Shown here: piece by piece, positions 1-64,000 of the stretch
Layout: every line of letters starts with the position of its first letter
Numbering within the stretch: position 1 is the first letter of the stretch
Source of the DNA: Candidatus Zhuqueibacterota bacterium
GTDB taxonomy: Bacteria; Zhuqueibacterota; Zhuqueibacteria; Residuimicrobiales; Oceaniaggregativiventaceae
NCBI GenBank assembly: GCA_014728085.1
Contig: WJMF01000234.1
Span: forward strand, 1 to 64,000
Length of the DNA stretch: 64,000 bases
Reading direction: 5' to 3'
Notes under the pieces: model-generated
The model's input: the letters and a program-made list of their open reading frames with translations, nothing else
Told to the model about the DNA's origin: nothing
Database searches by the model: none
Position numbers and translations under genes: made by a program

Positions 1-380
1 CGGGCAACAGGAATGGCGTGTCCAAAGGCAATGGCAGAGATAAATACTTCTCCCCGATATTCAAAATCCACCAAACCGGGAACGTTGCGTATTCCCATTA
101 GATATTTGCTGGAAAAACCACTCCTCGGTACCAGCCAAAAGTAGGATAAATCCTCCGGTGCAATTTGAATGCCCGTAGGTATGAGCTGTTTTTCATAGAC
201 GCTTCGCCGATGAACCGTACCATCAGAAAAGGTCACATTATCGGTTTCGGTTTTTAATTCTTGCACAGGTTTGATGATGATATCCCTGGCACACCGCAAA
301 TCATATCCTGCATCCGTATTATGCTTTTTAAACAACTGCTCCGGCGGTGCATGCGGCAATTTTTTCACTTGAACGATCAT
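1..380 (-). CDS. dut: dUTP diphosphatase (partial, N-terminal part; gene runs off the left edge)
   Basis: Hydrolyses dUTP to dUMP and pyrophosphate, keeping uracil out of DNA and feeding dTMP synthesis. Reading leftwards from an ATG at 380, 126 codons are open to the window edge. Conserved trimeric dUTPase motifs are visible in order: DAGYDL (about residues 23-28), PTGIQI (68-73), PRSG (85-88, phosphate-binding serine) and GLVDFEYRGEV (102-112, with the uracil-binding loop Asp and Tyr). About 35 residues between motif 1 and PTGIQI form a slightly long variable stretch. The Gly-rich C-terminal P-loop-like motif lies outside the window. An AGGAAA ribosome site precedes the ATG and the sulfotransferase gene ends 25 bp upstream, so the two are probably cotranscribed. 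Confidence 0.93.
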   Translation of the reverse strand, partial: MIVQVKKLPHAPPEQLFKKHNTDAGYDLRCARDIIIKPVQELKTETDNVTFSDGTVHRRSVYEKQLIPTGIQIAPEDLSYFWLVPRSGFSSKYLMGIRNVPGLVDFEYRGEVFISAIAFGHAIPVA

Positions 381-405
381 AGAATTTCCTCTGATAACGG
401 ATAAC

Positions 406-999
406 CTATCCGGATATACGATTTCTATATAAAGATTTATCCACACTCCGGATCATATTTTCAGCATTTAATTCCATATCCAAAAAGGATTGAATCTGAA
501 TTACGTACTCTTCAGGGCGATTCAAAGCATCGCGATAATCCACATAAAATACATTGAAATTTTTCTTGCCTTTTAACCAACTCTGGATTTGATCCAAATG
601 CTTATTATACTGTTGCACCAGTTTTTTTTCATCAACATCATTGGGATCCTTTTGCAGTCGAACGAGCATCTTCCTTTGCGAGGCGAGTATCTCCTGCATA
701 TCCCGCCGCATAAAAATCACTTTATAACGATAGGTATCGGGAAGTTTGGAAAGAAATACAGATACGATTTTGATCACTTTGCCCTTACACTTTGGCAACC
801 ATGAATCATCTTTGCCCATCTCTTTTACTTTTTCAAATTCATAATATCCCTTTGGATTGTTCTCATCTGGCTGGCGCAATCCATCCGAGACAATCTCCAC
901 CCCCCCCTGTTTTAACATTTGCATCATCATCGACGTTCCTGATCTTGGTAACCCGGATACGATAATAACCGGTTTTTCTTTTTTTCTCCTAAATAGCAT
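406..999 (-). CDS. Sulfotransferase family protein
   Basis: A 197-residue protein resembling the P-loop sulfotransferase superfamily, which moves sulfate from PAPS to an acceptor. The N-terminus holds the PAPS 5'-phosphosulfate loop SGLPRSGT (residues 15-22) followed by a Met-rich helix. A later segment, RRDMQEILASQRKML (about 98-112), resembles the 3'-phosphate-binding motif (Arg and Ser of RxxxExxxSq). There is no signal peptide, so it should be cytoplasmic. The ATG at 999 has a strong AGGAAGG site. It follows the GT9 glycosyltransferase gene after 17 bp and lies in a run with a membrane protein and a sulfatase-fold enzyme, so a surface glycan or lipid acceptor is a reasonable guess. The acceptor cannot be read from the sequence. 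Confidence 0.8.
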   Translation of the reverse strand: MLFRRKKEKPVIIVSGLPRSGTSMMMQMLKQGGVEIVSDGLRQPDENNPKGYYEFEKVKEMGKDDSWLPKCKGKVIKIVSVFLSKLPDTYRYKVIFMRRDMQEILASQRKMLVRLQKDPNDVDEKKLVQQYNKHLDQIQSWLKGKKNFNVFYVDYRDALNRPEEYVIQIQSFLDMELNAENMIRSVDKSLYRNRISG

Positions 1000-1016
1000 C
1001 TTTTATTCCTTCCTGA

Positions 1017-2294
1017 TTAAATATCAAATTGATCGTCGATCGTTTGAATAATATTCTGTAATTTTAAACCATTGAAACAATTGACCACGGGACATTTTTT
1101 TCGGGTTTTATGAATACAGGTTAAATTTTTACACTCCGGCGTTCCGGAAACGGCAAACGAAGGGGCGTTTTGATTGCTGGCAAGGTGGTAGCGGGATCGC
1201 GAATCATATCCATATATAGAAGAATTCGTGGCACCAAAGATACCGATCAGAGCGGTCGTATTGCGAAATGGTGTCCCTCCCCCCACCCGCTTCTTAAAAG
1301 CGGCAGCAACATGCATCTGCGCCGTATCACCGGTAATGAAAACATCCGCCATATCGATCAGAACCGCATAAGTATCAATAGAAACACTGCGGGGAAGAAA
1401 AAAGACTCTATCGCGATATTTCTTCGAAAAAGTATTGCGAAGAGCTCTTTCAACGTCCGGGTAGGTAAATCCCGGACCAATGAGAAACTGAATAGTACGA
1501 TGACGCTTTAACAGCTGTTTCACAATGGCTATCTGCAAGGAGAGCGGTATCAGTGTATATTGGGAAGAGGTATCCGGGTTTAAAAAGAGAATGGGGTTTT
1601 CCTTATGCAGGCCCAGCTGTCCGAGCAAGGCTTGCGCATGAACGAGACTTTTATTCGAAAGATAAAGGCTGTTTCCGGGAAATGGCAATTTTTTCTTTCC
1701 GGGGCGTGCAGACGTTGGTAAAAGAAATACCATATGATGAATCATATTATACAATTGCAGCAAAACATGCGGCGGTTCTTTAACATGCGCCCTGGTATTG
1801 GCGACAATATTGGCAACAAACCGATAGGGTATAATCACCGGACAACTGGCATGATTTAATGCACCATTTGAGAAAAAAGGATAAAGATTAATAATCAAAT
1901 CATACCGGTGTTTGGCGACTAGATTTACAATGGACTCACTGTTACGGGGAGATGTAAAATTCGTATCCTTAAAATAGGGAAAAGCGTGGTCGATATAAGG
2001 ATTATGGCGGATCAAGGGATGAGCCGATTTTTGATAAATATAATCGACGATACAATCGGGAAAATAATGTTTCAAAATTCTGGCTGAAGATTGTAAAAAC
2101 ACCGCGTCTCCTATATTGGTGTCGGATACGATGAGGAGACGCTCAAGCTGGTTGATCGGTGAAAGTTTTCGTTTCGTGTAGGTATGAATGAGACGATCGA
2201 TCTGTTTATTTTCAGCAAGAGTACGGAGAGCGGTATCCACACCGGCGGGGAAAAGATTGGCAAGCTTCATGGTAAAGGTTTCGGTCCAGGCCAT
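1017..2294 (-). CDS. Glycosyltransferase family 9 (heptosyltransferase-like)
   Basis: GT-B fold enzyme of the ADP-heptose:LPS heptosyltransferase family. Near the N-terminus is RLLIVSDTNIGDAVF (about 52-66), matching the family's acceptor-side IGD signature. In the C-terminal half is ITGDTAQMHVAAAF, the sugar-nucleotide binding D-[ST]-xxMH-xA motif, followed by ALIGIFGAT. The C-terminus has a four-Cys pattern (CKNLTC ... KKCPVVNC) common in GT9 proteins. The open frame extends upstream to 2591, but that part overlaps the membrane protein gene. I take the ATG at 2294, 2 bp after that gene's TGA. No strong ribosome site is visible, so translational coupling is likely; an ATG at 2270 is the alternative. 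Probably builds LPS core or a surface glycan; donor and acceptor unknown. Confidence 0.85.
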   Translation of the reverse strand: MAWTETFTMKLANLFPAGVDTALRTLAENKQIDRLIHTYTKRKLSPINQLERLLIVSDTNIGDAVFLQSSARILKHYFPDCIVDYIYQKSAHPLIRHNPYIDHAFPYFKDTNFTSPRNSESIVNLVAKHRYDLIINLYPFFSNGALNHASCPVIIPYRFVANIVANTRAHVKEPPHVLLQLYNMIHHMVFLLPTSARPGKKKLPFPGNSLYLSNKSLVHAQALLGQLGLHKENPILFLNPDTSSQYTLIPLSLQIAIVKQLLKRHRTIQFLIGPGFTYPDVERALRNTFSKKYRDRVFFLPRSVSIDTYAVLIDMADVFITGDTAQMHVAAAFKKRVGGGTPFRNTTALIGIFGATNSSIYGYDSRSRYHLASNQNAPSFAVSGTPECKNLTCIHKTRKKCPVVNCFNGLKLQNIIQTIDDQFDI

Positions 2295-2296
2295 AA

Positions 2297-2929
2297 TCAA
2301 TCCAGCATTTTTCGTTTTCGGAATTTTTGAAAAAATGCAAATATAAAGGGTAGCATGAGCAATAGAAGGGTAAACAAAAGCGTGGTATAGGAATGAAGGG
2401 AACGCAAAAAGCCATACATTTGATGAAACAATAACGTCCAGCTGATTACGCCAAACCACATAGAGAGCACTGAAACGATTACGATTTGCCTGTTTTGAAA
2501 GCCTTCCAGATAGGCGATAAGCGAGCCAATAACGGCACCGGTCATGGGTAATGGAATCCAGATAAACACAGCAATACTGATCAGGCTCCATTTGTTATGA
2601 ATTTTTTTGCTTTCCTGTACTTTGTCATGTATAGATTTAAAAAACTTTAATTTGGATACATTTTCAGACAGGAGAACAAAGATAGAATAAACGATCAGCA
2701 AATAAGCGGTGTTATAAAATATAATAATCAGGATGATCGGTATGGTTGTCAAGCCAACTTCAAAACCGGTACCTATAAAAGCCAGCCTGCCGCCGACATG
2801 ACAGGCACCGATCATGGATAATATTCTTAAAGCTGCATCTGAATCAAAATAGAGTATAATCGACAGAATAACCGCGTTAAAAACCGCAATCAGGATGCCG
2901 ACACCTAAAAAATACTTGGCTGTTTTCAA
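2297..2929 (-). CDS. Small multidrug export-like membrane protein (Sm_multidrug_ex family)
   Basis: A 210-residue polytopic membrane protein with about five hydrophobic segments (roughly 5-27, 58-85, 115-140, 145-170, 180-200). IPLPMTGAVIGSLIAYLEG and a Gly-rich patch near residue 46 match the pattern of PF06695/COG2426, a family labelled small multi-drug export but without solid functional proof. The start is TTG at 2929, 2 bp after the upstream sulfatase-fold gene stops, and the TGA lies 2 bp before the GT9 ATG, so the genes are tightly packed and probably coupled. Flanking by glycan-modifying genes suggests a role in envelope lipid or glycan handling, which is inference. Confidence 0.65.
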   Translation of the reverse strand: MKTAKYFLGVGILIAVFNAVILSIILYFDSDAALRILSMIGACHVGGRLAFIGTGFEVGLTTIPIILIIIFYNTAYLLIVYSIFVLLSENVSKLKFFKSIHDKVQESKKIHNKWSLISIAVFIWIPLPMTGAVIGSLIAYLEGFQNRQIVIVSVLSMWFGVISWTLLFHQMYGFLRSLHSYTTLLFTLLLLMLPFIFAFFQKFRKRKMLD

Positions 2930-2931
2930 TT

Positions 2932-4401
2932 TTACATATAACCCAGTTTTTTAAAACGCTCTTTTATCAACTCTTCGTCATCGGAATCCGGTTCTATAGA
3001 TAACTCGCCGTTTTGCGGCTTGTATTTTTGCCGCAGTTGTTGCCGTTTCATGTCCAGAGTTTTTACTTTTGCCAGTAATTCTGAGCGCATATTTTCTGCC
3101 AGCTCTTTTTGCTGCGGGGCGATGTCCGTCAATTCAGCAGGGTCTTCATTCAGGTCGTACAACTCTTCCCGTCCCACATGCACTTTTTGACAATAATTGC
3201 ACCATCCGTCATTATCGACAGCATAGATATATTTATAATCTTCTGTTCGTATCGCTGATTTTTTTTGCACGTAGGATTCTTCTACGAAAATCTCATCCCG
3301 ATGAGCCGTTTTGTCGCCGCGGATGATCGGTAAAAGCGTGTTCCCATCCAGTTCGTCAATATTGCAATTGATGTCAAAAAGGTCGCACAGGGTAGGAACG
3401 AGATCAACGTGTTGTACGAATGATTCTATCCGTTTCCCGGCAGGTATGGATTCGGGGTAATGCATGATAAGGGGAACATGTGTGGTTTCATCATACAATC
3501 CATGATGATCAAAATAGATATCGTGCTCGGTCAAACTGTCACCATGATCAGACGTGATGATGAGCAGTGTATCATCCCAAAGTTGATTTTCCTTTAAATG
3601 GTTAAATAATTTACCCAGCTGGAAATCAACGTATTTGACGGAACCGCGATATTTTTCCATAAGCAGCGATTTCGAGTCATAAATCGATGATTTATCGAGA
3701 TAGCTTTTCGGACAATAATAGGGCGTGTGCGTATCCCAATAGTGTAAAAAAAGAAAAAATGGATTTTCCTGGGAGTGATCGATGAGATCGTTCGCTATTT
3801 GGGTGACAAAACGGGCATCCTGCAATTTCGCAAGATTGAAGGTAAAGGCAAAAGTACTCAATACATCTTTCATGCCTTTGATGAGTTCCTTCGGGGATGA
3901 TTTTCGCATGGGCTTGTAAAGTTTCAGAATGGGCAAATGACCGAGCAAATAATCGCGATACAAACCGGGCAGAGTGACCAGGTGGTATTTAAGCCGATCC
4001 AGTCCCCTGCGTTCGAGCTCATATCCATAATCATCGAATCCTTCCTTAAACCATCGGGACATCCAGTCGACGGCCAGGGTTTTGTGCCCGGATTGTTTCA
4101 TGTATTGCGCCAGCAGCTTTGTGCCTGTCTCCAGGAAGAGCCGGCGTTCCTCCTCTGTCACTTTGTCTCCGTGGTTCATGATCCCATGTGAACGCGGATA
4201 TTTGCCGGTGAGAATAGATGTCAAACTTTGATCCGTTGTGTTCCAGCATGAAAACGCTTTTTCGAACAGGGTACTCTCTGATGCGACCTTGTCAATATTA
4301 GGACTCGGCTCTCCCTGCATTCCATAACATCCCAAATTCCGGGCCCGAAGGGCATCGATTACAATTAAAATTACATTAGGCGTTTTTCTCTTCTTTTCCA
4401 T
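2932..4401 (-). CDS. Sulfatase-fold hydrolase/transferase with Thr in place of catalytic Cys
   Basis: Alkaline-phosphatase superfamily protein of 489 residues. VIDALRARNLGCYG (15-28) gives the first metal-binding Asp (D16). TSDHGDSLTEHD (about 284-295) supplies the second Asp-His pair, and YFDHHG follows. The active-site segment reads TTDQSLTSILTG (55-66): aligning to C-x-P-S-R-x-x-x-L-T-G puts Thr56 where formylglycine-type sulfatases have Cys, with Gln for Pro and Leu for Arg. Thr nucleophiles are known in phosphoethanolamine and lipoteichoic-acid type members of this superfamily, so the substrate may be a phospho- rather than sulfo-ester. No signal peptide is evident, unusual for a secreted sulfatase. 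AAAGG precedes the ATG. First gene of the minus-strand run, behind a candidate promoter at 4469-4497. Confidence 0.85.
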   Translation of the reverse strand: MEKKRKTPNVILIVIDALRARNLGCYGMQGEPSPNIDKVASESTLFEKAFSCWNTTDQSLTSILTGKYPRSHGIMNHGDKVTEEERRLFLETGTKLLAQYMKQSGHKTLAVDWMSRWFKEGFDDYGYELERRGLDRLKYHLVTLPGLYRDYLLGHLPILKLYKPMRKSSPKELIKGMKDVLSTFAFTFNLAKLQDARFVTQIANDLIDHSQENPFFLFLHYWDTHTPYYCPKSYLDKSSIYDSKSLLMEKYRGSVKYVDFQLGKLFNHLKENQLWDDTLLIITSDHGDSLTEHDIYFDHHGLYDETTHVPLIMHYPESIPAGKRIESFVQHVDLVPTLCDLFDINCNIDELDGNTLLPIIRGDKTAHRDEIFVEESYVQKKSAIRTEDYKYIYAVDNDGWCNYCQKVHVGREELYDLNEDPAELTDIAPQQKELAENMRSELLAKVKTLDMKRQQLRQKYKPQNGELSIEPDSDDEELIKERFKKLGYM

Positions 4402-4692
4402 TACAGACCTTTATTTTTCTCATCGCTGCTGCCTAACGCGGTCAGCAAGCTATGTAATTCCAACATTTAATTTATAGATTTTTCAGGTAACTTACAATGT
4501 TGAAAATTTTATCTGATACCCGTCTTTTCTTTTGCTGAACTGAATATAAAAAATTCATCGCTCCCATTCAAGGGTTTACTCGGATTATACATCCTCAATT
4601 CGGCGTTTACAGCTCCGGTTCTTTTAAAAAAAGAATGCCGTGAAGATGAAAAAACACTTGTAATCTGAAAACAGCTGTTATATATTTCAACT
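4402..4692. other. Intergenic region between divergent genes
   Basis: No coding sequence is supported here. It contains the candidate promoter of the minus-strand sulfatase-fold run. That promoter is enclosed by a 7-bp inverted repeat (CAACATT at 4461-4467, AATGTTG at 4496-4502) that could be a regulator site. No convincing promoter or ribosome site for the plus-strand gene at 4693 was found. Confidence 0.5.
4469..4497 (-). promoter_or_regulatory. Candidate sigma-70 promoter for the sulfatase-fold operon
   Basis: On the minus strand, TTGTAA (4497-4492), a 17-bp spacer and TAAATT (4474-4469). The leader to the ATG at 4401 would be about 60 nt. Found by eye, no experimental support. Confidence 0.35.
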
Positions 4693-5838
4693 ATGAAAAA
4701 ACAGGTGACAAATCCCAATTCCCGGGAAATTCGGGATTTGGCAAACAAAACCGTTCTGAACGGTTTTGTATTGATTATATCTCTCTTTTGCTTTTCTGCT
4801 TTGTCGCAAGATAAAGGGGCAAGCCCCATGGCAATCAATGATAGCTTGCTGCATTCCTGGTCAAGGCCTTATCGCCAGTGGATTTATTATCCCGGTTACG
4901 TGGTCGACGCCGGTCTGGAAAAAAAACTACATTTTGAAATGGTTGACGGCCCGAACGTCTATCGGCATAATGACCGGTGGCACATGCTCTATTTTGGTTA
5001 TGACGGCAAAGGATACCAATCCTGTCTGGCAGTATCGGAAGATTTGATCCACTGGAGGCCGGCCGGCCTGGTAATGAGCTATGGCGAGCCACATGCATTC
5101 GATCATGGTGGTGTTGTTATGGTGGGACCTTTATTCGACGACAATAACGTACAAACACCTCCGAGGTTGAAAAATTGGCAAGATCATTATTGGGTTCTCT
5201 ATGGATGTTATCCAATACAGGGCGGATATGAACTTGGTCAAGGTGGTCAGGGACTGGCCTGGAGCGAAGATGGATTGAAATGGAACCGTTATTCCAAAAA
5301 AGTTCCCATCCTTTCAATAGGAAAGGGAGCAGCATGGGAAAACAGGGTAATTTACTCCCCCTGTTTGATCGAACATGAAGGTCAATTCTGGAACTTTTAC
5401 AACGCCAAAGGCAAAAACGGCAAAGAACAAATCGGTTTTGCTACCTCCAAAGATCTCATTTCCTGGAAAAGATACCCGGACAACCCGGTCATTAAAAATA
5501 ACGCAGATGGTTATGATGCCCTCCTTGCTGCGGACGCTGAAATCTATCGGGATAAAGATCACTGGGTGATGTTTTATTTTGGCGCTTCTCGAAATAATCC
5601 GGACCAGCAGGTTCATGCCCATACCATGGTGGCTTTTTCCTATGATTTGATTCACTGGCGCAAACATCCGGAACCTATTTTCAAAGCAGGCGGACATCCA
5701 CAAGGCCTGGATAACACCCATGCCCATAATATTTCTCTTATCTACAATCCTGAGAACGACACACATTATATGTTTTATTGCGCTGTTGGCGACCAGGGGC
5801 GCGGCATAGGATTATTAACCAGCAAACCGGTCGAATAA
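4693..5838 (+). CDS. Secreted five-bladed beta-propeller glycoside hydrolase-like protein (GH43/GH32/GH117-like)
   Basis: A 381-residue protein with repeated blades typical of the GH32/43/117/130 fold: RWHMLYFGYDG with SEDLIHW (about 97-124), HYWVLYG with SEDGLKW, FWNFYNAKG with SKDLISW, HWVMFYFGAS with SYDLIHW, and a last blade HYMFYCAVGDQG. Blade-end W motifs recur four times. A hydrophobic segment (about 25-38) ending SALSQ looks like a signal peptide, implying an exported enzyme on plant or algal glycans. I cannot assign a family or substrate. The ATG at 4693 has no clear ribosome site and the first 25 codons carry two strong dyads, so the true start or the function of that DNA is doubtful. 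A DUF4838 lipoprotein gene follows 123 bp later on the same strand. Confidence 0.7.
   Translation: MKKQVTNPNSREIRDLANKTVLNGFVLIISLFCFSALSQDKGASPMAINDSLLHSWSRPYRQWIYYPGYVVDAGLEKKLHFEMVDGPNVYRHNDRWHMLYFGYDGKGYQSCLAVSEDLIHWRPAGLVMSYGEPHAFDHGGVVMVGPLFDDNNVQTPPRLKNWQDHYWVLYGCYPIQGGYELGQGGQGLAWSEDGLKWNRYSKKVPILSIGKGAAWENRVIYSPCLIEHEGQFWNFYNAKGKNGKEQIGFATSKDLISWKRYPDNPVIKNNADGYDALLAADAEIYRDKDHWVMFYFGASRNNPDQQVHAHTMVAFSYDLIHWRKHPEPIFKAGGHPQGLDNTHAHNISLIYNPENDTHYMFYCAVGDQGRGIGLLTSKPVE
4709..4769. repeat. Two adjacent inverted repeats at the start of the glycosidase gene
   Basis: The first dyad spans 4709-4740, with perfect 8-bp outer arms (CAAATCCC / GGGATTTG) around a TTCCCGGGAA core. The second spans 4745-4769, with perfect 12-bp arms around one central T (core AACCGTTC-T-GAACGGTT). 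They are 4 bp apart and inside the annotated frame. They could be operators, or stem-loops in the mRNA leader if translation starts further down. Confidence 0.7.
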
Positions 5839-5961
5839 GGTCGTTCTCCTGGTGGATAACCGATCTGTGGACCTATTTCCGAACCGAGACGAGAAAGACA
5901 CCACCGCTTTTACCCAAAATCAAAATATCATTATATAAAAATTCGTCAGGGAGGTTCGTCC

Positions 5962-8211
5962 ATGTTTTCTTATCGTTATATAGTAAAACTGGTAATATTG
6001 GTTGTTTTTTCCACAATATGGACATTAACGGCTTGCAGCGGCAACCGCCTGGAGCTCACTCCCGCCTGGCGTATTTATGTGAACGCCAAACCATTTCCAA
6101 CCATAGCAGAAGCATCAAAGGCGGAGCAGGATATTGACTGGAGCGGAGATCAATACAAAAAGATGGCCGCCTGTACGCATAGTTTTGCTGCCAAAGAACT
6201 GCACACATTTCTGAAAAAATTATGCCGCTGTGAAGATCAGGATTCAGCATTTATCCTGATGTCGTTATCAACCCCTTTAACGGAAAACGCTATTGTGCTA
6301 ACAGATCTCAAGACTGCCCAGGAAAATCCCGACCTCATGCACGTAATTAAAGATCACCAACTCGTTGCCAAACTCGATAGCAAGGAAAGTTTTGCGATCG
6401 TGTCGGAGCAAAGAAGACTCTATATCATTGGTGCGGATCGGACCGGTACCCTTTATGGTGTATACCACCTTCTTGAATCGTTCGGCATCCGCTGGTACGG
6501 CCCTGAACCCTTTGAAGAAGTGATTCCATCTCATAAGATTTTACATATTACAAAACCCGTCATCCAAAAACCGGCGTTTGAGACGCGGGGGTTTTGGGCA
6601 TGGGAGGATCGCGGCAGTCGCGACTTTTATCTGTGGATGGCCCGAAACCGTATGAATTTTTGGACAATCGCTGAACCGAATCGTCCTTTTCTAAAAAAGA
6701 TTGGAATGCGACTGACAGTAGGCGGACATCAGCATTTCCATGATTTTCTCAATCCCGGTGCAGAATATCCCTATAACCACCCCGCTTTTCAGGGTGACGA
6801 GAATAAAAAGAAAGATCCATACCGATATAGTAAAAAAGAGTATAAAGGCGATAAAGACAATGACGGGATATTGACATTTTTTGAAGCGCATCCTGAATGG
6901 TATGGCTTGATCGATGCAGAGCGCAAGACCTTTAAATATGAATTCGGCACCAACATTTGCACATCCAACAGCGATGCCGTCTCTGAACTCACGAAAAGGA
7001 TGGTTGATCAACTGGCAGAGGGTAAATGGCAGCAGGCAAACAGCCTTAATTTTTGGCCTATAGATGGAGGAGACTGGTGTCAATGTAAAAACTGTGAACC
7101 GCTCGGTTCTCCAACGGATCGCTTGCTCATACTGGTGCATCAGGTCCATCAGGCAATCGAGGAAGGGCGCGATTCGGGTAGAATCAATCGCGACATTCAG
7201 GTTATCTTTCCGATCTATCATGAGACACTCCCCCCTCCCACACGCCCGTTGCCCGAGGAATTTAATTATGAGAACTGTATTGGAACCATTTTTCCGATCA
7301 AACGCTGTTATGTGCATTTTTTGGATGATACCTTGTGCACCGAATATAATACCCGTATCTGGAATGATTTTCTCGGCTGGACAGAGCAACGGCCAAAATA
7401 CTATAAAGGACAATTTTTCATTGGTGAATATTTTAATGTGAGTAGAATTAAAAGCCTGCCGGTTTTATACCCAACTATAATGGCCCATGATATTCCCCTT
7501 TATTATCGTTATGGTATCCGGCATGCTCACTATATGCATGTCTATACCTCTCTGCTGGGGATGAAACGGTTGAACAATTATCTTTTCGCCCGTTTACTCT
7601 GGAATCCCGAGCTGAAAATGGATGATCTGATGCAAAAATACTATCACGATCTCTACGGACCTGCAGCTGCATTGATGCAGCGTTTATACGAAAACATGGA
7701 ATATGCCATGTCGAGCGTTAAACAGTGGCGTCATACCGATCATCTGGCACAAAGAATAATAGATGACAAAAAACCGCTTTTTCATCTGCAACACCTGAAA
7801 TTAAAAGCATATCACCCGGTAGAAAACGACGGTGTCGATCTTGAAGAAAGTCTCAAGGCTCTGCAGCAATGCCGGGAGATCATCGATTCAGTAAGACAAG
7901 TGGATTACCCGCAAGATATCGAACAGAGATTGGCGGAAGACGACCAAAACCTTCGTTATGCGGAAAACACGGTCAGCTTTTACTACTGGTTTACACAGGC
8001 CATAGAGGCAAAACGTCGTGGTGACATGGAGAGGGCAGAATCACATTTCCAACGAACGATACCGTATGCGCGAGGTCTTGAGGCAGAAAAGGAAATCGTA
8101 CAAACGGCATCTTCGCATGCCAATGCCGCTGATGGCCTGAAGGCAACCCGTGTGGAAGCGGTTTATAAAAAATTCGGAAATGAGCTACTGCGGAGCGACT
8201 GGGAATGGTAG
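5962..8211 (+). CDS. DUF4838 domain lipoprotein (alpha-glucuronidase/GH20-like architecture)
   Basis: A 749-residue exported protein. A hydrophobic N-terminus ends in the lipobox LTAC (about 22-25), so it should be lipid-anchored. An N-terminal alpha/beta domain contains RRLYIIGADRTGTLYGVYH (about 152-170) and the FGIRWYGP segment, resembling the N-terminal domain found before GH67 and GH20 catalytic barrels. The middle holds FETRGFWAWEDRG and WMARNRMNFWT, typical of DUF4838 proteins, then a Cys-containing patch GGDWCQCKNCEPLG (about 371-384). A helical region makes up the last 150 residues. Function is not established for the family; a role on uronic-acid or complex glycans is inferred. A GGGAGG site sits 6 nt before the ATG. 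Probably paired with the beta-propeller gene upstream. Confidence 0.85.
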   Translation: MFSYRYIVKLVILVVFSTIWTLTACSGNRLELTPAWRIYVNAKPFPTIAEASKAEQDIDWSGDQYKKMAACTHSFAAKELHTFLKKLCRCEDQDSAFILMSLSTPLTENAIVLTDLKTAQENPDLMHVIKDHQLVAKLDSKESFAIVSEQRRLYIIGADRTGTLYGVYHLLESFGIRWYGPEPFEEVIPSHKILHITKPVIQKPAFETRGFWAWEDRGSRDFYLWMARNRMNFWTIAEPNRPFLKKIGMRLTVGGHQHFHDFLNPGAEYPYNHPAFQGDENKKKDPYRYSKKEYKGDKDNDGILTFFEAHPEWYGLIDAERKTFKYEFGTNICTSNSDAVSELTKRMVDQLAEGKWQQANSLNFWPIDGGDWCQCKNCEPLGSPTDRLLILVHQVHQAIEEGRDSGRINRDIQVIFPIYHETLPPPTRPLPEEFNYENCIGTIFPIKRCYVHFLDDTLCTEYNTRIWNDFLGWTEQRPKYYKGQFFIGEYFNVSRIKSLPVLYPTIMAHDIPLYYRYGIRHAHYMHVYTSLLGMKRLNNYLFARLLWNPELKMDDLMQKYYHDLYGPAAALMQRLYENMEYAMSSVKQWRHTDHLAQRIIDDKKPLFHLQHLKLKAYHPVENDGVDLEESLKALQQCREIIDSVRQVDYPQDIEQRLAEDDQNLRYAENTVSFYYWFTQAIEAKRRGDMERAESHFQRTIPYARGLEAEKEIVQTASSHANAADGLKATRVEAVYKKFGNELLRSDWEW

Positions 8212-8270
8212 ACAAATGCAATTATCCAATATAAAGATTATTCACAATATTTCAGGAATTTCCATTTTTC

Positions 8271-8519
8271 AAAATTGACGGCATTTGTACAGGCCACGCT
8301 CAAAATAACGAGGCGATGACCGGTTGTACGGTAATCATAGCCGAAAATGGCGCAACCGCCGGCGTGGACGTTCGGGGTGGCGCGCCGGGAACAAGAGAAA
8401 CCGATTTATTAAAACCGGTAAACCTGGTGCAGAAGATACATGCCATCCTTCTCACCGGCGGCAGTGCCTTCGGGCACGATGCCGCAACCGGGGTTATGCA
8501 ATATCTTGAAGAATATGAC
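8271..8519 (+). pseudogene. N-terminal remnant of a P1-family (DmpA/S58) peptidase
   Basis: About 83 codons in one frame match the start of P1-family aminopeptidases: a degraded GICTGHAQNNEAM segment (intact members read VPGIRVGHA), then TGCTVIIAENGATAGVDVRG, APGTRETDLL, AILLTGGSAFG and DAATGVMQYLEE. Intact family members are over 300 residues and carry the self-processing and catalytic Ser much further on. Here similarity stops at about 8519, and the remaining codons to 8582 are merely antisense to the next gene. No start codon with a ribosome site is present at the expected N-terminus, and the usual Leu of GSAFGL is His. It is best read as a truncated, non-functional gene left by deletion or rearrangement. 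Confidence 0.85.
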
Positions 8520-8525
8520 TGTAGA

Positions 8526-8870
8526 TTACATCATTGTTTTTGCCAATCGTGCCAATGCGGTTGGAATTTCCAGTTGATGTAGTTCGAGCCATTCGCCTAG
8601 TTTATCCTCGATCAGTCGGGTAATCCACAGCCTCGATGAATGCATCCGTTTGAAATTAAAATAATACTTGTCACCGATTTGGGTAATGGTATAGTTTTCA
8701 ATAAATAACCGGGTCTCCTGCTCTTCGCCGTGTAGTCTGACGGTAAAAGAGATTATCTTTCGACCGCTATCGATATCCAGCGCTTCCAGCTTGCCATAGC
8801 GCTTGATTTTTGTCTCCAGGACCTGATGGACCAGAAGAGAAATGCCCTTGTCTTTGAGTTTACCGAACAC
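8526..8870 (-). CDS. Hypothetical protein, about 114 residues
   Basis: I do not recognise a family. The translation has an alternating beta-rich middle (ISFTVRLHGEEQETRLFIEN, ITQIGDKYYFNFK) followed by an amphipathic helix (RLWITRLIEDKLGEWLELHQ), with no signal peptide or membrane segment. The frame is open to 8996, but the longer form would overlap the preceding metallophosphoesterase gene by 49 bp and its extra N-terminus looks unstructured. A GTG at 8870 with GAAAGGA about 12 nt upstream is preferred. The overall look is of a small lipid- or ligand-binding beta protein, a guess from pattern only. It is the last gene of the run that includes the metallophosphoesterase. Confidence 0.55.
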   Translation of the reverse strand: MFGKLKDKGISLLVHQVLETKIKRYGKLEALDIDSGRKIISFTVRLHGEEQETRLFIENYTITQIGDKYYFNFKRMHSSRLWITRLIEDKLGEWLELHQLEIPTALARLAKTMM

Positions 8871-8947
8871 TTGCAGAACACATCCTTTCAACCATAGATG
8901 ATGTTTTGTCGTCTTTTTTTTTAAGGCACAACGAATCCCGACTCTGT

Positions 8948-9871
8948 TTATGGTTCCGGATTTTGCGCTTGCCATCCATAGGTCTGATAGTGCCAATCGA
9001 ATGCCATCCCGTCAATATCAACCACCACAAACCCCTCATCAAATCCATCTCTGGGTCCCCGCCACCAGCGTCCGGATACAGCGCCGCCGGTAATATAATG
9101 CACATCTTTGTATACGATTTCTTCTACCACATGCAGATGTCCCTGAAGCACGAGTTTCAGATTGTGTGACTGAAATAATTCGATCACCCGATCAGAATTG
9201 GCAACAACCGCCGAGGCAGAGAGTGCGGCGGTACCGCCGTTATTGATCTGCTCCATGACGGAGACAAAAGGAATGTGTGTCGAGATCGCGATTGGCGTAT
9301 TCTGATCGACTCTGCTGAGGTCGGTTCTAATCCATTCCATTTGCAGAGAATCGACCACGCCGATATACTGCCGCTCCGGCGTATAACCAATGCCGTCCAG
9401 AATCATAAAGTGCCAGCCTTTATGATCAAAAGCATAATAGGTATTCTCTTGATCGAGTTGTTCGTTAAACATTGATTTACCAAAAGACGGATGCTGCGGA
9501 TCAATACCGCTTTCCCGGTAGAGGCCGAAAACCTCATGATTTCCCAGTGTTTGATACACCGGCATATCAAAATCCTGAATCAGATTGCGGTAGAGCGCAT
9601 AAAGGGATTCTGCCCGCTCATAAGGCTGTCCCAATGCATCCATAATCAGATCGCCACCGGTAATAACAAAATCCGGCTGCAACTCGTTAACCTTTTCAAT
9701 AGCGGCTTGAAAGCCCTGATCCGCCTTGAGCTCCGGCTGGACGTGTATATCGGTCATAAACACAAAACGAAACGATTCCCCGTTTTTGTTCGAGCACGCT
9801 GTCAGCGATGCCAGAACAATTGCTGTCAACAGCAGTATGAACGACACGTGGCGCAGTAAATTTCGATTCAT
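8948..9871 (-). CDS. Metallophosphoesterase lipoprotein (calcineurin-like)
   Basis: A 307-residue calcineurin-superfamily phosphoesterase. An N-terminal signal with lipobox LTAC (23-26) points to an envelope lipoprotein. Metal-ligand motifs are present in order: DIH (41-43), ITGGD (about 70-74), LGNHE (about 109-113), an isolated His in ISTHIPF (about 198) and GHLHV (about 244-248). These place it with purple-acid-phosphatase/Icc-like phosphodiesterases. The substrate cannot be told. GGGAGG lies 5 nt before the ATG. A 44-bp gap separates it from the upstream PurF-like gene. Confidence 0.88.
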   Translation of the reverse strand: MNRNLLRHVSFILLLTAIVLASLTACSNKNGESFRFVFMTDIHVQPELKADQGFQAAIEKVNELQPDFVITGGDLIMDALGQPYERAESLYALYRNLIQDFDMPVYQTLGNHEVFGLYRESGIDPQHPSFGKSMFNEQLDQENTYYAFDHKGWHFMILDGIGYTPERQYIGVVDSLQMEWIRTDLSRVDQNTPIAISTHIPFVSVMEQINNGGTAALSASAVVANSDRVIELFQSHNLKLVLQGHLHVVEEIVYKDVHYITGGAVSGRWWRGPRDGFDEGFVVVDIDGMAFDWHYQTYGWQAQNPEP

Positions 9872-9915
9872 CTTTTCCTCCCGGCTATAACGTATGTCAT
9901 TTTAAAAACAAAGAC

Positions 9916-11316
9916 TTATCCCTGTTGATCCCAGCAGTATGTACACAACTTGCATTTACGCAGACCAATGGCTTTGATCATATCCTCCATGAGCTGATAA
10001 CGTAGCGATGTCAGGTTAAGCCGTTTTCTGATTTTTTCTATCATTTGCGCATATTTATCAGACTCTGCATTCAAATAAGTGTCAGGTACGGTTTCGGCAT
10101 TGCCTTCAATTTCAGCGATTGCTTTGCGTCCGGCAAGGTCGAGCTCTGATCGCGAACGGGAAAAATTAAGATATCTGCAGCCGAAAATAAGCGGTGGGCA
10201 CGCCGGTCGCATATGGATCTCTTTAGCTCCATATTCATAGATTCGCTGAATGGTTTCACGCAACTGGGTACCCCGGACAATCGAATCCTCACAGAAAAGC
10301 AATCGCTTATTCTGAATGAAATCAAGAATAGGAATCAGTTTCATCCGTGCCACGAGGTCGCGATAGGATTGATTTTGCGGCATAAAGCTCCTCGGCCAGG
10401 TAGGGGTATACTTAACAAAGGGACGCCCCATTGGAATGGAAACCTGATTTGCATAGCCGATGGCATGAGCAACTCCCGAATCGGGAATACCCGCGACCAG
10501 ATCCGGTTTAATATCATCCCGCTTTGCCAGGGCCGCACCGCAGCGATAGCGAACATTTTCGACGTTCTTGCCCTCATACGTCGATGAGGGATATCCGTAA
10601 TAAATCCAGTGAAAGGCGCATATCTTTAGCTGGTCGGAAGGAGGCAATTTCTGTTCAAATCCATCCGCTCCGAGCAACACCACTTCACCTGGCCCCAATT
10701 CGTATTCGAATTCAAATCCCAGATTGACAAATGCTGTGCTTTCAAAAGCAGCGCACAGACCGGTGGTACTCTTTCCCAGAATGATCGGTGTTCGTCCGTA
10801 ATAGTCACGGCCGGCATAAATCCCTTCATCGGTGAGCAGCAGTACAGAACACGATCCATTGATTTGTTGTTGTGCATAGCGTATTCCTTCCTCAAAAGTA
10901 TCACCATGATTGATCAGGGTGGCGATAACTTCTGTAGGACTAATCGTACCACCGCTCATTTCTGAAAAATGGGCAGTTTTATTTTTAAAAGCATTTCGAA
11001 TGAGCGCAAATTTGTTGTTTATTCTCGCCACCGAAGCGATACCATAGCGACCGAGGTGTGAGTTGATTAAAAGGGGTTGCGAATCGGTATCGCTGATGAT
11101 GCCGATTCCGGACCGGCCATGAAATTTTAGGATATCATCTTCAAATTTGGAACGAAATTGACTGTTTTCAATATTATGAATGCCGCGGCTTATTCCCTTT
11201 TTATTCAATACCGCCAATCCACCGCGCTTGGTACCGAGATGGGAATGATAGTCTGTTCCATAGAAAAGCGTTTTTACACAATCCTGTTCGGAGATGATGC
11301 CAAAATAACCGCCCAA
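9916..11316 (-). CDS. Amidophosphoribosyltransferase-like protein lacking the N-terminal nucleophile Cys
   Basis: Homologue of PurF, which makes phosphoribosylamine from PRPP and glutamine in the first step of purine synthesis. The glutaminase (Ntn) domain is recognisable from GTDYHSHLGTKRGG (20-33) onward, but the protein begins MGGYFGII, so the Cys1 that attacks glutamine in canonical PurF is Gly. The frame upstream of the start encodes no Cys nearby. The phosphoribosyltransferase domain is intact with the PRPP loop LLFCEDSIVRGTQ (about 342-354). The C-terminus has CKLCTYC, a possible metal site. The start is TTG with a strong AAAGGAGG site. The same MGG[FY]FG-type homologue occurs in other bacteria as far as I recall. 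It may use ammonia, or act on another amine. No other purine gene lies nearby. Confidence 0.88.
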   Translation of the reverse strand: MGGYFGIISEQDCVKTLFYGTDYHSHLGTKRGGLAVLNKKGISRGIHNIENSQFRSKFEDDILKFHGRSGIGIISDTDSQPLLINSHLGRYGIASVARINNKFALIRNAFKNKTAHFSEMSGGTISPTEVIATLINHGDTFEEGIRYAQQQINGSCSVLLLTDEGIYAGRDYYGRTPIILGKSTTGLCAAFESTAFVNLGFEFEYELGPGEVVLLGADGFEQKLPPSDQLKICAFHWIYYGYPSSTYEGKNVENVRYRCGAALAKRDDIKPDLVAGIPDSGVAHAIGYANQVSIPMGRPFVKYTPTWPRSFMPQNQSYRDLVARMKLIPILDFIQNKRLLFCEDSIVRGTQLRETIQRIYEYGAKEIHMRPACPPLIFGCRYLNFSRSRSELDLAGRKAIAEIEGNAETVPDTYLNAESDKYAQMIEKIRKRLNLTSLRYQLMEDMIKAIGLRKCKLCTYCWDQQG

Positions 11317-11381
11317 AACTTGTCCTCCTTTATGCTATCACCGTGGTTCAGGAAAAACATAAACTCACTCATCAATGATCG

Positions 11382-12572
11382 TTAAAAAAGATTGGATATG
11401 ATTTCATACATACCGACATAGGTCCCTATAGCGCTTCCAAGACCGGTCAGAAGAAAGACCAGAAAGATCCGCAGCAATTTATTGTGCCACCAGGCCCGGA
11501 ATACAGCAACATCATCCGACACGGTTTCAAACTCCTTCACCACCGGCGGGCGAAAATAGGCCTGAATAAATACGGCCACATAGCCTGCACCGATAACCGG
11601 GGTCAGGCTGGTTATCGGTGCGGCAAGAAAAGCGATTAAAATCGTTAAAGGGTGAGCGAATGCCAGAATGGCGCCCAGGGCACATGGAATACCGTTTGCC
11701 AGTACCCAGAACAGGGCATTATCGCCCGCCGCAGCTGAACCTTTTGTAAATCCGATATAGACCAATGAACCGATTATGAATACGGGCAAGCCCCATGCAA
11801 ACCATTTCCAGGTTTTGGAGGGTGGCGGGATAGAGTCGAGCGATTCGAGGTCATAGGTTTTGTCCTGTCTCAATTTCCGGGCAATGCCCTCGCGATGACC
11901 GGCTCCAACCACGGCTACAATTTTATTGCCGTTTGCGGCTTTGATTTTTTGTGCCAAATAGATATCCCGCTCATCGAGCAGTATGGTTTTTAAAACCGGC
12001 AAAAACTTGCCCATTTCAGTGAGCAATTCGGTCAAAACATCTTTTTGACGCAGTTTTGCCAGTTCTTCTTCGTCTAATTCCGGCCGTTCAAAAATACCGG
12101 CCAATCCAAAGGCGAGAAATTTCATTTTTTGCCAAAACGACATGCTGGTCCAGGCACGACGCAATGTGATTCGTACATTGCGATCGGCCAACTCGATCGG
12201 AATTTGATTCTCGTCAGCAACATGAATGGCCTCCAGGAGTTCCGTTCCCGGCATCACACCGAGTTTTTGTCCCAGTCGCTTCTGAAAAGAGGAAAGCAAA
12301 ATATTGATAAAAAGGGTGCTGATTTGCTTCTCCCGTATAACCGCTTTGAGATCAAGACTCTGCCATTTCTTTTTTTCCGACAGGGCTTTATAGCGCTGTT
12401 CGTCCAGTTCAACACAGACGCAATCCGGCTTTTCCGTTTCTATGACCTTGCGAACAAGATCGACGGATTGGCGTGAAATATGAGCTGTACCAACAATGAT
12501 GTATTCTTTTTCCTCATTCAGCCGCAAGACGTCATGACCATAATCATTTTCTTTTGAAACCGGTTTTTGCAA
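11382..12572 (-). CDS. TraB/PrgY family membrane protein
   Basis: A 396-residue member of the TraB family (TIGR00261), named for Enterococcus pheromone-shutdown proteins but widespread and poorly understood. It has the conserved GTAHIS (28-33), CVELDEQRY (about 53-61), and VGAGHREG (about 222-229) motifs of the TIKI/TraB/EreA-like fold. The C-terminal part carries about four membrane helices (roughly 255-275, 290-310, 312-345, 368-392). The TTG start has GGAG upstream. There is no pheromone or conjugation gene near, so a plasmid role is unlikely. The soluble domain may be a metal-dependent protease-like enzyme, by family resemblance only. Confidence 0.82.
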   Translation of the reverse strand: MQKPVSKENDYGHDVLRLNEEKEYIIVGTAHISRQSVDLVRKVIETEKPDCVCVELDEQRYKALSEKKKWQSLDLKAVIREKQISTLFINILLSSFQKRLGQKLGVMPGTELLEAIHVADENQIPIELADRNVRITLRRAWTSMSFWQKMKFLAFGLAGIFERPELDEEELAKLRQKDVLTELLTEMGKFLPVLKTILLDERDIYLAQKIKAANGNKIVAVVGAGHREGIARKLRQDKTYDLESLDSIPPPSKTWKWFAWGLPVFIIGSLVYIGFTKGSAAAGDNALFWVLANGIPCALGAILAFAHPLTILIAFLAAPITSLTPVIGAGYVAVFIQAYFRPPVVKEFETVSDDVAVFRAWWHNKLLRIFLVFLLTGLGSAIGTYVGMYEIISNLF

Positions 12573-12666
12573 AACGAATTTCTCCTTTTACCTGTATGAT
12601 AAAGCGCTGTGGTAATCCTTTTGTATGGTAAACAGTATAAATCTTGCTTTTTAAGCAGCCTGTATT

Positions 12667-14010
12667 TTATAAACCCTTGCGATCTCCCCATTCCTCTTTA
12701 CGGATATCATATCCCTTTTGTGAATAATCCTCGAACGGACTAGTAATCGAATCCGTTCGAACAACTTTGATGGCCTCTGTACACCAGGAAAGTTGACCGA
12801 TCATTTTTGCAGCCTCATCGATAAGATATTCTCCCATACCGGGAGCCAGCAGAGCCGAGATGGCTTCATATCCACCTTCCGCATAATCGCGCTCATTCAG
12901 TATGTAACCGACATTGCCGCCATTTGAAAGTTGACAGATATAGAGTGGATGCTGAATTTTCTCCTTTAATTTCAACCCCAGCTCGACGAATACTTCACCC
13001 GGCAGGGCGACCAAAATAATATCGCCGATGGCAAAAATTTGTACCTTTACCCGTATACTGTCAGTGGGAGCGATTTCCCGTTGTGTCGGACAAACAATCT
13101 CCCTGGCTTTGACCCCGATCGGAAAGCCATTGTAAACAGGCATTCGCTGTAAAATTTTTAATGCCTCTGCACCAAGGGCGCGACCGATTTCGACCCGACT
13201 ATTGCCTTCACGCTCGACGGGCACCTGATTTCCGGAAGCACCGAGAGAAAAAAGGGAAACACCACCTTCTATCCGCTCAATCAGCTGCATGGTATATGCG
13301 GGATAATCAGCGGAGATGGAATACATTTCGTTCATACCGCAAACCGGATGCGTGCTATAGTTAACCAGTGAAGCAATGCGCTCACCCTTGTGATTATCAA
13401 AGCGAATAACCCCGACCTCGGGATCGATAGGACCAAAGGTCATTCCGGTCGTATCACCGGGCATTCGCCAGTGCATCTGTATTGCTCCATCCGAGCCAAT
13501 AACCCGTCGATTAAAGGTAAGGCCTGCAGCTTTGCCATCGGCGCATCCGATCCATGCCGGTCGACGGTTGCGGTCAGCGCGTTCCACCAGACCTGCTATT
13601 TTTGCGATGACCGTTCTGGTATAGTCGTTAACATAGGGCTTATCGCTATCCAGGCCGATACAGGGAGAAAAATGGGTGTGAGAAGCGGTGATCAAAACAT
13701 GATCGGCATCCAGTCCGGTGCGGTGATAAATTTCTTCTTTCATAATTTTATTGACATCAGGATACGTTTTTAAGAGATCGGTGGTAACCACGGCGATTTT
13801 TGTTCTACCGTCATCTATCACCACCGCTTTGGCATAGAGATTATCAGCAATATCCTCACTGGGACGATCACGGGCCAGCCAGCCGCATAACCAGATACCT
13901 ATAGGCGGAGAGATGTCCACCTTTGCCGCCCCCGCAGTCAGGCGATGCTCTTTTGCCATAGAAAGAACAGCGGTCAGAAGGACAAGTAAATACACTATTC
14001 TCTTTTTCAT
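12667..14010 (-). CDS. Neutral/alkaline ceramidase-like exported protein
   Basis: Resembles the neutral ceramidase family (PF04734), which hydrolyses the N-acyl bond of ceramide in a zinc-dependent manner. Seen here: the N-terminal AGAAKVDISPP segment, then the His-rich zinc-site region ITASHTHFSP (about 105-114), NYSTHPVCG, and GASGNQVPVE. At 447 residues it is shorter than classical ceramidases and lacks the C-terminal Ig-like domain, like many environmental homologues whose substrate is unproven. The ATG at 14010 is chosen over the longer frame to 14100 because AGGAG precedes it and it starts a clean signal peptide (MKKRIVYLLVLL..., about 18 residues). Probably periplasmic or secreted. Confidence 0.82.
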   Translation of the reverse strand: MKKRIVYLLVLLTAVLSMAKEHRLTAGAAKVDISPPIGIWLCGWLARDRPSEDIADNLYAKAVVIDDGRTKIAVVTTDLLKTYPDVNKIMKEEIYHRTGLDADHVLITASHTHFSPCIGLDSDKPYVNDYTRTVIAKIAGLVERADRNRRPAWIGCADGKAAGLTFNRRVIGSDGAIQMHWRMPGDTTGMTFGPIDPEVGVIRFDNHKGERIASLVNYSTHPVCGMNEMYSISADYPAYTMQLIERIEGGVSLFSLGASGNQVPVEREGNSRVEIGRALGAEALKILQRMPVYNGFPIGVKAREIVCPTQREIAPTDSIRVKVQIFAIGDIILVALPGEVFVELGLKLKEKIQHPLYICQLSNGGNVGYILNERDYAEGGYEAISALLAPGMGEYLIDEAAKMIGQLSWCTEAIKVVRTDSITSPFEDYSQKGYDIRKEEWGDRKGL

Positions 14011-14057
14011 GGTCTTTCTCCTGTCAGTTGAGCCGGTAAATCGTCTGTAATTGAGGA

Positions 14058-14085
14058 AATGTAAGGAAAATTCACAAGGTATCAA
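14058..14085 (-). promoter_or_regulatory. Candidate promoter of the ceramidase-like gene
   Basis: Minus strand: TTGATA (14085-14080), 16-bp spacer, TACATT (14063-14058), about 45 nt before the ATG. The -10 is weak. Confidence 0.28.
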
Positions 14086-14289
14086 AGTAATTATTGTCAC
14101 CCCGGTTATAAGGCATGTACAACAATATTGTAAACACCCCCAGGTGTCGGTTTCAATTTTGAATTAAACCCCTGCCTTCTCTTTTCAACTTTTCAGTTTT
14201 ACCTCAAGAATTATTAGAGTTAAATAATAAGAAAAATAGTTTATTAGGTCAAGTTTTCATATTTTTTAGTTGCAAATTTGAAATTAAAC

Positions 14290-14317
14290 TTGTACTTTAT
14301 AAACGAATTAGTATATT
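14290..14317 (+). promoter_or_regulatory. Candidate promoter of the exported FlgD-like-domain protein
   Basis: TTGTAC (14290-14295), 16-bp spacer, TATATT (14312-14317), then a short leader and GGAGGAG before the ATG at 14344. No Bacteroidota-type TAnnTTTG element is present. Confidence 0.35.
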
Positions 14318-14343
14318 CCGCATAAATTAATGGAGGAGCAGAC

Positions 14344-15522
14344 ATGAAAACATATGTTACGATTGTTTTTATGCTCAGCCTGTTGTGCGGGACGGTATTG
14401 GGATATGGAATTTTAAATACCTGGATTAATGAGTTTCATTACGAAAATACCGGTATGGATACGAATGAATTTATCGAAGTGGTAACTGTTGCAGCCTATT
14501 CGGTAGATGAACTGAAACAGTTCACTGTGAGTCTGTATCAGGGATCTAACGGCAAACCCTACTGGCAAAAAACACTCGATGAATTTAGTCGCGGCGACGT
14601 GACACCACAAGGTTTCGTGGTTTTGTATTATGATTTTACCGGTGATGTTATTCGAAATGGAGCCCCAGGTGGGATTACGCTGGATTTTAACGGCGCTTTA
14701 ATCCATTCCATCAGCTTCGAAGGGTCATTCAAAGCAGCAGCCGGTCCAGCACATGGTTGGTACTTGCCGGATATCAGAGTGTTCGAAGACGACACGACTC
14801 CCGCAAATTATTCCATTCAACTTGTGGGAAATGGACTGGTCGCTGGCAGCTTTATTTGGGCAGGCCCAGGGCCTGCAACAAAAGGTTCGGTAAATCCGGA
14901 TCAATCTCTACCCGTTGAACTTTTTAGTTTTATTGCTTACGGTAAAAATGACTTTATTCTGCTAAAATGGGTAACGTTTTCTGAAGTGAATAACGTCGGT
15001 TTTCTGGTTGAACGGCGGCCGATCGGTGAAGAGGCGTGGCAACTCGTCGCATCGTATAGAACGCACCAAGACCTGCTTGGCAAAGGCACGACTGCAGAGG
15101 TTTCAGTTTACACCTTTAAAGATACGAGACTCGAACCCTATGCGGGATACGAATATCGTCTCGGAGATGCCGATCTAAACGGGGCGGTGAACTATACGAG
15201 CCCGATTCGTGTCCGACTCGATTACAATCATGAACAATCCCCTGAAGATTATGCCCTGGCACCGGCGTATCCGAATCCCTTTAATCCGGAAACGCATATC
15301 AATTACCAGCTAAAAAGAGATGCTTACGTCGAGCTTGTAGTCTCAAATTTACTCGGTCACAGCGTCCGGACACTGGTATCAGAACACCAGGCCTCAGGGT
15401 ATTATACCACTTTTTGGAACGGCCGCAACGATAACGGCATCCTCTTGTCATCCGGTGTCTATTTCATAACCCTTAAAACAGAGGATTTTACATTTACCCG
15501 CAAAGTCATCAAGCTGCAATAA
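14344..15522 (+). CDS. Exported protein with lamin-tail-like N-terminus and C-terminal FlgD/sorting-type domain
   Basis: A 392-residue secreted protein. Residues 1-20 form a signal peptide. INEFHYENTG and NEFIEVV near the start resemble lamin-tail-type domains found on bacterial surface proteins. A linker LPVELFSFIA... LKWVTFSEVNNVGFLVERR (about 197-233) is the pattern seen before C-terminal sorting domains. The last 85 residues, from AYPNPFNPETHINYQL to FTRKVIKLQ, form the FlgD-like/type IX-like C-terminal domain common in FCB bacteria. It is probably exported to the cell surface or medium. No catalytic motif is visible. It stands alone with its own candidate promoter, a GGAGGAG site and a downstream terminator at 15540-15582. 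Confidence 0.85.
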   Translation: MKTYVTIVFMLSLLCGTVLGYGILNTWINEFHYENTGMDTNEFIEVVTVAAYSVDELKQFTVSLYQGSNGKPYWQKTLDEFSRGDVTPQGFVVLYYDFTGDVIRNGAPGGITLDFNGALIHSISFEGSFKAAAGPAHGWYLPDIRVFEDDTTPANYSIQLVGNGLVAGSFIWAGPGPATKGSVNPDQSLPVELFSFIAYGKNDFILLKWVTFSEVNNVGFLVERRPIGEEAWQLVASYRTHQDLLGKGTTAEVSVYTFKDTRLEPYAGYEYRLGDADLNGAVNYTSPIRVRLDYNHEQSPEDYALAPAYPNPFNPETHINYQLKRDAYVELVVSNLLGHSVRTLVSEHQASGYYTTFWNGRNDNGILLSSGVYFITLKTEDFTFTRKVIKLQ

Positions 15523-15539
15523 ACCATTCAACCCTATAG

Positions 15540-15582
15540 ACAATAAAAAAAGCGGATAATTGCTATCCGCTTTTTTTATTGT
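15540..15582. terminator. Bidirectional intrinsic terminator
   Basis: Perfect stem with GCGGATA / TATCCGC at 15552-15558 and 15564-15570, loop ATTGC. It is extended by complementary A and T tracts to 15540 and 15582, so it can act on both strands. It ends the transcript of the exported protein gene. Confidence 0.9.
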
Positions 15583-15614
15583 ATCTGGCCCAAAGTTTAT
15601 CATGTGAGGACCTC

Positions 15615-16964
15615 ATGGAGCGAAACAACAAGGAGCTGAAAACATTTTACAGGGACTGGACCGACCTGGACACCAACATTCAAAAGTGGTGGAACAAGGA
15701 TTTAAGAAAATCGCAGGAAGATGAACTTTTAGATTCATCGATAAATAAAATCTGGTATGCAGATGAAGAGCATCAAAAAAAAGAAGAAATGGCAAACGAA
15801 CCGCCGACCTTGTTATACCTGCCGTTTCCATATATATCCGGTGGCGGCAGCGAGTCTGCATTTCCGGAAATGTACTGCTGGGATATCTATTTTATCAATC
15901 TCGGCTTGCTGGCACATCAGCGCTACGATATTGTACGCTATCATATTATCAATCAGCTTTTTATGATCGAAAGATACGGAATGGTCTTAAACGGTAACAG
16001 AACTTTTTATCTGGGTCGTTCACAGTTACCCTTGCATGCTACAAGTGTCGAAAATTATTATCGCCATACCAAAGAACGGGATATGCTCTTTCGCGCTTAT
16101 CCCATTTTAAAAAATGAGTTTATCAACTATTGGAAAGCAGACCATCACCATACTCCAACCGGCCTTGCCACCAATCGAGACCTGAGCGATCCCGAGCTCT
16201 CTTCCACCGATATCCCAAAATCTCTGTTACAGCAAAACCAATTACGGCCAGAACTCTCTGCTGAAGCCGAAGTTTTGGATTTTACTTCTATTTTTGACGG
16301 AGATATACGGCAGTGCAATCCCTTGATGACCAATTGCGCGCTGATACGATACGCGAAAACACTAAAATGGATGGCCGGGGAAATCGGATTAAAAGAAGAT
16401 TCTCGTTTCTGGGATCAGGAAGCCAGGGATCGATCCGCTCGTCTGAATGAATTGTGCTGGAGCGAGGAAAAGGGATTTTTCTTTGAATACAACTACAAGC
16501 GGGGCAAGCAATTGCCCTATTGGTCTCTTGCCGCTTATTGGACATTATGGGCAGGAATAGCGGATAAAAACAAAGCTCGAAGACTTGCAGAACATCTGTT
16601 CAGGTTCGAACATCCCTATGGATTATCACAGACCGATAAAATGTACCCCAGTCCGCATCCCGAGTTTGAATATTTACAATGGGACTATCCAAGCGGATGG
16701 GCACCTATGCATATGATTGTTTGTGATGCCCTCAGTGCCTACGGATATTCACAGCAGGCAACCCGTATTGCAAAAAAATTTTTAAAGTTGCAAATCGATC
16801 TATACAAATCGACAAATAAATTATGGGAAAAATATAATTGTGTCAACGGCAGCCTGGAACTGCCCAGAGAGCGCTATCCGGTTGTTCCCTTGCATGGCTG
16901 GAGCTCGGCGTCGGTGGTTTATCTCGGCCGAAAACTTTTTGAATCATCGGTTGGTCACGTCTGA
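15615..16964 (+). CDS. Trehalase (glycoside hydrolase family 37)
   Basis: Splits alpha,alpha-trehalose into two glucose molecules. Both GH37 signatures are visible: a modified signature 1 with SAFPEMYCWDIYFI (about 80-93) and signature 2 QWDYPSGWAPMH (about 354-365). The catalytic acid region is represented by FDGDI. At 449 residues it lacks a signal peptide, so a cytoplasmic trehalase is likely. The frame is open from 15579, but that region is terminator stem, so the ATG at 15615, 5 nt after GAGGA, is chosen. The 3' end overlaps the convergent URO-D-family gene by 21 bp. No trehalose synthesis or uptake gene is in the window. Confidence 0.88.
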   Translation: MERNNKELKTFYRDWTDLDTNIQKWWNKDLRKSQEDELLDSSINKIWYADEEHQKKEEMANEPPTLLYLPFPYISGGGSESAFPEMYCWDIYFINLGLLAHQRYDIVRYHIINQLFMIERYGMVLNGNRTFYLGRSQLPLHATSVENYYRHTKERDMLFRAYPILKNEFINYWKADHHHTPTGLATNRDLSDPELSSTDIPKSLLQQNQLRPELSAEAEVLDFTSIFDGDIRQCNPLMTNCALIRYAKTLKWMAGEIGLKEDSRFWDQEARDRSARLNELCWSEEKGFFFEYNYKRGKQLPYWSLAAYWTLWAGIADKNKARRLAEHLFRFEHPYGLSQTDKMYPSPHPEFEYLQWDYPSGWAPMHMIVCDALSAYGYSQQATRIAKKFLKLQIDLYKSTNKLWEKYNCVNGSLELPRERYPVVPLHGWSSASVVYLGRKLFESSVGHV

Positions 16965-18104
16965 AATGAGCTTCATTGTCTGATCAAATTTTTCTTTCCC
17001 CAGGTCAGCCGACAAGTTGGATGTCATGAGGGCATAGCCTTTTTCGCATGCCTCGATATAACGAGGCAGCCAATAGTTTAAATGCTCGAATTGATGATCC
17101 TGATCCCGGTACAAAAATGAAGAATCGATACCGCCGACGAAAATAATGCGATCGCCATATTTTTTCATCAGATCAAGAACCTGTGGAACCTCCTGTAAAT
17201 CAAAAGGATTGATCATATCAAACCCGGCGTTGAGGAACAGCGGCATCATCTCTTCAATATTGCCATGAGAGTGAAAATGTACCCATCCTCCTTTTTCATG
17301 AACGGTTGAACACAATGTACGATAATGCGGCAGAAAAAAAGTCTCAAACAGCTGAGGCGAAATCAATAATCCGTCGCGATTGCCCAAATCGTCGCAGATA
17401 TCAATAATCTCCACACCTCGTTCCATAACCTGGTCCACCGCTTCCATGTTCATCCCGACAAGCCTGTTGATAACCGCGTGCATGAAATCGGGTTCGAGCA
17501 ACAAGTTGATCATCGTATCTTCCATACTCATGAAGGAATTATGAATGCCTGAAAAGAATCCCTGAATCGATGCGGTTGGGATAAATCCTTCTTTTTTGAA
17601 AAATTCTGCATCCCTGCTTACATCGCGATATCTGAGATCATCGCTCATATTCGGCAGCGCCAGTTCTCGCAGATCGGACTGTTTTGTTAACGGGAATGAA
17701 AAATATTGAATCGAAACCGGATCATACATTATTTTACGCTTATGACCGCCTTCGTACTGCAACACCTTATAGCTGTCGCTGCGTTCGATAACCCGAGGTT
17801 GAATTTCAGCGACTCCTCCATGGCCAAAAGGCGTAACACCGCCGTCGCCGACGCCGATACAGGGTGTTAAGAGCGCCTTTGCAAAGCGTACCGCTTTCTG
17901 GCGACTGCTGTCGGAGCGGGGATGGCGGGGAAAGGTCTGCATCGGCGGATGATCAGAGGGGATATAGAATGTGCGTTCATCATAACAATCAGATGAGAGC
18001 AATGTATGTATGGCTCTTTCATTATTAAATCCCATATTGAAATGGGGGATAAAGTCCGGCTTTTGACCGGAGAGTATGGCTATCAAATTTTCGCGTTCAG
18101 TCAT
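16944..18104 (-). CDS. URO-D superfamily protein (not HemE)
   Basis: A 386-residue alpha/beta barrel of the uroporphyrinogen decarboxylase superfamily, which also contains corrinoid and coenzyme M methyltransferases (MtaA, CmuA). Conserved segments include DICDDLGNRDGLLISPQLF (about 240-258), WVHFHSHGNIEEMMP (about 279-293), GFDMINPF and FVGGIDS. The RQAGR-type N-terminal motif needed by HemE is absent, so heme synthesis is unlikely. A zinc-binding His/Cys set of the methyltransferases is only partly suggested. It follows nfo by 15 bp. Many such proteins of unknown role occur in environmental bacteria; the substrate is unknown. Confidence 0.78.
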   Translation of the reverse strand: MTERENLIAILSGQKPDFIPHFNMGFNNERAIHTLLSSDCYDERTFYIPSDHPPMQTFPRHPRSDSSRQKAVRFAKALLTPCIGVGDGGVTPFGHGGVAEIQPRVIERSDSYKVLQYEGGHKRKIMYDPVSIQYFSFPLTKQSDLRELALPNMSDDLRYRDVSRDAEFFKKEGFIPTASIQGFFSGIHNSFMSMEDTMINLLLEPDFMHAVINRLVGMNMEAVDQVMERGVEIIDICDDLGNRDGLLISPQLFETFFLPHYRTLCSTVHEKGGWVHFHSHGNIEEMMPLFLNAGFDMINPFDLQEVPQVLDLMKKYGDRIIFVGGIDSSFLYRDQDHQFEHLNYWLPRYIEACEKGYALMTSNLSADLGKEKFDQTMKLISDVTNR

Positions 18105-18119
18105 TTTTTATTTTGCCTA

Positions 18120-18965
18120 TCAAGTTTCACATAATCCATATAAGAATTCAATTTCGCTTTTCCAAAGCAGGGGATCAGGGGTTTCCAGGATCAAAGGGAT
18201 TTCATCGAATCTTGGATCATTCATAATATAGCGAAAAACCTCAACCCCCAGTAACCCTTTACCAATGCTTTCATGGCGATCAACTCTTGATCCCAATTCT
18301 TTTTTAGCATCGTTAAAATGCATCGCTTTTAAAAAATCAAAACCAACAGTATCATCAAATTCGGCAAAGGTTGTTTTACAGGCCCCGGTTGTGCGCAAAT
18401 CATAACCGGCGGCAAACATGTGGCAAGTGTCCAGGCAGATCCCCACACGCGATTTATCGTTTATAGCATCGATCAGGATCCTGAGATGTTCAAATTTGTA
18501 GCCGACATTGGAGCCCTGACCGGCAGTATTTTCGATAACAGCAATCACATTTTTGGTGCTGTCCAGGGCCCGGTTGACCGCTCCTGCGATTTGCTGCAGA
18601 CAGGCTTTTTCCGGGTACCGGTTGAGATGACTTCCCGGGTGAAAGTTTACATATTTTAATCCAAGTTGTTCACAGCGTTGCAGTTCATCGAGGAAAGCAT
18701 CATAAGATTTTTCAAAAGCATCTTTAAAGGGGTTGCCGAGATTAATTAAATAGCTGTCATGAGGAAGAACAACCGCTTTTGAAAAGCCGTGTCTTTCGCA
18801 GTTCGCAGTAAACCGTGAAATGGATTGTGTTTGTAAAGGTTTAGCATTCCACTGTCTCTGATTTTTTGTAAAAAGGGCAAAGGCTTTGGCGCCAATCAGA
18901 TGCGCATTTACCGGCGCGTTGTCCACACCACCAGCCGCACTAACATGTGCCCCGATTCTTTTCAT
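18120..18965 (-). CDS. nfo: Endonuclease IV (AP endonuclease)
   Basis: Cleaves 5' of abasic sites in base-excision repair. The 281-residue TIM-barrel protein keeps the family's zinc ligands: GAHVSAAGG (5-13), NFHPGSH (about 103-109), a Glu in [12 protein letters not shown] (about 142-153), [13 protein letters not shown] (about 179-191) and [22 protein letters not shown] (about 216-237). A last Glu in LILETP completes the set. Length is normal. GAGG precedes the ATG. It lies 22 bp after the nucleotidyltransferase gene. Confidence 0.96.
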
Positions 18966-18987
18966 TGCATGCCTCGCTGTACTCTAT

Positions 18988-20052
18988 TCAACAAATTTCT
19001 ATCAGGCTTTGATCACCGATCATAAAGCGGTTGGTGCGGGGTCGTCCACTCGCGTTCACCACCCTGGTGGCGAAGCCTAATAAACTATCCTCGATACGCA
19101 TATGAACATCGAGTATCTCACATTGGTTTAAAACAATACTAAACTCAACCTCACTGTTTCTTATCTGACACTCATCGCCAATCGATGTAAAGGGACCGAC
19201 ATAGCTGTTTTTAATTACAGTGTTTTTACCAATGATCACCGGGCCGCGAACCGTACTGTTGATAATTGAAGAGCCTTTGCCGGTCTGGACATGGCCGGTA
19301 ACAACGGATTGAGTATCGACGCTGCCGTTCGTCCGGCCTTCTATATGCTCTAATACGAGCCGATTGGCTTCTAGAATATCCTGGGGTTTTCCGGTGTCTT
19401 TCCACCAACCGGTAATCTCGGAAAATGAAATCTGTTTTTTGTGGTCGATGAGGTATTGATGCGCATCAGAGATTTCAAGCTCGCCTCTTTTGCTGGGAAT
19501 GATATTATTGACAGCATCGAAAATATTAGAGTCATACAGATAAATGCCCGCAACAGCAAATTCACTTTTTGGAGAACGCGGTTTTTCCTCAATGGAAATG
19601 ATACGATCGCCCACAATTTCCGGCACACCGAATCGTTCAGGATCCTTGACCCGGGCCAGAGTCAAATGGCAATTGGAATTCTGATTCTTAAACTCATCGA
19701 TAAACTTTTTCAGGTCACCCACAATCATGTTATCACCGAGATAAAAGATAAAATCTTCTGCGGCAATAAAGTCCTGGGAAATTTTTATGACATGGGCCAG
19801 TCCGAGCGGTGCTTCCTGAGGAATATAGGTTATTTCAACACCCCACTTTTCACCAGTACCGATGGCTTGTTTAACCTCATCGCCTTCCCGGTTGGTAATA
19901 ATTCCCACTTTATTGATTCCGGTTGCAGCTATTTTTTCAAGTGCATAATGTAAAATTGGTTTGTTGGCAATGGGTAAGAGGTGCTTGTTCTGAGTATTGG
20001 TAAGCGGACGGAGACGGGTACCCTTGCCTCCTGCAGTAATCAACGCTTTCAT
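18988..20052 (-). CDS. Sugar-1-phosphate nucleotidyltransferase, long RmlA type with beta-helix C-terminus
   Basis: Couples a sugar-1-phosphate (probably glucose-1-phosphate) with a nucleoside triphosphate (probably dTTP). The nucleotide-binding motif AGGKGTRLRPLT is at 7-18, FYLGDNM at about 104-110, EEKP at about 155-158 and WWKDTGKP at about 217-224. Residues 240-354 show hexapeptide-like repeats (SSIINSTVRGPVIIGKNTVI and following), a left-handed beta-helix. Thus it belongs to the longer RmlA_long type (354 residues) rather than the short RmlA of about 290. Specificity cannot be fixed from sequence. GGGAGA precedes the ATG. It is 13 bp downstream of the YtcJ-like gene. Confidence 0.88.
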   Translation of the reverse strand: MKALITAGGKGTRLRPLTNTQNKHLLPIANKPILHYALEKIAATGINKVGIITNREGDEVKQAIGTGEKWGVEITYIPQEAPLGLAHVIKISQDFIAAEDFIFYLGDNMIVGDLKKFIDEFKNQNSNCHLTLARVKDPERFGVPEIVGDRIISIEEKPRSPKSEFAVAGIYLYDSNIFDAVNNIIPSKRGELEISDAHQYLIDHKKQISFSEITGWWKDTGKPQDILEANRLVLEHIEGRTNGSVDTQSVVTGHVQTGKGSSIINSTVRGPVIIGKNTVIKNSYVGPFTSIGDECQIRNSEVEFSIVLNQCEILDVHMRIEDSLLGFATRVVNASGRPRTNRFMIGDQSLIEIC

Positions 20053-20065
20053 GAAGATTCTCCCA

Positions 20066-21631
20066 TCATGCTTTTAGTTCATTCATTCTATCATAAATAA
20101 TATTTCCGTTAATAAGGGTAAAATCAACAAAAGTATTCAATAGCTCCCGCGGTGGGTGTTGGAAAATATTTTGTGACAAGACAACGAGGTCGGCCCAATA
20201 TCCAGGCTTGATCAATCCTTTTTTATGTTCAGATTTTTCCGCATAGGCAGAACCATATGTATAGAGCTCAACTGCTTTTTGCAATGATACTTTTTCATCG
20301 GGGTACCAGCCGCCTTGAGGGCCTCCATTTAAAAATTCCCGGCTTACGGCGGCATACAGGGTATGAAGTGGATTCAGGGGTTCCACCGTCCAGTCGGTAC
20401 CCAGGGCGGTAGAGATACCGGCATCCAGTAAAGATTGCAGGCGGTACGCGTTGCGCTGATGTTTTCCCAGCCGATTCTGAATCCAGCGCATGTCATCGAT
20501 ACAATGGTAGGGTTGAACACTGGCGATAATGCCCATTTTTTTAAATCGCCCGAGATCATTTTGTTGAACCACCTGGAGGTGTTCAATTCGATGCCTTTTA
20601 TGAGCGATCGGCTCTGTTGATTGTAATTTTGTAAAGGCATCCAGACACCGGGAAACCGCCAGATCCCCTATAGCGTGAACGGCAATTTGGCTACCGGAGG
20701 AATGTATATCAGCAAAAATATCATATAATTCCCCGCTGGTATGCATGGCCAGGCCATTGGTCTCGGGGCGGTCAAGATATGGGTGTGAAAGTAGAGCGGT
20801 TGTTGCTCCTAATGATCCATCTGCATAGGTTTTTTGAGTTTCAAGTTTAAAAAAATCCGACGCCTCAATGTGAAATTTAGGATGCTGATAGAGTCGCCAG
20901 CCGGAAATTCTCAGGTTGAGATTATGCTCACGCTCGAGCTCGCGATAGATATCCATCTCTTCTGAAGAACATTCTCCCTGTACGCTTCCGATTCCAAGAG
21001 AGTGGGCAAAGGAAATTGCTGCGAGTGCCGCATTTTTGCGTTGCAAACGCGTGGGTTGGGGAATACTCTCCAGAATCTTTTCCTGTGCAGCATCCTGAAC
21101 AACACCATTCAACCTGCCGGTTTCAGGATTTCGGCCGAAGTGCCCTCCTGCCGGATCATCAATGCTATCATCGATGCCGGCTTGCTTCAGGGCGAGTGAA
21201 TTTGCGGTCCCGATATGTAAATCGAGTCTGACAACAAATACCGGATGATCCGGTACAACTTTATCGATGAGCTCCCGCGTCGGGTAATTCTTACCGGGCC
21301 ATTTTTCGTGATCCCAATAGCCACCGGTAATCCAGCTTCCTTTGGGCAGTTCCTTTGATTTTACTTTCAGGCGTTGACAAAACATCTCTTCGCTATCAGC
21401 GTCCCGTAAATCGATCTCCTGTAAGGCAAAACCTCCATCCATCAAATGTAAATGAGCATCATTAAAGGCAGGAATGAGTAGACGCCCGCCCAAATCAATC
21501 GAGCGACCGGAAAAAGGTCCATCGTGGTGGTAGATTGATTGAATGATACCATTTACAACCAGGACAGAGTCACCTTTGCAATAGCCATAAAGAGGAGACC
21601 AGATTTTCGCATTTTTTAACAACAAATTCAT
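20066..21631 (-). CDS. YtcJ-type metal-dependent amidohydrolase (amidohydrolase family 3)
   Basis: A 521-residue amidohydrolase-superfamily enzyme. The metal-binding HLHLMDGG is at about 60-67, VHAIGD at about 316-321, HRIEHLQVV at about 345-353, and the final Asp in LGTDWTVEP at about 418-426. The family (COG1574) includes an N-substituted formamide deformylase, but most members are of unknown substrate. No signal peptide. It is embedded in a tight minus-strand run between a small membrane protein and a sugar nucleotidyltransferase, which gives no substrate clue. Confidence 0.85.
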   Translation of the reverse strand: MNLLLKNAKIWSPLYGYCKGDSVLVVNGIIQSIYHHDGPFSGRSIDLGGRLLIPAFNDAHLHLMDGGFALQEIDLRDADSEEMFCQRLKVKSKELPKGSWITGGYWDHEKWPGKNYPTRELIDKVVPDHPVFVVRLDLHIGTANSLALKQAGIDDSIDDPAGGHFGRNPETGRLNGVVQDAAQEKILESIPQPTRLQRKNAALAAISFAHSLGIGSVQGECSSEEMDIYRELEREHNLNLRISGWRLYQHPKFHIEASDFFKLETQKTYADGSLGATTALLSHPYLDRPETNGLAMHTSGELYDIFADIHSSGSQIAVHAIGDLAVSRCLDAFTKLQSTEPIAHKRHRIEHLQVVQQNDLGRFKKMGIIASVQPYHCIDDMRWIQNRLGKHQRNAYRLQSLLDAGISTALGTDWTVEPLNPLHTLYAAVSREFLNGGPQGGWYPDEKVSLQKAVELYTYGSAYAEKSEHKKGLIKPGYWADLVVLSQNIFQHPPRELLNTFVDFTLINGNIIYDRMNELKA

Positions 21632-21655
21632 AGAGATTGTATTTCCGCCTCGTGT

Positions 21656-22105
21656 CTATGGTCTGGTCTGCATTTTATAGGTAAGCACAAACCGGCTTAT
21701 TTGCGTGAATAAAACCCCTGCCCAAAAATAAAAAAAATGATTTTGAAAAACAGGTACGGACATTTGCAAAACTTTGATCAGATATATAGCTGCGATCAAT
21801 GCCATCAACAAGTATGACAGAGAACCAGCCCGTTTATTCAAGTGAAGTTCAAGCCGTTGCGCGATCATTGCCGTAAGCAGAAAAATGGCCAGCCACGCCA
21901 AAACAAGAGCGCCGATTTCAACTATCCACGATTGAATAATGAAAGGAGAAATCGCAGAGAATTCTGAAAAAACATTCTCTGCGATATTTGCATCAAAGCA
22001 CCCTAACAGAGGAAAACCACACTGATGAGCATAATTAAAATGTATACGCCGAGCATCACCAGAAAAGAAACGACAGTATAAGCCAGTACTTTTTCTTTTG
22101 GGCAC
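21656..22105 (-). CDS. Small hypothetical membrane protein (start uncertain)
   Basis: Three hydrophobic helices can be seen (WIVEIGALVLAWLAIFLLTA, SLSYLLMALIAAIYLIKVL, FFYFWAGVLFTQISRFVLT), ending in a short basic tail. The full frame from ATG 22105 overlaps the upstream Yip1 gene by 103 bp, and its first 45 residues look non-native (they are the shifted frame of that gene). A non-ATG start between about 22000 and 21920 is more likely, but no ribosome site decides it. A hairpin at 21949-21981 lies across this putative start region. No family recognised; the TM pattern supports a real membrane protein. Confidence 0.45.
   Translation of the reverse strand: MPKRKSTGLYCRFFSGDARRIHFNYAHQCGFPLLGCFDANIAENVFSEFSAISPFIIQSWIVEIGALVLAWLAIFLLTAMIAQRLELHLNKRAGSLSYLLMALIAAIYLIKVLQMSVPVFQNHFFYFWAGVLFTQISRFVLTYKMQTRP
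21949..21981 (-). terminator. Hairpin after the Yip1 gene, possible weak terminator
   Basis: Perfect 11-bp arms (TCGCAGAGAAT / ATTCTCTGCGA) around an 11-nt loop, 21 bp after the Yip1 stop at 22003. On the minus strand it is followed by TTTCTCC, a poor U tract, so it may also be an mRNA-processing or stability element. Confidence 0.45.
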
Positions 22106-22560
22106 TGCATCAAAATAGGCAGTCCGACATAAAAAAGGTATACGGAATAGAGGCCCAGGAGCGAAAGAATGGATAGAATTGGAAAAATAACAAAAATTGA
22201 CGCAACCGCTGAGGCCGTATAACTATAGGCGACCAATTTGAAGGCTGCCATTTCATCCTTTTGTGCATTAAAACTGGGTGCAAGGGCATTGATAATATAA
22301 GCTGCTATATACATTCCGATGATGATGAGGATAAACGTAACAATGGCCATGATCAAAGCGGTGAAGAACCCCACGCGTTCCTTCAAAAAATATCCAAACA
22401 TAATATGCCGTAAAAACTGGGCAATGACAGGAATGGCAATGAGGTAAATAAGGTACTCTTTGACAATATCGACAGAGGTCTTGTCTTCGGAGTTGATTTT
22501 TTCCCATTCTGCTTTTGGTGAAAATAACAGATTTTTAACACGGTTGATAATCATGTTCAT
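22003..22560 (-). CDS. Yip1-domain integral membrane protein
   Basis: A 185-residue protein with about five membrane helices in the Yip1 arrangement: a cytoplasmic N-terminus with VKNLLFSPKAEWEKI (8-22, the usual LLTSPKKEWxxI motif), then helices at about 36-55, 63-88, 108-135, 137-148 and 158-183. Bacterial Yip1-domain proteins have no settled function; eukaryotic relatives act in membrane traffic. AGGAGG precedes the ATG region. It follows dnaE after 41 bp. Confidence 0.82.
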   Translation of the reverse strand: MNMIINRVKNLLFSPKAEWEKINSEDKTSVDIVKEYLIYLIAIPVIAQFLRHIMFGYFLKERVGFFTALIMAIVTFILIIIGMYIAAYIINALAPSFNAQKDEMAAFKLVAYSYTASAVASIFVIFPILSILSLLGLYSVYLFYVGLPILMQCPKEKVLAYTVVSFLVMLGVYILIMLISVVFLC

Positions 22561-22601
22561 AGCTAAACCTCCTCATAGATAAAATAGACTATTAAAAAAG
22601 A

Positions 22602-25600
22602 TTAGGCACCCACCCATACATTTTCCCGGCCGACCTTGTCGCGAAGCAGGTCAACAAGTTCCAGAGTAGGTGAAACCTTCAGGGATTTGGATTTGAGCAT
22701 ATAATTTTCATTTTCGTCAATAATGAGTTTTATATATACCGGTATTTCGCCGATATGTTGGTTGAGTATCCTTCTCACTTCATCGAGAATTTCAGTTTCA
22801 GAATGACCGGTTTGGATGGCGAGGCACAGACTTTTGGTAAAACGTTCCCGGGTCTGTTCAAGTGGAATAACCTCATCAAGGATCAGTTTGGCTTCGTCAC
22901 TATCGCGGAAATTGACTTTGCCTTTAACCATTACCATGGAATCATCATACAATAGCTCACGGTACTCTTCATACTGATCTGAAAATGCGATGGATTCTGC
23001 AGTGCCGCCAAAATCTTCAAGTTTGAGAAAAGCCATTGGGCGTTTCTTGCGATCGTAATGAATCTTAATTTCAGAAATAATACAACATATTCTGGCAGTA
23101 GAACCTTCTTTCATAGTACTAAGAGATTGCAGGGTAACATTGGAAAACGTTTTCACCTCCTCACGATAGCGATCCAGCGGATGGCCGGAGAGATAAAACC
23201 CCAATACGTTTTTCTCTCGATTGAGCTTTGCTTGCTTATCCCAATCCTTTAATTCCGCTAAAGAGGGAGCGGCTATTTCGACATCATCATTGTTATCGAA
23301 AATGGACGTCTGGCCATTGGCCTTATCCGTCTGGGTACGATGGGCATATTCAATGGCGGTTTCGATACTCTGAAACAGTTGAGCCCGGTTTCCGTCCAAA
23401 CTGTCCATTGCGCCCGCTTCGACCAAACTTTCAAACATCTTTCTGTTTGTTGCATGGAGGTCGACACTGGTGCAGAGGTCAAAAATTGTAGTAAAGGGGC
23501 CATTCTTCTCACGGGCAGTAACGATTGCTTCAATAGCACCGCGTCCGACATTTTTGATAGCCCCGAGGCCGAACTGTATACCGTCTTTGGTAACGATAAA
23601 ATCAGCACAACTCTGATTAACATCCGGTGGTAACACCCTGATACCCATTCGCCGGCATTCTTCGAGCAGTACAATCACCCGGTCCGTACTATTCATTTCA
23701 CTGCTTATGGTAGCAGCCATAAATTCAGCGGGATAATAAACTTTTAAATAGCCTGTTTGATAGGCAACGAGTGAATAGCAGGCAGCATGTGATTTATTAA
23801 AACCGTATCCGGCAAATTTCTCCATTAAATTGAATATTTCGTTTGCCTTTTTTTCGTCCAGGCCTTTCTTCTGTGCACCCTCGACAAATTCAGCCCGCAT
23901 CTCAATCATCACGTTTTTTTTCTTCTTTCCCATTGCGCGTCTGAGAACATCAGACTTGCCCATGGAAAATCCGGCAATGTCACTGGCCATTTTCATGACC
24001 TGTTCCTGATAAACCGCTATACCATATGTATCTCTGAGGATGGGTTTAAGCATGTTATGAGGATATTCGAATTCATTTGTCCCTTTTCTATTTCGAATAA
24101 AGGCATCGATATTATCCATCGGTCCCGGTCTGTAAAGGGCATTCATGGCAATGAGATCTTCAAGGCAATCGGGTTTGAGCTTTTTCAAGTATTCCCGCAT
24201 ACCCGAGCTTTCAAACTGAAAAACGGCTATTGTTTCACCCTTTTCAAATAGCTGAAAAACTTTGGAATCATCAAGCGGAATTTGTTCGATATCGAGATCG
24301 ATCCCTCTGGCTTTGACACTATCTATGGTTTTTTGAATAACGGTGAGGGTGCGCAAACCCAGAAAATCCATTTTGAGGACACCCATTTCCTCCAGCCAGC
24401 GCATATCATATTGTGTGGTGATATCGCCATCTTTGGTTTTATAAAGAGGGATAAACCTGGTTAATTCATCGGGTGTGATGACCACGCCGGCGGCGTGAGT
24501 CGAGGCATGGCGGGCCAGGCCTTCCAGCACGCGTGAATATTCGATTAATTTGCGATGTTTTTCATCCTTTTTTTCCAGCTGACGCAATTCCGGCACTGTT
24601 TCAATGGCTTTATCCAGTGTTATTTTTAGCTGTTGCGGCACCAATTTGGCAATTTTATCGACTTCACTGAAACTCATATTCAATACGCGTCCGACGTCGC
24701 GAATCACCGCACGAGCCGCCATCGTTCCAAACGTAATAATCTGGCAAACGCTGTTGTAGCCATATTTCTCTTTTACATAGTCAATCACTTCTTCCCGGCG
24801 TTCATAACAAAAATCAATATCGATATCGGGCATACTAACCCGTTCCGGGTTTAAAAATCGTTCAAAGAGCAACCCATAAGCCAACGGATCGAGATTTGTT
24901 ATGCCCAGCACATAGGCGACAAGACTGCCGGCGGCACTGCCACGTCCGGGACCGACCGGAATATTTTTCTGCCTGGCATAATTGATAAAATCCTGTGTAA
25001 TTAAAAAATAACCGGAATATCCCATCTCTTTGATAATCGCCAGTTCATGATCAAGGCGTTCCTCGATTTCCGGCGTCGGCTCTTTATAACGTTCTTTCAG
25101 ACCTTTATGACAAATTTTGCTTAAAAATTCATGAAGATCCTTGCTGTCATCATCCTCGGGAATATCATAATTAGGCAATAAATAATCATCAAAAGAGAGT
25201 TCCAAATCGCATTTATCCGCCACCTCGAGCGTGTTGGTCAATACCTCAGGGGTGTCGCTAAAAAGCTCCAACATTTCCATTTTACTTTTAAAATAGAGTT
25301 CATGAGTCGTGTATCGCATCCGGTTGGGATCATCATAATCTTTACCAGTCTGCAGGCAGAGCAGCACATCATGCGCGGCATGGTGTTCCTTTTTCAGATA
25401 ATGAATATCATTGGTTGCAACAACCTTGACGTGCTCATCTTCGCCGAGCTGTAAAAGCTGAGGTCGTACATTATCCTCCTCTTCGATAGAATGATTTTGA
25501 ATTTCAAGATAAAAATCATCTCCAAAAATCTCCTTATAGTCGCGCAATGCTTCTCTTGCCTGATTACCCCCCTGTTTTAAAAATCTTGTGGCAACCTCTC

Positions 25601-26027
25601 CCTTTAGACAAGCAGACAGGGCGATCAGTCCATCATGATATTTGGACAGAAGCGCTTTATCGATTCGGGGTTTGTAATAAAATCCATCAAGATAACCAAT
25701 AGAAACCAGTTTCATCAAATTTCGATAGCCGGTTAAATTTTTACACAAAAGCACCAGATGATATGCTGTCACTCCTGTTTCGCTGTCAACAACCTTGTGA
25801 GTATGGTCTGTCGGCGCAACATAAACTTCAGAACCTAAAATAGGTTTGATTTCCTTGTTTTTGCATTTCTGATGAAATTCAATAGCACCGAACATATTGC
25901 CGTGATCGGTCAATGCCAAAGCCGGCATATGAAACTTTGAAGCGGTTTTAACCATATCATTGATTCTACAGGCACCGTCAAGCAAACTATAATGAGAGTG
26001 ATTGTGTAGATGGATAAAATCAGTCAC
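22602..26027 (-). CDS. dnaE: DNA polymerase III alpha subunit
   Basis: Replicative polymerase of 1141 residues. Domains in order: PHP domain from the start (HLHNHSHYSLLDG, 6-18, and ALTDHGNMFG), polymerase C-family palm with PDIDIDFCYERR (about 398-409, catalytic Asp triad with a downstream Asp), fingers with GYGFNKSHAACYSLVAYQTGYL, a helix-hairpin-helix region, and an OB-fold (about 970-1050, ARICCIISEI...). The PHP metal ligands look preserved, so proofreading or pyrophosphatase activity of this domain is possible. The start is GTG at 26027 with GAGGT 8 nt upstream. Length and order are typical of DnaE1. Confidence 0.97.
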   Translation of the reverse strand: MTDFIHLHNHSHYSLLDGACRINDMVKTASKFHMPALALTDHGNMFGAIEFHQKCKNKEIKPILGSEVYVAPTDHTHKVVDSETGVTAYHLVLLCKNLTGYRNLMKLVSIGYLDGFYYKPRIDKALLSKYHDGLIALSACLKGEVATRFLKQGGNQAREALRDYKEIFGDDFYLEIQNHSIEEEDNVRPQLLQLGEDEHVKVVATNDIHYLKKEHHAAHDVLLCLQTGKDYDDPNRMRYTTHELYFKSKMEMLELFSDTPEVLTNTLEVADKCDLELSFDDYLLPNYDIPEDDDSKDLHEFLSKICHKGLKERYKEPTPEIEERLDHELAIIKEMGYSGYFLITQDFINYARQKNIPVGPGRGSAAGSLVAYVLGITNLDPLAYGLLFERFLNPERVSMPDIDIDFCYERREEVIDYVKEKYGYNSVCQIITFGTMAARAVIRDVGRVLNMSFSEVDKIAKLVPQQLKITLDKAIETVPELRQLEKKDEKHRKLIEYSRVLEGLARHASTHAAGVVITPDELTRFIPLYKTKDGDITTQYDMRWLEEMGVLKMDFLGLRTLTVIQKTIDSVKARGIDLDIEQIPLDDSKVFQLFEKGETIAVFQFESSGMREYLKKLKPDCLEDLIAMNALYRPGPMDNIDAFIRNRKGTNEFEYPHNMLKPILRDTYGIAVYQEQVMKMASDIAGFSMGKSDVLRRAMGKKKKNVMIEMRAEFVEGAQKKGLDEKKANEIFNLMEKFAGYGFNKSHAACYSLVAYQTGYLKVYYPAEFMAATISSEMNSTDRVIVLLEECRRMGIRVLPPDVNQSCADFIVTKDGIQFGLGAIKNVGRGAIEAIVTAREKNGPFTTIFDLCTSVDLHATNRKMFESLVEAGAMDSLDGNRAQLFQSIETAIEYAHRTQTDKANGQTSIFDNNDDVEIAAPSLAELKDWDKQAKLNREKNVLGFYLSGHPLDRYREEVKTFSNVTLQSLSTMKEGSTARICCIISEIKIHYDRKKRPMAFLKLEDFGGTAESIAFSDQYEEYRELLYDDSMVMVKGKVNFRDSDEAKLILDEVIPLEQTRERFTKSLCLAIQTGHSETEILDEVRRILNQHIGEIPVYIKLIIDENENYMLKSKSLKVSPTLELVDLLRDKVGRENVWVGA

Positions 26028-26059
26028 TTGTATTACCTCAACAGGGTTATAAGTATTCG

Positions 26060-26974
26060 TTAGCCATGATAGTATTTTCTGGCAATAGGAAGATATTCGC
26101 TTTGAGAATAGTTATTAATAAAGGTTTGAAACTCTAATTGAGCCTTATCGGTATCGCCGCTCTTTACATAACACAAACCGATCATGAGTTGGGCATCATC
26201 GTGTTTATCGGTTTGCGAATAGGCGAATACCTTTTCAAATTCCAGGAGCGCTTTATTATAGTGTCCAAGGCCGTAATAGCACTCCCCTATCCAGTACTGA
26301 CAATTATCAGCCATATGATGGGTATTGTATTGCGTTAGCAACTGTTGAAACGTATCGATAGCATTTTGATATTGATACCTTTCAAACTGAGACCTGGCAA
26401 GGTAGTATTTACTCATAAAGGGGGAACCGGCTGCCTGTGGCCGGCCTGAATACGCGGTCTCAGGAGGGGGAGAAGTACCGGATTGCAGCTGCTGTAGCCG
26501 CGCATTACGGTTATCGACGATGCGTTTCAGGGAATCAGCTGTTTGACCTTTGGCCTCTAAAACATTTTCCAATTGCTTGATTCTGTCGATTGCCTCATCA
26601 AACATTTCCTGTGATAATCCCATACTTTCTGCTGTCTCTGTCGGTTCAGTTTCAATTTGTTGCGGCATTTGTGCCGCTTCATCTGTTCCTTCAATATCTT
26701 CCATTTCCTGCAAGAGCGCCATAACTTCGGGATCGGATTCTATATCTTCAACATCAGAGGCCGTTGAAGGCTGCTCTTCAGTTTGTCCGGTATCTGCATC
26801 CTCTGCAAGATCAAGCATTTCCAAAAGTTCCTGTCGGAATTGTTCATCCTCTGATGACAAGTCCTCACTACTTGATGTATTTGCAGCTCGTTGGGCGCAC
26901 ACCAAAAACAAACCGATTACAATAATTAATACAGCTATTGCAATCAATAATATAGAACGTAATTCTCTTTTCAT
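26060..26974 (-). CDS. Membrane-anchored TPR protein (CpoB/YbgF-like)
   Basis: A single N-terminal membrane helix (about 8-27) is followed by a long, strongly acidic Ser/Glu-rich linker (28-130), a short coiled-coil (MFDEAIDRIKQLENVLEAKG, about 124-143), and a C-terminal block of three TPR-type repeats (about 185-304: YYLARSQFERYQYQNAIDTF, CQYWIGECYYGLGHYNKALL, AQLMIGLCYVKSGDTDKAQL). This matches the C-terminal half of CpoB/YbgF, which links peptidoglycan synthesis to the Tol-Pal system. No tol or pal genes are nearby and the N-terminus is anchored rather than cleaved, so the assignment is by architecture only. Confidence 0.72.
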   Translation of the reverse strand: MKRELRSILLIAIAVLIIVIGLFLVCAQRAANTSSSEDLSSEDEQFRQELLEMLDLAEDADTGQTEEQPSTASDVEDIESDPEVMALLQEMEDIEGTDEAAQMPQQIETEPTETAESMGLSQEMFDEAIDRIKQLENVLEAKGQTADSLKRIVDNRNARLQQLQSGTSPPPETAYSGRPQAAGSPFMSKYYLARSQFERYQYQNAIDTFQQLLTQYNTHHMADNCQYWIGECYYGLGHYNKALLEFEKVFAYSQTDKHDDAQLMIGLCYVKSGDTDKAQLEFQTFINNYSQSEYLPIARKYYHG

Positions 26975-27002
26975 GATGCCCTCTCGATTAATGAATGATC
27001 AT

Positions 27003-28757
27003 TTAGTTGTTTGACAATGATGCTATTTTCTCGGTTGCATCCGCACTGCTGCTTAAAGCATTGGCCTCCTCGATCAGTTCAAGAGCGCTTTGTATGTGTA
27101 TCCTGGAGACGGTTTCGCCGCCGATCAGTCTGGCGACCTGGTTTATACTTTCTTCTTTGTCCAGTTTACGAATAGTGGTTCGGGTTTTATTTTCGCTTTG
27201 TTCCTTTTCAACCAAATAGTGGTGCTGAGACATACTGGCTATTTGAGGCAGATGAGTAATACAAATAACCTGATGAGCAGCAGCCAGAACTCGCAAATTA
27301 AGTCCGACTATTTGAGCTATTCTTCCCGAGACACCATTGTCTATTTCATCGAATATCAGGACAGGAACTTTATCTGCATCGGCAAGGAGGGTCTTTAGAG
27401 CAAGCATGATGCGTGAAATTTCACCACCGGAGGCGATTTTAGCCAGGGGTTTGACCGATTCACCCGGGTTGGTTGACATTAAAAATTCCACCAGATCGCA
27501 ACCATTCCGAAAAGCCTGCACCCGATTTCCATTCATATCGATATAGGGTTCGTTTAATGTCTCATTCTGATCGATTTTTGTTTCAAAGATCGCTCTGCTC
27601 ATTCCCAACTGTGCAAGTTTATCGACCACCAACTTGTCCAGCGTTTTGGCTGTTTCCCGACGCCGGCGGTTTATTTCCAGACAAAGCCGGGCAAATTCTT
27701 GCCGGCTTTCATGCAAAAAATCGCTCAATTCGTCGATCTCTTGATCCAGATTATCGACAAGATAAAGCTCTGCTTTCAGTTTTTTCGCCATCTCAATTAC
27801 GGCGTTCAAAGAACCACCGTATTTCTTTTTGAGTCCGTTGAGAGTGACCAGTCGTTGTCGAATTTCTTCCAAACGGCCGGCATCGAATGTCACATTTCTC
27901 GCATAATGTTGAAGGGATTGGGAGAGATCTTCAACCAAAACCTGAGCCTGGTTACACTGTTCATATAACTTTTCGAATGATTTGTCTATCGTTTGCAGTT
28001 CCAGCAAATCCTTTTCAGCAGAGGCCAGGATTTCCGATACCGCTCCTTCATCCTCATAAAGTCTTTTAAACAGTCTGTCGGTTTTTTCGACGAGTAGTTC
28101 GGCATTGCCCAAAATGCGTTCTTCGTTGGTCAGCGATTTTTCTTCTTCTGGTTGAGGATCAACCGCCGAAATTTCATTATATTGATAAGAAAGGATATCG
28201 CGTTGTTTTTTCAATTCCTCAGCTCTGGTTCTCACCTTTTTGAGTGACCGGAGAATATCGTTCAGACGATTATATTGTTCGGTTATGGGATCGGAGTGTA
28301 TCTGTCCAAAAGCATCCAGATAATCGATATGCTTTTTTACCTGAAAGAGTAACTGATGTTCATGCTGTCCGTGCAAATCAACAAGAAGATCGCCCAACTC
28401 TGAAAGGACAGAAAGTGTGACAGGAGAATCGTTAATGAAATTACGGCTGCGTCCGTTGGCATTGATTTCGCGTCTGAGTATCAGAGAATCATCATACCAT
28501 TCCAGTTCATTTCTATTAAAAAAATCGTCAATTTCAGGTAATTTTGCAACAACAAAATGACCCTCAACAATACCTTTATCAGCGCCATTGCGAACCACAT
28601 CCCTGCTCAAGCGTTCTCCGAGCAACCCTTCCAGTGCCCCTATTAAAATCGATTTTCCGGCTCCGGTTTCTCCGGTAATAATATTCAGACCAACGCTGAA
28701 ATCGATCTCAATTTCATCAATCAGAATGAAATTTTTCGCGTAAAGATGTTTGAGCAT
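27003..28757 (-). CDS. recN: DNA repair protein RecN
   Basis: SMC-like ATPase acting early in double-strand-break repair. Walker A GETGAGKS (about 29-36) is in ITGETGAGKSILIGAL. Two long coiled-coil stretches (about 165-215 and 320-375) flank a shorter central region. The ABC signature is in ASGGEISRIMLALK (about 441-454) and Walker B in VLIFDEIDNGVSG (about 465-477), followed by ICITHLPQIAS. At 584 residues it is slightly longer than E. coli RecN. It sits 13 bp after the propeller-protein gene in the same run. Confidence 0.97.
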   Translation of the reverse strand: MLKHLYAKNFILIDEIEIDFSVGLNIITGETGAGKSILIGALEGLLGERLSRDVVRNGADKGIVEGHFVVAKLPEIDDFFNRNELEWYDDSLILRREINANGRSRNFINDSPVTLSVLSELGDLLVDLHGQHEHQLLFQVKKHIDYLDAFGQIHSDPITEQYNRLNDILRSLKKVRTRAEELKKQRDILSYQYNEISAVDPQPEEEKSLTNEERILGNAELLVEKTDRLFKRLYEDEGAVSEILASAEKDLLELQTIDKSFEKLYEQCNQAQVLVEDLSQSLQHYARNVTFDAGRLEEIRQRLVTLNGLKKKYGGSLNAVIEMAKKLKAELYLVDNLDQEIDELSDFLHESRQEFARLCLEINRRRRETAKTLDKLVVDKLAQLGMSRAIFETKIDQNETLNEPYIDMNGNRVQAFRNGCDLVEFLMSTNPGESVKPLAKIASGGEISRIMLALKTLLADADKVPVLIFDEIDNGVSGRIAQIVGLNLRVLAAAHQVICITHLPQIASMSQHHYLVEKEQSENKTRTTIRKLDKEESINQVARLIGGETVSRIHIQSALELIEEANALSSSADATEKIASLSNN

Positions 28758-28770
28758 TGCTATCTTGACC

Positions 28771-30948
28771 TTATGGATGTATCACTGCGACCTTGCCTGC
28801 CCCGGACTCTCCATCTGCAGTGGTGACCAGGTAAAAATAGACACCGGACGATATCAAATCGCCTTTGTCGTTTCTACCATCCCAGTAGGCACGAGCTCCT
28901 AAGATCTGTTGAGACGAAATTTTTCGAACCAAGCTACCGGCTAGAGTAAATATACGAATTTCTGAATCTTTAGCCAAATTTTCAATATAAAATCGATTCA
29001 TTTCATTATCAAGCACAAAGGGATTTGGATACCCCTTTAACTGCGCAAGGGATTGAGCAGGTTGTGCAAAAGGAGATTCATAAACAGACATACCATTGGT
29101 TGTTCCGATATAAACATGGCCGGTTTGCTTGTTGAATGCAAAACAGGTTACATTATCATTAACCAACGGACTGTTTGAAGTGGAAAAGTGTTCCCAGGTA
29201 AATTCATCGGCATCCAGGCGCGACAACCCGCCTTTTGTGCCGATCCATTTATTATTAAGCGCATCAATGGCTATGCAGTTAATATCATCATTAATAACGG
29301 AATAGCGTTTACCCACCTGACCGCCAAACCAATAATTCAACCCATCCTGGGTGCCGACCCAGAGGACACCATCATCATCTTCAGCAATTGACCGAACGTT
29401 AAGATCAAAAAGGCCGTCATTGGTGTTCAGCCCCTGAGAGAGGTCATCATCGAATTTATCCATGGGGGTACCATTATCATCGACAACAGAGATGCCCCGA
29501 TCCTGAGTACCGATCCATTTACGACCATACGTGTCAATTGCCAGGGTTTGAACGAACAAGGACCGAATCCCCTCCACCGTGGAAAAATATTGCCACTGAT
29601 TATCGGGTGTTACCATTGCCAGCACATTTTGATTGGCTGCCTGGGCGTTGAGTATCCAGACATTGCCGCTTTTATCGACCATCACATCTGTGGTGACGAT
29701 ATAACTGGAACTGCCGGATATACCTGAAAGATGTCCATCCGCTTCGTCGAGAAACGAGATAGTGATCTCACTGCCGGATTGATCAAAAATAGCGACACCC
29801 GCTCCCCAACTGGCGGCCCAGACCCGGTTTGAGCTGTCAACCGTTACTGCCTGATAATTATTACTGTTCAATTTACCATTGGTCTTGGAAAAAGTCAACC
29901 AGGTCGTTCCATCAAAGCGGGAAATTCCTCCTCCCGCAACACCGGGTGAGGCAACCCATAAATTACCTGTCTTGTCAAAAACCATGTCCTGAAACTGATT
30001 GCTCAGCGGTTCATCGGGTTCCAGGTAAAGAAACTGTTCTGTGTTTTTTTCGATATAAGCGAGACCCCGGTGTCCAACCCCCAGCCAAACAGTGGCTTCT
30101 CGATCAACCTGGATATCGGTTATATTGGGCAGATATTCACCCAGTCGCCGCCAAAGACCGCCTGACTCTGTATGGTACAACCCATCCGATGTAGCCAGAT
30201 AAAGACCTTGTTCTCCAGCAGCAGCGTCAACAACAGAAAAATCGGTAAACTCGGGATCGCTCCAGTTCGTACCATCAAATCGAACGACACCGCGTTCTGT
30301 ACCAATGATATAACTCGAATCCGTCGGGTAAACAAAAAGCACATTGTTGGACGGCAGACCGTCAACGAAGGTATAGGTAGTCCACGCGCTTGGCGCCATA
30401 AGATTGGGAAAATCAAGAGAAGCGGTTTTGACACCGTCATTGCAGGCTACCCATATCTGTTCCTCGGCATCGACAACCACCCGGTTACATTCTCCTATTT
30501 TCCAGGTCTCTTTGACCTCCCATTTTGATATATCATAGAGGCTGGTTCCGATATTGAGAGCAATAAAAATGGAATCTCCATATGCATAGAGATCGCGGAT
30601 AACAAAACCGACAAAATCATTTTTAATTTTAAATTCACCGCTTTCAGGCTCCAGGCACATCAAATGTCCTTCTGAAGAAGCAATCCAGACACGATTGTAT
30701 CTATCGACTTCAATCGCAATCAGGTCATTGCTCAATAGCCCTTCTGTGTTGGTGTATTTGGTGCTACTGTGCTCTACAAGATCATAAGCGACCAGTCCGC
30801 CATTGGTAGCACACCAGACGGTTTCTTCATCTATAGCGATCTGTCTAATATCTTTGGCATTGGTAAAGGTTCTCCATTGTCCGACATCAGCAAACAATAT
30901 CTGATAAAAGAAAATACAGAGAGAGATGAAAATAAGAAAACGGTTCAT
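28771..30948 (-). CDS. Exported two-component-regulator-type propeller protein with FlgD-like C-terminus (PorZ-like)
   Basis: A 725-residue exported protein: signal peptide (1-20), then propeller repeats with recurring [VK]W[IV]G/A-T-x-x-G motifs (TVWCATNGGL, RVWIASSEGHL, TVWLGVGHRGL, RKWIGTQDRGI, VLWVGTQDGL, NKWIGTKGGL, HVYIGTTNGM). A C-terminal domain of about 85 residues starts GYPNPFVLDN and ends SSGVYFYLVTTADGESG. This order, two propellers plus an Ig-like FlgD domain, is that of PorZ, a surface component of the type IX secretion machinery; the assignment is tentative because no other por genes are in the window. It lies between ribH and recN with gaps of 12 and 13 bp. Confidence 0.78.
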   Translation of the reverse strand: MNRFLIFISLCIFFYQILFADVGQWRTFTNAKDIRQIAIDEETVWCATNGGLVAYDLVEHSSTKYTNTEGLLSNDLIAIEVDRYNRVWIASSEGHLMCLEPESGEFKIKNDFVGFVIRDLYAYGDSIFIALNIGTSLYDISKWEVKETWKIGECNRVVVDAEEQIWVACNDGVKTASLDFPNLMAPSAWTTYTFVDGLPSNNVLFVYPTDSSYIIGTERGVVRFDGTNWSDPEFTDFSVVDAAAGEQGLYLATSDGLYHTESGGLWRRLGEYLPNITDIQVDREATVWLGVGHRGLAYIEKNTEQFLYLEPDEPLSNQFQDMVFDKTGNLWVASPGVAGGGISRFDGTTWLTFSKTNGKLNSNNYQAVTVDSSNRVWAASWGAGVAIFDQSGSEITISFLDEADGHLSGISGSSSYIVTTDVMVDKSGNVWILNAQAANQNVLAMVTPDNQWQYFSTVEGIRSLFVQTLAIDTYGRKWIGTQDRGISVVDDNGTPMDKFDDDLSQGLNTNDGLFDLNVRSIAEDDDGVLWVGTQDGLNYWFGGQVGKRYSVINDDINCIAIDALNNKWIGTKGGLSRLDADEFTWEHFSTSNSPLVNDNVTCFAFNKQTGHVYIGTTNGMSVYESPFAQPAQSLAQLKGYPNPFVLDNEMNRFYIENLAKDSEIRIFTLAGSLVRKISSQQILGARAYWDGRNDKGDLISSGVYFYLVTTADGESGAGKVAVIHP

Positions 30949-30960
30949 TCGTTTTTTCGC

Positions 30961-31437
30961 TTATTCTTTGAGTGGTAATTTATCAAAAAGGTCAGTCATT
31001 TCAATAGCGCCAAGAGCCGCGTCCCATCCCTTATTGCCGCTTTTGGTACCGGCGCGTTCAATAGCCTGTTCCAGTGTATCCGGAGTTATAACTCCGTAAG
31101 AGACCGGAATTCCACTTTCCAGGCTCGTCTGCGCGATCCCTTTGGTCACTTCTGCAGCGATATATTCGAAATGAGGTGTTGCACCGCGAATCACTGCTCC
31201 GAGACAAATGACGGCATCATAGCGTTTTGAAACAACGAGTCGTTTGGCAGCGATGGGAATTTCAAATGAGCCGGGAACCCAGGCAATATCAACCTTGGTC
31301 ATATCCGCTCCATGGCGCTCGAGACAATCCAGCGCCCCCTCTAATAATTTTTTGCAAATGAGTTCATTAAATCGACTCACGACGATGCCGAAGCGTCTGT
31401 TTTTGGCGCTTAGTTGTCCCTGAATCGTTTTTACCAT
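30961..31437 (-). CDS. ribH: 6,7-dimethyl-8-ribityllumazine synthase
   Basis: Penultimate step of riboflavin synthesis: joins the ribityl pyrimidine with dihydroxybutanone phosphate. The 158-residue protein shows [14 protein letters not shown] (about 22-35), WVPGSFEIP (about 53-61), and [15 protein letters not shown] (about 79-93), with the catalytic His in PHFEY. The frame opens with a GTG at 31446. The ATG at 31437 is chosen because AGGTGA sits 5 nt upstream of it and overlaps that GTG. It overlaps the 3' end of ribBA by 71 bp, an unusually long overlap that suggests translational coupling. Confidence 0.95.
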
Positions 31438-32683
31438 TTGAATCACCTGTTTTTTTATCTTTTAATAAAATAAGATGCCCGAGACGATCTCGCTTTGTCT
31501 CCAGATATTTTAAGTTACAGGAATTGGGCTGGATTTCGATTGGAATCCGCTCCTTGATCTCGAGTCCATATCCAGCCAGTCCGACTTCTTTTTTGGGATT
31601 ATTCGTTAGCAAATGTATTTTTCGCACACCCAAATCATACAATATTTGTGCACCGATACCATAATCGCGAAGATCGGCTTTAAATCCCAACTCAACATTG
31701 GCGTCGACTGTATCCTTGCCATGATCTTGAAGGTGGTAGGCACGGATTTTATCGGGCAGACCTATACCTCTGCCCTCTTGTCTCATATAGAGAAAAACAC
31801 CTTGTTTTGCCTGTCCGATCATTTCGAGTGCTTTATGCATCTGATCTCCACAGTCACAGCGCAGGGAACCGAAAACATCACCGGTGAGACATTCCGAGTG
31901 CACGCGGATCAGGGAGGGTTGATCTCCGTTTATATTTCCCTTGACCAAAGCAACATGATACTGGGTATCGACATCGCTTTTATAGACATAGAGATTAAAC
32001 TCGCCATATTTCGTCGGAAGTTTCGATGTCGCATATAGCTCTACCAGTTTTTCTTTGCGGCGCCGATATTCAATAATATCGCGAACGGTGATCATTTTCA
32101 GATTAAATTTTGCTGCGATTTCCCTCAATTTCGGGGTACGGGCCATGGTACCGTCTTCATCCATGATTTCGCACAGGACACCTGCCGGTTTTGCCTGAGC
32201 GAAAAGAGCGAGATCGACGACTGATTCAGTATGTCCGGCTCGCCGTAACACGCCGCCCGGTGCAGCGAGTATTGGAAAGACATGTCCCGGTTTGCCAAAA
32301 TCAGAAGCCGTTGATTTTGAATCTGCAAGCGCGCGTATGGTTTTGGCACGGTCATTGGCGGAGATGCCGGTGGTTACACCGGCTTTGCAATAATCGACGG
32401 AAACGGTAAAAGCGGTTCCCATCAGGCCGGAATTTTGAGATACCATAGGCTGGATATCCAATGCTTTTGCGCGCTCCGGCGTCATCGCGATACAGATGAG
32501 GCCCCTGCCTTCTTTGGCCATAAAATTGATTTTGGCCGGGGTCACTTTTTCTGCCAACATGATAAAATCGCCCTCGTTCTCCCGATCTTCATCATCGACA
32601 ACAATAATGATTTCTCCGTTTTGCAGAGCGCGAATCGCATCTTCAATTGTGTCAAATACTGGAGTTTTCGTTTCCTTATCCAT
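31367..32683 (-). CDS. ribBA: Bifunctional 3,4-dihydroxy-2-butanone-4-phosphate synthase / GTP cyclohydrolase II
   Basis: Provides both precursors for riboflavin. The RibB domain (about 1-205) carries the acidic loop [11 protein letters not shown] (about 29-39), [10 protein letters not shown], and [20 protein letters not shown] with its catalytic His. The RibA domain (about 206-405) carries the zinc Cys set in [19 protein letters not shown] (about 260-278), and the GTP-binding RQEGRGIGL (about 292-300). The usual C-terminus (TKRDRLGHL) is followed by about 30 extra, basic residues encoded in the overlap with ribH. It follows ribE by 8 bp. Confidence 0.96.
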
Positions 32684-32691
32684 CCTTCGCT

Positions 32692-33333
32692 TTATTCGAA
32701 ACCTAATTTATTTAACTTGTCGATCGTTAGATTTGTTTCCGGATCTTCTTTTTTCATCAGTTTATAAACATATTTACCAAGAAGGTCTACCTCTATATTA
32801 ATCGAATCTCCGGCCTTTTTATTTCCAATAATTGTTGTTTCTGCCGTATGGGGGATCACAGCAACAGAAATTCTGGAGCCATACATGTCGGCAATAGTCA
32901 GGCTGACGCCATCAAGGGCAATGGATCCTTTTTCAACGCAAAAGGGCACGAGCTCGCCGGGGATATCGAGCACAAGCCACAAACCCGGTTGACGATTCTG
33001 AACCTCCATAATTTTTCCCATTCCATCCACATGTCCCTGTACAAAATGACCACCGAGTCTGTCACCGGTTCTTAAAGCTCGTTCAAGATTAACCTGCGAA
33101 CCCGGAACGAGTTTTTCGAGATTGGTTCGATGAAGGGTTTCCTCAACAGCCTGCACTGTGAATTGAGGATCGGAAACCGAAATCGCGGTTAAACAAACCC
33201 CGTTCACCGCCACGCTGTCCCCAATTTTCAAGTCCTGGCATATCTTTTTTGCATATAGAGTGAGTTGTTGACCCTGATTTTGGCTAACAACCGTTTTGAT
33301 TAATCCAATTTCTTCAACAAGACCGGTAAACAT
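32692..33333 (-). CDS. ribE: Riboflavin synthase alpha chain
   Basis: Dismutates two lumazine molecules into riboflavin. The two internally repeated lumazine-binding domains are visible: the first with MFTGLVEEIG at the N-terminus and DSVAVNGVCLTAISV (about 40-54), the second from LERALRTGDRLGGHFVQGHVDG (about 89-110) with SIALDGVSLTIADM (about 133-146). The ATG at 33333 gives the standard MFTG start, 4 bp after the ribD stop. A TTG at 33348 would add five residues inside ribD and is not preferred. Length (213) is normal. Confidence 0.96.
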   Translation of the reverse strand: MFTGLVEEIGLIKTVVSQNQGQQLTLYAKKICQDLKIGDSVAVNGVCLTAISVSDPQFTVQAVEETLHRTNLEKLVPGSQVNLERALRTGDRLGGHFVQGHVDGMGKIMEVQNRQPGLWLVLDIPGELVPFCVEKGSIALDGVSLTIADMYGSRISVAVIPHTAETTIIGNKKAGDSINIEVDLLGKYVYKLMKKEDPETNLTIDKLNKLGFE

Positions 33334-33337
33334 GGCT

Positions 33338-34447
33338 TTACTTTTCAAAATCTGCGATAAAGAGTAGATCTTCTTTTATTCTTCTGATTTTAACATTTAC
33401 CAGTTGAATGGCGGAATTGATATTGCGAATACCCAGATCCCCGATTGCGTCGATGCCACTTCCGAGAATTTTGGGCGCTATAAAGACAGCAATGCGGTCG
33501 GCGTGTCCGCTTCGCATACAGCTGGTTTGAACGGTATTTCCTCCTTCAATAAGCACAGAGGTAATGCCGAGGGTTTTCAAATATTCCAAAAGCGCTTCCC
33601 AGGTCACCCATCCTTTTTCATCATGGGGAAGAATTTCAACGGTGGCGCCTTTTTCTTCAATGCGGGCAATTTTTTCTTTTGAAGCCTGTTCGGTGCATAT
33701 AAAAATAGTTTTCGGCGCCAGCTCATCGGATATCAATAATTTGGCATCAAGCGGAACGCGTAATTTACTATCCAGAATAATTCTTACAGGTGAGATGCCG
33801 TTCGCATAGCGAACCGTCAACAGCGGATCATCTGTTAAGAGAGTACCGATACCGATCATGATGGCATTATGCCGGGCTCTGAGCCGGTGGGCCGCATGTC
33901 TGGAGCTTCGGCTGGTGACCCATTTCGAATGTCCTGTACTGGTGGCAATTCGCCCGTCAAGAGTTTGAGCGATCTTGAGGGTAAGAAAGGGTTTACCGGT
34001 GGTAATAAATTTAATATAGCCGAAATTCAGTTCTTTACATTCATTCTCGAGGACATTTTCCGTTACCTCGATTCCTTTTGTGCGCATGTAATTTATTCCC
34101 TTTCCCATGACCTGGGGATTGGGATCGACCATACCAACCACGACGCGGGCAATTCCAGCCTGAAAAACAGCATCCACACATGGCGGGGTTTTACCATGAT
34201 GAACACAGGGTTCAAGCGTTACATATAATGTGCTTCCTGCTGCGTCATCGCCGGCATCAGAAATCGCATTTAGTTCTGCGTGCGCCCGACCAAATTTCTC
34301 ATGATATCCCTCACCGATGATCTCACCATTTTTTACGATTACAGCTCCCACCATCGGATTGGGATGAACGTCTCCTCTCCCTTTAACCGACAGTTGCAGG
34401 GCCTTTTTCATAAACTTTTTATCTTCGGCATTCTCGTTCGTTGGCAA
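33338..34447 (-). CDS. ribD: Riboflavin biosynthesis deaminase/reductase
   Basis: Bifunctional enzyme for the second and third pyrimidine-branch steps. The N-terminal deaminase has the zinc motif GRAHAELNAI (about 53-62) and PCVHHGKTPPC (about 80-90). The C-terminal reductase (about 150-369) has PFLTLKIAQTLDGRIAT, SKWVTSR, and LIEGGNTVQTSCM. The start is TTG at 34447 with AAGGTGG 8 nt upstream; no ATG is closer than codon 13. First gene of the ribD-ribE-ribBA-ribH operon, transcribed from the promoter at 34558-34586. Confidence 0.95.
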   Translation of the reverse strand: MPTNENAEDKKFMKKALQLSVKGRGDVHPNPMVGAVIVKNGEIIGEGYHEKFGRAHAELNAISDAGDDAAGSTLYVTLEPCVHHGKTPPCVDAVFQAGIARVVVGMVDPNPQVMGKGINYMRTKGIEVTENVLENECKELNFGYIKFITTGKPFLTLKIAQTLDGRIATSTGHSKWVTSRSSRHAAHRLRARHNAIMIGIGTLLTDDPLLTVRYANGISPVRIILDSKLRVPLDAKLLISDELAPKTIFICTEQASKEKIARIEEKGATVEILPHDEKGWVTWEALLEYLKTLGITSVLIEGGNTVQTSCMRSGHADRIAVFIAPKILGSGIDAIGDLGIRNINSAIQLVNVKIRRIKEDLLFIADFEK

Positions 34448-34501
34448 AAAGCACCACCTTTAAAAACAAATCAATTATTCAAATTAAAACAATATAAAAC
34501 A

Positions 34502-34525
34502 GCCCTAAAAGCGTGCTTTCAGGGC
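34502..34525 (-). terminator. Terminator-like hairpin in the rib operon leader
   Basis: On the minus strand, GCCCTGAAAG and CTTTTAGGGC pair with one G-U around loop CACG. They are followed by TGTTTTATATTGTTTT. It lies about 25 nt after the predicted rib transcription start and 55 bp before the ribD TTG, so it may attenuate the operon. Confidence 0.55.
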
Positions 34526-34557
34526 CAGGCGTCGACAGTCATTGTTTTTGACGATTA

Positions 34558-34586
34558 AATATAACCATAATCCATTCTCAAATCAA
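34558..34586 (-). promoter_or_regulatory. Candidate promoter of the rib operon
   Basis: Minus strand: TTGATT (34586-34581), 17-bp spacer, TATATT (34563-34558). Good fit to sigma-70 spacing. The predicted leader is about 100 nt and contains the hairpin at 34502-34525. Confidence 0.5.
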
Positions 34587-34658
34587 GACATTTTTAATCT
34601 TTTAAAGACAAAAAGATATTCAGCACACAATAAATTGACGCATTTAGCAAGAAACATA

Positions 34659-34676
34659 CAAAATATGGATATTTTG
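34659..34676. promoter_or_regulatory. Dyad upstream of the nrdJ promoter, possible operator
   Basis: CAAAATAT-GG-ATATTTTG, 8-bp perfect arms, ending 1 bp before the candidate -35 of nrdJ. It could bind a dimeric regulator of ribonucleotide reductase; it does not match the NrdR box that I know. Confidence 0.4.
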
Positions 34677-34677
34677 C

Positions 34678-34705
34678 TTGATTTTTGCAAAACATATCTT
34701 AAATT
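34678..34705 (+). promoter_or_regulatory. Candidate promoter of nrdJ
   Basis: TTGATT (34678-34683), 16-bp spacer, TAAATT (34700-34705). A second possible -35, TTGACG at 34635-34640, with TACAAA at 34657-34662 overlaps the dyad. The leader to the ATG at 34804 is about 92 nt. Confidence 0.38.
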
Positions 34706-34771
34706 TTAAAAGACACAAGGCCTCCTTTGGGGTAGGGCAAATTTAAATTTCAGAACCTGCAAACAAAAACC

Positions 34772-34791
34772 AAACCTTTGGCAAAAGGTTT
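34772..34791 (+). promoter_or_regulatory. Leader hairpin beside the nrdJ ribosome site
   Basis: Perfect 8-bp stem AAACCTTT / AAAGGTTT with loop GGCA, ending 3 nt before the GAGGGT ribosome site of nrdJ. It may affect translation start or mRNA stability. Confidence 0.45.
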
Positions 34792-34803
34792 CATGAGGGT
34801 CCT

Positions 34804-37527
34804 ATGAAGACATTAGATGGCAGCGATCAACTATTGCTATATAATAATGATGATGTCAATCAATCCACAGAGAAATTGAAAATCCCGCGTTATTTTACCC
34901 AACCTGATATCGACCCCTTTGACCAAATTGAATGGGAAACTCGCAAGGCATCCATAACCAATGATAAAGGCAAAGTGTTGTTTGAGCTGGACAATATAAC
35001 CGTTCCAAAATCCTGGTCTCAAACCGCTCTGAACATTGTCGCATCCAAATATTTCCATTTGCCGGAAGAAGAGAGCAAAAAGGAAAAAAGCGTTAAAACT
35101 CTGATCAACAGAGTTGTGGAGACCCTGAAAAAATGGGGCAAAGAAGCCGACTATTTTAATACAACAGCCGATGCAGAAACATTTGCAGCAGAGCTTAAAC
35201 ATCTCCTGGTCAATCAAAAGGGCGCATTTAACAGTCCCGTGTGGTTTAATCTTGGTATTGAGCAAAGGCCGCAATGCTCCGCCTGTTTCATAAACTCGGT
35301 TCAGGACGATATGGGTGCGATTATGGATCTGGCGAAAATCGAGGGTTTGCTTTTCAAATTCGGATCGGGAACAGGCACGAATTTTTCCACGTTGCGCTCT
35401 TCAAAAGAGCACCTCTCAAGCGGTGGGCTTGCATCCGGACCGGTATCCTTTATGAAGGGATTCGATTCTTTTGCGGGTGTCATTAAATCCGGCGGCAAAA
35501 CCCGCCGCGCAGCAAAAATGGTAATTCTGGATATCGACCATCCGGATATAGAAGAGTTTATCCAATGCAAGGCACATGAAGAACAAAAAGCCTGGAAACT
35601 GATCGACGTCGGTTATGACGGTTCATTTGGTGGCGAAGCCTATAATTCTATCTTTTTTCAGAATTCCAATAATTCCGTCAGAGTGACGAATGAATTTATG
35701 CAAGCTGTTCTGGAAGACCGGGACTGGCATACCCGCGCCGTGGTGGACAAACAAATCATGGATACCTATAAAGCCAGACATTTATTAAAGCTAATGGCGG
35801 ATGCCGCTCATATATGCGGAGATCCGGGGATTCAGTTTGATACGACCATAAATGACTGGCACACCTGTAGCGCCTCAGCACCTATCACGGCATCGAATCC
35901 CTGCAGTGAGTTTATGTTTATCGACAATTCCGCCTGTAATCTGGCGTCTTTGAATTTGCTAAAATTTGTCAAAGACGATCAATTCGATATCGAAGCGTTT
36001 AGAAGAGCAATTCATGTCTTCATTATTGCCCAGGAACTGATCGTCGATAATGCCAGTTATCCGACCAATGAGATCGGTGGAAATAGCTCAAAATTCAGGC
36101 CTCTGGGATTGGGTTATGCCAATCTGGGAGCGCTTTTAATGTACAACGGATATGCCTATGATAGCGACGAAGGTCGGGCACTCGCTGCAACAATCACGTC
36201 ACTGATGACCGGCCAGGCCTATCTGTCCTCTGCGATTCTTGCCAGCAGTGTGGGACCCTTTGCAACCTTTCAGAAAAATAAAGAATCCATGCTTAATGTC
36301 ATCAACAAGCATAAAAACGCCTGCAAATCAATTCAAAAAGAATTTGTCGATAAAGACCTTTACGACACTGCAGAGGAATTGTGGAGCGATGCACTCGAGT
36401 TTGGTGAACGTTATGGTTACCGCAATGCACAGGTCACCTTGCTTGCGCCTACCGGTACAATCGGGTTCATGATGGATTGCGATACCACCGGCATAGAACC
36501 CGACCTCGCTCTTGTCAAATTTAAGAATCTCTCGGGTGGTGGAATGATCAAGTTGGTGAATAATACCCTTGGGCATGCCTTGCAGCGTCTGAATCACAAA
36601 GCCAGTGAGATAGAGGATATTATAGCTTTTATTGAAAAAACAGATACAATCGAAGGCGCACCTCATGTCAAAGCGGAACATCTGCCGATTTTTGATTGCG
36701 CCTTTAGACCGCTTAAAGGCAAACGCTCCATTCATTACATGGGTCATATTCGCATGATGGCTGCCGTTCAACCCTTTCTTTCCGGTGCTATCTCCAAGAC
36801 GGTGAATATGTCCAATGAAACAACTGCTGAGGAGATTATGGAAACCTATCTTCAGGCCTGGAAGTTGGGTTTAAAATCCATTGCTATTTACCGGGATGGT
36901 TCAAAACGCACCCAACCACTCAGTACCGGAAAATCAGAGGAACCGAAAAAGAAAGCAAAAGTGATCGGAAAACGGCGCAAATTACCTGATGAAAGACACG
37001 CGATCACGCATAAATTCTCCATTGCCGGACACGATGGTTATATCACTGTAGGCGAATACGATGATGGCAGCCCGGGTGAAATATTTATCGTAATGGCAAA
37101 AGAGGGCTCTTTTGTATCCGGCTTGATGGATGCCTTTGCCACCGCGGTTTCGATCGGTCTGCAGTACGGGGTCCCTTTGCGTGTTTTGGTTGACAAGTTA
37201 AGCCATACTCGTTTTGAACCTTATGGCTTTACCAATAACCCTAAAATTCGCATTGCCAAGTCGATTATCGATTATATTTCGCGCTGGCTGGGTCAACGTT
37301 ATGTCGGTGCCGGCGAATTTAAAAAACCGGAAGCGACCTTTTCGGACTTTTCGGAAATTGAAAAATCGAAAATGATACAGGAGGAATCATCATCCAAAGA
37401 TGATGAAAAGGCGATATTCATGACTCAGGCTGATGCTCCGCCCTGTCATGCCTGCGGTGCTATTATGGTCCGCAGCGGCTCGTGTTACAAATGTCTCAAT
37501 TGCGGAGAAACGAGCGGTTGTTCCTAA
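34804..37527 (+). CDS. nrdJ: Adenosylcobalamin-dependent ribonucleotide reductase (class II)
   Basis: Reduces ribonucleotides to deoxyribonucleotides using a B12-derived radical, without oxygen. At 907 residues it matches NrdJ/TIGR02504: GAFNSPVWFNLGI with CSACFINSV (about 140-166, first active-site Cys), LFKFGSGTGTNFS, NPCSEFMFIDNSACNLASLNL (about 365-385, radical-site Cys and Glu), APTGTIGFMMDCDTTGIEP (about 549-567), and a C-terminal zinc-type module CHACG ... CYKCLNCGETSGCS (about 881-907). No nrdA, nrdB or nrdD is in the window. GAGGG lies 5 nt before the ATG. It is a single-gene transcript ended by the terminator at 37599-37630, divergent from the rib operon. Confidence 0.96.
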   Translation: MKTLDGSDQLLLYNNDDVNQSTEKLKIPRYFTQPDIDPFDQIEWETRKASITNDKGKVLFELDNITVPKSWSQTALNIVASKYFHLPEEESKKEKSVKTLINRVVETLKKWGKEADYFNTTADAETFAAELKHLLVNQKGAFNSPVWFNLGIEQRPQCSACFINSVQDDMGAIMDLAKIEGLLFKFGSGTGTNFSTLRSSKEHLSSGGLASGPVSFMKGFDSFAGVIKSGGKTRRAAKMVILDIDHPDIEEFIQCKAHEEQKAWKLIDVGYDGSFGGEAYNSIFFQNSNNSVRVTNEFMQAVLEDRDWHTRAVVDKQIMDTYKARHLLKLMADAAHICGDPGIQFDTTINDWHTCSASAPITASNPCSEFMFIDNSACNLASLNLLKFVKDDQFDIEAFRRAIHVFIIAQELIVDNASYPTNEIGGNSSKFRPLGLGYANLGALLMYNGYAYDSDEGRALAATITSLMTGQAYLSSAILASSVGPFATFQKNKESMLNVINKHKNACKSIQKEFVDKDLYDTAEELWSDALEFGERYGYRNAQVTLLAPTGTIGFMMDCDTTGIEPDLALVKFKNLSGGGMIKLVNNTLGHALQRLNHKASEIEDIIAFIEKTDTIEGAPHVKAEHLPIFDCAFRPLKGKRSIHYMGHIRMMAAVQPFLSGAISKTVNMSNETTAEEIMETYLQAWKLGLKSIAIYRDGSKRTQPLSTGKSEEPKKKAKVIGKRRKLPDERHAITHKFSIAGHDGYITVGEYDDGSPGEIFIVMAKEGSFVSGLMDAFATAVSIGLQYGVPLRVLVDKLSHTRFEPYGFTNNPKIRIAKSIIDYISRWLGQRYVGAGEFKKPEATFSDFSEIEKSKMIQEESSSKDDEKAIFMTQADAPPCHACGAIMVRSGSCYKCLNCGETSGCS

Positions 37528-37598
37528 TTTAAGACCGTATTGCTGTCGGGAGATCGTGTCTTCGGGCATGATGAAAAAAATTGTCTGAATATAAAAGC

Positions 37599-37630
37599 AA
37601 AAAAGGCGGGTAGAAACACCCGCCTTTTTT
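37599..37630. terminator. Bidirectional intrinsic terminator between nrdJ and the STAS gene
   Basis: Stem AAAAAAGGCGGGT / ACCCGCCTTTTTT around loop AGAAAC. A and T tracts on both sides allow it to serve both convergent genes. Confidence 0.9.
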
Positions 37631-37655
37631 ACAAGTTTAATGAAAAAAATCGATT

Positions 37656-38000
37656 TTAATCGCTTTTCAATTTTTCCATCGCTTCTTTATCGGTTCCGAA
37701 CATGGGGATAACATCGGTAAGATGAGCGATTTGTATTAAACTTTTTACCCGTTTCTGAACACCACAAACCGCAAATTTTCTATCCAATTCTCTCGCTTGT
37801 CGCAAACCGAATAACAATGAACCCAGTCCCGAGCTATCGACATGTTGAACATTGGAAAGATCAAGCAAAATACTGGATTCTTTGGTATTAAAAAGGACAA
37901 GCAACTGCGCCTTTAAATCAGGAGCAACCATTGAATCCAGACGTTCATCGCGTAATCGCAAAACCTTGGTGTTCCCGAATTCTTCAATAAAAAAATTCAT
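37656..38000 (-). CDS. STAS-domain anti-sigma factor antagonist-like protein
   Basis: A 114-residue single STAS domain like SpoIIAA/RsbV, which binds a kinase-type anti-sigma factor unless phosphorylated. The phospho-site motif VDSSGLGSL is at about 54-62 (Ser56 or Ser57). The fold pattern LLDLSNVQHVDSSG, then GLRQARELDRKFAVCGV, is complete. The ATG at 38000 with GAGGAA upstream is preferred over TTG at 38015. No partner anti-sigma kinase or phosphatase is adjacent, so its partner is elsewhere. It is probably a one-gene transcript with a candidate promoter at 38046-38074. Confidence 0.88.
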   Translation of the reverse strand: MNFFIEEFGNTKVLRLRDERLDSMVAPDLKAQLLVLFNTKESSILLDLSNVQHVDSSGLGSLLFGLRQARELDRKFAVCGVQKRVKSLIQIAHLTDVIPMFGTDKEAMEKLKSD

Positions 38001-38045
38001 CAATATTCCTCGCAAAGTATTTATAAAGCCGTGGAGTTTTCAAGC

Positions 38046-38074
38046 AATATACGAATAAATTGCACAAGCCGCAA
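38046..38074 (-). promoter_or_regulatory. Candidate promoter of the STAS gene
   Basis: Minus strand: TTGCGG (38074-38069), 17-bp spacer, TATATT (38051-38046). The -35 matches only in TTG, so this rests mainly on the -10 and spacing. Confidence 0.3.
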
Positions 38075-38089
38075 GCGTTTGCAAACAGA

Positions 38090-40681
38090 CTATTCGGCGA
38101 TACAAATGAGCAAAGCTTTGGGCAAGTATTTTCTTGCTGTATTGCGCAGCTGCGCCTCATCGACTTTTGCAAGCGCTTGTGTAAAGTCAGCGTAATAATC
38201 TACATCATCGTATTTGAACGCACCCCATCCCATAAGATAGGCTCGCCCTACGCTCATAAGCTGTTTCATCAGCCTGCGGCCTCTGCTCTGATTAACGGCA
38301 CTCTTTCTTTCGCTGCTATCCGCCGGATTGGTAATCAATTTTTTAAATTCTGCTTCAATACCGGCAATGGCACGCTGCAAATTCTGTGGCTGTGTTCCCA
38401 TATAAACATAAAAAAGAGCTTGATTTCCATAGCATTCGATATTTGCACCTATCCGGTAAGCCAATCCTTCCCGCTCCCGTAGCTGGAAACTTACTCTATT
38501 TGAAAGCACTGCAGTAAGAGCATACAAGGCGGGCAAATCGGCAGCTTTGATATCCGTCACCGCATTGCCGGCGATAATATAGGATTGCCTTTTCCCGAGC
38601 GTTTTGGTTTTGATAATCGTGCTGTCTACAGCAACGATTTTGGGATAATCCCCAAGTGCAGCCATCGAACCGGTTTTCGAATAATCGTCAAAATGAGATA
38701 AGAGGTCCTGCATAACGGTTTCTGCCTTAAGAGAACTCACAACGGTTAAAATCAGATTTTGCGGCGAAAAATAAACCTCATGCAAAGCTTTAAGATCATC
38801 CACGGTAATCCCGGGAATGGATTGAAAATCCCCCATAATCGGATTGGAAAGCGGATTTCCCGGACTCGAGTTTTCCCAGAACAAATCCATGGCCATATCT
38901 GAAGCGCTGGCGGTTTTTCGTGCGACAAAAGCCTTTTGTGCCTGTTTCACAGCAAAAAGGGTACCATCGTTCAAAGCGGGTGACTTTATCATATCGGCCA
39001 AAAGGGCAATGGCACGTGCGGCATGTTCATTTAAACATTCCAGCCGGATTGTACTGTATTCCGGAGAAAAATAGTAATCATCAAAGGGGATATAGGGGTT
39101 ATCAGACACTTTCAACCTTGCACCGATTTTTTCAAGGGCATTATTGAAATCTTCGGGGCTCATACTTGATGGACCTTTTGCCATTAAACGATGCAACACG
39201 TCCACACTGCCGTTTGGATATTCGGTTTCATATAGAGCACGATTTTTTCCCAACACATGAACAGCAAAAATATCTGACCCTCGTTCTTCCCGTACGTGGA
39301 TTTCCAGGCCATTGGATAGCGTTTTATCCAGATGCTTTACAGAACTCCCAACGTCCGTTTTTGTGCTGTCGATTCGAGGTGAATAGCAAAACCGCTTAAC
39401 CGGTGCCGCATTCAGAGAATCGAGAGAATGATGAATCAGCCCGGCATTTACCGATTTTAAAAATTTTTCATAATTCATGAGGCCTTCTATACCGCCCACG
39501 ACCAGCTGTTGCGATTTCATCATGCCATAGAAATGGGGGCGTTCCTTATAAATTTCATTTTCGGTTAACAGGGAGAGAGCGACACCATTAATCTTGTCTT
39601 CAGTTACAAAAGGATGCATGTGCTCTAACGTGCTCAAAATATCCCTGGTAATGCTTTTACCATCTGCTTCGGGTTTATGACTCGCTGAGATGAGGAAATA
39701 ACTAAAATCCGGATGATAATCGAGCTCACAGGTTAAATCAAATATATCATTGCGATGGTCGAGATGACCGAGCAAACCACCGTCTCCTTCGGAAGATAGA
39801 ATTTCGGCCAGCAACAGAGTCGGATAAAAGAGTTCTGACCCATAGCGGGGGGCTGGAAACGCGAGTTTGAGATAGGCGCGATCATCTTCAATTGCGAACC
39901 GATGCTGAGTCGTTTCGGAAAACCGGCAGGGAATTTTTGCAGACGGAGAATTCAGGCTGTTACCGGCGGTCTTGCCATAATATTGATTGAGCAGGCCGGC
40001 GAAAACATCCGGATCAAAATCACCTATTGCCATCAGGATCATATTGTTGGGAACATAATAATGTTTATAAAACGCCATGACCTGTGTTCGGTCCATCTCT
40101 TTAACAGAAGGAATCGATCCCAGGACATTATGGCTGTAGGGACTTTGTTTATAAGCGAATTTTTTAAATATCGATTCCCTGGTATATGAGATTCGATTCA
40201 GGCTCTGAGCGATTTCTTCGATGACAATTCCTTTTTCCTTTTTAAACTTGTCCGCAGCAAGAGTTGAGTTGAAAAGCATATCGGATTGAATGGATATGGC
40301 TTTTTCTATATGTTCTTTTGGGGAGAGGATAATGAAATTGACATAGTCTTCTGATGTGCTGGCATTATTATAACCACCGATTTCATCCATTTCTCTGTAT
40401 ATCTGTTCCTGGGTTCGGGTTTCCGTACCATTGAACAAAAGATGCTCCAGAAGATGCGAAGCGCCGAAAAGCTCGGGTGTTTCCAGACGAGAGCCCGCCT
40501 TGATGGTCACGATTACGGAGATAACCGGTGCGGCATGATTTTCTATCAAAATGGTTTCGAGCTGGTTATCCATGATGTAGCGAAAGGTGGATTCGTCTAT
40601 TGTTTCCAATACCGTACCGTGAGCAATAAAACCGGTGAGCAAAATCACCAAACATGCAAGAATGCCGGCTTTTGTAAACAT
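38090..40681 (-). CDS. M16-family zinc metallopeptidase (two-domain)
   Basis: An 863-residue exported peptidase of the pitrilysin/insulinase family. A signal peptide (about 1-22) is followed by an active N-terminal M16 domain with the inverted zinc motif HLLEH (76-80) in FGASHLLEHLLFNG and the distal Glu in KEKGIVIEEIAQ (about 148-159). A second, inactive M16 domain occupies the C-terminal half (about 470-860), with FQLREREGLAYRIG being typical of the closing half. The two halves form a clamshell that degrades peptides, here presumably in the periplasm. It follows the GT2 gene by 2 bp, although no link with LPS assembly is evident. Confidence 0.9.
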   Translation of the reverse strand: MFTKAGILACLVILLTGFIAHGTVLETIDESTFRYIMDNQLETILIENHAAPVISVIVTIKAGSRLETPELFGASHLLEHLLFNGTETRTQEQIYREMDEIGGYNNASTSEDYVNFIILSPKEHIEKAISIQSDMLFNSTLAADKFKKEKGIVIEEIAQSLNRISYTRESIFKKFAYKQSPYSHNVLGSIPSVKEMDRTQVMAFYKHYYVPNNMILMAIGDFDPDVFAGLLNQYYGKTAGNSLNSPSAKIPCRFSETTQHRFAIEDDRAYLKLAFPAPRYGSELFYPTLLLAEILSSEGDGGLLGHLDHRNDIFDLTCELDYHPDFSYFLISASHKPEADGKSITRDILSTLEHMHPFVTEDKINGVALSLLTENEIYKERPHFYGMMKSQQLVVGGIEGLMNYEKFLKSVNAGLIHHSLDSLNAAPVKRFCYSPRIDSTKTDVGSSVKHLDKTLSNGLEIHVREERGSDIFAVHVLGKNRALYETEYPNGSVDVLHRLMAKGPSSMSPEDFNNALEKIGARLKVSDNPYIPFDDYYFSPEYSTIRLECLNEHAARAIALLADMIKSPALNDGTLFAVKQAQKAFVARKTASASDMAMDLFWENSSPGNPLSNPIMGDFQSIPGITVDDLKALHEVYFSPQNLILTVVSSLKAETVMQDLLSHFDDYSKTGSMAALGDYPKIVAVDSTIIKTKTLGKRQSYIIAGNAVTDIKAADLPALYALTAVLSNRVSFQLREREGLAYRIGANIECYGNQALFYVYMGTQPQNLQRAIAGIEAEFKKLITNPADSSERKSAVNQSRGRRLMKQLMSVGRAYLMGWGAFKYDDVDYYADFTQALAKVDEAQLRNTARKYLPKALLICIAE

Positions 40682-40683
40682 AA

Positions 40684-41436
40684 CTAACTCCTATTCTGCT
40701 TTTGAATTTCCCATAATTTTGCGTATTTGCACATAACATAGCCTGATGAGAGCAGGCAAAGCATAAATCCTTTTGAACCGTCAAGAATGCCCAGCTTGAA
40801 AAAATACATCTTAATAAAAGCAAACAGAGATCGGAAACACATTTCAACAATATTGGTGTGCTGTCCCTTTTGCGCCATTTCGTTTGCAGCAAGGGTGGTA
40901 TAGCGGTTAAATTTTGATAAATAGTGGTCGAGAATATGATCGGTATAGTGCAGCAACGCATGTTTGCTCTGACCGATTTCACCCGCAATCTCTAGTCCTT
41001 CGTGGACTCTTTTATTGTTCAAGTCGCCATGTTGGCGTCGAAAAAGCCTCAAAACGTAGCCGGGATACCAGCCGCAATGTTTGATCCATTTCCCCAGAAA
41101 AAAAGCTTTGCGTTTGATTTGAAATCCGTTTTGGGGCGGATTCGCTGCCAACAGCTCAATGATTTCCTCCTTTAATTCGGGTGAGACTCTTTCATCAGCA
41201 TCCAGCCAAAAAACCCATTCACAACTTGCCTGTGACAAAGCGATACGCTTGTTTTCAGCATATCCAAACCAATCCGTAATTACCACTTTATCAGTGTATG
41301 TTTTTGCTATTTCAACCGTTTTATCGCTGCTTTTTGAATCCACGACAATAAGTTCATCCGCCCACTCTACGCTCTGCAGACAAGCGCCAATATTCATTTC
41401 TTCATTAAAGGTAATAACGATAACCGATAGACTCAT
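40684..41436 (-). CDS. Family 2 glycosyltransferase (WaaE/LgtF-like), copy 1
   Basis: A 250-residue GT-A enzyme. LSVIVITFNEEMNIGACLQS (about 3-22) is the nucleotide-binding start, VVDSKSSDKT follows, and WLDADERVSPE (about 86-96) holds the metal-binding DxD. HCGWYPGYVLRLFRR and RVHEGL (about 124-152) are characteristic of the LPS-core glucosyl/heptosyl GT2 group (WaaE/LgtF-like). The frame is open to 41598, but the ATG at 41436 overlaps the upstream stop as ATGA and has GGAGC upstream, so it is chosen. It is a tandem paralogue of the preceding gene. The sugar and acceptor are not known. Confidence 0.88.
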   Translation of the reverse strand: MSLSVIVITFNEEMNIGACLQSVEWADELIVVDSKSSDKTVEIAKTYTDKVVITDWFGYAENKRIALSQASCEWVFWLDADERVSPELKEEIIELLAANPPQNGFQIKRKAFFLGKWIKHCGWYPGYVLRLFRRQHGDLNNKRVHEGLEIAGEIGQSKHALLHYTDHILDHYLSKFNRYTTLAANEMAQKGQHTNIVEMCFRSLFAFIKMYFFKLGILDGSKGFMLCLLSSGYVMCKYAKLWEIQKQNRS

Positions 41437-42215
41437 GAATCTATTTGCTCCTTGTAAACCTGCAATTCTTTTGGCGACATCTGCTGAAAATGCCAAATTT
41501 TCATATATAAAACCATTTTTAAAAATGCAGATATCCAGCTTAGCAGGAAACCGTGAACCCCATCCAAAAAGCCCTTGTGGGCAATAAATTTGTTCCAAAA
41601 GGAGCTGATAAAATGGGTCATAAAATCATGCACGTGGACGGGTTTACGGTCAAGCCGGTCGAATGCTTCCAGGGTTGTATAGATATTCAGCTTTTCAATA
41701 CTGGTATAGATATCGGGGTGGGAAAAATGGTCAAGATCATTTTTCAACGTACTTGTCGTACCCTGAACAATAAAGCCTTCATGAACGCGACGGTCACTCA
41801 GGCGGGTTTTCTCTTTTTTGAAAAGACGAACCTGATAGCCCGGATACCAGCCGCAATGTTTGATCCATTTTCCTAAAAAATAGGATCGCCGTGCGATCTT
41901 ATAGCCGTCAAACGCGGGATTTTGCAGAATACCTTGTATTTCTGCTTTCAATTCCGGACGAACCCGTTCATCGGCGTCGATATTCATGACCCAGGAATGC
42001 GAACATTTGCCGAGAGCAAATGATTTTTGTCTGGAAAAACCGGGCCATGCATTTATATATATTTTAGCAGCATGCTTTTTACAAATTTCCACCGTCTTGT
42101 CTTCACTACAGGCATCGACGACGATAATTTCATCGGCCCACGAAACGCTTTCCAAACACGAGTCGATATGCTTCTCCTCATTATAGGTGATAATCATCAC
42201 AGATAATTTATTCAT
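41433..42215 (-). CDS. Family 2 glycosyltransferase (WaaE/LgtF-like), copy 2
   Basis: A 260-residue paralogue of the next gene, sharing KLSVMIITYNEEKHIDSCL (3-21), VVDACSEDKT, NIDADERVRPE (about 75-85, metal-binding DxD), YFLGKWIKHCGWYPGYQVRL, and RRVHEG. The two share the GKWIKHCGWYPGY block exactly, evidence for tandem duplication. Probably adds core sugars in LPS assembly. It lies directly after the GT9 gene (stop to start with no gap). Confidence 0.88.
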   Translation of the reverse strand: MNKLSVMIITYNEEKHIDSCLESVSWADEIIVVDACSEDKTVEICKKHAAKIYINAWPGFSRQKSFALGKCSHSWVMNIDADERVRPELKAEIQGILQNPAFDGYKIARRSYFLGKWIKHCGWYPGYQVRLFKKEKTRLSDRRVHEGFIVQGTTSTLKNDLDHFSHPDIYTSIEKLNIYTTLEAFDRLDRKPVHVHDFMTHFISSFWNKFIAHKGFLDGVHGFLLSWISAFLKMVLYMKIWHFQQMSPKELQVYKEQIDS

Positions 42216-43256
42216 TTATTCAGTATCCTGTTCCCTTTTATCACTCATTAAAACCGAGGTAGCTGCATTGAGAACGTCATCCACGGATATAAGTTTCATA
42301 CAGCTATTATGGTCGCAGGTTAACCGATTGCAGCGCAAGCAGGGCAATCCCCGGGCGACGATGATTTTATGGTTTTTTCCGTAAGGACCTTGTAAATGCG
42401 GATTGGTCGGTCCGAATAACGCCACGCAGGGTGTCTGCATGGCAGCTGCAATATGCATCGGACCTGAATCGGTTGTAATCATCAAATCGGCGCGGGATAA
42501 AATCGCTGCGAGTTCTTTAAGATTGGTTTCAGGTAAAATCGTCGTCCCTACGGATATCTGATCCTGAAGCAATTGTGCTTCTTTTTTCTCCCCCGGCCCC
42601 CAAACGATTAAAATCTCACAGGCATGTTTTTCTACTAATCTTCGGGCCAATACCATAAACCGATTTAACGGCCAGCGTTTGGAAGGCCAGCCACCGGAAA
42701 AATTTAACGCAATGACTTTTTTTTGTCCCGCTTGATATCGCTGCCAAAAATCATCGGCAAATCGATGATCCCGTTCCGTAACGGCAACAGATAGATTTTT
42801 ACTGACGATGGGTATATTCATCTCTTTTAGCGCGTCAAGGTGCCATTCTGCTTCGTGGATTTGGTCTGCACGGGAAACAATTGTATGATTATACGTCCAT
42901 TTGCGCATTCGAAAATCATAACCCACCCGGTGCCGGGCATTGCTGAAAAAGGTGATCAGCGCGCTTCGGGGATTACCAAAAAAATCAAAAACGAGATCAT
43001 AATTTTGTTTGCGCATATTGTTTAAAAAGGTCAAACTCTTGAAACAATTCACATCATCATCAAGAAATGCATATTTCTTATCAAAAGCGATAACGTTATT
43101 CAACAGGGGATGGTTTTTCACGATTCCGGCGCAAAATTTCTCTGTTAAAAAATCTATTGTTGCATCAGGATAAGCAGCTCTGAGGTTTCTTAAAACAATC
43201 GTGGACAGAACCACATCTCCGATCGCCCGTAATTTGATAATCAATATTTTTTTAAT
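42216..43256 (-). CDS. Glycosyltransferase family 9 (heptosyltransferase-like), probable ATT start
   Basis: ADP-heptose:LPS heptosyltransferase family member. IIKLRAIGDVVLST lies at the N-terminus, NFSGGWPSKRWPL (about 185-197) is the donor-phosphate region, and ITTDSGPMHIAAAMQTPCVALFGPTNP (about 258-284) is the family's sugar-nucleotide motif. Cys residues near the C-terminus (CLRCNRLTCDHNSCM) fit the family. The first standard start is TTG at 43244, but it has no ribosome site. Reading back, codons from an ATT at 43256 give MKKILIIKLRAIGD if ATT is read as Met, the family's usual N-terminus, and GGAG lies 9 nt upstream. I prefer 43256. It lies just behind the terminator after the Nudix gene. 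Confidence 0.85.
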   Translation of the reverse strand: MKKILIIKLRAIGDVVLSTIVLRNLRAAYPDATIDFLTEKFCAGIVKNHPLLNNVIAFDKKYAFLDDDVNCFKSLTFLNNMRKQNYDLVFDFFGNPRSALITFFSNARHRVGYDFRMRKWTYNHTIVSRADQIHEAEWHLDALKEMNIPIVSKNLSVAVTERDHRFADDFWQRYQAGQKKVIALNFSGGWPSKRWPLNRFMVLARRLVEKHACEILIVWGPGEKKEAQLLQDQISVGTTILPETNLKELAAILSRADLMITTDSGPMHIAAAMQTPCVALFGPTNPHLQGPYGKNHKIIVARGLPCLRCNRLTCDHNSCMKLISVDDVLNAATSVLMSDKREQDTE

Positions 43257-43275
43257 AAAATCCGACTCCTATTGT

Positions 43276-43306
43276 AAAAAATGCCCAGTTGAGAATTAGC
43301 TGAGCA
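43276..43306 (-). terminator. Intrinsic terminator after the Nudix gene
   Basis: Minus strand: TGCTCAG and CTGGGCA pair (one G-U), 11-nt loop, followed by TTTTTT. It begins 2 bp after the Nudix stop at 43308. Confidence 0.7.
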
Positions 43307-43307
43307 T

Positions 43308-43760
43308 CTACTTTTGATTATGAAAAAAACAAATTTTGTTTAACAATTCCGCCGTACCGTTTGTCGATTCCAGGGATCGAAATGAATTCGAATGAATCCA
43401 ACGGGCATCCGAAATATCACTTTTTGCCGCTAATTTACCTGTACAATAGTGCGCCAGGTATTCCAGTATAATATAGTGATATTTTATTTGATTATCATGA
43501 TCGGTTTCGATGTATTCAAATGTATCAATGAATTTTTCTATCGTTATCCGGATGTTGCACTCTTCTTCAATTTCTCGGTGTATAGCCTGTCGAAGTGTTT
43601 CCCCAAGCTCGATTAATCCTCCGGGTACCGTCCATTTGCCTTTATTGGGTTGCTGATTTCGTTTGACCAGGAGCACATGGTTATCCCTTTTGACCACGAC
43701 TCCCACGCCCACACGAGGATAGATAGAGTATTCCCGACCTTTATCAGCGAACGCTTTCAA
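43308..43760 (-). CDS. Nudix hydrolase
   Basis: A 150-residue Nudix-fold pyrophosphohydrolase. The Nudix box reads GGLIELGETLRQAIHREIEE (about 47-66) followed by ECNI; the residue that is usually Gly after the second Glu pair is Asn. The preceding VGVGVVVKRDNHVLLVKR is typical of ADP-ribose/MutT-like members. The substrate is unknown. The start is TTG at 43760 with no strong ribosome site, 15 bp after the acidic protein gene, so translation may be coupled. The transcript ends at the terminator behind the gene. Confidence 0.88.
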   Translation of the reverse strand: MKAFADKGREYSIYPRVGVGVVVKRDNHVLLVKRNQQPNKGKWTVPGGLIELGETLRQAIHREIEEECNIRITIEKFIDTFEYIETDHDNQIKYHYIILEYLAHYCTGKLAAKSDISDARWIHSNSFRSLESTNGTAELLNKICFFHNQK

Positions 43761-43775
43761 ACGGCTAACAGAAGG

Positions 43776-44087
43776 TTATTCCCACTCGTTATCGCCTTCC
43801 CATTCAGGAGAACCCTCCAACCAGTCTTCCTCGGATTCCCAATCTTCTTCTTCATCAAAATCCCAATCATCTTCATCATCCTCTTCCCATTCATCATCAT
43901 CCCATTCTTCATCGACATCATCTTCCTCTTCTTCTCCTTCTTCTTCTTCTTCCTCCTCCTCAATGAGATCGTCAAAATCATCATCCGGCTCGGATTCTTC
44001 AAAAACTTCTTCACCTCCATCGCTTTTGTCATCCGATTGGAGATAAAAACGATCCATTTCTTCATTTTCAAAAATGTCACTTTCCAT
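43776..44087 (-). CDS. Extremely acidic, Trp-rich small protein
   Basis: No family recognised. Of 103 residues, 63 are Asp or Glu, 7 are Trp, and only one Arg and one Lys are present. Trp lies only in the second half, each flanked by acidic residues in a loose repeat (EEWDDDEW, DDWDFDEEEDW, EEDWLEG, PEWEGDNEWE). Residues 1-30 are less extreme (MESDIFENEEMDRFYLQS). A good GAGGGA site lies 11 nt before the ATG and a normal stop is 15 bp before the Nudix gene, supporting a real gene despite low complexity. A competing basic frame (43757-44179) is its shadow. Perhaps a chaperone-like, metal-binding or DNA-mimic protein; this is speculation. Confidence 0.6.
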   Translation of the reverse strand: MESDIFENEEMDRFYLQSDDKSDGGEEVFEESEPDDDFDDLIEEEEEEEEGEEEEDDVDEEWDDDEWEEDDEDDWDFDEEEDWESEEDWLEGSPEWEGDNEWE

Positions 44088-44135
44088 AATATCAAGTCCC
44101 TCATAAAATGGTTCAATTTTGCGTAATGCGGCGTA

Positions 44136-44164
44136 AAAATAAAGATCACTGCCGATAAAATCAA
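44136..44164 (-). promoter_or_regulatory. Candidate promoter of the acidic protein-Nudix pair
   Basis: Minus strand: TTGATT (44164-44159), 17-bp spacer, TATTTT (44141-44136), leader about 40 nt. A second candidate, TTGACC-16-TATCTT, lies further upstream at 44197-44224. Confidence 0.35.
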
Positions 44165-44251
44165 GAATTTTCTACCCAAACCAGCTCTTTTTGTTTAAGA
44201 TAGAACTTCCAAATTAAAGGTCAAGATTAATATGAAATTTATTAAAAAAAA

Positions 44252-45358
44252 TCAAGATTTTTTTAACAGATGTTTGCATTCTTTATACACCACGTCCACA
44301 GAGACATTAGCGCAATTCCGGCTGGCGCTCCGGACAGCGACAAACTCCTGACCCCATGGCTTCCATTGCGACGGGTCAGTCGGTCCGAATATGGACACCA
44401 GAGGTGTTCCAACCGCGGCACAAAGATGCATGACACCGGTGTCATTACAAATGAAACAATCCATTAGAGATAGAACAGCTCCAAGGTCACGAATGCAGGG
44501 GAATGTTGCATGATAGGTTTTTCTGTCGATCCGGGACAGTAGTGAATGTCCCAACCCGGCCTCTGAAGGTCCCCAGGTGATAAAAATTTGCACATCCATT
44601 TCATCGAGACATTTCCCAACAAGGGCCGCATAGTTATCCACCGGCCAGCGGTTTTTGATCTTCCCCGCCCCGGGATGAATAGCGAGAATTTTTTTATCGA
44701 GATCTATTCCCAGTTTATTCAGAATGGTTTGAGCAGCGTTCCGTTCCTGCTTTGTAATGTACATATATTCGTGTAGATCACAAGTGTCGGCACCAATGTA
44801 GTTCACAATATCCAGATTCCGCCGGCTTTGGTGCCGGGCGCTTTCTTTATATATGGGGGCAACCAAATTATAGAAAAAATTTCTTCGGGTGCCGGCAAAC
44901 AAGAGGTGATCCGTTCCCAACACATAAGGCGCACGGCTAAAACAGGCGATCAAATCACTGGTAAGTGAGTGAGAAACCGTATTCAACACCACCACCAAAT
45001 CATACTTTTTATACAACCCCTTGAAAAGATAAAAAGCATATGGAACGCTCCAATTTCTGAAATCTTCATGAAACGTCAAGACTGCATTGACATAAGGATG
45101 ATTTTGAACCAGGGGCGTGGTATAGGCATGAGCAATTACGGTGATCGAAGAGTCCGAAAATTTTTCTTTCAAAGCTTTAAAAACGGGCGTGGAGAGCAAA
45201 AAATCGCCCAGCTGGTCATGGGTTCGAATAACGAGAATATTCTTAATATGAACATGATCCAGTTGTTCAGGATCTATTTGCGACTGTCCCAAAAAAGTCT
45301 CGAGAAAACGCAACAGTCTGTGTTTAAAAAATTGTTCAATACGGGTCCAAAATTTCAA
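44252..45358 (-). CDS. Glycosyltransferase family 9 (heptosyltransferase-like)
   Basis: A 368-residue GT-B enzyme. About 38 leading residues precede NILVIRTHDQLGDFLLSTPVFKAL (about 40-63), the family's acceptor-side motif. AIHPGAGKIKNRWPVDNYAALV (about 225-246) and FICNDTGVMHLCAAVGTPLVSIFGPTDP (about 304-331) form the donor site. The N-terminal extension contains a basic amphipathic helix (RIEQFFKHRLLRFLETFL) that could attach to the membrane. Its start overlaps the upstream GT4 stop by 4 bp (ATGA). Probably builds the LPS core. Confidence 0.9.
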   Translation of the reverse strand: MKFWTRIEQFFKHRLLRFLETFLGQSQIDPEQLDHVHIKNILVIRTHDQLGDFLLSTPVFKALKEKFSDSSITVIAHAYTTPLVQNHPYVNAVLTFHEDFRNWSVPYAFYLFKGLYKKYDLVVVLNTVSHSLTSDLIACFSRAPYVLGTDHLLFAGTRRNFFYNLVAPIYKESARHQSRRNLDIVNYIGADTCDLHEYMYITKQERNAAQTILNKLGIDLDKKILAIHPGAGKIKNRWPVDNYAALVGKCLDEMDVQIFITWGPSEAGLGHSLLSRIDRKTYHATFPCIRDLGAVLSLMDCFICNDTGVMHLCAAVGTPLVSIFGPTDPSQWKPWGQEFVAVRSASRNCANVSVDVVYKECKHLLKKS

Positions 45359-46470
45359 TGTCGTCTCATACCTCGTTGATTTTTGAGCTGTTGCAGAAAC
45401 AGTGATTCAAGTTGATCAATCATGGCATCAATATGAAAAGTACGTAAAACCCTTTGGCGGCCGTTCTTCCCCATTTCAGCAGACAGACGGGGATTATGTA
45501 TCAGCTGATGAAATGCCTCAAAGAGAGAGACACTGTCCTTGACCGGAACAACCCGGCCGGTATTTTGATCGAGCACGATTTCAGGCATTGAACTTACGGC
45601 AGTGGTGACGCAGGGTTTGGCTGCTGCCATAGCTTCTATCAAGACAATTCCAAATCCCTCCCACCAGGAAGGCAGAACCAACATATCGATGGACTGCATG
45701 ACATCCGGAATATCCTCCTGAAATCCGGGTAGATGAATATTATCGCAAAGTCCGTTTTCAACGGCATACTGTCTGATAAAATCCTGCATAGGGCCGCTAC
45801 CGATGAGAGCGAGATGAATATCTTTTCGGCACTTGCAAAGCATGCGAAAAGCGTGCAAAAGCGTGACAATGCCTTTGCGCTCGTCCAGCTGGCCGACGAA
45901 CCCGATTAAAACATCGGATGTTTTTAGCTCGAGTTGTTTTCGAAATTCATGCCTTGGCGGTGACAGGAAAGGCTCGGGATCAATACCGTTATAGATAACA
46001 TGTACCGAGTCTGCATCCAGCCAGGGTGCATTTTTAAGCAACGCAACCCTGGTTGAATTGGAATTGGCAATAACGGCACAGGCCAGCTTTGTATAACTCA
46101 GACGATATTGTATTTTATTTTTCAGGGGATAATCTATTCCTCTCCGCGGAATGACCCTGGTGTAATTGGTCAGCCAGGCAGCAATACCCGCGATGCGAAG
46201 CTCTTTATCCATATTGGTCAGCACAATATCTATTTTTTCGCGAACGAGTAAACGATAGAACCGAAAGATAGTAAAGGGATCAAAGTCACCCCTGAAAGGC
46301 ATGGTGAGTGTTCTGATCCCTTTTTCTTTTGCCCGCCGATATAATTCCGTGCCGGGCCGGCAGCAGAGTTGAATAGATTGACCCCGATCACTCAGATATT
46401 GCATGGTGCGCAGCATCCACACCTCACCTCCCCCATACATTTGTATGCTATTTACAAATAAAATTCTCAT
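45355..46470 (-). CDS. Family 4 glycosyltransferase
   Basis: A 371-residue GT-B retaining transferase. The N-terminal RILFVNSIQMYGGGEVWMLRT (2-22) matches the GGGE loop of the family. The C-terminal half contains IGFVGQLDERKGIVTLLHAF, VIYNGIDPEPF and the signature Glu pair in PSWWEGFGIVLIEAMAAAKP (about 271-290). Probably adds a sugar to LPS core or O-chain. It overlaps its neighbours on both sides by 4 bp, so the three genes 47555-44252 form a translationally coupled set. Confidence 0.92.
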   Translation of the reverse strand: MRILFVNSIQMYGGGEVWMLRTMQYLSDRGQSIQLCCRPGTELYRRAKEKGIRTLTMPFRGDFDPFTIFRFYRLLVREKIDIVLTNMDKELRIAGIAAWLTNYTRVIPRRGIDYPLKNKIQYRLSYTKLACAVIANSNSTRVALLKNAPWLDADSVHVIYNGIDPEPFLSPPRHEFRKQLELKTSDVLIGFVGQLDERKGIVTLLHAFRMLCKCRKDIHLALIGSGPMQDFIRQYAVENGLCDNIHLPGFQEDIPDVMQSIDMLVLPSWWEGFGIVLIEAMAAAKPCVTTAVSSMPEIVLDQNTGRVVPVKDSVSLFEAFHQLIHNPRLSAEMGKNGRQRVLRTFHIDAMIDQLESLFLQQLKNQRGMRRH

Positions 46471-47555
46471 ATTGAGGTGATACCCGCAAGCTGATGTATG
46501 GATTTGACGGTATTAGCGGCATCATGAAACGCTTTAACCCACTCGCGTCCTCTCTGCCCAAGTTTCTGGCGCATTTCCGGTGCACCAATAAGATCTATCA
46601 ATTTTTCTTCCAGGTTATTCTCATCTATAACCACAAAAGGGTGATGTGGATATTTTTCAGCAAAACCGGGAGCCAGACAAGAACAGGTAACGATTCCCAT
46701 AGCCAAAGATTCCAGAGAATTGATTCCATATCCCAGACTACCGATTTGGTCTACAAAAATATCGCAGCCGAGTTTTGCCGCCAGGGCTTGTTCATGCGAC
46801 ATATTTTCAATGAGAACCATTTCCACGGGCCAATTTTTTTGCAGATTTTTCAAAACAGGTACAATGGTATGGCTGCCCTTCGCATCCCAATTTGTCGGTG
46901 CATGGCCAATCCTGACCAGCCTCGGATTCGAAATATGACGGGAAAAACGCTCAGCATGAAATGGAAAAAAAACATGGTGCATATTTGGATGCAGCTGCAG
47001 ATGATCAAATTCAACCGTTACATTAAGCTGACTGATCTTATCAATCCGGGGAATAACCCCGCGGGTACGAAGGTCACTGCCTGTGTAGCAACAGATAATT
47101 TTTTTCCCCAATTGATGCATTCTCATCATGAATTGACTGTTACGCGACAGCCCCAGGCCGCCATCCAGTTGATAGATATCAAAATTCTCCAGATCATATT
47201 TTTCGATAGCTTTCCCGATGCGATGAGACCACAACCAATCGCGGAGTGCAACAAACCATTTCTCCCCTCGTGTGTGGGGATGCCATTGAAGAGGAATTTT
47301 CTGAGGCCGAGGAGGTTGATTTGCGAGTCTTATTCTTCGGGGCGATGAAAAACATTTTTTTATCTGAACAGTCCCCCAGTAATCGATAAACGGCAGATGC
47401 AGACAAATGTCTTCAAAATAACCGCGATTATTGGCAAAAAGGGTTAACAACCGGCTGTCATATCCCATCTCGCGTTCCTGTAACACCAGCGTCCCGGGAA
47501 CATTGGAGATGTTGGATGGCGCAATATGTAAAATTCTGGGTAGTGTTGATTTCAT
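46467..47555 (-). CDS. GT-B type glycosyltransferase-like protein
   Basis: A 362-residue protein with the Rossmann-like start RILHIAPSNISNVPGTLVLQ (about 7-26) and a C-terminal segment DIFVDQIGSLGYGINSLESLAMG (about 265-287) resembling the Glu-containing donor site of GT4-like enzymes, then HHPFVVID and GREWVKAFHD. It diverges from the standard signatures, so the family is less certain than for its neighbours. The ATG at 47555 has AAGG upstream; a TTG at 47558 adds one codon. Promoter-distal genes follow with 4-bp overlaps. Confidence 0.78.
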   Translation of the reverse strand: MKSTLPRILHIAPSNISNVPGTLVLQEREMGYDSRLLTLFANNRGYFEDICLHLPFIDYWGTVQIKKCFSSPRRIRLANQPPRPQKIPLQWHPHTRGEKWFVALRDWLWSHRIGKAIEKYDLENFDIYQLDGGLGLSRNSQFMMRMHQLGKKIICCYTGSDLRTRGVIPRIDKISQLNVTVEFDHLQLHPNMHHVFFPFHAERFSRHISNPRLVRIGHAPTNWDAKGSHTIVPVLKNLQKNWPVEMVLIENMSHEQALAAKLGCDIFVDQIGSLGYGINSLESLAMGIVTCSCLAPGFAEKYPHHPFVVIDENNLEEKLIDLIGAPEMRQKLGQRGREWVKAFHDAANTVKSIHQLAGITSI

Positions 47556-47719
47556 CAATCCGGGTCAACCTTCCTAAAGCCTGCTCTCCGGCTATGGTGA
47601 AGCAGAACCGGACACTCATTCTGCTCATCACATGGAATTGAGATTCTGCTTTTACGAAATAAATACCGACGGTTTCGGTCTGCTATTCAATTGTAGAATC
47701 TAACGACCGTTAACCGGTA

Positions 47720-48694
47720 TTAAAAATGAATGCGTAAACTATTGCGAAAAATTCCCTGCGCGCCGAAACTCTCCTTGAATTTGGCCAATCCCCGGTTGGG
47801 ATCTTCGTTAACGGTAAAAATACCAAAGTCCAAAAAATTAACTTTTTTTTCAATTCCCCAAAGAATGATATCGTGAAATAGCAAATTTACACCGCGATAT
47901 TTTTGCAGATCATCATCATGACTGATATAAAAGGCGAGAACCACATGTGGATTGCACAAGAAAAGCACCACACCGGCAACCATCGTTTGATCATGAAAGG
48001 CTGCATAGAGTTGTATGCGCTCGGGATACATTTTTTTCAATAAAAGCAATTCATCGAGCGTATGGGTAGGATGAACATTATGGCGCAACTGTAAATTTTT
48101 CTTTAGGATTTTATAAAATGTTTGATAGTCTTCCGATTTTCTGACGACAACATTTAACTTTTGTGCCCTGCGAACGGCTCTTCTGGAACTTTCACTAAAT
48201 GTCGATAAGATTTGATCTGCTGTAAAATCCAGCGGAATAACGCTGGAAATTTCCCGTTTGCGATAATAAAATCCCAGCTGAATCATGGCAAACTCGATAT
48301 AATCGGAAGGCCTGTAGAGATAACACTGAGGCGGCAGGGTTACATCAATACCGTCAAAATTTTGTCTTTTTGCATATTCCAGTGTGGCCTGGACAATTCC
48401 GAACGCATCACTGACCCCAAGCGTGTGTTTGTGCAAAAATCCACCATAGGAAGCGCCCCTGTGTGAGAATAATATCCTCTTGTCTTTTTCCTCGATAACA
48501 ACCGCAGGCAAAAGAGCAATCCACTTTGTATTTTTTAATATGATAAGAGAGCGTTCTTCGAATCGATCCGGCGGATGGTATCCGAGAAATTTTCGCGTAT
48601 GAAAAATGGTACCGTTGTTGGCCTGCCAGACAAATCGATCCCACTTTTCGCTATGCTGCGACTGGAAGGGTTCTATGCTATATTGAGACAACAA
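47720..48694 (-). CDS. FemAB/GNAT-like acyltransferase
   Basis: A 324-residue member of the double-GNAT FemAB-like group (peptidoglycan-bridge or exopolysaccharide acyltransferases). Segments consistent with this: W18-NNGTIFHTRKFLGYH, FSHRGASYGGFLHK (about 75-88), the basic SESSRRAVRRAQKLNV (about 177-192) typical of FemAB helical entry, and the closing LDFGIFTVNEDPNRGLAKFK. FKESFGAQ near the end is common in this group. Acyl donor and acceptor unknown; the setting between LPS transferases and argF suggests an envelope target. The start is TTG with AAGGAGA upstream. Confidence 0.78.
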   Translation of the reverse strand: MLSQYSIEPFQSQHSEKWDRFVWQANNGTIFHTRKFLGYHPPDRFEERSLIILKNTKWIALLPAVVIEEKDKRILFSHRGASYGGFLHKHTLGVSDAFGIVQATLEYAKRQNFDGIDVTLPPQCYLYRPSDYIEFAMIQLGFYYRKREISSVIPLDFTADQILSTFSESSRRAVRRAQKLNVVVRKSEDYQTFYKILKKNLQLRHNVHPTHTLDELLLLKKMYPERIQLYAAFHDQTMVAGVVLFLCNPHVVLAFYISHDDDLQKYRGVNLLFHDIILWGIEKKVNFLDFGIFTVNEDPNRGLAKFKESFGAQGIFRNSLRIHF

Positions 48695-48701
48695 AATCTC
48701 C

Positions 48702-49619
48702 TTATTGATTGCCCATCAATTTTACCAGAATAGCTTTTTGAATATGCAAACGATTTTCTGCCTGATCGAAAACAACCGAGTGTTTACCATCCATAATCTC
48801 ATCAGTAATTTCGTCTCCGCGATGAGCAGGCAGGCAGTGCATAACGATACAATCCGATTTGGCATTGGCTATCAATTCCCCTGAAACGGCAAACGGACGA
48901 AAAAGGGTTTTGCGTTTTTCGCTTTCTTCCTCCTGACCCATGCTGGCCCAAACATCCGTATAGACGACATCTGCTGATTGCACCGCTTGAACAGGATCCC
49001 GGATGATCTCAATATCACTCATACCTTTTGATTTCGCGGACTTGAGGATGTGCTCATCGGGATCAAATCCCTGCGGTATACCCAGCTGAAGTTTGACCGG
49101 CAAAATACTGGCCAAATTGATCCAGGAATTGGCGACATTATTGCCGTCGCCCATATAGGATATGGTTAATTCCGAATAGCGACCTTTGTGCTCCAGTATG
49201 GTGAGCATATCTCCAAGAATTTGACAGGGATGCAAAAGGTCGGATAAACCATTGATCACCGGTATATCGGCATATTTGGCCAGGTCGGTAACGATATCAT
49301 GGCCGAAAACCCGTGCCATGATGCCGTCACAGTAGCGCGCCAGCACGCGGGCGACATCTGCAGTAGATTCACGTTTGCCGAGACCGATTTCCGCAGGTCC
49401 GAGATATAATCCATGGCCACCGAGCTGATACATACCCACTTCAAAAGAGACGCGAGTCCGGTTTGAGGGTTTCTGAAAGATCATTGCCAGTGCCTGTCCC
49501 TTGAGCAGATGATGCTCTTCACGCTTTTTCACTTTGGCTTTTAGTTCCTGTGCCAAATCAAAAAGATTGATGATTTCATCCCGATCAAAATCAGGAATTG
49601 CTACAAAATCTCGTTTCAC
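48702..49619 (-). CDS. argF: Ornithine carbamoyltransferase
   Basis: Makes citrulline from ornithine and carbamoyl phosphate in arginine synthesis. The carbamoyl-phosphate loop is KPSNRTRVSFE (about 50-60; the usual second residue of STRTR is Asn). LLHPCQILGD (about 127-136), GDGNNVANSW (about 155-164) and the ornithine-side HCLPAHRGDE (about 258-267) follow. The frame opens at 49658 inside hslU, but the GTG at 49619 is preferred: it yields the standard MKRDF-type start and has AGGAGG 6 nt upstream. 305 residues, normal length. No other arg gene is in the window. It is the last gene of the long gatC-to-argF cluster. Confidence 0.93.
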   Translation of the reverse strand: MKRDFVAIPDFDRDEIINLFDLAQELKAKVKKREEHHLLKGQALAMIFQKPSNRTRVSFEVGMYQLGGHGLYLGPAEIGLGKRESTADVARVLARYCDGIMARVFGHDIVTDLAKYADIPVINGLSDLLHPCQILGDMLTILEHKGRYSELTISYMGDGNNVANSWINLASILPVKLQLGIPQGFDPDEHILKSAKSKGMSDIEIIRDPVQAVQSADVVYTDVWASMGQEEESEKRKTLFRPFAVSGELIANAKSDCIVMHCLPAHRGDEITDEIMDGKHSVVFDQAENRLHIQKAILVKLMGNQ

Positions 49620-49638
49620 CCTTAACCTCCTGAATGAT

Positions 49639-50976
49639 TTATAATATGTATTTGCCAAGATCCTGATCTTCGATTATGGATTCCAGTCGTTTTTGTACCA
49701 GCTTTTTATCGATCTTGATCTCTTTTTTATCCAAATCGGGCAGGTTATAAAGTTCCTCTTCAAGCAATATGCTCAAAATCGTCTGCAGTCTGCGCGCGCC
49801 GATATCTTCAGCTGTCCGATTGACTTCCAGAGCCATGGCGGCAATTTCGTGGATTGCTCCTTTGGTAAACTTCAATTGAATGTCTTCTGTGGCAATCAGA
49901 GCTTTGTATTGTTTGATCAAACTATTCTGAGGCTCGATCAATATCCGTTCGAAATCGGATTCTGTCAGGCTATCCATTTCCACTCGTATCGGAAAGCGTC
50001 CCTGCAGTTCCGGAATGAGATCCGAAGGCTTGGAATAATGAAAAGCGCCGGCAGCAATAAAGAGAATATGCTCCGTTCGCACCATACCATATTTGGTTTG
50101 AACCGCAGTCCCTTCGACGATGGGTAATATATCGCGTTGGACACCATGCCGGGAAACATCAGGGCCACTTCCCTGCTCACTTCCGGTTACCTTGTCGATT
50201 TCATCGAGAAAAACTATTCCGGTTTCTTCAGATCGTTCAACAGCATCCCTAACGACATCATCAAAATCAATCAACTTTTCAGTTTCTTCCTGAGTCAGAT
50301 ATAGCCAGGCTTCGGACACGGTCATTCTTCTTTTTTTGGTTTTCTTCGGCATCATCGGGGCAAACATCTCATGGATATTGATTCCCATTTCCTCGATACC
50401 AGTAGGTGAAAAAATTTGCATTAAAGAAGCTAAATCTTCCGGAATCTCCAGTTCAAGCATACGCGAGTCCAATTTGCCTTCATCGAGCTGTCTGGCCAAT
50501 TTTTCCCGACTTTTAGAATTGTCTTTTTTGGAAGATTCACCATCTTTACGATCTTCTGAAGGCGGCAACAACAAATCGACGAGGCGTTCCCTGGCCAGAT
50601 CATAAGCTTTATCCTCGACCTGTTCGATTCGTTCATTTCTGACCATATTGACGCTGATATCGACCAAATCGCGAAGAATCGACTCTACATCCCTTCCAAC
50701 ATATCCGACTTCGGTAAATTTTGTCGCTTCAACTTTGATAAATGGGGATTGGGTTAATTTTGCCAGGCGTCTGGCGAGTTCGGTTTTGCCGACACCGGTA
50801 GGACCGATAAGAATGATATTGTTCGGCATGATTTCTTCGCGCAAATCGTCGGAAACGAGTTGCCGGCGCATCCGGTTGCACATGGCAATGGCAACAGCTC
50901 GTTTGGCGTCATCTTGCCCGATTATATATCTATCCAGTTCCTTAGCGATTTCCCGTGGTTTTAAATGCGTATCCAT
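49639..50976 (-). CDS. hslU: HslU (ClpY) ATPase subunit of the HslUV protease
   Basis: AAA+ unfoldase that feeds substrates to HslV. Walker A GPTGVGKTE (about 55-63), the pore-loop region with GYVGRD (about 90-95), an inserted I-domain (about 110-240) that is highly charged, Walker B IVFLDEIDKV (about 248-257), and sensor-2 motif GARRLQTILSILLEE (about 391-405). The C-terminus DQDLGKYIL ends in Leu as in the HslU tail that inserts into HslV. 445 residues, normal. It follows hslV by 49 bp. Confidence 0.97.
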   Translation of the reverse strand: MDTHLKPREIAKELDRYIIGQDDAKRAVAIAMCNRMRRQLVSDDLREEIMPNNIILIGPTGVGKTELARRLAKLTQSPFIKVEATKFTEVGYVGRDVESILRDLVDISVNMVRNERIEQVEDKAYDLARERLVDLLLPPSEDRKDGESSKKDNSKSREKLARQLDEGKLDSRMLELEIPEDLASLMQIFSPTGIEEMGINIHEMFAPMMPKKTKKRRMTVSEAWLYLTQEETEKLIDFDDVVRDAVERSEETGIVFLDEIDKVTGSEQGSGPDVSRHGVQRDILPIVEGTAVQTKYGMVRTEHILFIAAGAFHYSKPSDLIPELQGRFPIRVEMDSLTESDFERILIEPQNSLIKQYKALIATEDIQLKFTKGAIHEIAAMALEVNRTAEDIGARRLQTILSILLEEELYNLPDLDKKEIKIDKKLVQKRLESIIEDQDLGKYIL

Positions 50977-51025
50977 AATGTTTCCGTAAAAATGATTACC
51001 AATCAGACATGATTAACGGGCAGGT

Positions 51026-51568
51026 TTAATTTAAAGTTTCGATAGAAAAATATGAATTTGTATAAATGCAAAGCGAGGACGCAATGCTCATTGCCTCTTT
51101 GACGATCTGTACGGCATCCAGCTTTGAATGTTTTTTCAAAGCCCGGGCTGCTGCAAGCGCATAAGGGCCACCGGAACCGATAGCAATGATTTGATCATCA
51201 GGTTCAATGAGATCCCCTGTCCCTGAGATCAAATAAATGTGCTGTTTATTGAGAACAGCGAGATGAGCCTCCAGGCGTCTTAAGTATCGATCCATTCGCC
51301 AATCCTTTGCCATATCAACAGCAGCACGGCTAAGATTCCCGTTGAATTTTTCCAGTTTCTCCTCAAACCGCTCAAATAAACTGAACGCATCCGCTGCTGA
51401 TCCCGCAAATCCGGCCAGAACAGTATCATTGTGTAATTTTCGGATCTTGTTGGCCTTGGTTTTCAGTACCGTATCACCAAAGGTAACCTGACCATCACTG
51501 GCAATAACGACGCGATCTTTGTGAATAAGCCCCAGAACGGTTGTTGAGCGTGCATTGGCTGAATACAA
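51026..51568 (-). CDS. hslV: HslV (ClpQ) peptidase subunit of the HslUV protease
   Basis: N-terminal-nucleophile threonine peptidase. The conserved TTVLGL...IASDGQVTFGD begins at residue 9, so about eight residues (MYSANARS) would need removal to expose Thr; classical HslV loses only Met. KANKIRKL (catalytic Lys region), GFAGSAADAFSLF, and IGSGGPYALAAARAL match the family. The start is TTG at 51568 with a strong AAGGAGG site, directly after the rpoN stop (adjacent TGA and TTG). No start codon nearer to the Thr exists. 180 residues. Confidence 0.95.
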   Translation of the reverse strand: MYSANARSTTVLGLIHKDRVVIASDGQVTFGDTVLKTKANKIRKLHNDTVLAGFAGSAADAFSLFERFEEKLEKFNGNLSRAAVDMAKDWRMDRYLRRLEAHLAVLNKQHIYLISGTGDLIEPDDQIIAIGSGGPYALAAARALKKHSKLDAVQIVKEAMSIASSLCIYTNSYFSIETLN

Positions 51569-52987
51569 TCAAATCCTCCTTCGCAACCGGGCAACAGGAA
51601 TATCCATCTGCTCCCGATATTTGGCAACCGTACGGCGGGCGATACTGAACCCCTTTTCCTTGAGCAAATTGACGATCTTTTGATCGTTCAGGGGTTTAGC
51701 CGCTGGTTCTTCTGAAATGATTTCTCTGATCAGCGACTTTATCTTTTTGTTGGAGACATCTTCACCCTGATCGGTTCTGATCTTTTCACTGAAAAAGAAT
51801 TTAAGCTCTTTGATACCCCATTCCGTCTGAACATATTTACCATTGGTCACCCGGCTGATCGTGGAGATATCCATATGAATTTCATCGGCAACGTCTTTAA
51901 GGATCATAGGCTTTAAAGCATCCGGTCCATATTCAAAAAAATCTTTTTGTTTTTCAATAATTGTAGACATGACTCGAAAAATAGTGTCGCGGCGTTGATG
52001 GATAGAATTGATCAGCCATCTTGCTGATTCAAGACGCTTTTTAATATAGTCGCGGGTTTCTTTTGAGGTCTTTTTCTTGTTCAACATCATTTTGCGGTAT
52101 TCGTTGTTGATTCGTAGATGCGGAATATTCCAGTCATTCATGATGATCTTGTATTCACCATCTTCTTTGTGGACTTCGATATCGGGTACGATATACTGGT
52201 TGGCAAGTGAGATATACCCCTCACCCGGTTTGGGATTCAATTTGGTAATATGCGTAAATATCCCTTTAATGGTATCGAGACAAACTTCCATATCCCTGGC
52301 AAGCTTTTCAAATCGCTTGTTTTTAAAATCGTCATAATGATTCTGCAGCATATGAATGGCGAGCTCGTTTTTCGGCTTTTCCTCCAATAATTGAACCAGC
52401 AAACATTCCTGTAAATTGCGCGACGCAATACCGGTTGGATCAAATTTCTGTATGATGGCGAGGACTTTTTCAACCAGCTCTTCATCAAAATTTAACTGTT
52501 CTGCAATGGTATCTACCGCAGTCGAAAGGTAACCGACGTTATTGATATTCCAGATTATATACTCTCCGATCGAGAGTTCCTCATCTGTAAGCTTGAGCAT
52601 ATGCAGCTGTTCCAGAAGATGATCAACCAGCGTCTCCTGATTGACTTCCGGCCGTTCAAATATATCCGGATTTTTTTCCCGGGGCACACGGGGCTCGAAA
52701 TGATCCTCATCGTTTAAAATATCGTCCCACTCTACTTCAGGCTCTTCCTGTTCACTGACCAGATCTTCCTCGGGTTCTCCTTCCTCTTCCTCCTTTTCTT
52801 TTACCTCCTCTTCCTCGTTCTCATCCATTTCCTGTTCTGTATCGAGTTCCAATAAGGGATTCTCTTCGAGTTCATTTGAGATGCGCTGCTCAAGTCTGGC
52901 TACGGGCAACTGCAACAATGAGGACAGCAATACTTGTTGAGGAGATTGCTTTAGCTGCATTTGGATTTTTTGAGTAATCTGTACCAT
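51569..52987 (-). CDS. rpoN: RNA polymerase sigma-54 factor
   Basis: Directs transcription from -24/-12 promoters that need an AAA+ activator. Region I is Gln/Leu-rich (QKIQMQLKQSPQQVLLSSLLQ, about 6-26), and region II is a long acidic linker (about 52-100). The core-binding part follows, then the DNA-binding domain with KDVADEIHMDISTISRVTNG (about 364-383). The RpoN box reads ARRTVAKYREQ (about 452-462). 472 residues, normal. It lies downstream of lptB, as in many proteobacteria, and directly before hslV. No activator (EBP) or clear -24/-12 site was found in the window. Confidence 0.97.
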   Translation of the reverse strand: MVQITQKIQMQLKQSPQQVLLSSLLQLPVARLEQRISNELEENPLLELDTEQEMDENEEEEVKEKEEEEGEPEEDLVSEQEEPEVEWDDILNDEDHFEPRVPREKNPDIFERPEVNQETLVDHLLEQLHMLKLTDEELSIGEYIIWNINNVGYLSTAVDTIAEQLNFDEELVEKVLAIIQKFDPTGIASRNLQECLLVQLLEEKPKNELAIHMLQNHYDDFKNKRFEKLARDMEVCLDTIKGIFTHITKLNPKPGEGYISLANQYIVPDIEVHKEDGEYKIIMNDWNIPHLRINNEYRKMMLNKKKTSKETRDYIKKRLESARWLINSIHQRRDTIFRVMSTIIEKQKDFFEYGPDALKPMILKDVADEIHMDISTISRVTNGKYVQTEWGIKELKFFFSEKIRTDQGEDVSNKKIKSLIREIISEEPAAKPLNDQKIVNLLKEKGFSIARRTVAKYREQMDIPVARLRRRI

Positions 52988-53036
52988 AGTCGTAAATTTT
53001 CCTAAGGCTTAATGGTTCTGGTTCCCTCCAGATTAA

Positions 53037-53771
53037 TTATCTGGTTAGTTTGAATTTATCCCCCAAATAGAATTTTCTTGCTTCCGGATCGCTTGCCAAA
53101 AAATCAGCATCACCCGATTTAAGCACTCTGCCGTCAAACATCAGATAAGCACGGTCGGTAATCGATAGTGTCTCGTGAACATTGTGATCTGTGATTAACA
53201 CTCCGATTCCTTTTTGTTTTAGCCCGGCAACGATATTTTGAATATCTTCAACAGCGATCGGATCTACGCCTGCAAAGGGTTCATCCAGTAAAATAAATTT
53301 GGGACTCGTCACCAGAGATCTGCATATTTCCAACCGACGCCGCTCTCCACCTGAAAGTGTAAATGCCTTGCTTTTCGCAACATGAGTAATACCCAGTTCT
53401 CTTAGCAAACCCTGCATGCGTTCATAGCGTTGCTCTTTATCTAGTGGCAAAGTTTCAAGAATGGCGAGAACATTTTCCTCCACCGTTAATTTCCGAAAAA
53501 CCGATGCCTCCTGAGGTAAATAAGCGAGACCCAGCTGAGCCCGTCGATACATCGGCATCGTTGTGATATCGAGTTCATCAAGAAATATATTTCCTTCGTT
53601 CGGACGTATCATTCCAGTAATCATATAAAACGTCGTGGTTTTTCCCGCACCATTGGGCCCCAAAAGCCCAACTATTTCGCCCTGTGCGATGTCCAGATCG
53701 ACGCCGGCAACAACCCAACGTTTACCATAACGCTTTCGTAAATGCCGGCAATGTAATTTTTCTACCTTCAT
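53037..53771 (-). CDS. lptB: LPS export ABC ATPase LptB
   Basis: Powers extraction of LPS from the inner membrane by LptFG. Walker A GPNGAGKTT (about 39-47), Q-loop YLPQEASVF (about 85-93), ABC signature LSGGERRRLE (about 139-148), Walker B FILLDEPFAGVDP (about 159-171), and H-loop LITDHNVHE (about 194-202). 244 residues, normal. Its ATG overlaps the LptA-like stop by 4 bp. lptF and lptG are not in the window. Confidence 0.97.
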   Translation of the reverse strand: MKVEKLHCRHLRKRYGKRWVVAGVDLDIAQGEIVGLLGPNGAGKTTTFYMITGMIRPNEGNIFLDELDITTMPMYRRAQLGLAYLPQEASVFRKLTVEENVLAILETLPLDKEQRYERMQGLLRELGITHVAKSKAFTLSGGERRRLEICRSLVTSPKFILLDEPFAGVDPIAVEDIQNIVAGLKQKGIGVLITDHNVHETLSITDRAYLMFDGRVLKSGDADFLASDPEARKFYLGDKFKLTR

Positions 53772-54946
53772 CGCTCGAATTCTTCAAACGTCTTCATATA
53801 TCGTTTTTCCAGCTCCGTCAATTCCATCGTAAAAGCCGCCTCACCTGAAAATCCAGGCGGATAAAATGCTCCTTCACATACAGAAGGAGTGCTCATTATG
53901 GACACCAGTTGAATGGAACCATTATCAAAATCAATGAGCAGTTCATCTCCAATAACCTTATTGATTCCCTTTAGTTTGCGCTCTTCAATAACGTGATAAT
54001 AGCTGGTTGCCTGACCCTGCACATAAACCGTATCAATGTCGCCATCAGTGAGGATAATATCGATATCTCGGCCAAGCAAATAATCATAAAAAAAAGTACC
54101 CGCTGTATCATTTCGAGTGGCTACAAAAGCATCCTCTTCGATAGAAATAGAGTGCACAGCTGTGCCGTCGAGGAACAGTTGCATTTTTTGACCCAGCATA
54201 AGATCAAAGTCTTGTATGACTCTGGGATTCGCTAAAAGTGTAATGCTGCTTTCAGAACGGTTGTATTTCAGGGTATCACAGCGTGCCTCGACGTCGCCGC
54301 GGCTGATGTGAACATTTTCAGACACTTCAATGCGCTCACCATCATCGAACAAATCAATCATTTTCCCGGTGATGCTTAAATCCGTAGAATCGCTGCTATC
54401 CGTTTGGGTGAATACAGGGTTAATCAATACCCGGGCATAACGCTCATCCAGGTGATAATGTACAGAGTCTCCCGTTAAGGTCATTCCCCTCAGCGTATCC
54501 CGAAGAATGACGTTGAAGCGGGCCAGGGTCCGATTTTCGTCCTGCCAGTATTTTAACTGCTTACAGGTTAATACCTTTGTCGAATCGGTTAATTTCACAT
54601 CTTGTCGGGCGATAAAAAGCTCCCGCGGTTGATAGTAATCAATTTGTTGTGCATAAAGCGATTGTGCTTCCTTGACGATCCTCACATCGCCGATAAAAAC
54701 CACTTTATTTAAATCTATATAGCGGATGGCACTGTCGCACCGCATTTCAGTATTCTCCTGCCGGAATATGACATTGCCGTCCAGCACCTGTGTATTTATT
54801 CCAGCGCTGTAAAGCGAATCAGCGTGAATGAGCTCCAGTCTCGGGCCGGCATTATTTTTTTGCTGTGAATAAAGTGCATTGATCATCACTAATGCAATAT
54901 ATACAGAAAAAAGGAAAAAACGAAAAAATTTATTGCAATTCGTCAT
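53768..54946 (-). CDS. LptA/OstA-like periplasmic protein (large)
   Basis: A 392-residue exported protein with an OstA-type beta-jellyroll repeat pattern (ADSLYSAGINTQVLDGNVIF, RCDSAIRYIDLNKVVFIGDV, AQQIDYYQPRELFIARQDV), the fold of the LPS bridge LptA and of LptD N-termini. It is about twice the size of E. coli LptA, as is common in FCB-type bacteria. A hydrophobic segment (about 7-25) acts as signal peptide. The ATG at 54946 is chosen over the frame to 55075 because of this signal peptide; it overlaps lptC by 17 bp. Followed by lptB, it should form the trans-periplasmic bridge. Confidence 0.82.
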   Translation of the reverse strand: MTNCNKFFRFFLFSVYIALVMINALYSQQKNNAGPRLELIHADSLYSAGINTQVLDGNVIFRQENTEMRCDSAIRYIDLNKVVFIGDVRIVKEAQSLYAQQIDYYQPRELFIARQDVKLTDSTKVLTCKQLKYWQDENRTLARFNVILRDTLRGMTLTGDSVHYHLDERYARVLINPVFTQTDSSDSTDLSITGKMIDLFDDGERIEVSENVHISRGDVEARCDTLKYNRSESSITLLANPRVIQDFDLMLGQKMQLFLDGTAVHSISIEEDAFVATRNDTAGTFFYDYLLGRDIDIILTDGDIDTVYVQGQATSYYHVIEERKLKGINKVIGDELLIDFDNGSIQLVSIMSTPSVCEGAFYPPGFSGEAAFTMELTELEKRYMKTFEEFER

Positions 54947-55523
54947 TGATCGTACTGTCTTGTTCTGACCGGGGCCAGTTTTCGGGCTCAAAGTCAACTC
55001 CTTTATGCGCCCTGCCATGGGGCTGAATGATGGTATAATTGTGCAATTGTGGATCTGACCGCAAGCCCGTACCAAATAGCGTATCGCCCGCCTGAGTGGT
55101 AATCATGACATCCGTATTCGAGACAATTTGATTTTTCCGTTGATTGTAATCAAGTTCATGTGTGTAGAGAGTAATGCCGGTATCGGATTCTACAATCACA
55201 TGTTCCAGTGCTTTAACGTTGTTGTTCTTTTCGTCGAGCTCGCCTTTTTTGGATGTCAATGTAGATGCGCGTTCACCGCTTTCATTATAAAAATGCACTT
55301 TAACGCCCTGATCAAAGAATATTTTATTTTTTTGCATATAATGAGCCATATGTCCGTAATGCACCACGGCAACCTTTTCTCCTTTTTGAGTAATGGTTAC
55401 CACAGAATTCCAGCCTTCTTGATCCGGAACCTCATCCCGAGAATTTCCGGAAGTATCATCTATTTGCCGTGAGCAACCAAAAAGGGTTGAAAGAACGAGA
55501 ATTGTAATCACAGTTTTTCGCAT
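54930..55523 (-). CDS. lptC: LptC-like lipoprotein of LPS export
   Basis: A 197-residue lipoprotein with signal and lipobox LFGC (about 14-17). The beta-rich domain WNSVVTITQKGEKVAVVHYG, DQGVKVHFYNESGERASTLT, and NVKALEHVIVESDTGITLYT follows the LptC/YrbK pattern, in which LPS passes to LptA. In E. coli LptC is anchored by a helix; lipid-anchored versions occur in FCB bacteria. Position between kdsD and lptA-lptB supports the call. The 3' end overlaps lptA by 17 bp. Confidence 0.85.
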   Translation of the reverse strand: MRKTVITILVLSTLFGCSRQIDDTSGNSRDEVPDQEGWNSVVTITQKGEKVAVVHYGHMAHYMQKNKIFFDQGVKVHFYNESGERASTLTSKKGELDEKNNNVKALEHVIVESDTGITLYTHELDYNQRKNQIVSNTDVMITTQAGDTLFGTGLRSDPQLHNYTIIQPHGRAHKGVDFEPENWPRSEQDSTINDELQ

Positions 55524-55526
55524 AGG

Positions 55527-56543
55527 TTAAAAATCCGGTAAAAGTCGTTCATCTTTATTTTCACGAATGCCGGCTTCCAGCAGGTCGTGAATATGAATCA
55601 TGCCGATGGGATGTTCTTTTTTGTCGACAACCACCAGTTGTAAAATATTGTGTTTTTCCATAACCTGCATCGCGATTTGGGCACTGCGTTCAGAGTTTAT
55701 CGTTTTGGGATGAGAATTCATAATATCCCTGGCACTTAGATCAGGAGGGTGGCTGTATTGTTGCCACAATCGCCGCAAATCTCCATCTGTAATAATCCCG
55801 ACGAGCCTGTTCTTGTCATCAACAACGCAGGTCCCGCCGAATCGTTTTTTGGTGATCTCTAAAATTACTTCCCGCAGGGGCGTATTTTGGTGCACCAGCG
55901 GGATTTTATCACCAGTAAACATGATATCATCAACGCGAAGAAAAATTGAACCCAAATATCCTCCCGGATGCAGAAAGGCAAAATCTTTGGAATTGAACTG
56001 CCGCTTTTGCAACAGAGCGATGGCGATGGCATCACCCATGGCCAATGCGGCCGTGGTGCTGGCGGTTGGCGCCAAATCATTGGGACAAGCTTCCTCCTTC
56101 ACGCTGACATTCAGGACCACATCGCTTTTCGCTGCCAACGCAGAGCGCAGATTGCCGGTTAAAGTAATAATCGGAACACCGATTTGCTTAAAAACTGGAA
56201 ACAAGCGGGTGATTTCGTTCGTATTGCCGCTTTTGGATATACAAATAATCACATCATCTTTCAGGACCATTCCGAGATCACCATGCACGCCTTCTGCCGG
56301 ATGCATAAAAATGGCTGAAGTCCCCGTACTGGTAAGGGTGGCCGCAATTTTTTTTGCCACAATACCGGACTTGCCGATACCGGTAACAATGACCCGGCCT
56401 TTACAGTTCAGAATATATTCAATCGCCAATACAAATTTTTCATCCACCCGATCGATCAAAGCGTCTATGGCGTCGCGCTCAATGGCCAATACATGTTTGG
56501 CTTGAGCCACTATTTTTGTATCTTTTATTGCTGGTTTTGTCAT
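55527..56543 (-). CDS. kdsD: Arabinose-5-phosphate isomerase (KpsF/GutQ family)
   Basis: Converts ribulose-5-phosphate to arabinose-5-phosphate, the first step to KDO. The SIS domain has GRVIVTGIGKSGIVAKKIAA (about 49-68), MHPAEGVHGDLGMV (about 81-94), and ISKSGNTNEI (about 101-110). Two CBS domains follow (about 205-325). 338 residues, slightly longer than E. coli KdsD. It lies 3 bp before lptC and 30 bp after kdsA in a KDO/Lpt cluster. Confidence 0.95.
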   Translation of the reverse strand: MTKPAIKDTKIVAQAKHVLAIERDAIDALIDRVDEKFVLAIEYILNCKGRVIVTGIGKSGIVAKKIAATLTSTGTSAIFMHPAEGVHGDLGMVLKDDVIICISKSGNTNEITRLFPVFKQIGVPIITLTGNLRSALAAKSDVVLNVSVKEEACPNDLAPTASTTAALAMGDAIAIALLQKRQFNSKDFAFLHPGGYLGSIFLRVDDIMFTGDKIPLVHQNTPLREVILEITKKRFGGTCVVDDKNRLVGIITDGDLRRLWQQYSHPPDLSARDIMNSHPKTINSERSAQIAMQVMEKHNILQLVVVDKKEHPIGMIHIHDLLEAGIRENKDERLLPDF

Positions 56544-56573
56544 TATCCATCCAATGCTGTTCAGTCTGTCCCG

Positions 56574-57416
56574 TTAACAGGGATGTTTTTGTTCTAATTC
56601 CAAACGCATTTCATGCATGGTTTTGGCTTGTACCAAAAGAGGCTCGAGTTTATCCAGAGGCCACATGCTGGCGGCATCACACAGCGCCTCTTCGCAATGC
56701 GGATGCGTTTCAATAAAAATAGCTTCACAACCGGCAGCCAGGGCGGCCCGGGACAGTGAAGGAACAAAATGCGGATTTCCTCCGGCCGGGTCGCTGGAGG
56801 AAATTCCGTAAACACGAATAGAGTGGGTCGGATCAATCACCACGGGATAACCCAGATTTCTCATGGTCACCAATGCGCGCATATCCACAACCAAATTATG
56901 ATATCCGAAAAAGGTTCCCCGCTCGGTAAGGAGAATGTTTGTGTTGTTACAGGATTCAATTTTTTGGATGACATTCTTCATATCTTCAGGATCCAGAAAT
57001 TGGCCTTTCTTGATGTTCAGAGGTATACCGGTTTTCGCTGCCGCCAGCACCAGGCTTGTTTGCATGGAGAGATAGGCGGGAATCTGAATCACATCCAAAA
57101 CCTGGGCAGCGGGCTCTGCCTGAAATTCATTATGAATATCCGACAAAACAGGTATTCCGAGTTCCTTTTTTACTTTTTCCAGCATTTTTAATCCGTTACA
57201 AAGGCCGGGGCCTTGAAAAGACGATGCGGATGACCGGTTATCCTTCAAAAAAGAAGATTTAAATATATAGGGAAAACCCAGTTTGGAGGTTATTTTTTGA
57301 ATTTTCTCAGCAGTTCGAAGAATAAGGTCCTGACTTTCAATGACGCACGGTCCGGCAATCAATACCAGCGGGCGTTCAGGACCAATTTCGATAGTACCTA
57401 TTTTAACAATTTTCAT
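56574..57416 (-). CDS. kdsA: 3-deoxy-D-manno-octulosonate 8-phosphate synthase
   Basis: Condenses PEP with arabinose-5-phosphate to KDO-8-phosphate. IAGPCVIESQ (about 20-29) has Cys where the metal-independent E. coli enzyme has Asn, so this is a metal-dependent type. Other conserved pieces: FKSSFLKDNRSS (about 52-63), VLSDIHN, IQIPAYLSMQTSLV, GTFFGYHNLVVDMR, DPTHSIR, and ETHPHCEEALCDAA with the last metal ligands. 280 residues, normal. It starts 1 bp after the pyrG stop. Confidence 0.96.
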   Translation of the reverse strand: MKIVKIGTIEIGPERPLVLIAGPCVIESQDLILRTAEKIQKITSKLGFPYIFKSSFLKDNRSSASSFQGPGLCNGLKMLEKVKKELGIPVLSDIHNEFQAEPAAQVLDVIQIPAYLSMQTSLVLAAAKTGIPLNIKKGQFLDPEDMKNVIQKIESCNNTNILLTERGTFFGYHNLVVDMRALVTMRNLGYPVVIDPTHSIRVYGISSSDPAGGNPHFVPSLSRAALAAGCEAIFIETHPHCEEALCDAASMWPLDKLEPLLVQAKTMHEMRLELEQKHPC

Positions 57417-57417
57417 C

Positions 57418-59787
<2,370 letters not shown>

Positions 59788-59788
<1 letters not shown>

Positions 59789-60081
59789 TATTGTTTATCC
59801 AATACTTTGGGTACGCTGAAAAATCCGGATTTTGATCGCGGTGCATTATCCAGAGCTTCATCCTGACTTAGACCGGTTTTGCTGGTATCTCCACGCATGG
59901 CGTTTTGCAGGTCAAGTACATGTGTCGTCGGTTCGACCGTTTCTGTATCCAGCTCGTTCAGTTTTTCCATAAAGGTCAATATTTGATTGAATTGATCGGT
60001 AAAATTTTCTTTTTCTTTCTGCGAAAAAGACAACTTGGCCAGGCGGGCAATTTTTTCAACTTTGTGTATGGAAATCGACAT
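59788..60081 (-). CDS. gatC: Aspartyl/glutamyl-tRNA amidotransferase subunit C
   Basis: Small stabilising subunit of the GatCAB complex that converts Glu-tRNA(Gln) or Asp-tRNA(Asn) to the correct form. KVEKIARLAKLSFSQKEKENF (about 7-27) and the C-terminal MRGDTSKTGLSQDEALDNAP then SGFFSVPKVL are diagnostic. The ATG at 60081 has GGAGG 5 nt upstream and is preferred to GTG at 60087. gatA and gatB are not in the window. First gene of the long KDO/Lpt cluster, 37 bp below the predicted -10 element. Confidence 0.93.
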
Positions 60082-60117
60082 CTTCACCTCCGTTTAACAC
60101 TCATGTACAAGATATAA

Positions 60118-60146
60118 AATATAAAATAATAAACCGTCTTAGTCAA
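60118..60146 (-). promoter_or_regulatory. Candidate promoter of the gatC-kdsB-pyrG-kdsA-kdsD-lpt cluster
   Basis: Minus strand: TTGACT (60146-60141), 17-bp spacer, TATATT (60123-60118). A good consensus fit, with a leader of about 30 nt to the gatC ATG. Confidence 0.55.
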
Positions 60147-60225
60147 GTCAATTTTAAAAAATGGCATAATTTTTGTACATATAATAATAGAGGGATGTTT
60201 CCAGTGCAGTTTATCGGGGGGGATA

Positions 60226-60252
60226 TAAAAAAAGGGGCTCGATAAGAGCCCC
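60226..60252 (-). terminator. Intrinsic terminator after rpmA
   Basis: Minus strand: GGGGCTC and GAGCCCC (7-bp GC-rich stem), loop TTATC, then TTTTTTTA. It begins 6 bp after the rpmA stop. Confidence 0.92.
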
Positions 60253-60258
60253 ATACAT

Positions 60259-60513
60259 TCAGGATGGAATAATACTGACGAATTTTTTCGCTTTTCCGCG
60301 GGTGGTAAATTTGACGGTGCCGTGAACTTTGGCAAAAATGGTATCATCTCCGCCAATCCCGACATTTTCTCCGGGATGTACACGGGTTCCGCGCTGACGG
60401 ACAATAATGCTACCGGCTTTGACCGCCTGGCCGTCATAGCGTTTAACACCCAGATAGCTTGGATTGCTGTCGCGACCGTTCCGCGAGCTTCCTACACCTT
60501 TTTTATGAGCCAT
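60259..60513 (-). CDS. rpmA: 50S ribosomal protein L27
   Basis: [20 protein letters not shown] at the N-terminus, then [11 protein letters not shown] and [20 protein letters not shown], are standard L27. 84 residues. The N-terminus begins directly with MAHKKG, so no cleaved Firmicutes-type extension is present. It follows rplU by 34 bp and is ended by the terminator at 60226-60252. Confidence 0.98.
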
Positions 60514-60547
60514 TATCAGTCACCTCCACATCTTTTGGCGGATATAT

Positions 60548-60862
60548 CTATTTTAAAATAATGTTTTCAATTTTAACTTTGGTCAATAGTTGACGGTGAC
60601 CCCGCTTGACCTCGTATCCCTTGCGGCGTTTCTTTTTAAAAATATTAACTTTTTTGTCTTTCATCTGATCGAGAACGGTCGCCTCGATTTTGACATTCTT
60701 AACAAGAGGAGTACCGACTTTGATTTTATTATCATCGGAAACAAAGAGCACTTTATCGAATTCTATTTTGTCGCCCACTTTGTTTTCCAGCAATTGCGTT
60801 TTGATAACATCATCCTTGCTTACCTTGAATTGCTGACCGCCTATCTCAACTATTGCGTACAA
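60548..60862 (-). CDS. rplU: 50S ribosomal protein L21
   Basis: MYAIVEIGGQQFKVSKDDVI and the basic FKKKRRKGYEVKRGHRQ followed by LTKVKIENI are diagnostic. 104 residues. Normal order rplU-rpmA. GGAGA precedes the ATG, and a strong promoter (60910-60938) lies about 50 bp upstream. Confidence 0.98.
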   Translation of the reverse strand: MYAIVEIGGQQFKVSKDDVIKTQLLENKVGDKIEFDKVLFVSDDNKIKVGTPLVKNVKIEATVLDQMKDKKVNIFKKKRRKGYEVKRGHRQLLTKVKIENIILK

Positions 60863-60909
60863 AACACATCTCCAAAATTAAAATCAAAAGTTTTACTATT
60901 TAGCCTGTA

Positions 60910-60938
60910 AATTTAGTAAATTTATTTTAATTTGTCAA
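60910..60938 (-). promoter_or_regulatory. Strong candidate promoter of rplU-rpmA
   Basis: Minus strand: perfect -35 TTGACA (60938-60933), 17-bp spacer, TAAATT (60915-60910). The -35 overlaps the final codons and stop of rng. Confidence 0.65.
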
Positions 60939-62464
60939 GGCAAATATTGCAAAGTCAGCTCTTCCTGTCCCTCTTTATCCAGGACACGAAATTCATCCAT
61001 ACTCATGGACTCTTCCGATACGACCTTGATGCGCGTCCAGTATTTCCAATTTATCTTTCTCAAACGGCTGTTGAAACCGAGGGTTAAAAAAGAAGCAAGT
61101 TCAGGATGAACGACGAGTTGGATGGAACGATCGCCCTTTTCGCGGCGGTAGCGCTTGATCCATCGTTCTATTCTGGCCACGGTTGTTGTTTTGCTGACGA
61201 TTCGCCCCGTACCGATACAAGCGGGACAGGCTTCGGTAATAGAGTAAATCAAAGCCGGTCTTACCCGCTGGCGAGTCACCTCTACGATACCGAATTGAGA
61301 CAAAGGCGCGACACTCATCTGAGCTCTGTCCTTTTTGACCTCCCGATTGAATTCATCCTGCAGGCGTTTTTTACTCTTATCTTCAAGCATATCGATGAAA
61401 TCGATAATCAGAATACCCCCGATATCCCGTAAACGAAGTTGTCTGGCAATTTCACGGGCAGCCTCAAGGTTGATTTTCAAACTATTGGCTTCCTGGTTAC
61501 CCCTGCCGATAAAGCGGCCGCTGTTGACATCAATGGCGGTAAGAGCCTCGGTATGATCGATGAAGATATACCCGCCGCTTTTCAACCAAACCTTTCTCGC
61601 CAGACTTTTATTCACTTCTGATTCGATATTATAGTAATCAAACAACGGCATCTTGCCCTTATAAAGCTCTACTCTTCCGGTAAGGGTGGAAGAAACATCT
61701 TTCAGGTAACGAACAATATCGCGCTGCAGGGATTTTGAATCAACAACCAGCTTTTCCGTGTCCTCGGTAAACAAATCCCGAATTACACTCGACAACATTC
61801 CCATATCTTTGTAGACAAGGCCCGGTGGTTTGGTTCGGGAAATTTTACGTCGTATTCTTTGCCAGCTTTTCATCAGCTGATTAAGATCCGTTCGCAATAA
61901 CTTTTCATCCTTGTTTTCAGATACGGTTCTGATAACCACTCCAAATCCTTTGGGACGAATCTTTCGACCGATATTTTTCAACCGGTTTCGTTCGCGACGG
62001 GAATTGATCTTTTTGGAAACACCAACAATATTTTCATTCGGCATCAGAACCATAAATCGTCCCGGGATGGTGATATTCGTCGTAATTCTCGCGCCTTTTT
62101 TGGCAATGGGTTCCTTGGTAACTTGTACCAAAATCGGCTTTCCCGCCCGTAATATCGTCTCAGGAGGCGGTTTTTTTCGCTGCCTGCCTCTGTGCGTTTT
62201 CTGATTTGTACTTTCATCCGTATCGAAATCAGCCAGATTTAATTTGAAATCGGAAAAATGCAAAAATGCATCCTGCTTGAATCCGATATTGATAAACGCG
62301 GCTTGCATTCCTCTGACAACATTGGCAACAATACCATAATAAATATCACCGACCATTCGTTCATTTTCAGGTCGATCATAATAAAGTTCCACCAGCCGCT
62401 TATTTTCTAAAATGGCAATTCGCGTCTCTCCGATCGACGCATTGATTAAAATTTCTTTTGACAT
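60935..62464 (-). CDS. rng: Ribonuclease G (RNase E/G family)
   Basis: Endoribonuclease for rRNA and mRNA processing. The N-terminal S1 domain is split by an insertion (DIYYGIVANVVRGMQAAFIN ... FLHFSDF, about 41-72, then PILVQVTKEPI, about 111-121). The catalytic metal site lies in ALTAIDVNSGRFIGRGNQE (about 309-327) and ILIIDFIDMLEDKSKK (about 351-366). The zinc-link motif CPACIGTGRI (about 434-443) is present. 509 residues, as RNase G. It follows the radical SAM gene by 21 bp, a frequent arrangement in this gene neighbourhood. Confidence 0.96.
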   Translation of the reverse strand: MSKEILINASIGETRIAILENKRLVELYYDRPENERMVGDIYYGIVANVVRGMQAAFINIGFKQDAFLHFSDFKLNLADFDTDESTNQKTHRGRQRKKPPPETILRAGKPILVQVTKEPIAKKGARITTNITIPGRFMVLMPNENIVGVSKKINSRRERNRLKNIGRKIRPKGFGVVIRTVSENKDEKLLRTDLNQLMKSWQRIRRKISRTKPPGLVYKDMGMLSSVIRDLFTEDTEKLVVDSKSLQRDIVRYLKDVSSTLTGRVELYKGKMPLFDYYNIESEVNKSLARKVWLKSGGYIFIDHTEALTAIDVNSGRFIGRGNQEANSLKINLEAAREIARQLRLRDIGGILIIDFIDMLEDKSKKRLQDEFNREVKKDRAQMSVAPLSQFGIVEVTRQRVRPALIYSITEACPACIGTGRIVSKTTTVARIERWIKRYRREKGDRSIQLVVHPELASFLTLGFNSRLRKINWKYWTRIKVVSEESMSMDEFRVLDKEGQEELTLQYLP

Positions 62465-62485
62465 ATTTTCCAGACTCGCTTGTTT

Positions 62486-64000
62486 TTAGAGGTCCATAGG
62501 GGTGACTCGTAATGAGCCATGTTCAATCCACATTTCTTTACGCTTTATAAGGGATTGACTCGTGATTTCGTCATGCTCAGGGAACAGGGATGTCAATAGT
62601 TCTGATATTCTAACGGTATGCCCTTTATCCGAACGAGCTTGAAGATATAGCATCCGTCTTTTTCTATATAATTTAATAATAAATCGTTTGATATCCAAGA
62701 GCTGACTTTTTCTTTTTTTGCGAATAACATTAATTGTGTCCTGCTTTAGCAGATTTGAAACGGCCTCCTCAATGGCTTTAGGGGTAAAAAATTCAGGTAA
62801 ACTTATTTCATAATCGATACGGTTGATAACATCGCTCAATGACCGATCCTTTTTAAACAGTTGTCGGGTTTCCATGATTTCAATTCCGGGCGGTAGTTCC
62901 CGGTTTAGTCGTTTCTGGAATTCCAAAGCCGGGATATCATAAACCTGAATATCAACATATTCAGCATCGCTCACAAAACCGAGCGAAAGCGGCGGACCAT
63001 AGGATATCTTTGGATGCGGATTGAATCCTTGAGTAAAACAGAGTTCAATATTCGCCCGGCGTAAAGCACGTTCAAACAATCTCGCATAATCGAGGTGGGA
63101 GAAAAAACGAACCCGCTTGTCTCTTCGATATTTAAATCTTAAAAAAACAAGATTGTCGTGTGGCTTTTGGTTCGGTTCTGAATATGATTCGGAAGGAGGT
63201 TTAATCGGTTCCAGTTCGTTACAAACCGTAAGGCCACAGCGGCTGCATTTTCCATCCCGGCAATCGGGAGTAAATTCCAGGTCCTGAGCACGTCTCGATT
63301 CGGATTGCAGAAAGGATTTGCTGATGCCTTTATCGATATGCTCCCACGGCAACGGTACCTGCAGCGGCCTCGCCCGCAAGTAGCTATCAAATTCAAGCTG
63401 CTGGAACGCCATAGCTTCCTGCCAGAACGTATAATTGAAATTCTCGGACCACCCCTCCAGATTGGCGCCTTTTTTCCACGCCGAATAGATGACATCAGAA
63501 AGCGCTCTGTCCCCTCTTGCCAAAGTACCCTCAATCAATGCAATACGGGAATCTCTCCAGGAAAGTTTTATATTTTTTCTATGAATCGATTTTCTGAAAA
63601 ATTCAAGTTTCTCATCAATCTCCTCAATGCTATTTTGAGCTTCCCACTGAAAGGGGGTTGACGGTTTTGGTACAAAAGGAGAAATAGAGATATTCAGCCG
63701 TTTACCATGATAAAGACGTCCCAACGCCGATACTTTCTGAATAAGATCGATAATCGCAACCAAATCATCGTATGTTTCCCGCGGCAGACCAATCATAAAA
63801 TAGAGCTTGATGAGATTCCACCCTTCCCTGAAGGCAAGATCAGCAGCACGGAGTAGATCCTGTTCAGTGGTATCCTTGTTAATGATTTTCCGTAAACGAT
63901 CGGATCCGGCTTCCGGCGCAAGGGTCAAGCCGGACTTGCGAACCCCTTTTGCAAATTTTGCCAATGTGGGGGTAAACCGTTCCGGCCGTAACGACGGAAA
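62486..64000 (-). CDS. TIGR03960-type radical SAM protein fused to a DUF2344 domain (partial; N-terminus beyond the window)
   Basis: 504 codons are seen; the frame stays open to the right edge, so the N-terminal half with the CxxxCxxC cluster motif is outside. The visible part starts in the radical SAM barrel (FPSLRPERF, SGLTLAPEAGSDRLRKIIN) and continues with LIKLYFMIGLPRETYDD. A Cys motif DCRDGKCSRCGLTVC (about 245-259 of the visible part) follows, then the DUF2344/TIGR03936 domain (VRFFSHLDYARLFERALRRA, FTQGFNPHPKISYGPPLSLG) to the C-terminus. The fused form is common beside rng-rplU-rpmA, as here. Function unproven; a role in tRNA or rRNA modification is often suggested from context. Confidence 0.9.
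   Translation of the reverse strand, partial: FPSLRPERFTPTLAKFAKGVRKSGLTLAPEAGSDRLRKIINKDTTEQDLLRAADLAFREGWNLIKLYFMIGLPRETYDDLVAIIDLIQKVSALGRLYHGKRLNISISPFVPKPSTPFQWEAQNSIEEIDEKLEFFRKSIHRKNIKLSWRDSRIALIEGTLARGDRALSDVIYSAWKKGANLEGWSENFNYTFWQEAMAFQQLEFDSYLRARPLQVPLPWEHIDKGISKSFLQSESRRAQDLEFTPDCRDGKCSRCGLTVCNELEPIKPPSESYSEPNQKPHDNLVFLRFKYRRDKRVRFFSHLDYARLFERALRRANIELCFTQGFNPHPKISYGPPLSLGFVSDAEYVDIQVYDIPALEFQKRLNRELPPGIEIMETRQLFKKDRSLSDVINRIDYEISLPEFFTPKAIEEAVSNLLKQDTINVIRKKRKSQLLDIKRFIIKLYRKRRMLYLQARSDKGHTVRISELLTSLFPEHDEITSQSLIKRKEMWIEHGSLRVTPMDL

What the first reader, a model, noticed from the sequence alone, without database searches (positions are those of the whole stretch)
4709..4769. Two stacked dyads inside the first 25 codons of a secreted glycosidase gene
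A 32-bp imperfect dyad and a 25-bp perfect dyad (12-bp arms) lie 4 bp apart just after the annotated ATG, which itself has no ribosome site. This looks like a regulator-binding pair or an RNA structure rather than protein-coding selection.
Basis: seen in the sequence. Interest (0 to 1): 0.5.

Follow-up and report, generated by a model that had tools for sequence, protein, structure and literature searches.

The report
Paired palindromes inside a signal-peptide gene
Two neighbouring DNA palindromes really do sit inside the start of a gene for a secreted sugar-cleaving enzyme, but no second copy was found in this genome and they look like a small in-frame local insertion rather than a recognisable control switch.

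Summary
D2 (4745-4769) is a perfect 25-bp palindrome with 12-bp arms. D1 (4709-4740) is imperfect but strong once two 1-nt bulges are allowed. Among compact dyads (loop up to 3) of the window D2 then ranks first and D1 ties second. Synonymous recoding of the peptide never gave both (0 of 20,000), so this looks like a DNA-level feature and not a by-product of the protein.

The regulatory reading gains no support. The D2 core has no second copy with 0-1 mismatch in the genome and no exact copy in 78 related genomes. Of 38 sites examined (of 45, D2's own included), 36 lie inside open frames. The 13 neighbouring proteins scanned gave no DNA-binding family. 5' RNA folding is not unusual.

The dyads coincide with about 18 extra codons in the signal-peptide n-region, missing from four of four aligned homologues. 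Best reading: a lineage-specific in-frame insertion with palindromic structure, probably made by local inverted duplication (template switching) and tolerated there. A private operator, an RNA hairpin or coincidence is not excluded. Interest is low.

The parts
4658..4686 (+). Promoter-like TTGTAA-17-TATATT; would place the transcript start near 4693, at the ATG (possible leaderless mRNA)
   Evidence: Consensus scan only: 6 found in 4400-6100 against 3.3 in shuffles, so weak
4693..5838 (+). Secreted GH130/GH32/GH43-like glycosidase, 381 aa
   Evidence: ORF; Pfam PF04041 9.7e-11, PF00251 1.9e-9, PF04616 3e-9
4708..4761 (+). 18 extra codons (TNPNSREIRDLANKTVLN) in the signal-peptide n-region
   Evidence: 18-residue gap in three of three homologues; with a fourth added the gaps are 17, 17, 18 and 22 residues
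4709..4740 (.). D1: imperfect dyad; 15 left-arm bases pair with 15 of 17 on the right
   Evidence: extended form 4706-4743
4745..4769 (.). D2: perfect 25-bp palindrome, 12-bp arms, 1-nt centre; flagged terminator-like (11 pairs, 4 G-C, loop 3)
4771..4809 (+). Hydrophobic core and cleavage region of the signal peptide (LIISLFCFSALSQ)
   Evidence: Translation, aligned with L057. The signal-peptide reading is by eye; no predictor was run

Best explanation
The two dyads are a lineage-specific, in-frame insertion of about 18 codons into the n-region of the signal peptide of an ordinary secreted glycosidase. SHOWN: the palindromes, their adjacency, their excess over what the peptide requires, the failure to find a second copy in the genome, and the absence of these codons in four aligned homologues. 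INFERRED: the insertion arose by short-range inverted duplication (template switching or quasi-palindrome correction during replication), which turns a stretch into palindrome arms in one or two steps. It was tolerated because the n-region mainly has to stay open and net positive. No dedicated regulatory function is needed.
For: MAFFT opens an 18-residue gap over the dyads against three of three homologues (L057 69%, L018 36%, L048 32% identical), and gaps of 17-22 residues when L019 is added. Taking the 18 residues out leaves MKKQV+GFVLIISLFCFSALSQ; L057 has MNRRAGFLFVIIVCAIINFHENVLSQ. The pair exceeds shuffles and synonymous recodings (0 of 20,000). No dispersed copies by DNA, by a two-hairpin covariance model in the own genome or by peptide (one other hit, E 0.4, not examined). 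Precedent: template switching can make perfect stems in one event (PMC8794818, abstract and start of introduction seen) and changes coding genes in yeast (PMC8604942, abstract seen).
Against: No close relative with the pre-insertion DNA was found, so the insertion is not seen directly. The nearest homologue (71%) is from another family and its DNA match begins at query base 276, beyond the dyads. Homologue starts are the first start codon of each frame (TTG for L018 and L019, GTG for L048), not proven. Perfect palindromes also occur in plainly coding DNA here (RecF-like, 14-bp arms; chorismate-mutase-like, 11-bp arms, names by eye), and another dyad pair, overlapping, lies in a 368-codon frame. 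The true start might be TTG 4738, which would put D1 in the leader.
Confidence: 0.47

Rival explanations
1. A private operator pair: a transcription factor binds one or both dyads at about +17 to +77 from the predicted start and blocks the polymerase.
For: Long perfect odd-centred palindrome with an adjacent related dyad (both CAAA-n-CC ... GG-n-TTTG), just downstream of a promoter-like site; sites at up to 3 mismatches are 45 against 21 for the reversed pattern.
Against: No second site at 0-1 mismatches in the genome. 36 of 38 sites examined, D2's own included, lie in open frames. No exact site in 78 other genomes. None of 13 neighbouring proteins scanned matches a DNA-binding Pfam family (not every ORF was scanned, and one of the 13 matched no family). 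D1 and D2 differ in arm spacing, which one dimer would hardly tolerate (general knowledge).
Confidence: 0.12
2. A cis-acting RNA structure: two tandem hairpins at codons 6-26 tune translation or act as an intragenic attenuator. If translation really starts at TTG 4738, a D1 hairpin would hide the start codon.
For: Folds of -13.5 (4706-4743) and -11.6 kcal/mol (D2); z -3.58 for 121 nt, 1 of 200 shuffles as good; 22 of 2,000 synonymous recodings as stable; D2 scored terminator-like; a start at TTG 4738 would give a 24-residue signal peptide.
Against: 24 of 193 gene starts, this one included, fold as stably. The predicted RNA fold of D1 uses a shifted register, not the dyad's own pairing. Terminator-like sites: 2 found, 1.6 in shuffles. 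No Rfam family at gathering score. No relative was found to carry the element, so covariation cannot be tested. The two hairpins do not exclude one another, so there is no classical attenuator switch.
Confidence: 0.16
3. Chance or codon coincidence in an unconstrained N-terminus.
For: Comparable perfect palindromes lie in plainly coding sequence elsewhere. Gene starts hold no more long arms than interiors (arms of 8 or more: 5 of 193, this gene included, against 4 of 179). Another dyad pair lies in a 368-codon frame. The finding was picked from a whole window.
Against: Two of the four strongest compact dyads of 64 kb are adjacent, and 0 of 20,000 recodings have both.
Confidence: 0.18
4. A single surviving copy of a mobile palindromic element inserted in frame, like Rickettsia palindromic elements.
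For: Palindromic, in frame, absent from homologues.
Against: No other copy in the own genome (in one search only 150 of 1965 first-look candidates were scored). No clear target-site duplication seen by eye. Best model hit in 29 related genomes was E 0.00125 per genome, inside an open frame of 310 codons.
Confidence: 0.07

Closest known systems
Template-switch (quasi-palindrome) mutations
   Same: Local creation of perfect or near-perfect inverted repeats, also in coding DNA (PMC8794818, abstract and part of introduction; PMC8604942, abstract)
   Different: Those events were inferred from ancestral reconstruction; here no pre-mutation sequence is available
Rickettsia palindromic elements (RPE-1/RPE-2)
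   Different: RPEs are repeated families (3.2% of the R. conorii genome, same passages); here no second copy was found
REP elements (GTAG/CGTC-tagged)
   Same: Short palindromes of 20-40 bp, often close to each other, some inside genes (PMC3733652, abstract seen)
   Different: High-copy and tagged; here no second copy was found and neither tag is in 4700-4790 (read by eye)
Terminator-like hairpins of the same genome
   Same: A-rich and T-rich flanks around a stem (e.g. 37599-37630)
   Different: D2 lies inside an open frame, with only 4 G-C pairs and a 3-nt loop

Membership tests
Rickettsia-palindromic-element-like mobile palindrome | Repeated, similar copies in the genome | tested here: not met
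   BLAST of 101 bp: self plus short pieces, best other E 0.04; covariance model R1: in the own genome only the locus itself
Rickettsia-palindromic-element-like mobile palindrome | In-frame insertion in a protein gene | tested here: inconclusive
   Gap of 17-22 residues in four of four aligned homologues, but no close empty-site DNA
REP (GTAG/CGTC) | GTAG or CGTC tag at one end and high copy number | tested here: not met
   No tag in 4700-4790 (by eye); no second copy
Operator of a regulon | Site recurs upstream of other genes | tested here: not met
   No other 0-1 mismatch site; 36 of 38 sites examined (of 45), D2's own included, lie in open frames
Operator of a regulon | Bound by a regulator | not testable with these tools
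   Needs a binding assay
Intrinsic terminator | G+C-rich stem followed by a T run, at the end of a transcription unit | tested here: not met
   The scan flags the shape, but it lies at codons 18-26 of an ORF
Known structured RNA (Rfam) | Reaches a family's gathering score | tested here: not met
   0 matches in the window
Template-switch insertion | Pre-mutation sequence in a close relative from which the arms can be derived | tested here: inconclusive
   No homologue close enough at DNA level

The most novel reading that the evidence does not exclude
A tandem-hairpin element inside the n-region codons of a possibly leaderless mRNA, acting as an intragenic, translation-coupled attenuator: when ribosomes fail to load, D2 acts as a terminator; when they translate, it is melted.
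Probability: 0.06. Interest if true: 0.55.

Novelty: new member of a known kind. Interest (0 to 1): 0.2.

Why it matters
If it is a template-switch insertion, it is a small example of how palindromic DNA can lengthen a signal peptide without breaking the gene. If it is regulatory, it would be a control point inside the coding sequence of a carbohydrate-active enzyme in an uncultured, KSB1-like lineage. Neither would change current understanding much.

Tried and rejected
But 36 of the 38 I looked at (of 45, D2's own included; 7 not fetched; the choice was not random) lie in open frames of 90 codons or more, any of six frames. The closest look-alike by flanks (C157, L053) is inside a radical-SAM-like ORF (family by eye). 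The D1 pattern gave 49 against 4 for its reversed control, but the nearest others were at 2 mismatches and the reversed words contain TAG/TAA, so I gave it no weight.

Dispersed element: DNA, N-terminal peptide, two-hairpin model R1 in the own genome and 29 relatives (17 of 30 genomes had some match at E up to 10, best outside hits E 0.00125 in G009 and 0.044 in G024), D1/D2 unit model R2 in the own genome (best outside hit E 0.009, in an acetyltransferase-like frame by eye). R1 and R2 come from this locus alone (A4 is the same stretch twice; A2 is D1 and D2 with their reverse complements), so their sensitivity is low. The D2 core is exact in 2 viral contigs, not followed. Plasmids: one weak piece, E 0.2.

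Closer homologues: none by the search for related loci; three plasmid records at 34% or less; order (22 genomes) and phylum (82 genomes) gave one 71% homologue (G066). Aligned: L057, L018, L048, then L019 added. Left out: L017 (no evident start), L058 and L059 (no evident signal peptide). One search read the minus-strand loci in the wrong orientation and was redone.

Leaderless test: -10-like words were not enriched at the fitting distance in 40 SD-less genes with an upstream gap of 80 or more, so that idea is unsupported.

Corrected on checking: I had taken the window's dyad pair for the only one inside a gene in the sample. One search shows that the L150 pair is inside a 368-codon frame, cut off by the stretch's end. 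For this I moved the best explanation from 0.50 to 0.47 and chance from 0.15 to 0.18.

Full report
OBSERVATION. D2 is a perfect 12-bp-arm palindrome with a 1-nt centre. D1 without gaps is at background level (22 of 32 symmetric; 32 such stretches in the window), but is strong when two 1-nt bulges are allowed. In a gapped scan with loops up to 3, D2 (13.0) ranks first and D1 (11.5) ties second with two other sites of the window. Twelve dinucleotide shuffles gave one hit of at least 11.5 in all and none of at least 13. In about 462.6 kb of this genome six dyad pairs (each at least 9) lie within 80 bp. The window's pair is the only one of these whose dyads overlap by no more than 2 bases and which lies in a long frame; but an overlapping pair in L150 is also inside a 368-codon frame, and two pairs of L154 lie in a 106-codon frame. 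Synonymous recoding of the first 36 codons gave D1-like in 1, D2-like in 9 and both in 0 of 20,000; perfect arms of 12 or more in 34 of 20,000. The scoring was chosen after seeing the region, so these figures are somewhat flattering.

BACKGROUND. Long perfect palindromes also arise in plainly coding DNA: one with 14-bp arms in a RecF-like ORF (GDNGQGKTN) and one with 11-bp arms in a chorismate-mutase-like ORF (names by eye). Arms of 8 bp or more are no commoner at gene starts (5 of 193, this gene included) than inside genes (4 of 179), and the 5' fold of this gene is reached by 24 of 193 starts, itself included. The lack of a ribosome site is shared by 115 of 193 ORFs (crude longest-ORF starts).

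GENE. The ORF 4693-5838 encodes a 381-aa protein with GH130, GH32N and GH43 matches and an N-terminal hydrophobic run. It is divergent to a sulfatase gene and upstream of a DUF4838 gene. By prfA, the best match is an unnamed bacterial MAG (72%) and the best match with a named lineage is candidate division KSB1 4484_87 (69%), so 'KSB1-like' is a rough label.

COMPARISON. One close homologue was found in 82 genomes of the phylum: G066, 71% identical. Its protein begins MNRRAGFLFVIIVCAIINFHENVLSQ. Aligned with it and two more distant homologues, the window's protein shows an 18-residue insert, TNPNSREIRDLANKTVLN, between MKKQV and GFVLIISL. With L019 added, the four homologues lack 17, 17, 18 and 22 residues there. 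The insert nearly coincides with the dyads. The exact gap placement is MAFFT's and the homologue starts are assumed.

REGULATION. The D2 core occurs once with 0-1 mismatches in the genome and in 0 of 78 other genomes. Sites with up to 3 mismatches were more frequent than the reversed control (45 against 21), but 36 of 38 examined, D2's own included, lie in open frames. Thirteen neighbouring proteins gave no DNA-binding family. So no regulon is visible; a private operator cannot be excluded. The predicted RNA fold keeps D2 but pairs D1 in a shifted register.

MECHANISM. The best-supported reading is a lineage-specific in-frame insertion with palindromic structure, most simply explained by short-range template switching (PMC8794818, abstract and part of introduction seen; PMC8604942, abstract seen). 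D1 and D2 resemble one another (CAAA-n-CC ... GG-n-TTTG), which would fit successive local events; this was not tested statistically. RPE-like mobility is disfavoured because no second copy was found. RNA regulation and coincidence remain possible.

VERDICT. A real but minor feature; interest is low.

Noticed in passing
window 4651-4681: Imperfect direct repeat AAAACACTTGTAAT / AAAACAGCTGTTAT (17-nt spacing) with the 10-bp palindrome AACAGCTGTT at 4670-4679, overlapping the promoter-like site; a more usual place for an operator than the dyads.
   Followed up: no
window 15540-15582: 19-bp perfect stem with 5-nt loop between two + strand ORFs, terminator-like; the longest arms in the scan.
   Followed up: no
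window 21951-21985: 12-bp perfect stem with an A-rich 11-nt loop, in a 149-aa minus-strand ORF of unclear status between larger ORFs.
   Followed up: no
window 11587-11621: 12-bp perfect stem inside the TraB/PrgY/gumN-family ORF.
   Followed up: no
L149 2722-2750: Perfect 29-bp palindrome (14-bp arms) inside a RecF-like ORF beside the GDNGQGKT motif: an example of codon coincidence.
   Followed up: partly
L150 19905-19969: Two overlapping dyads (scores 10.0 and 11.0) inside a 368-codon frame.
   Followed up: partly
L195 1203-1221 and L196 2830-2848: The 19-bp core AAACCGTTCNGAACGGTTT occurs exactly in two viral contigs.
   Followed up: no
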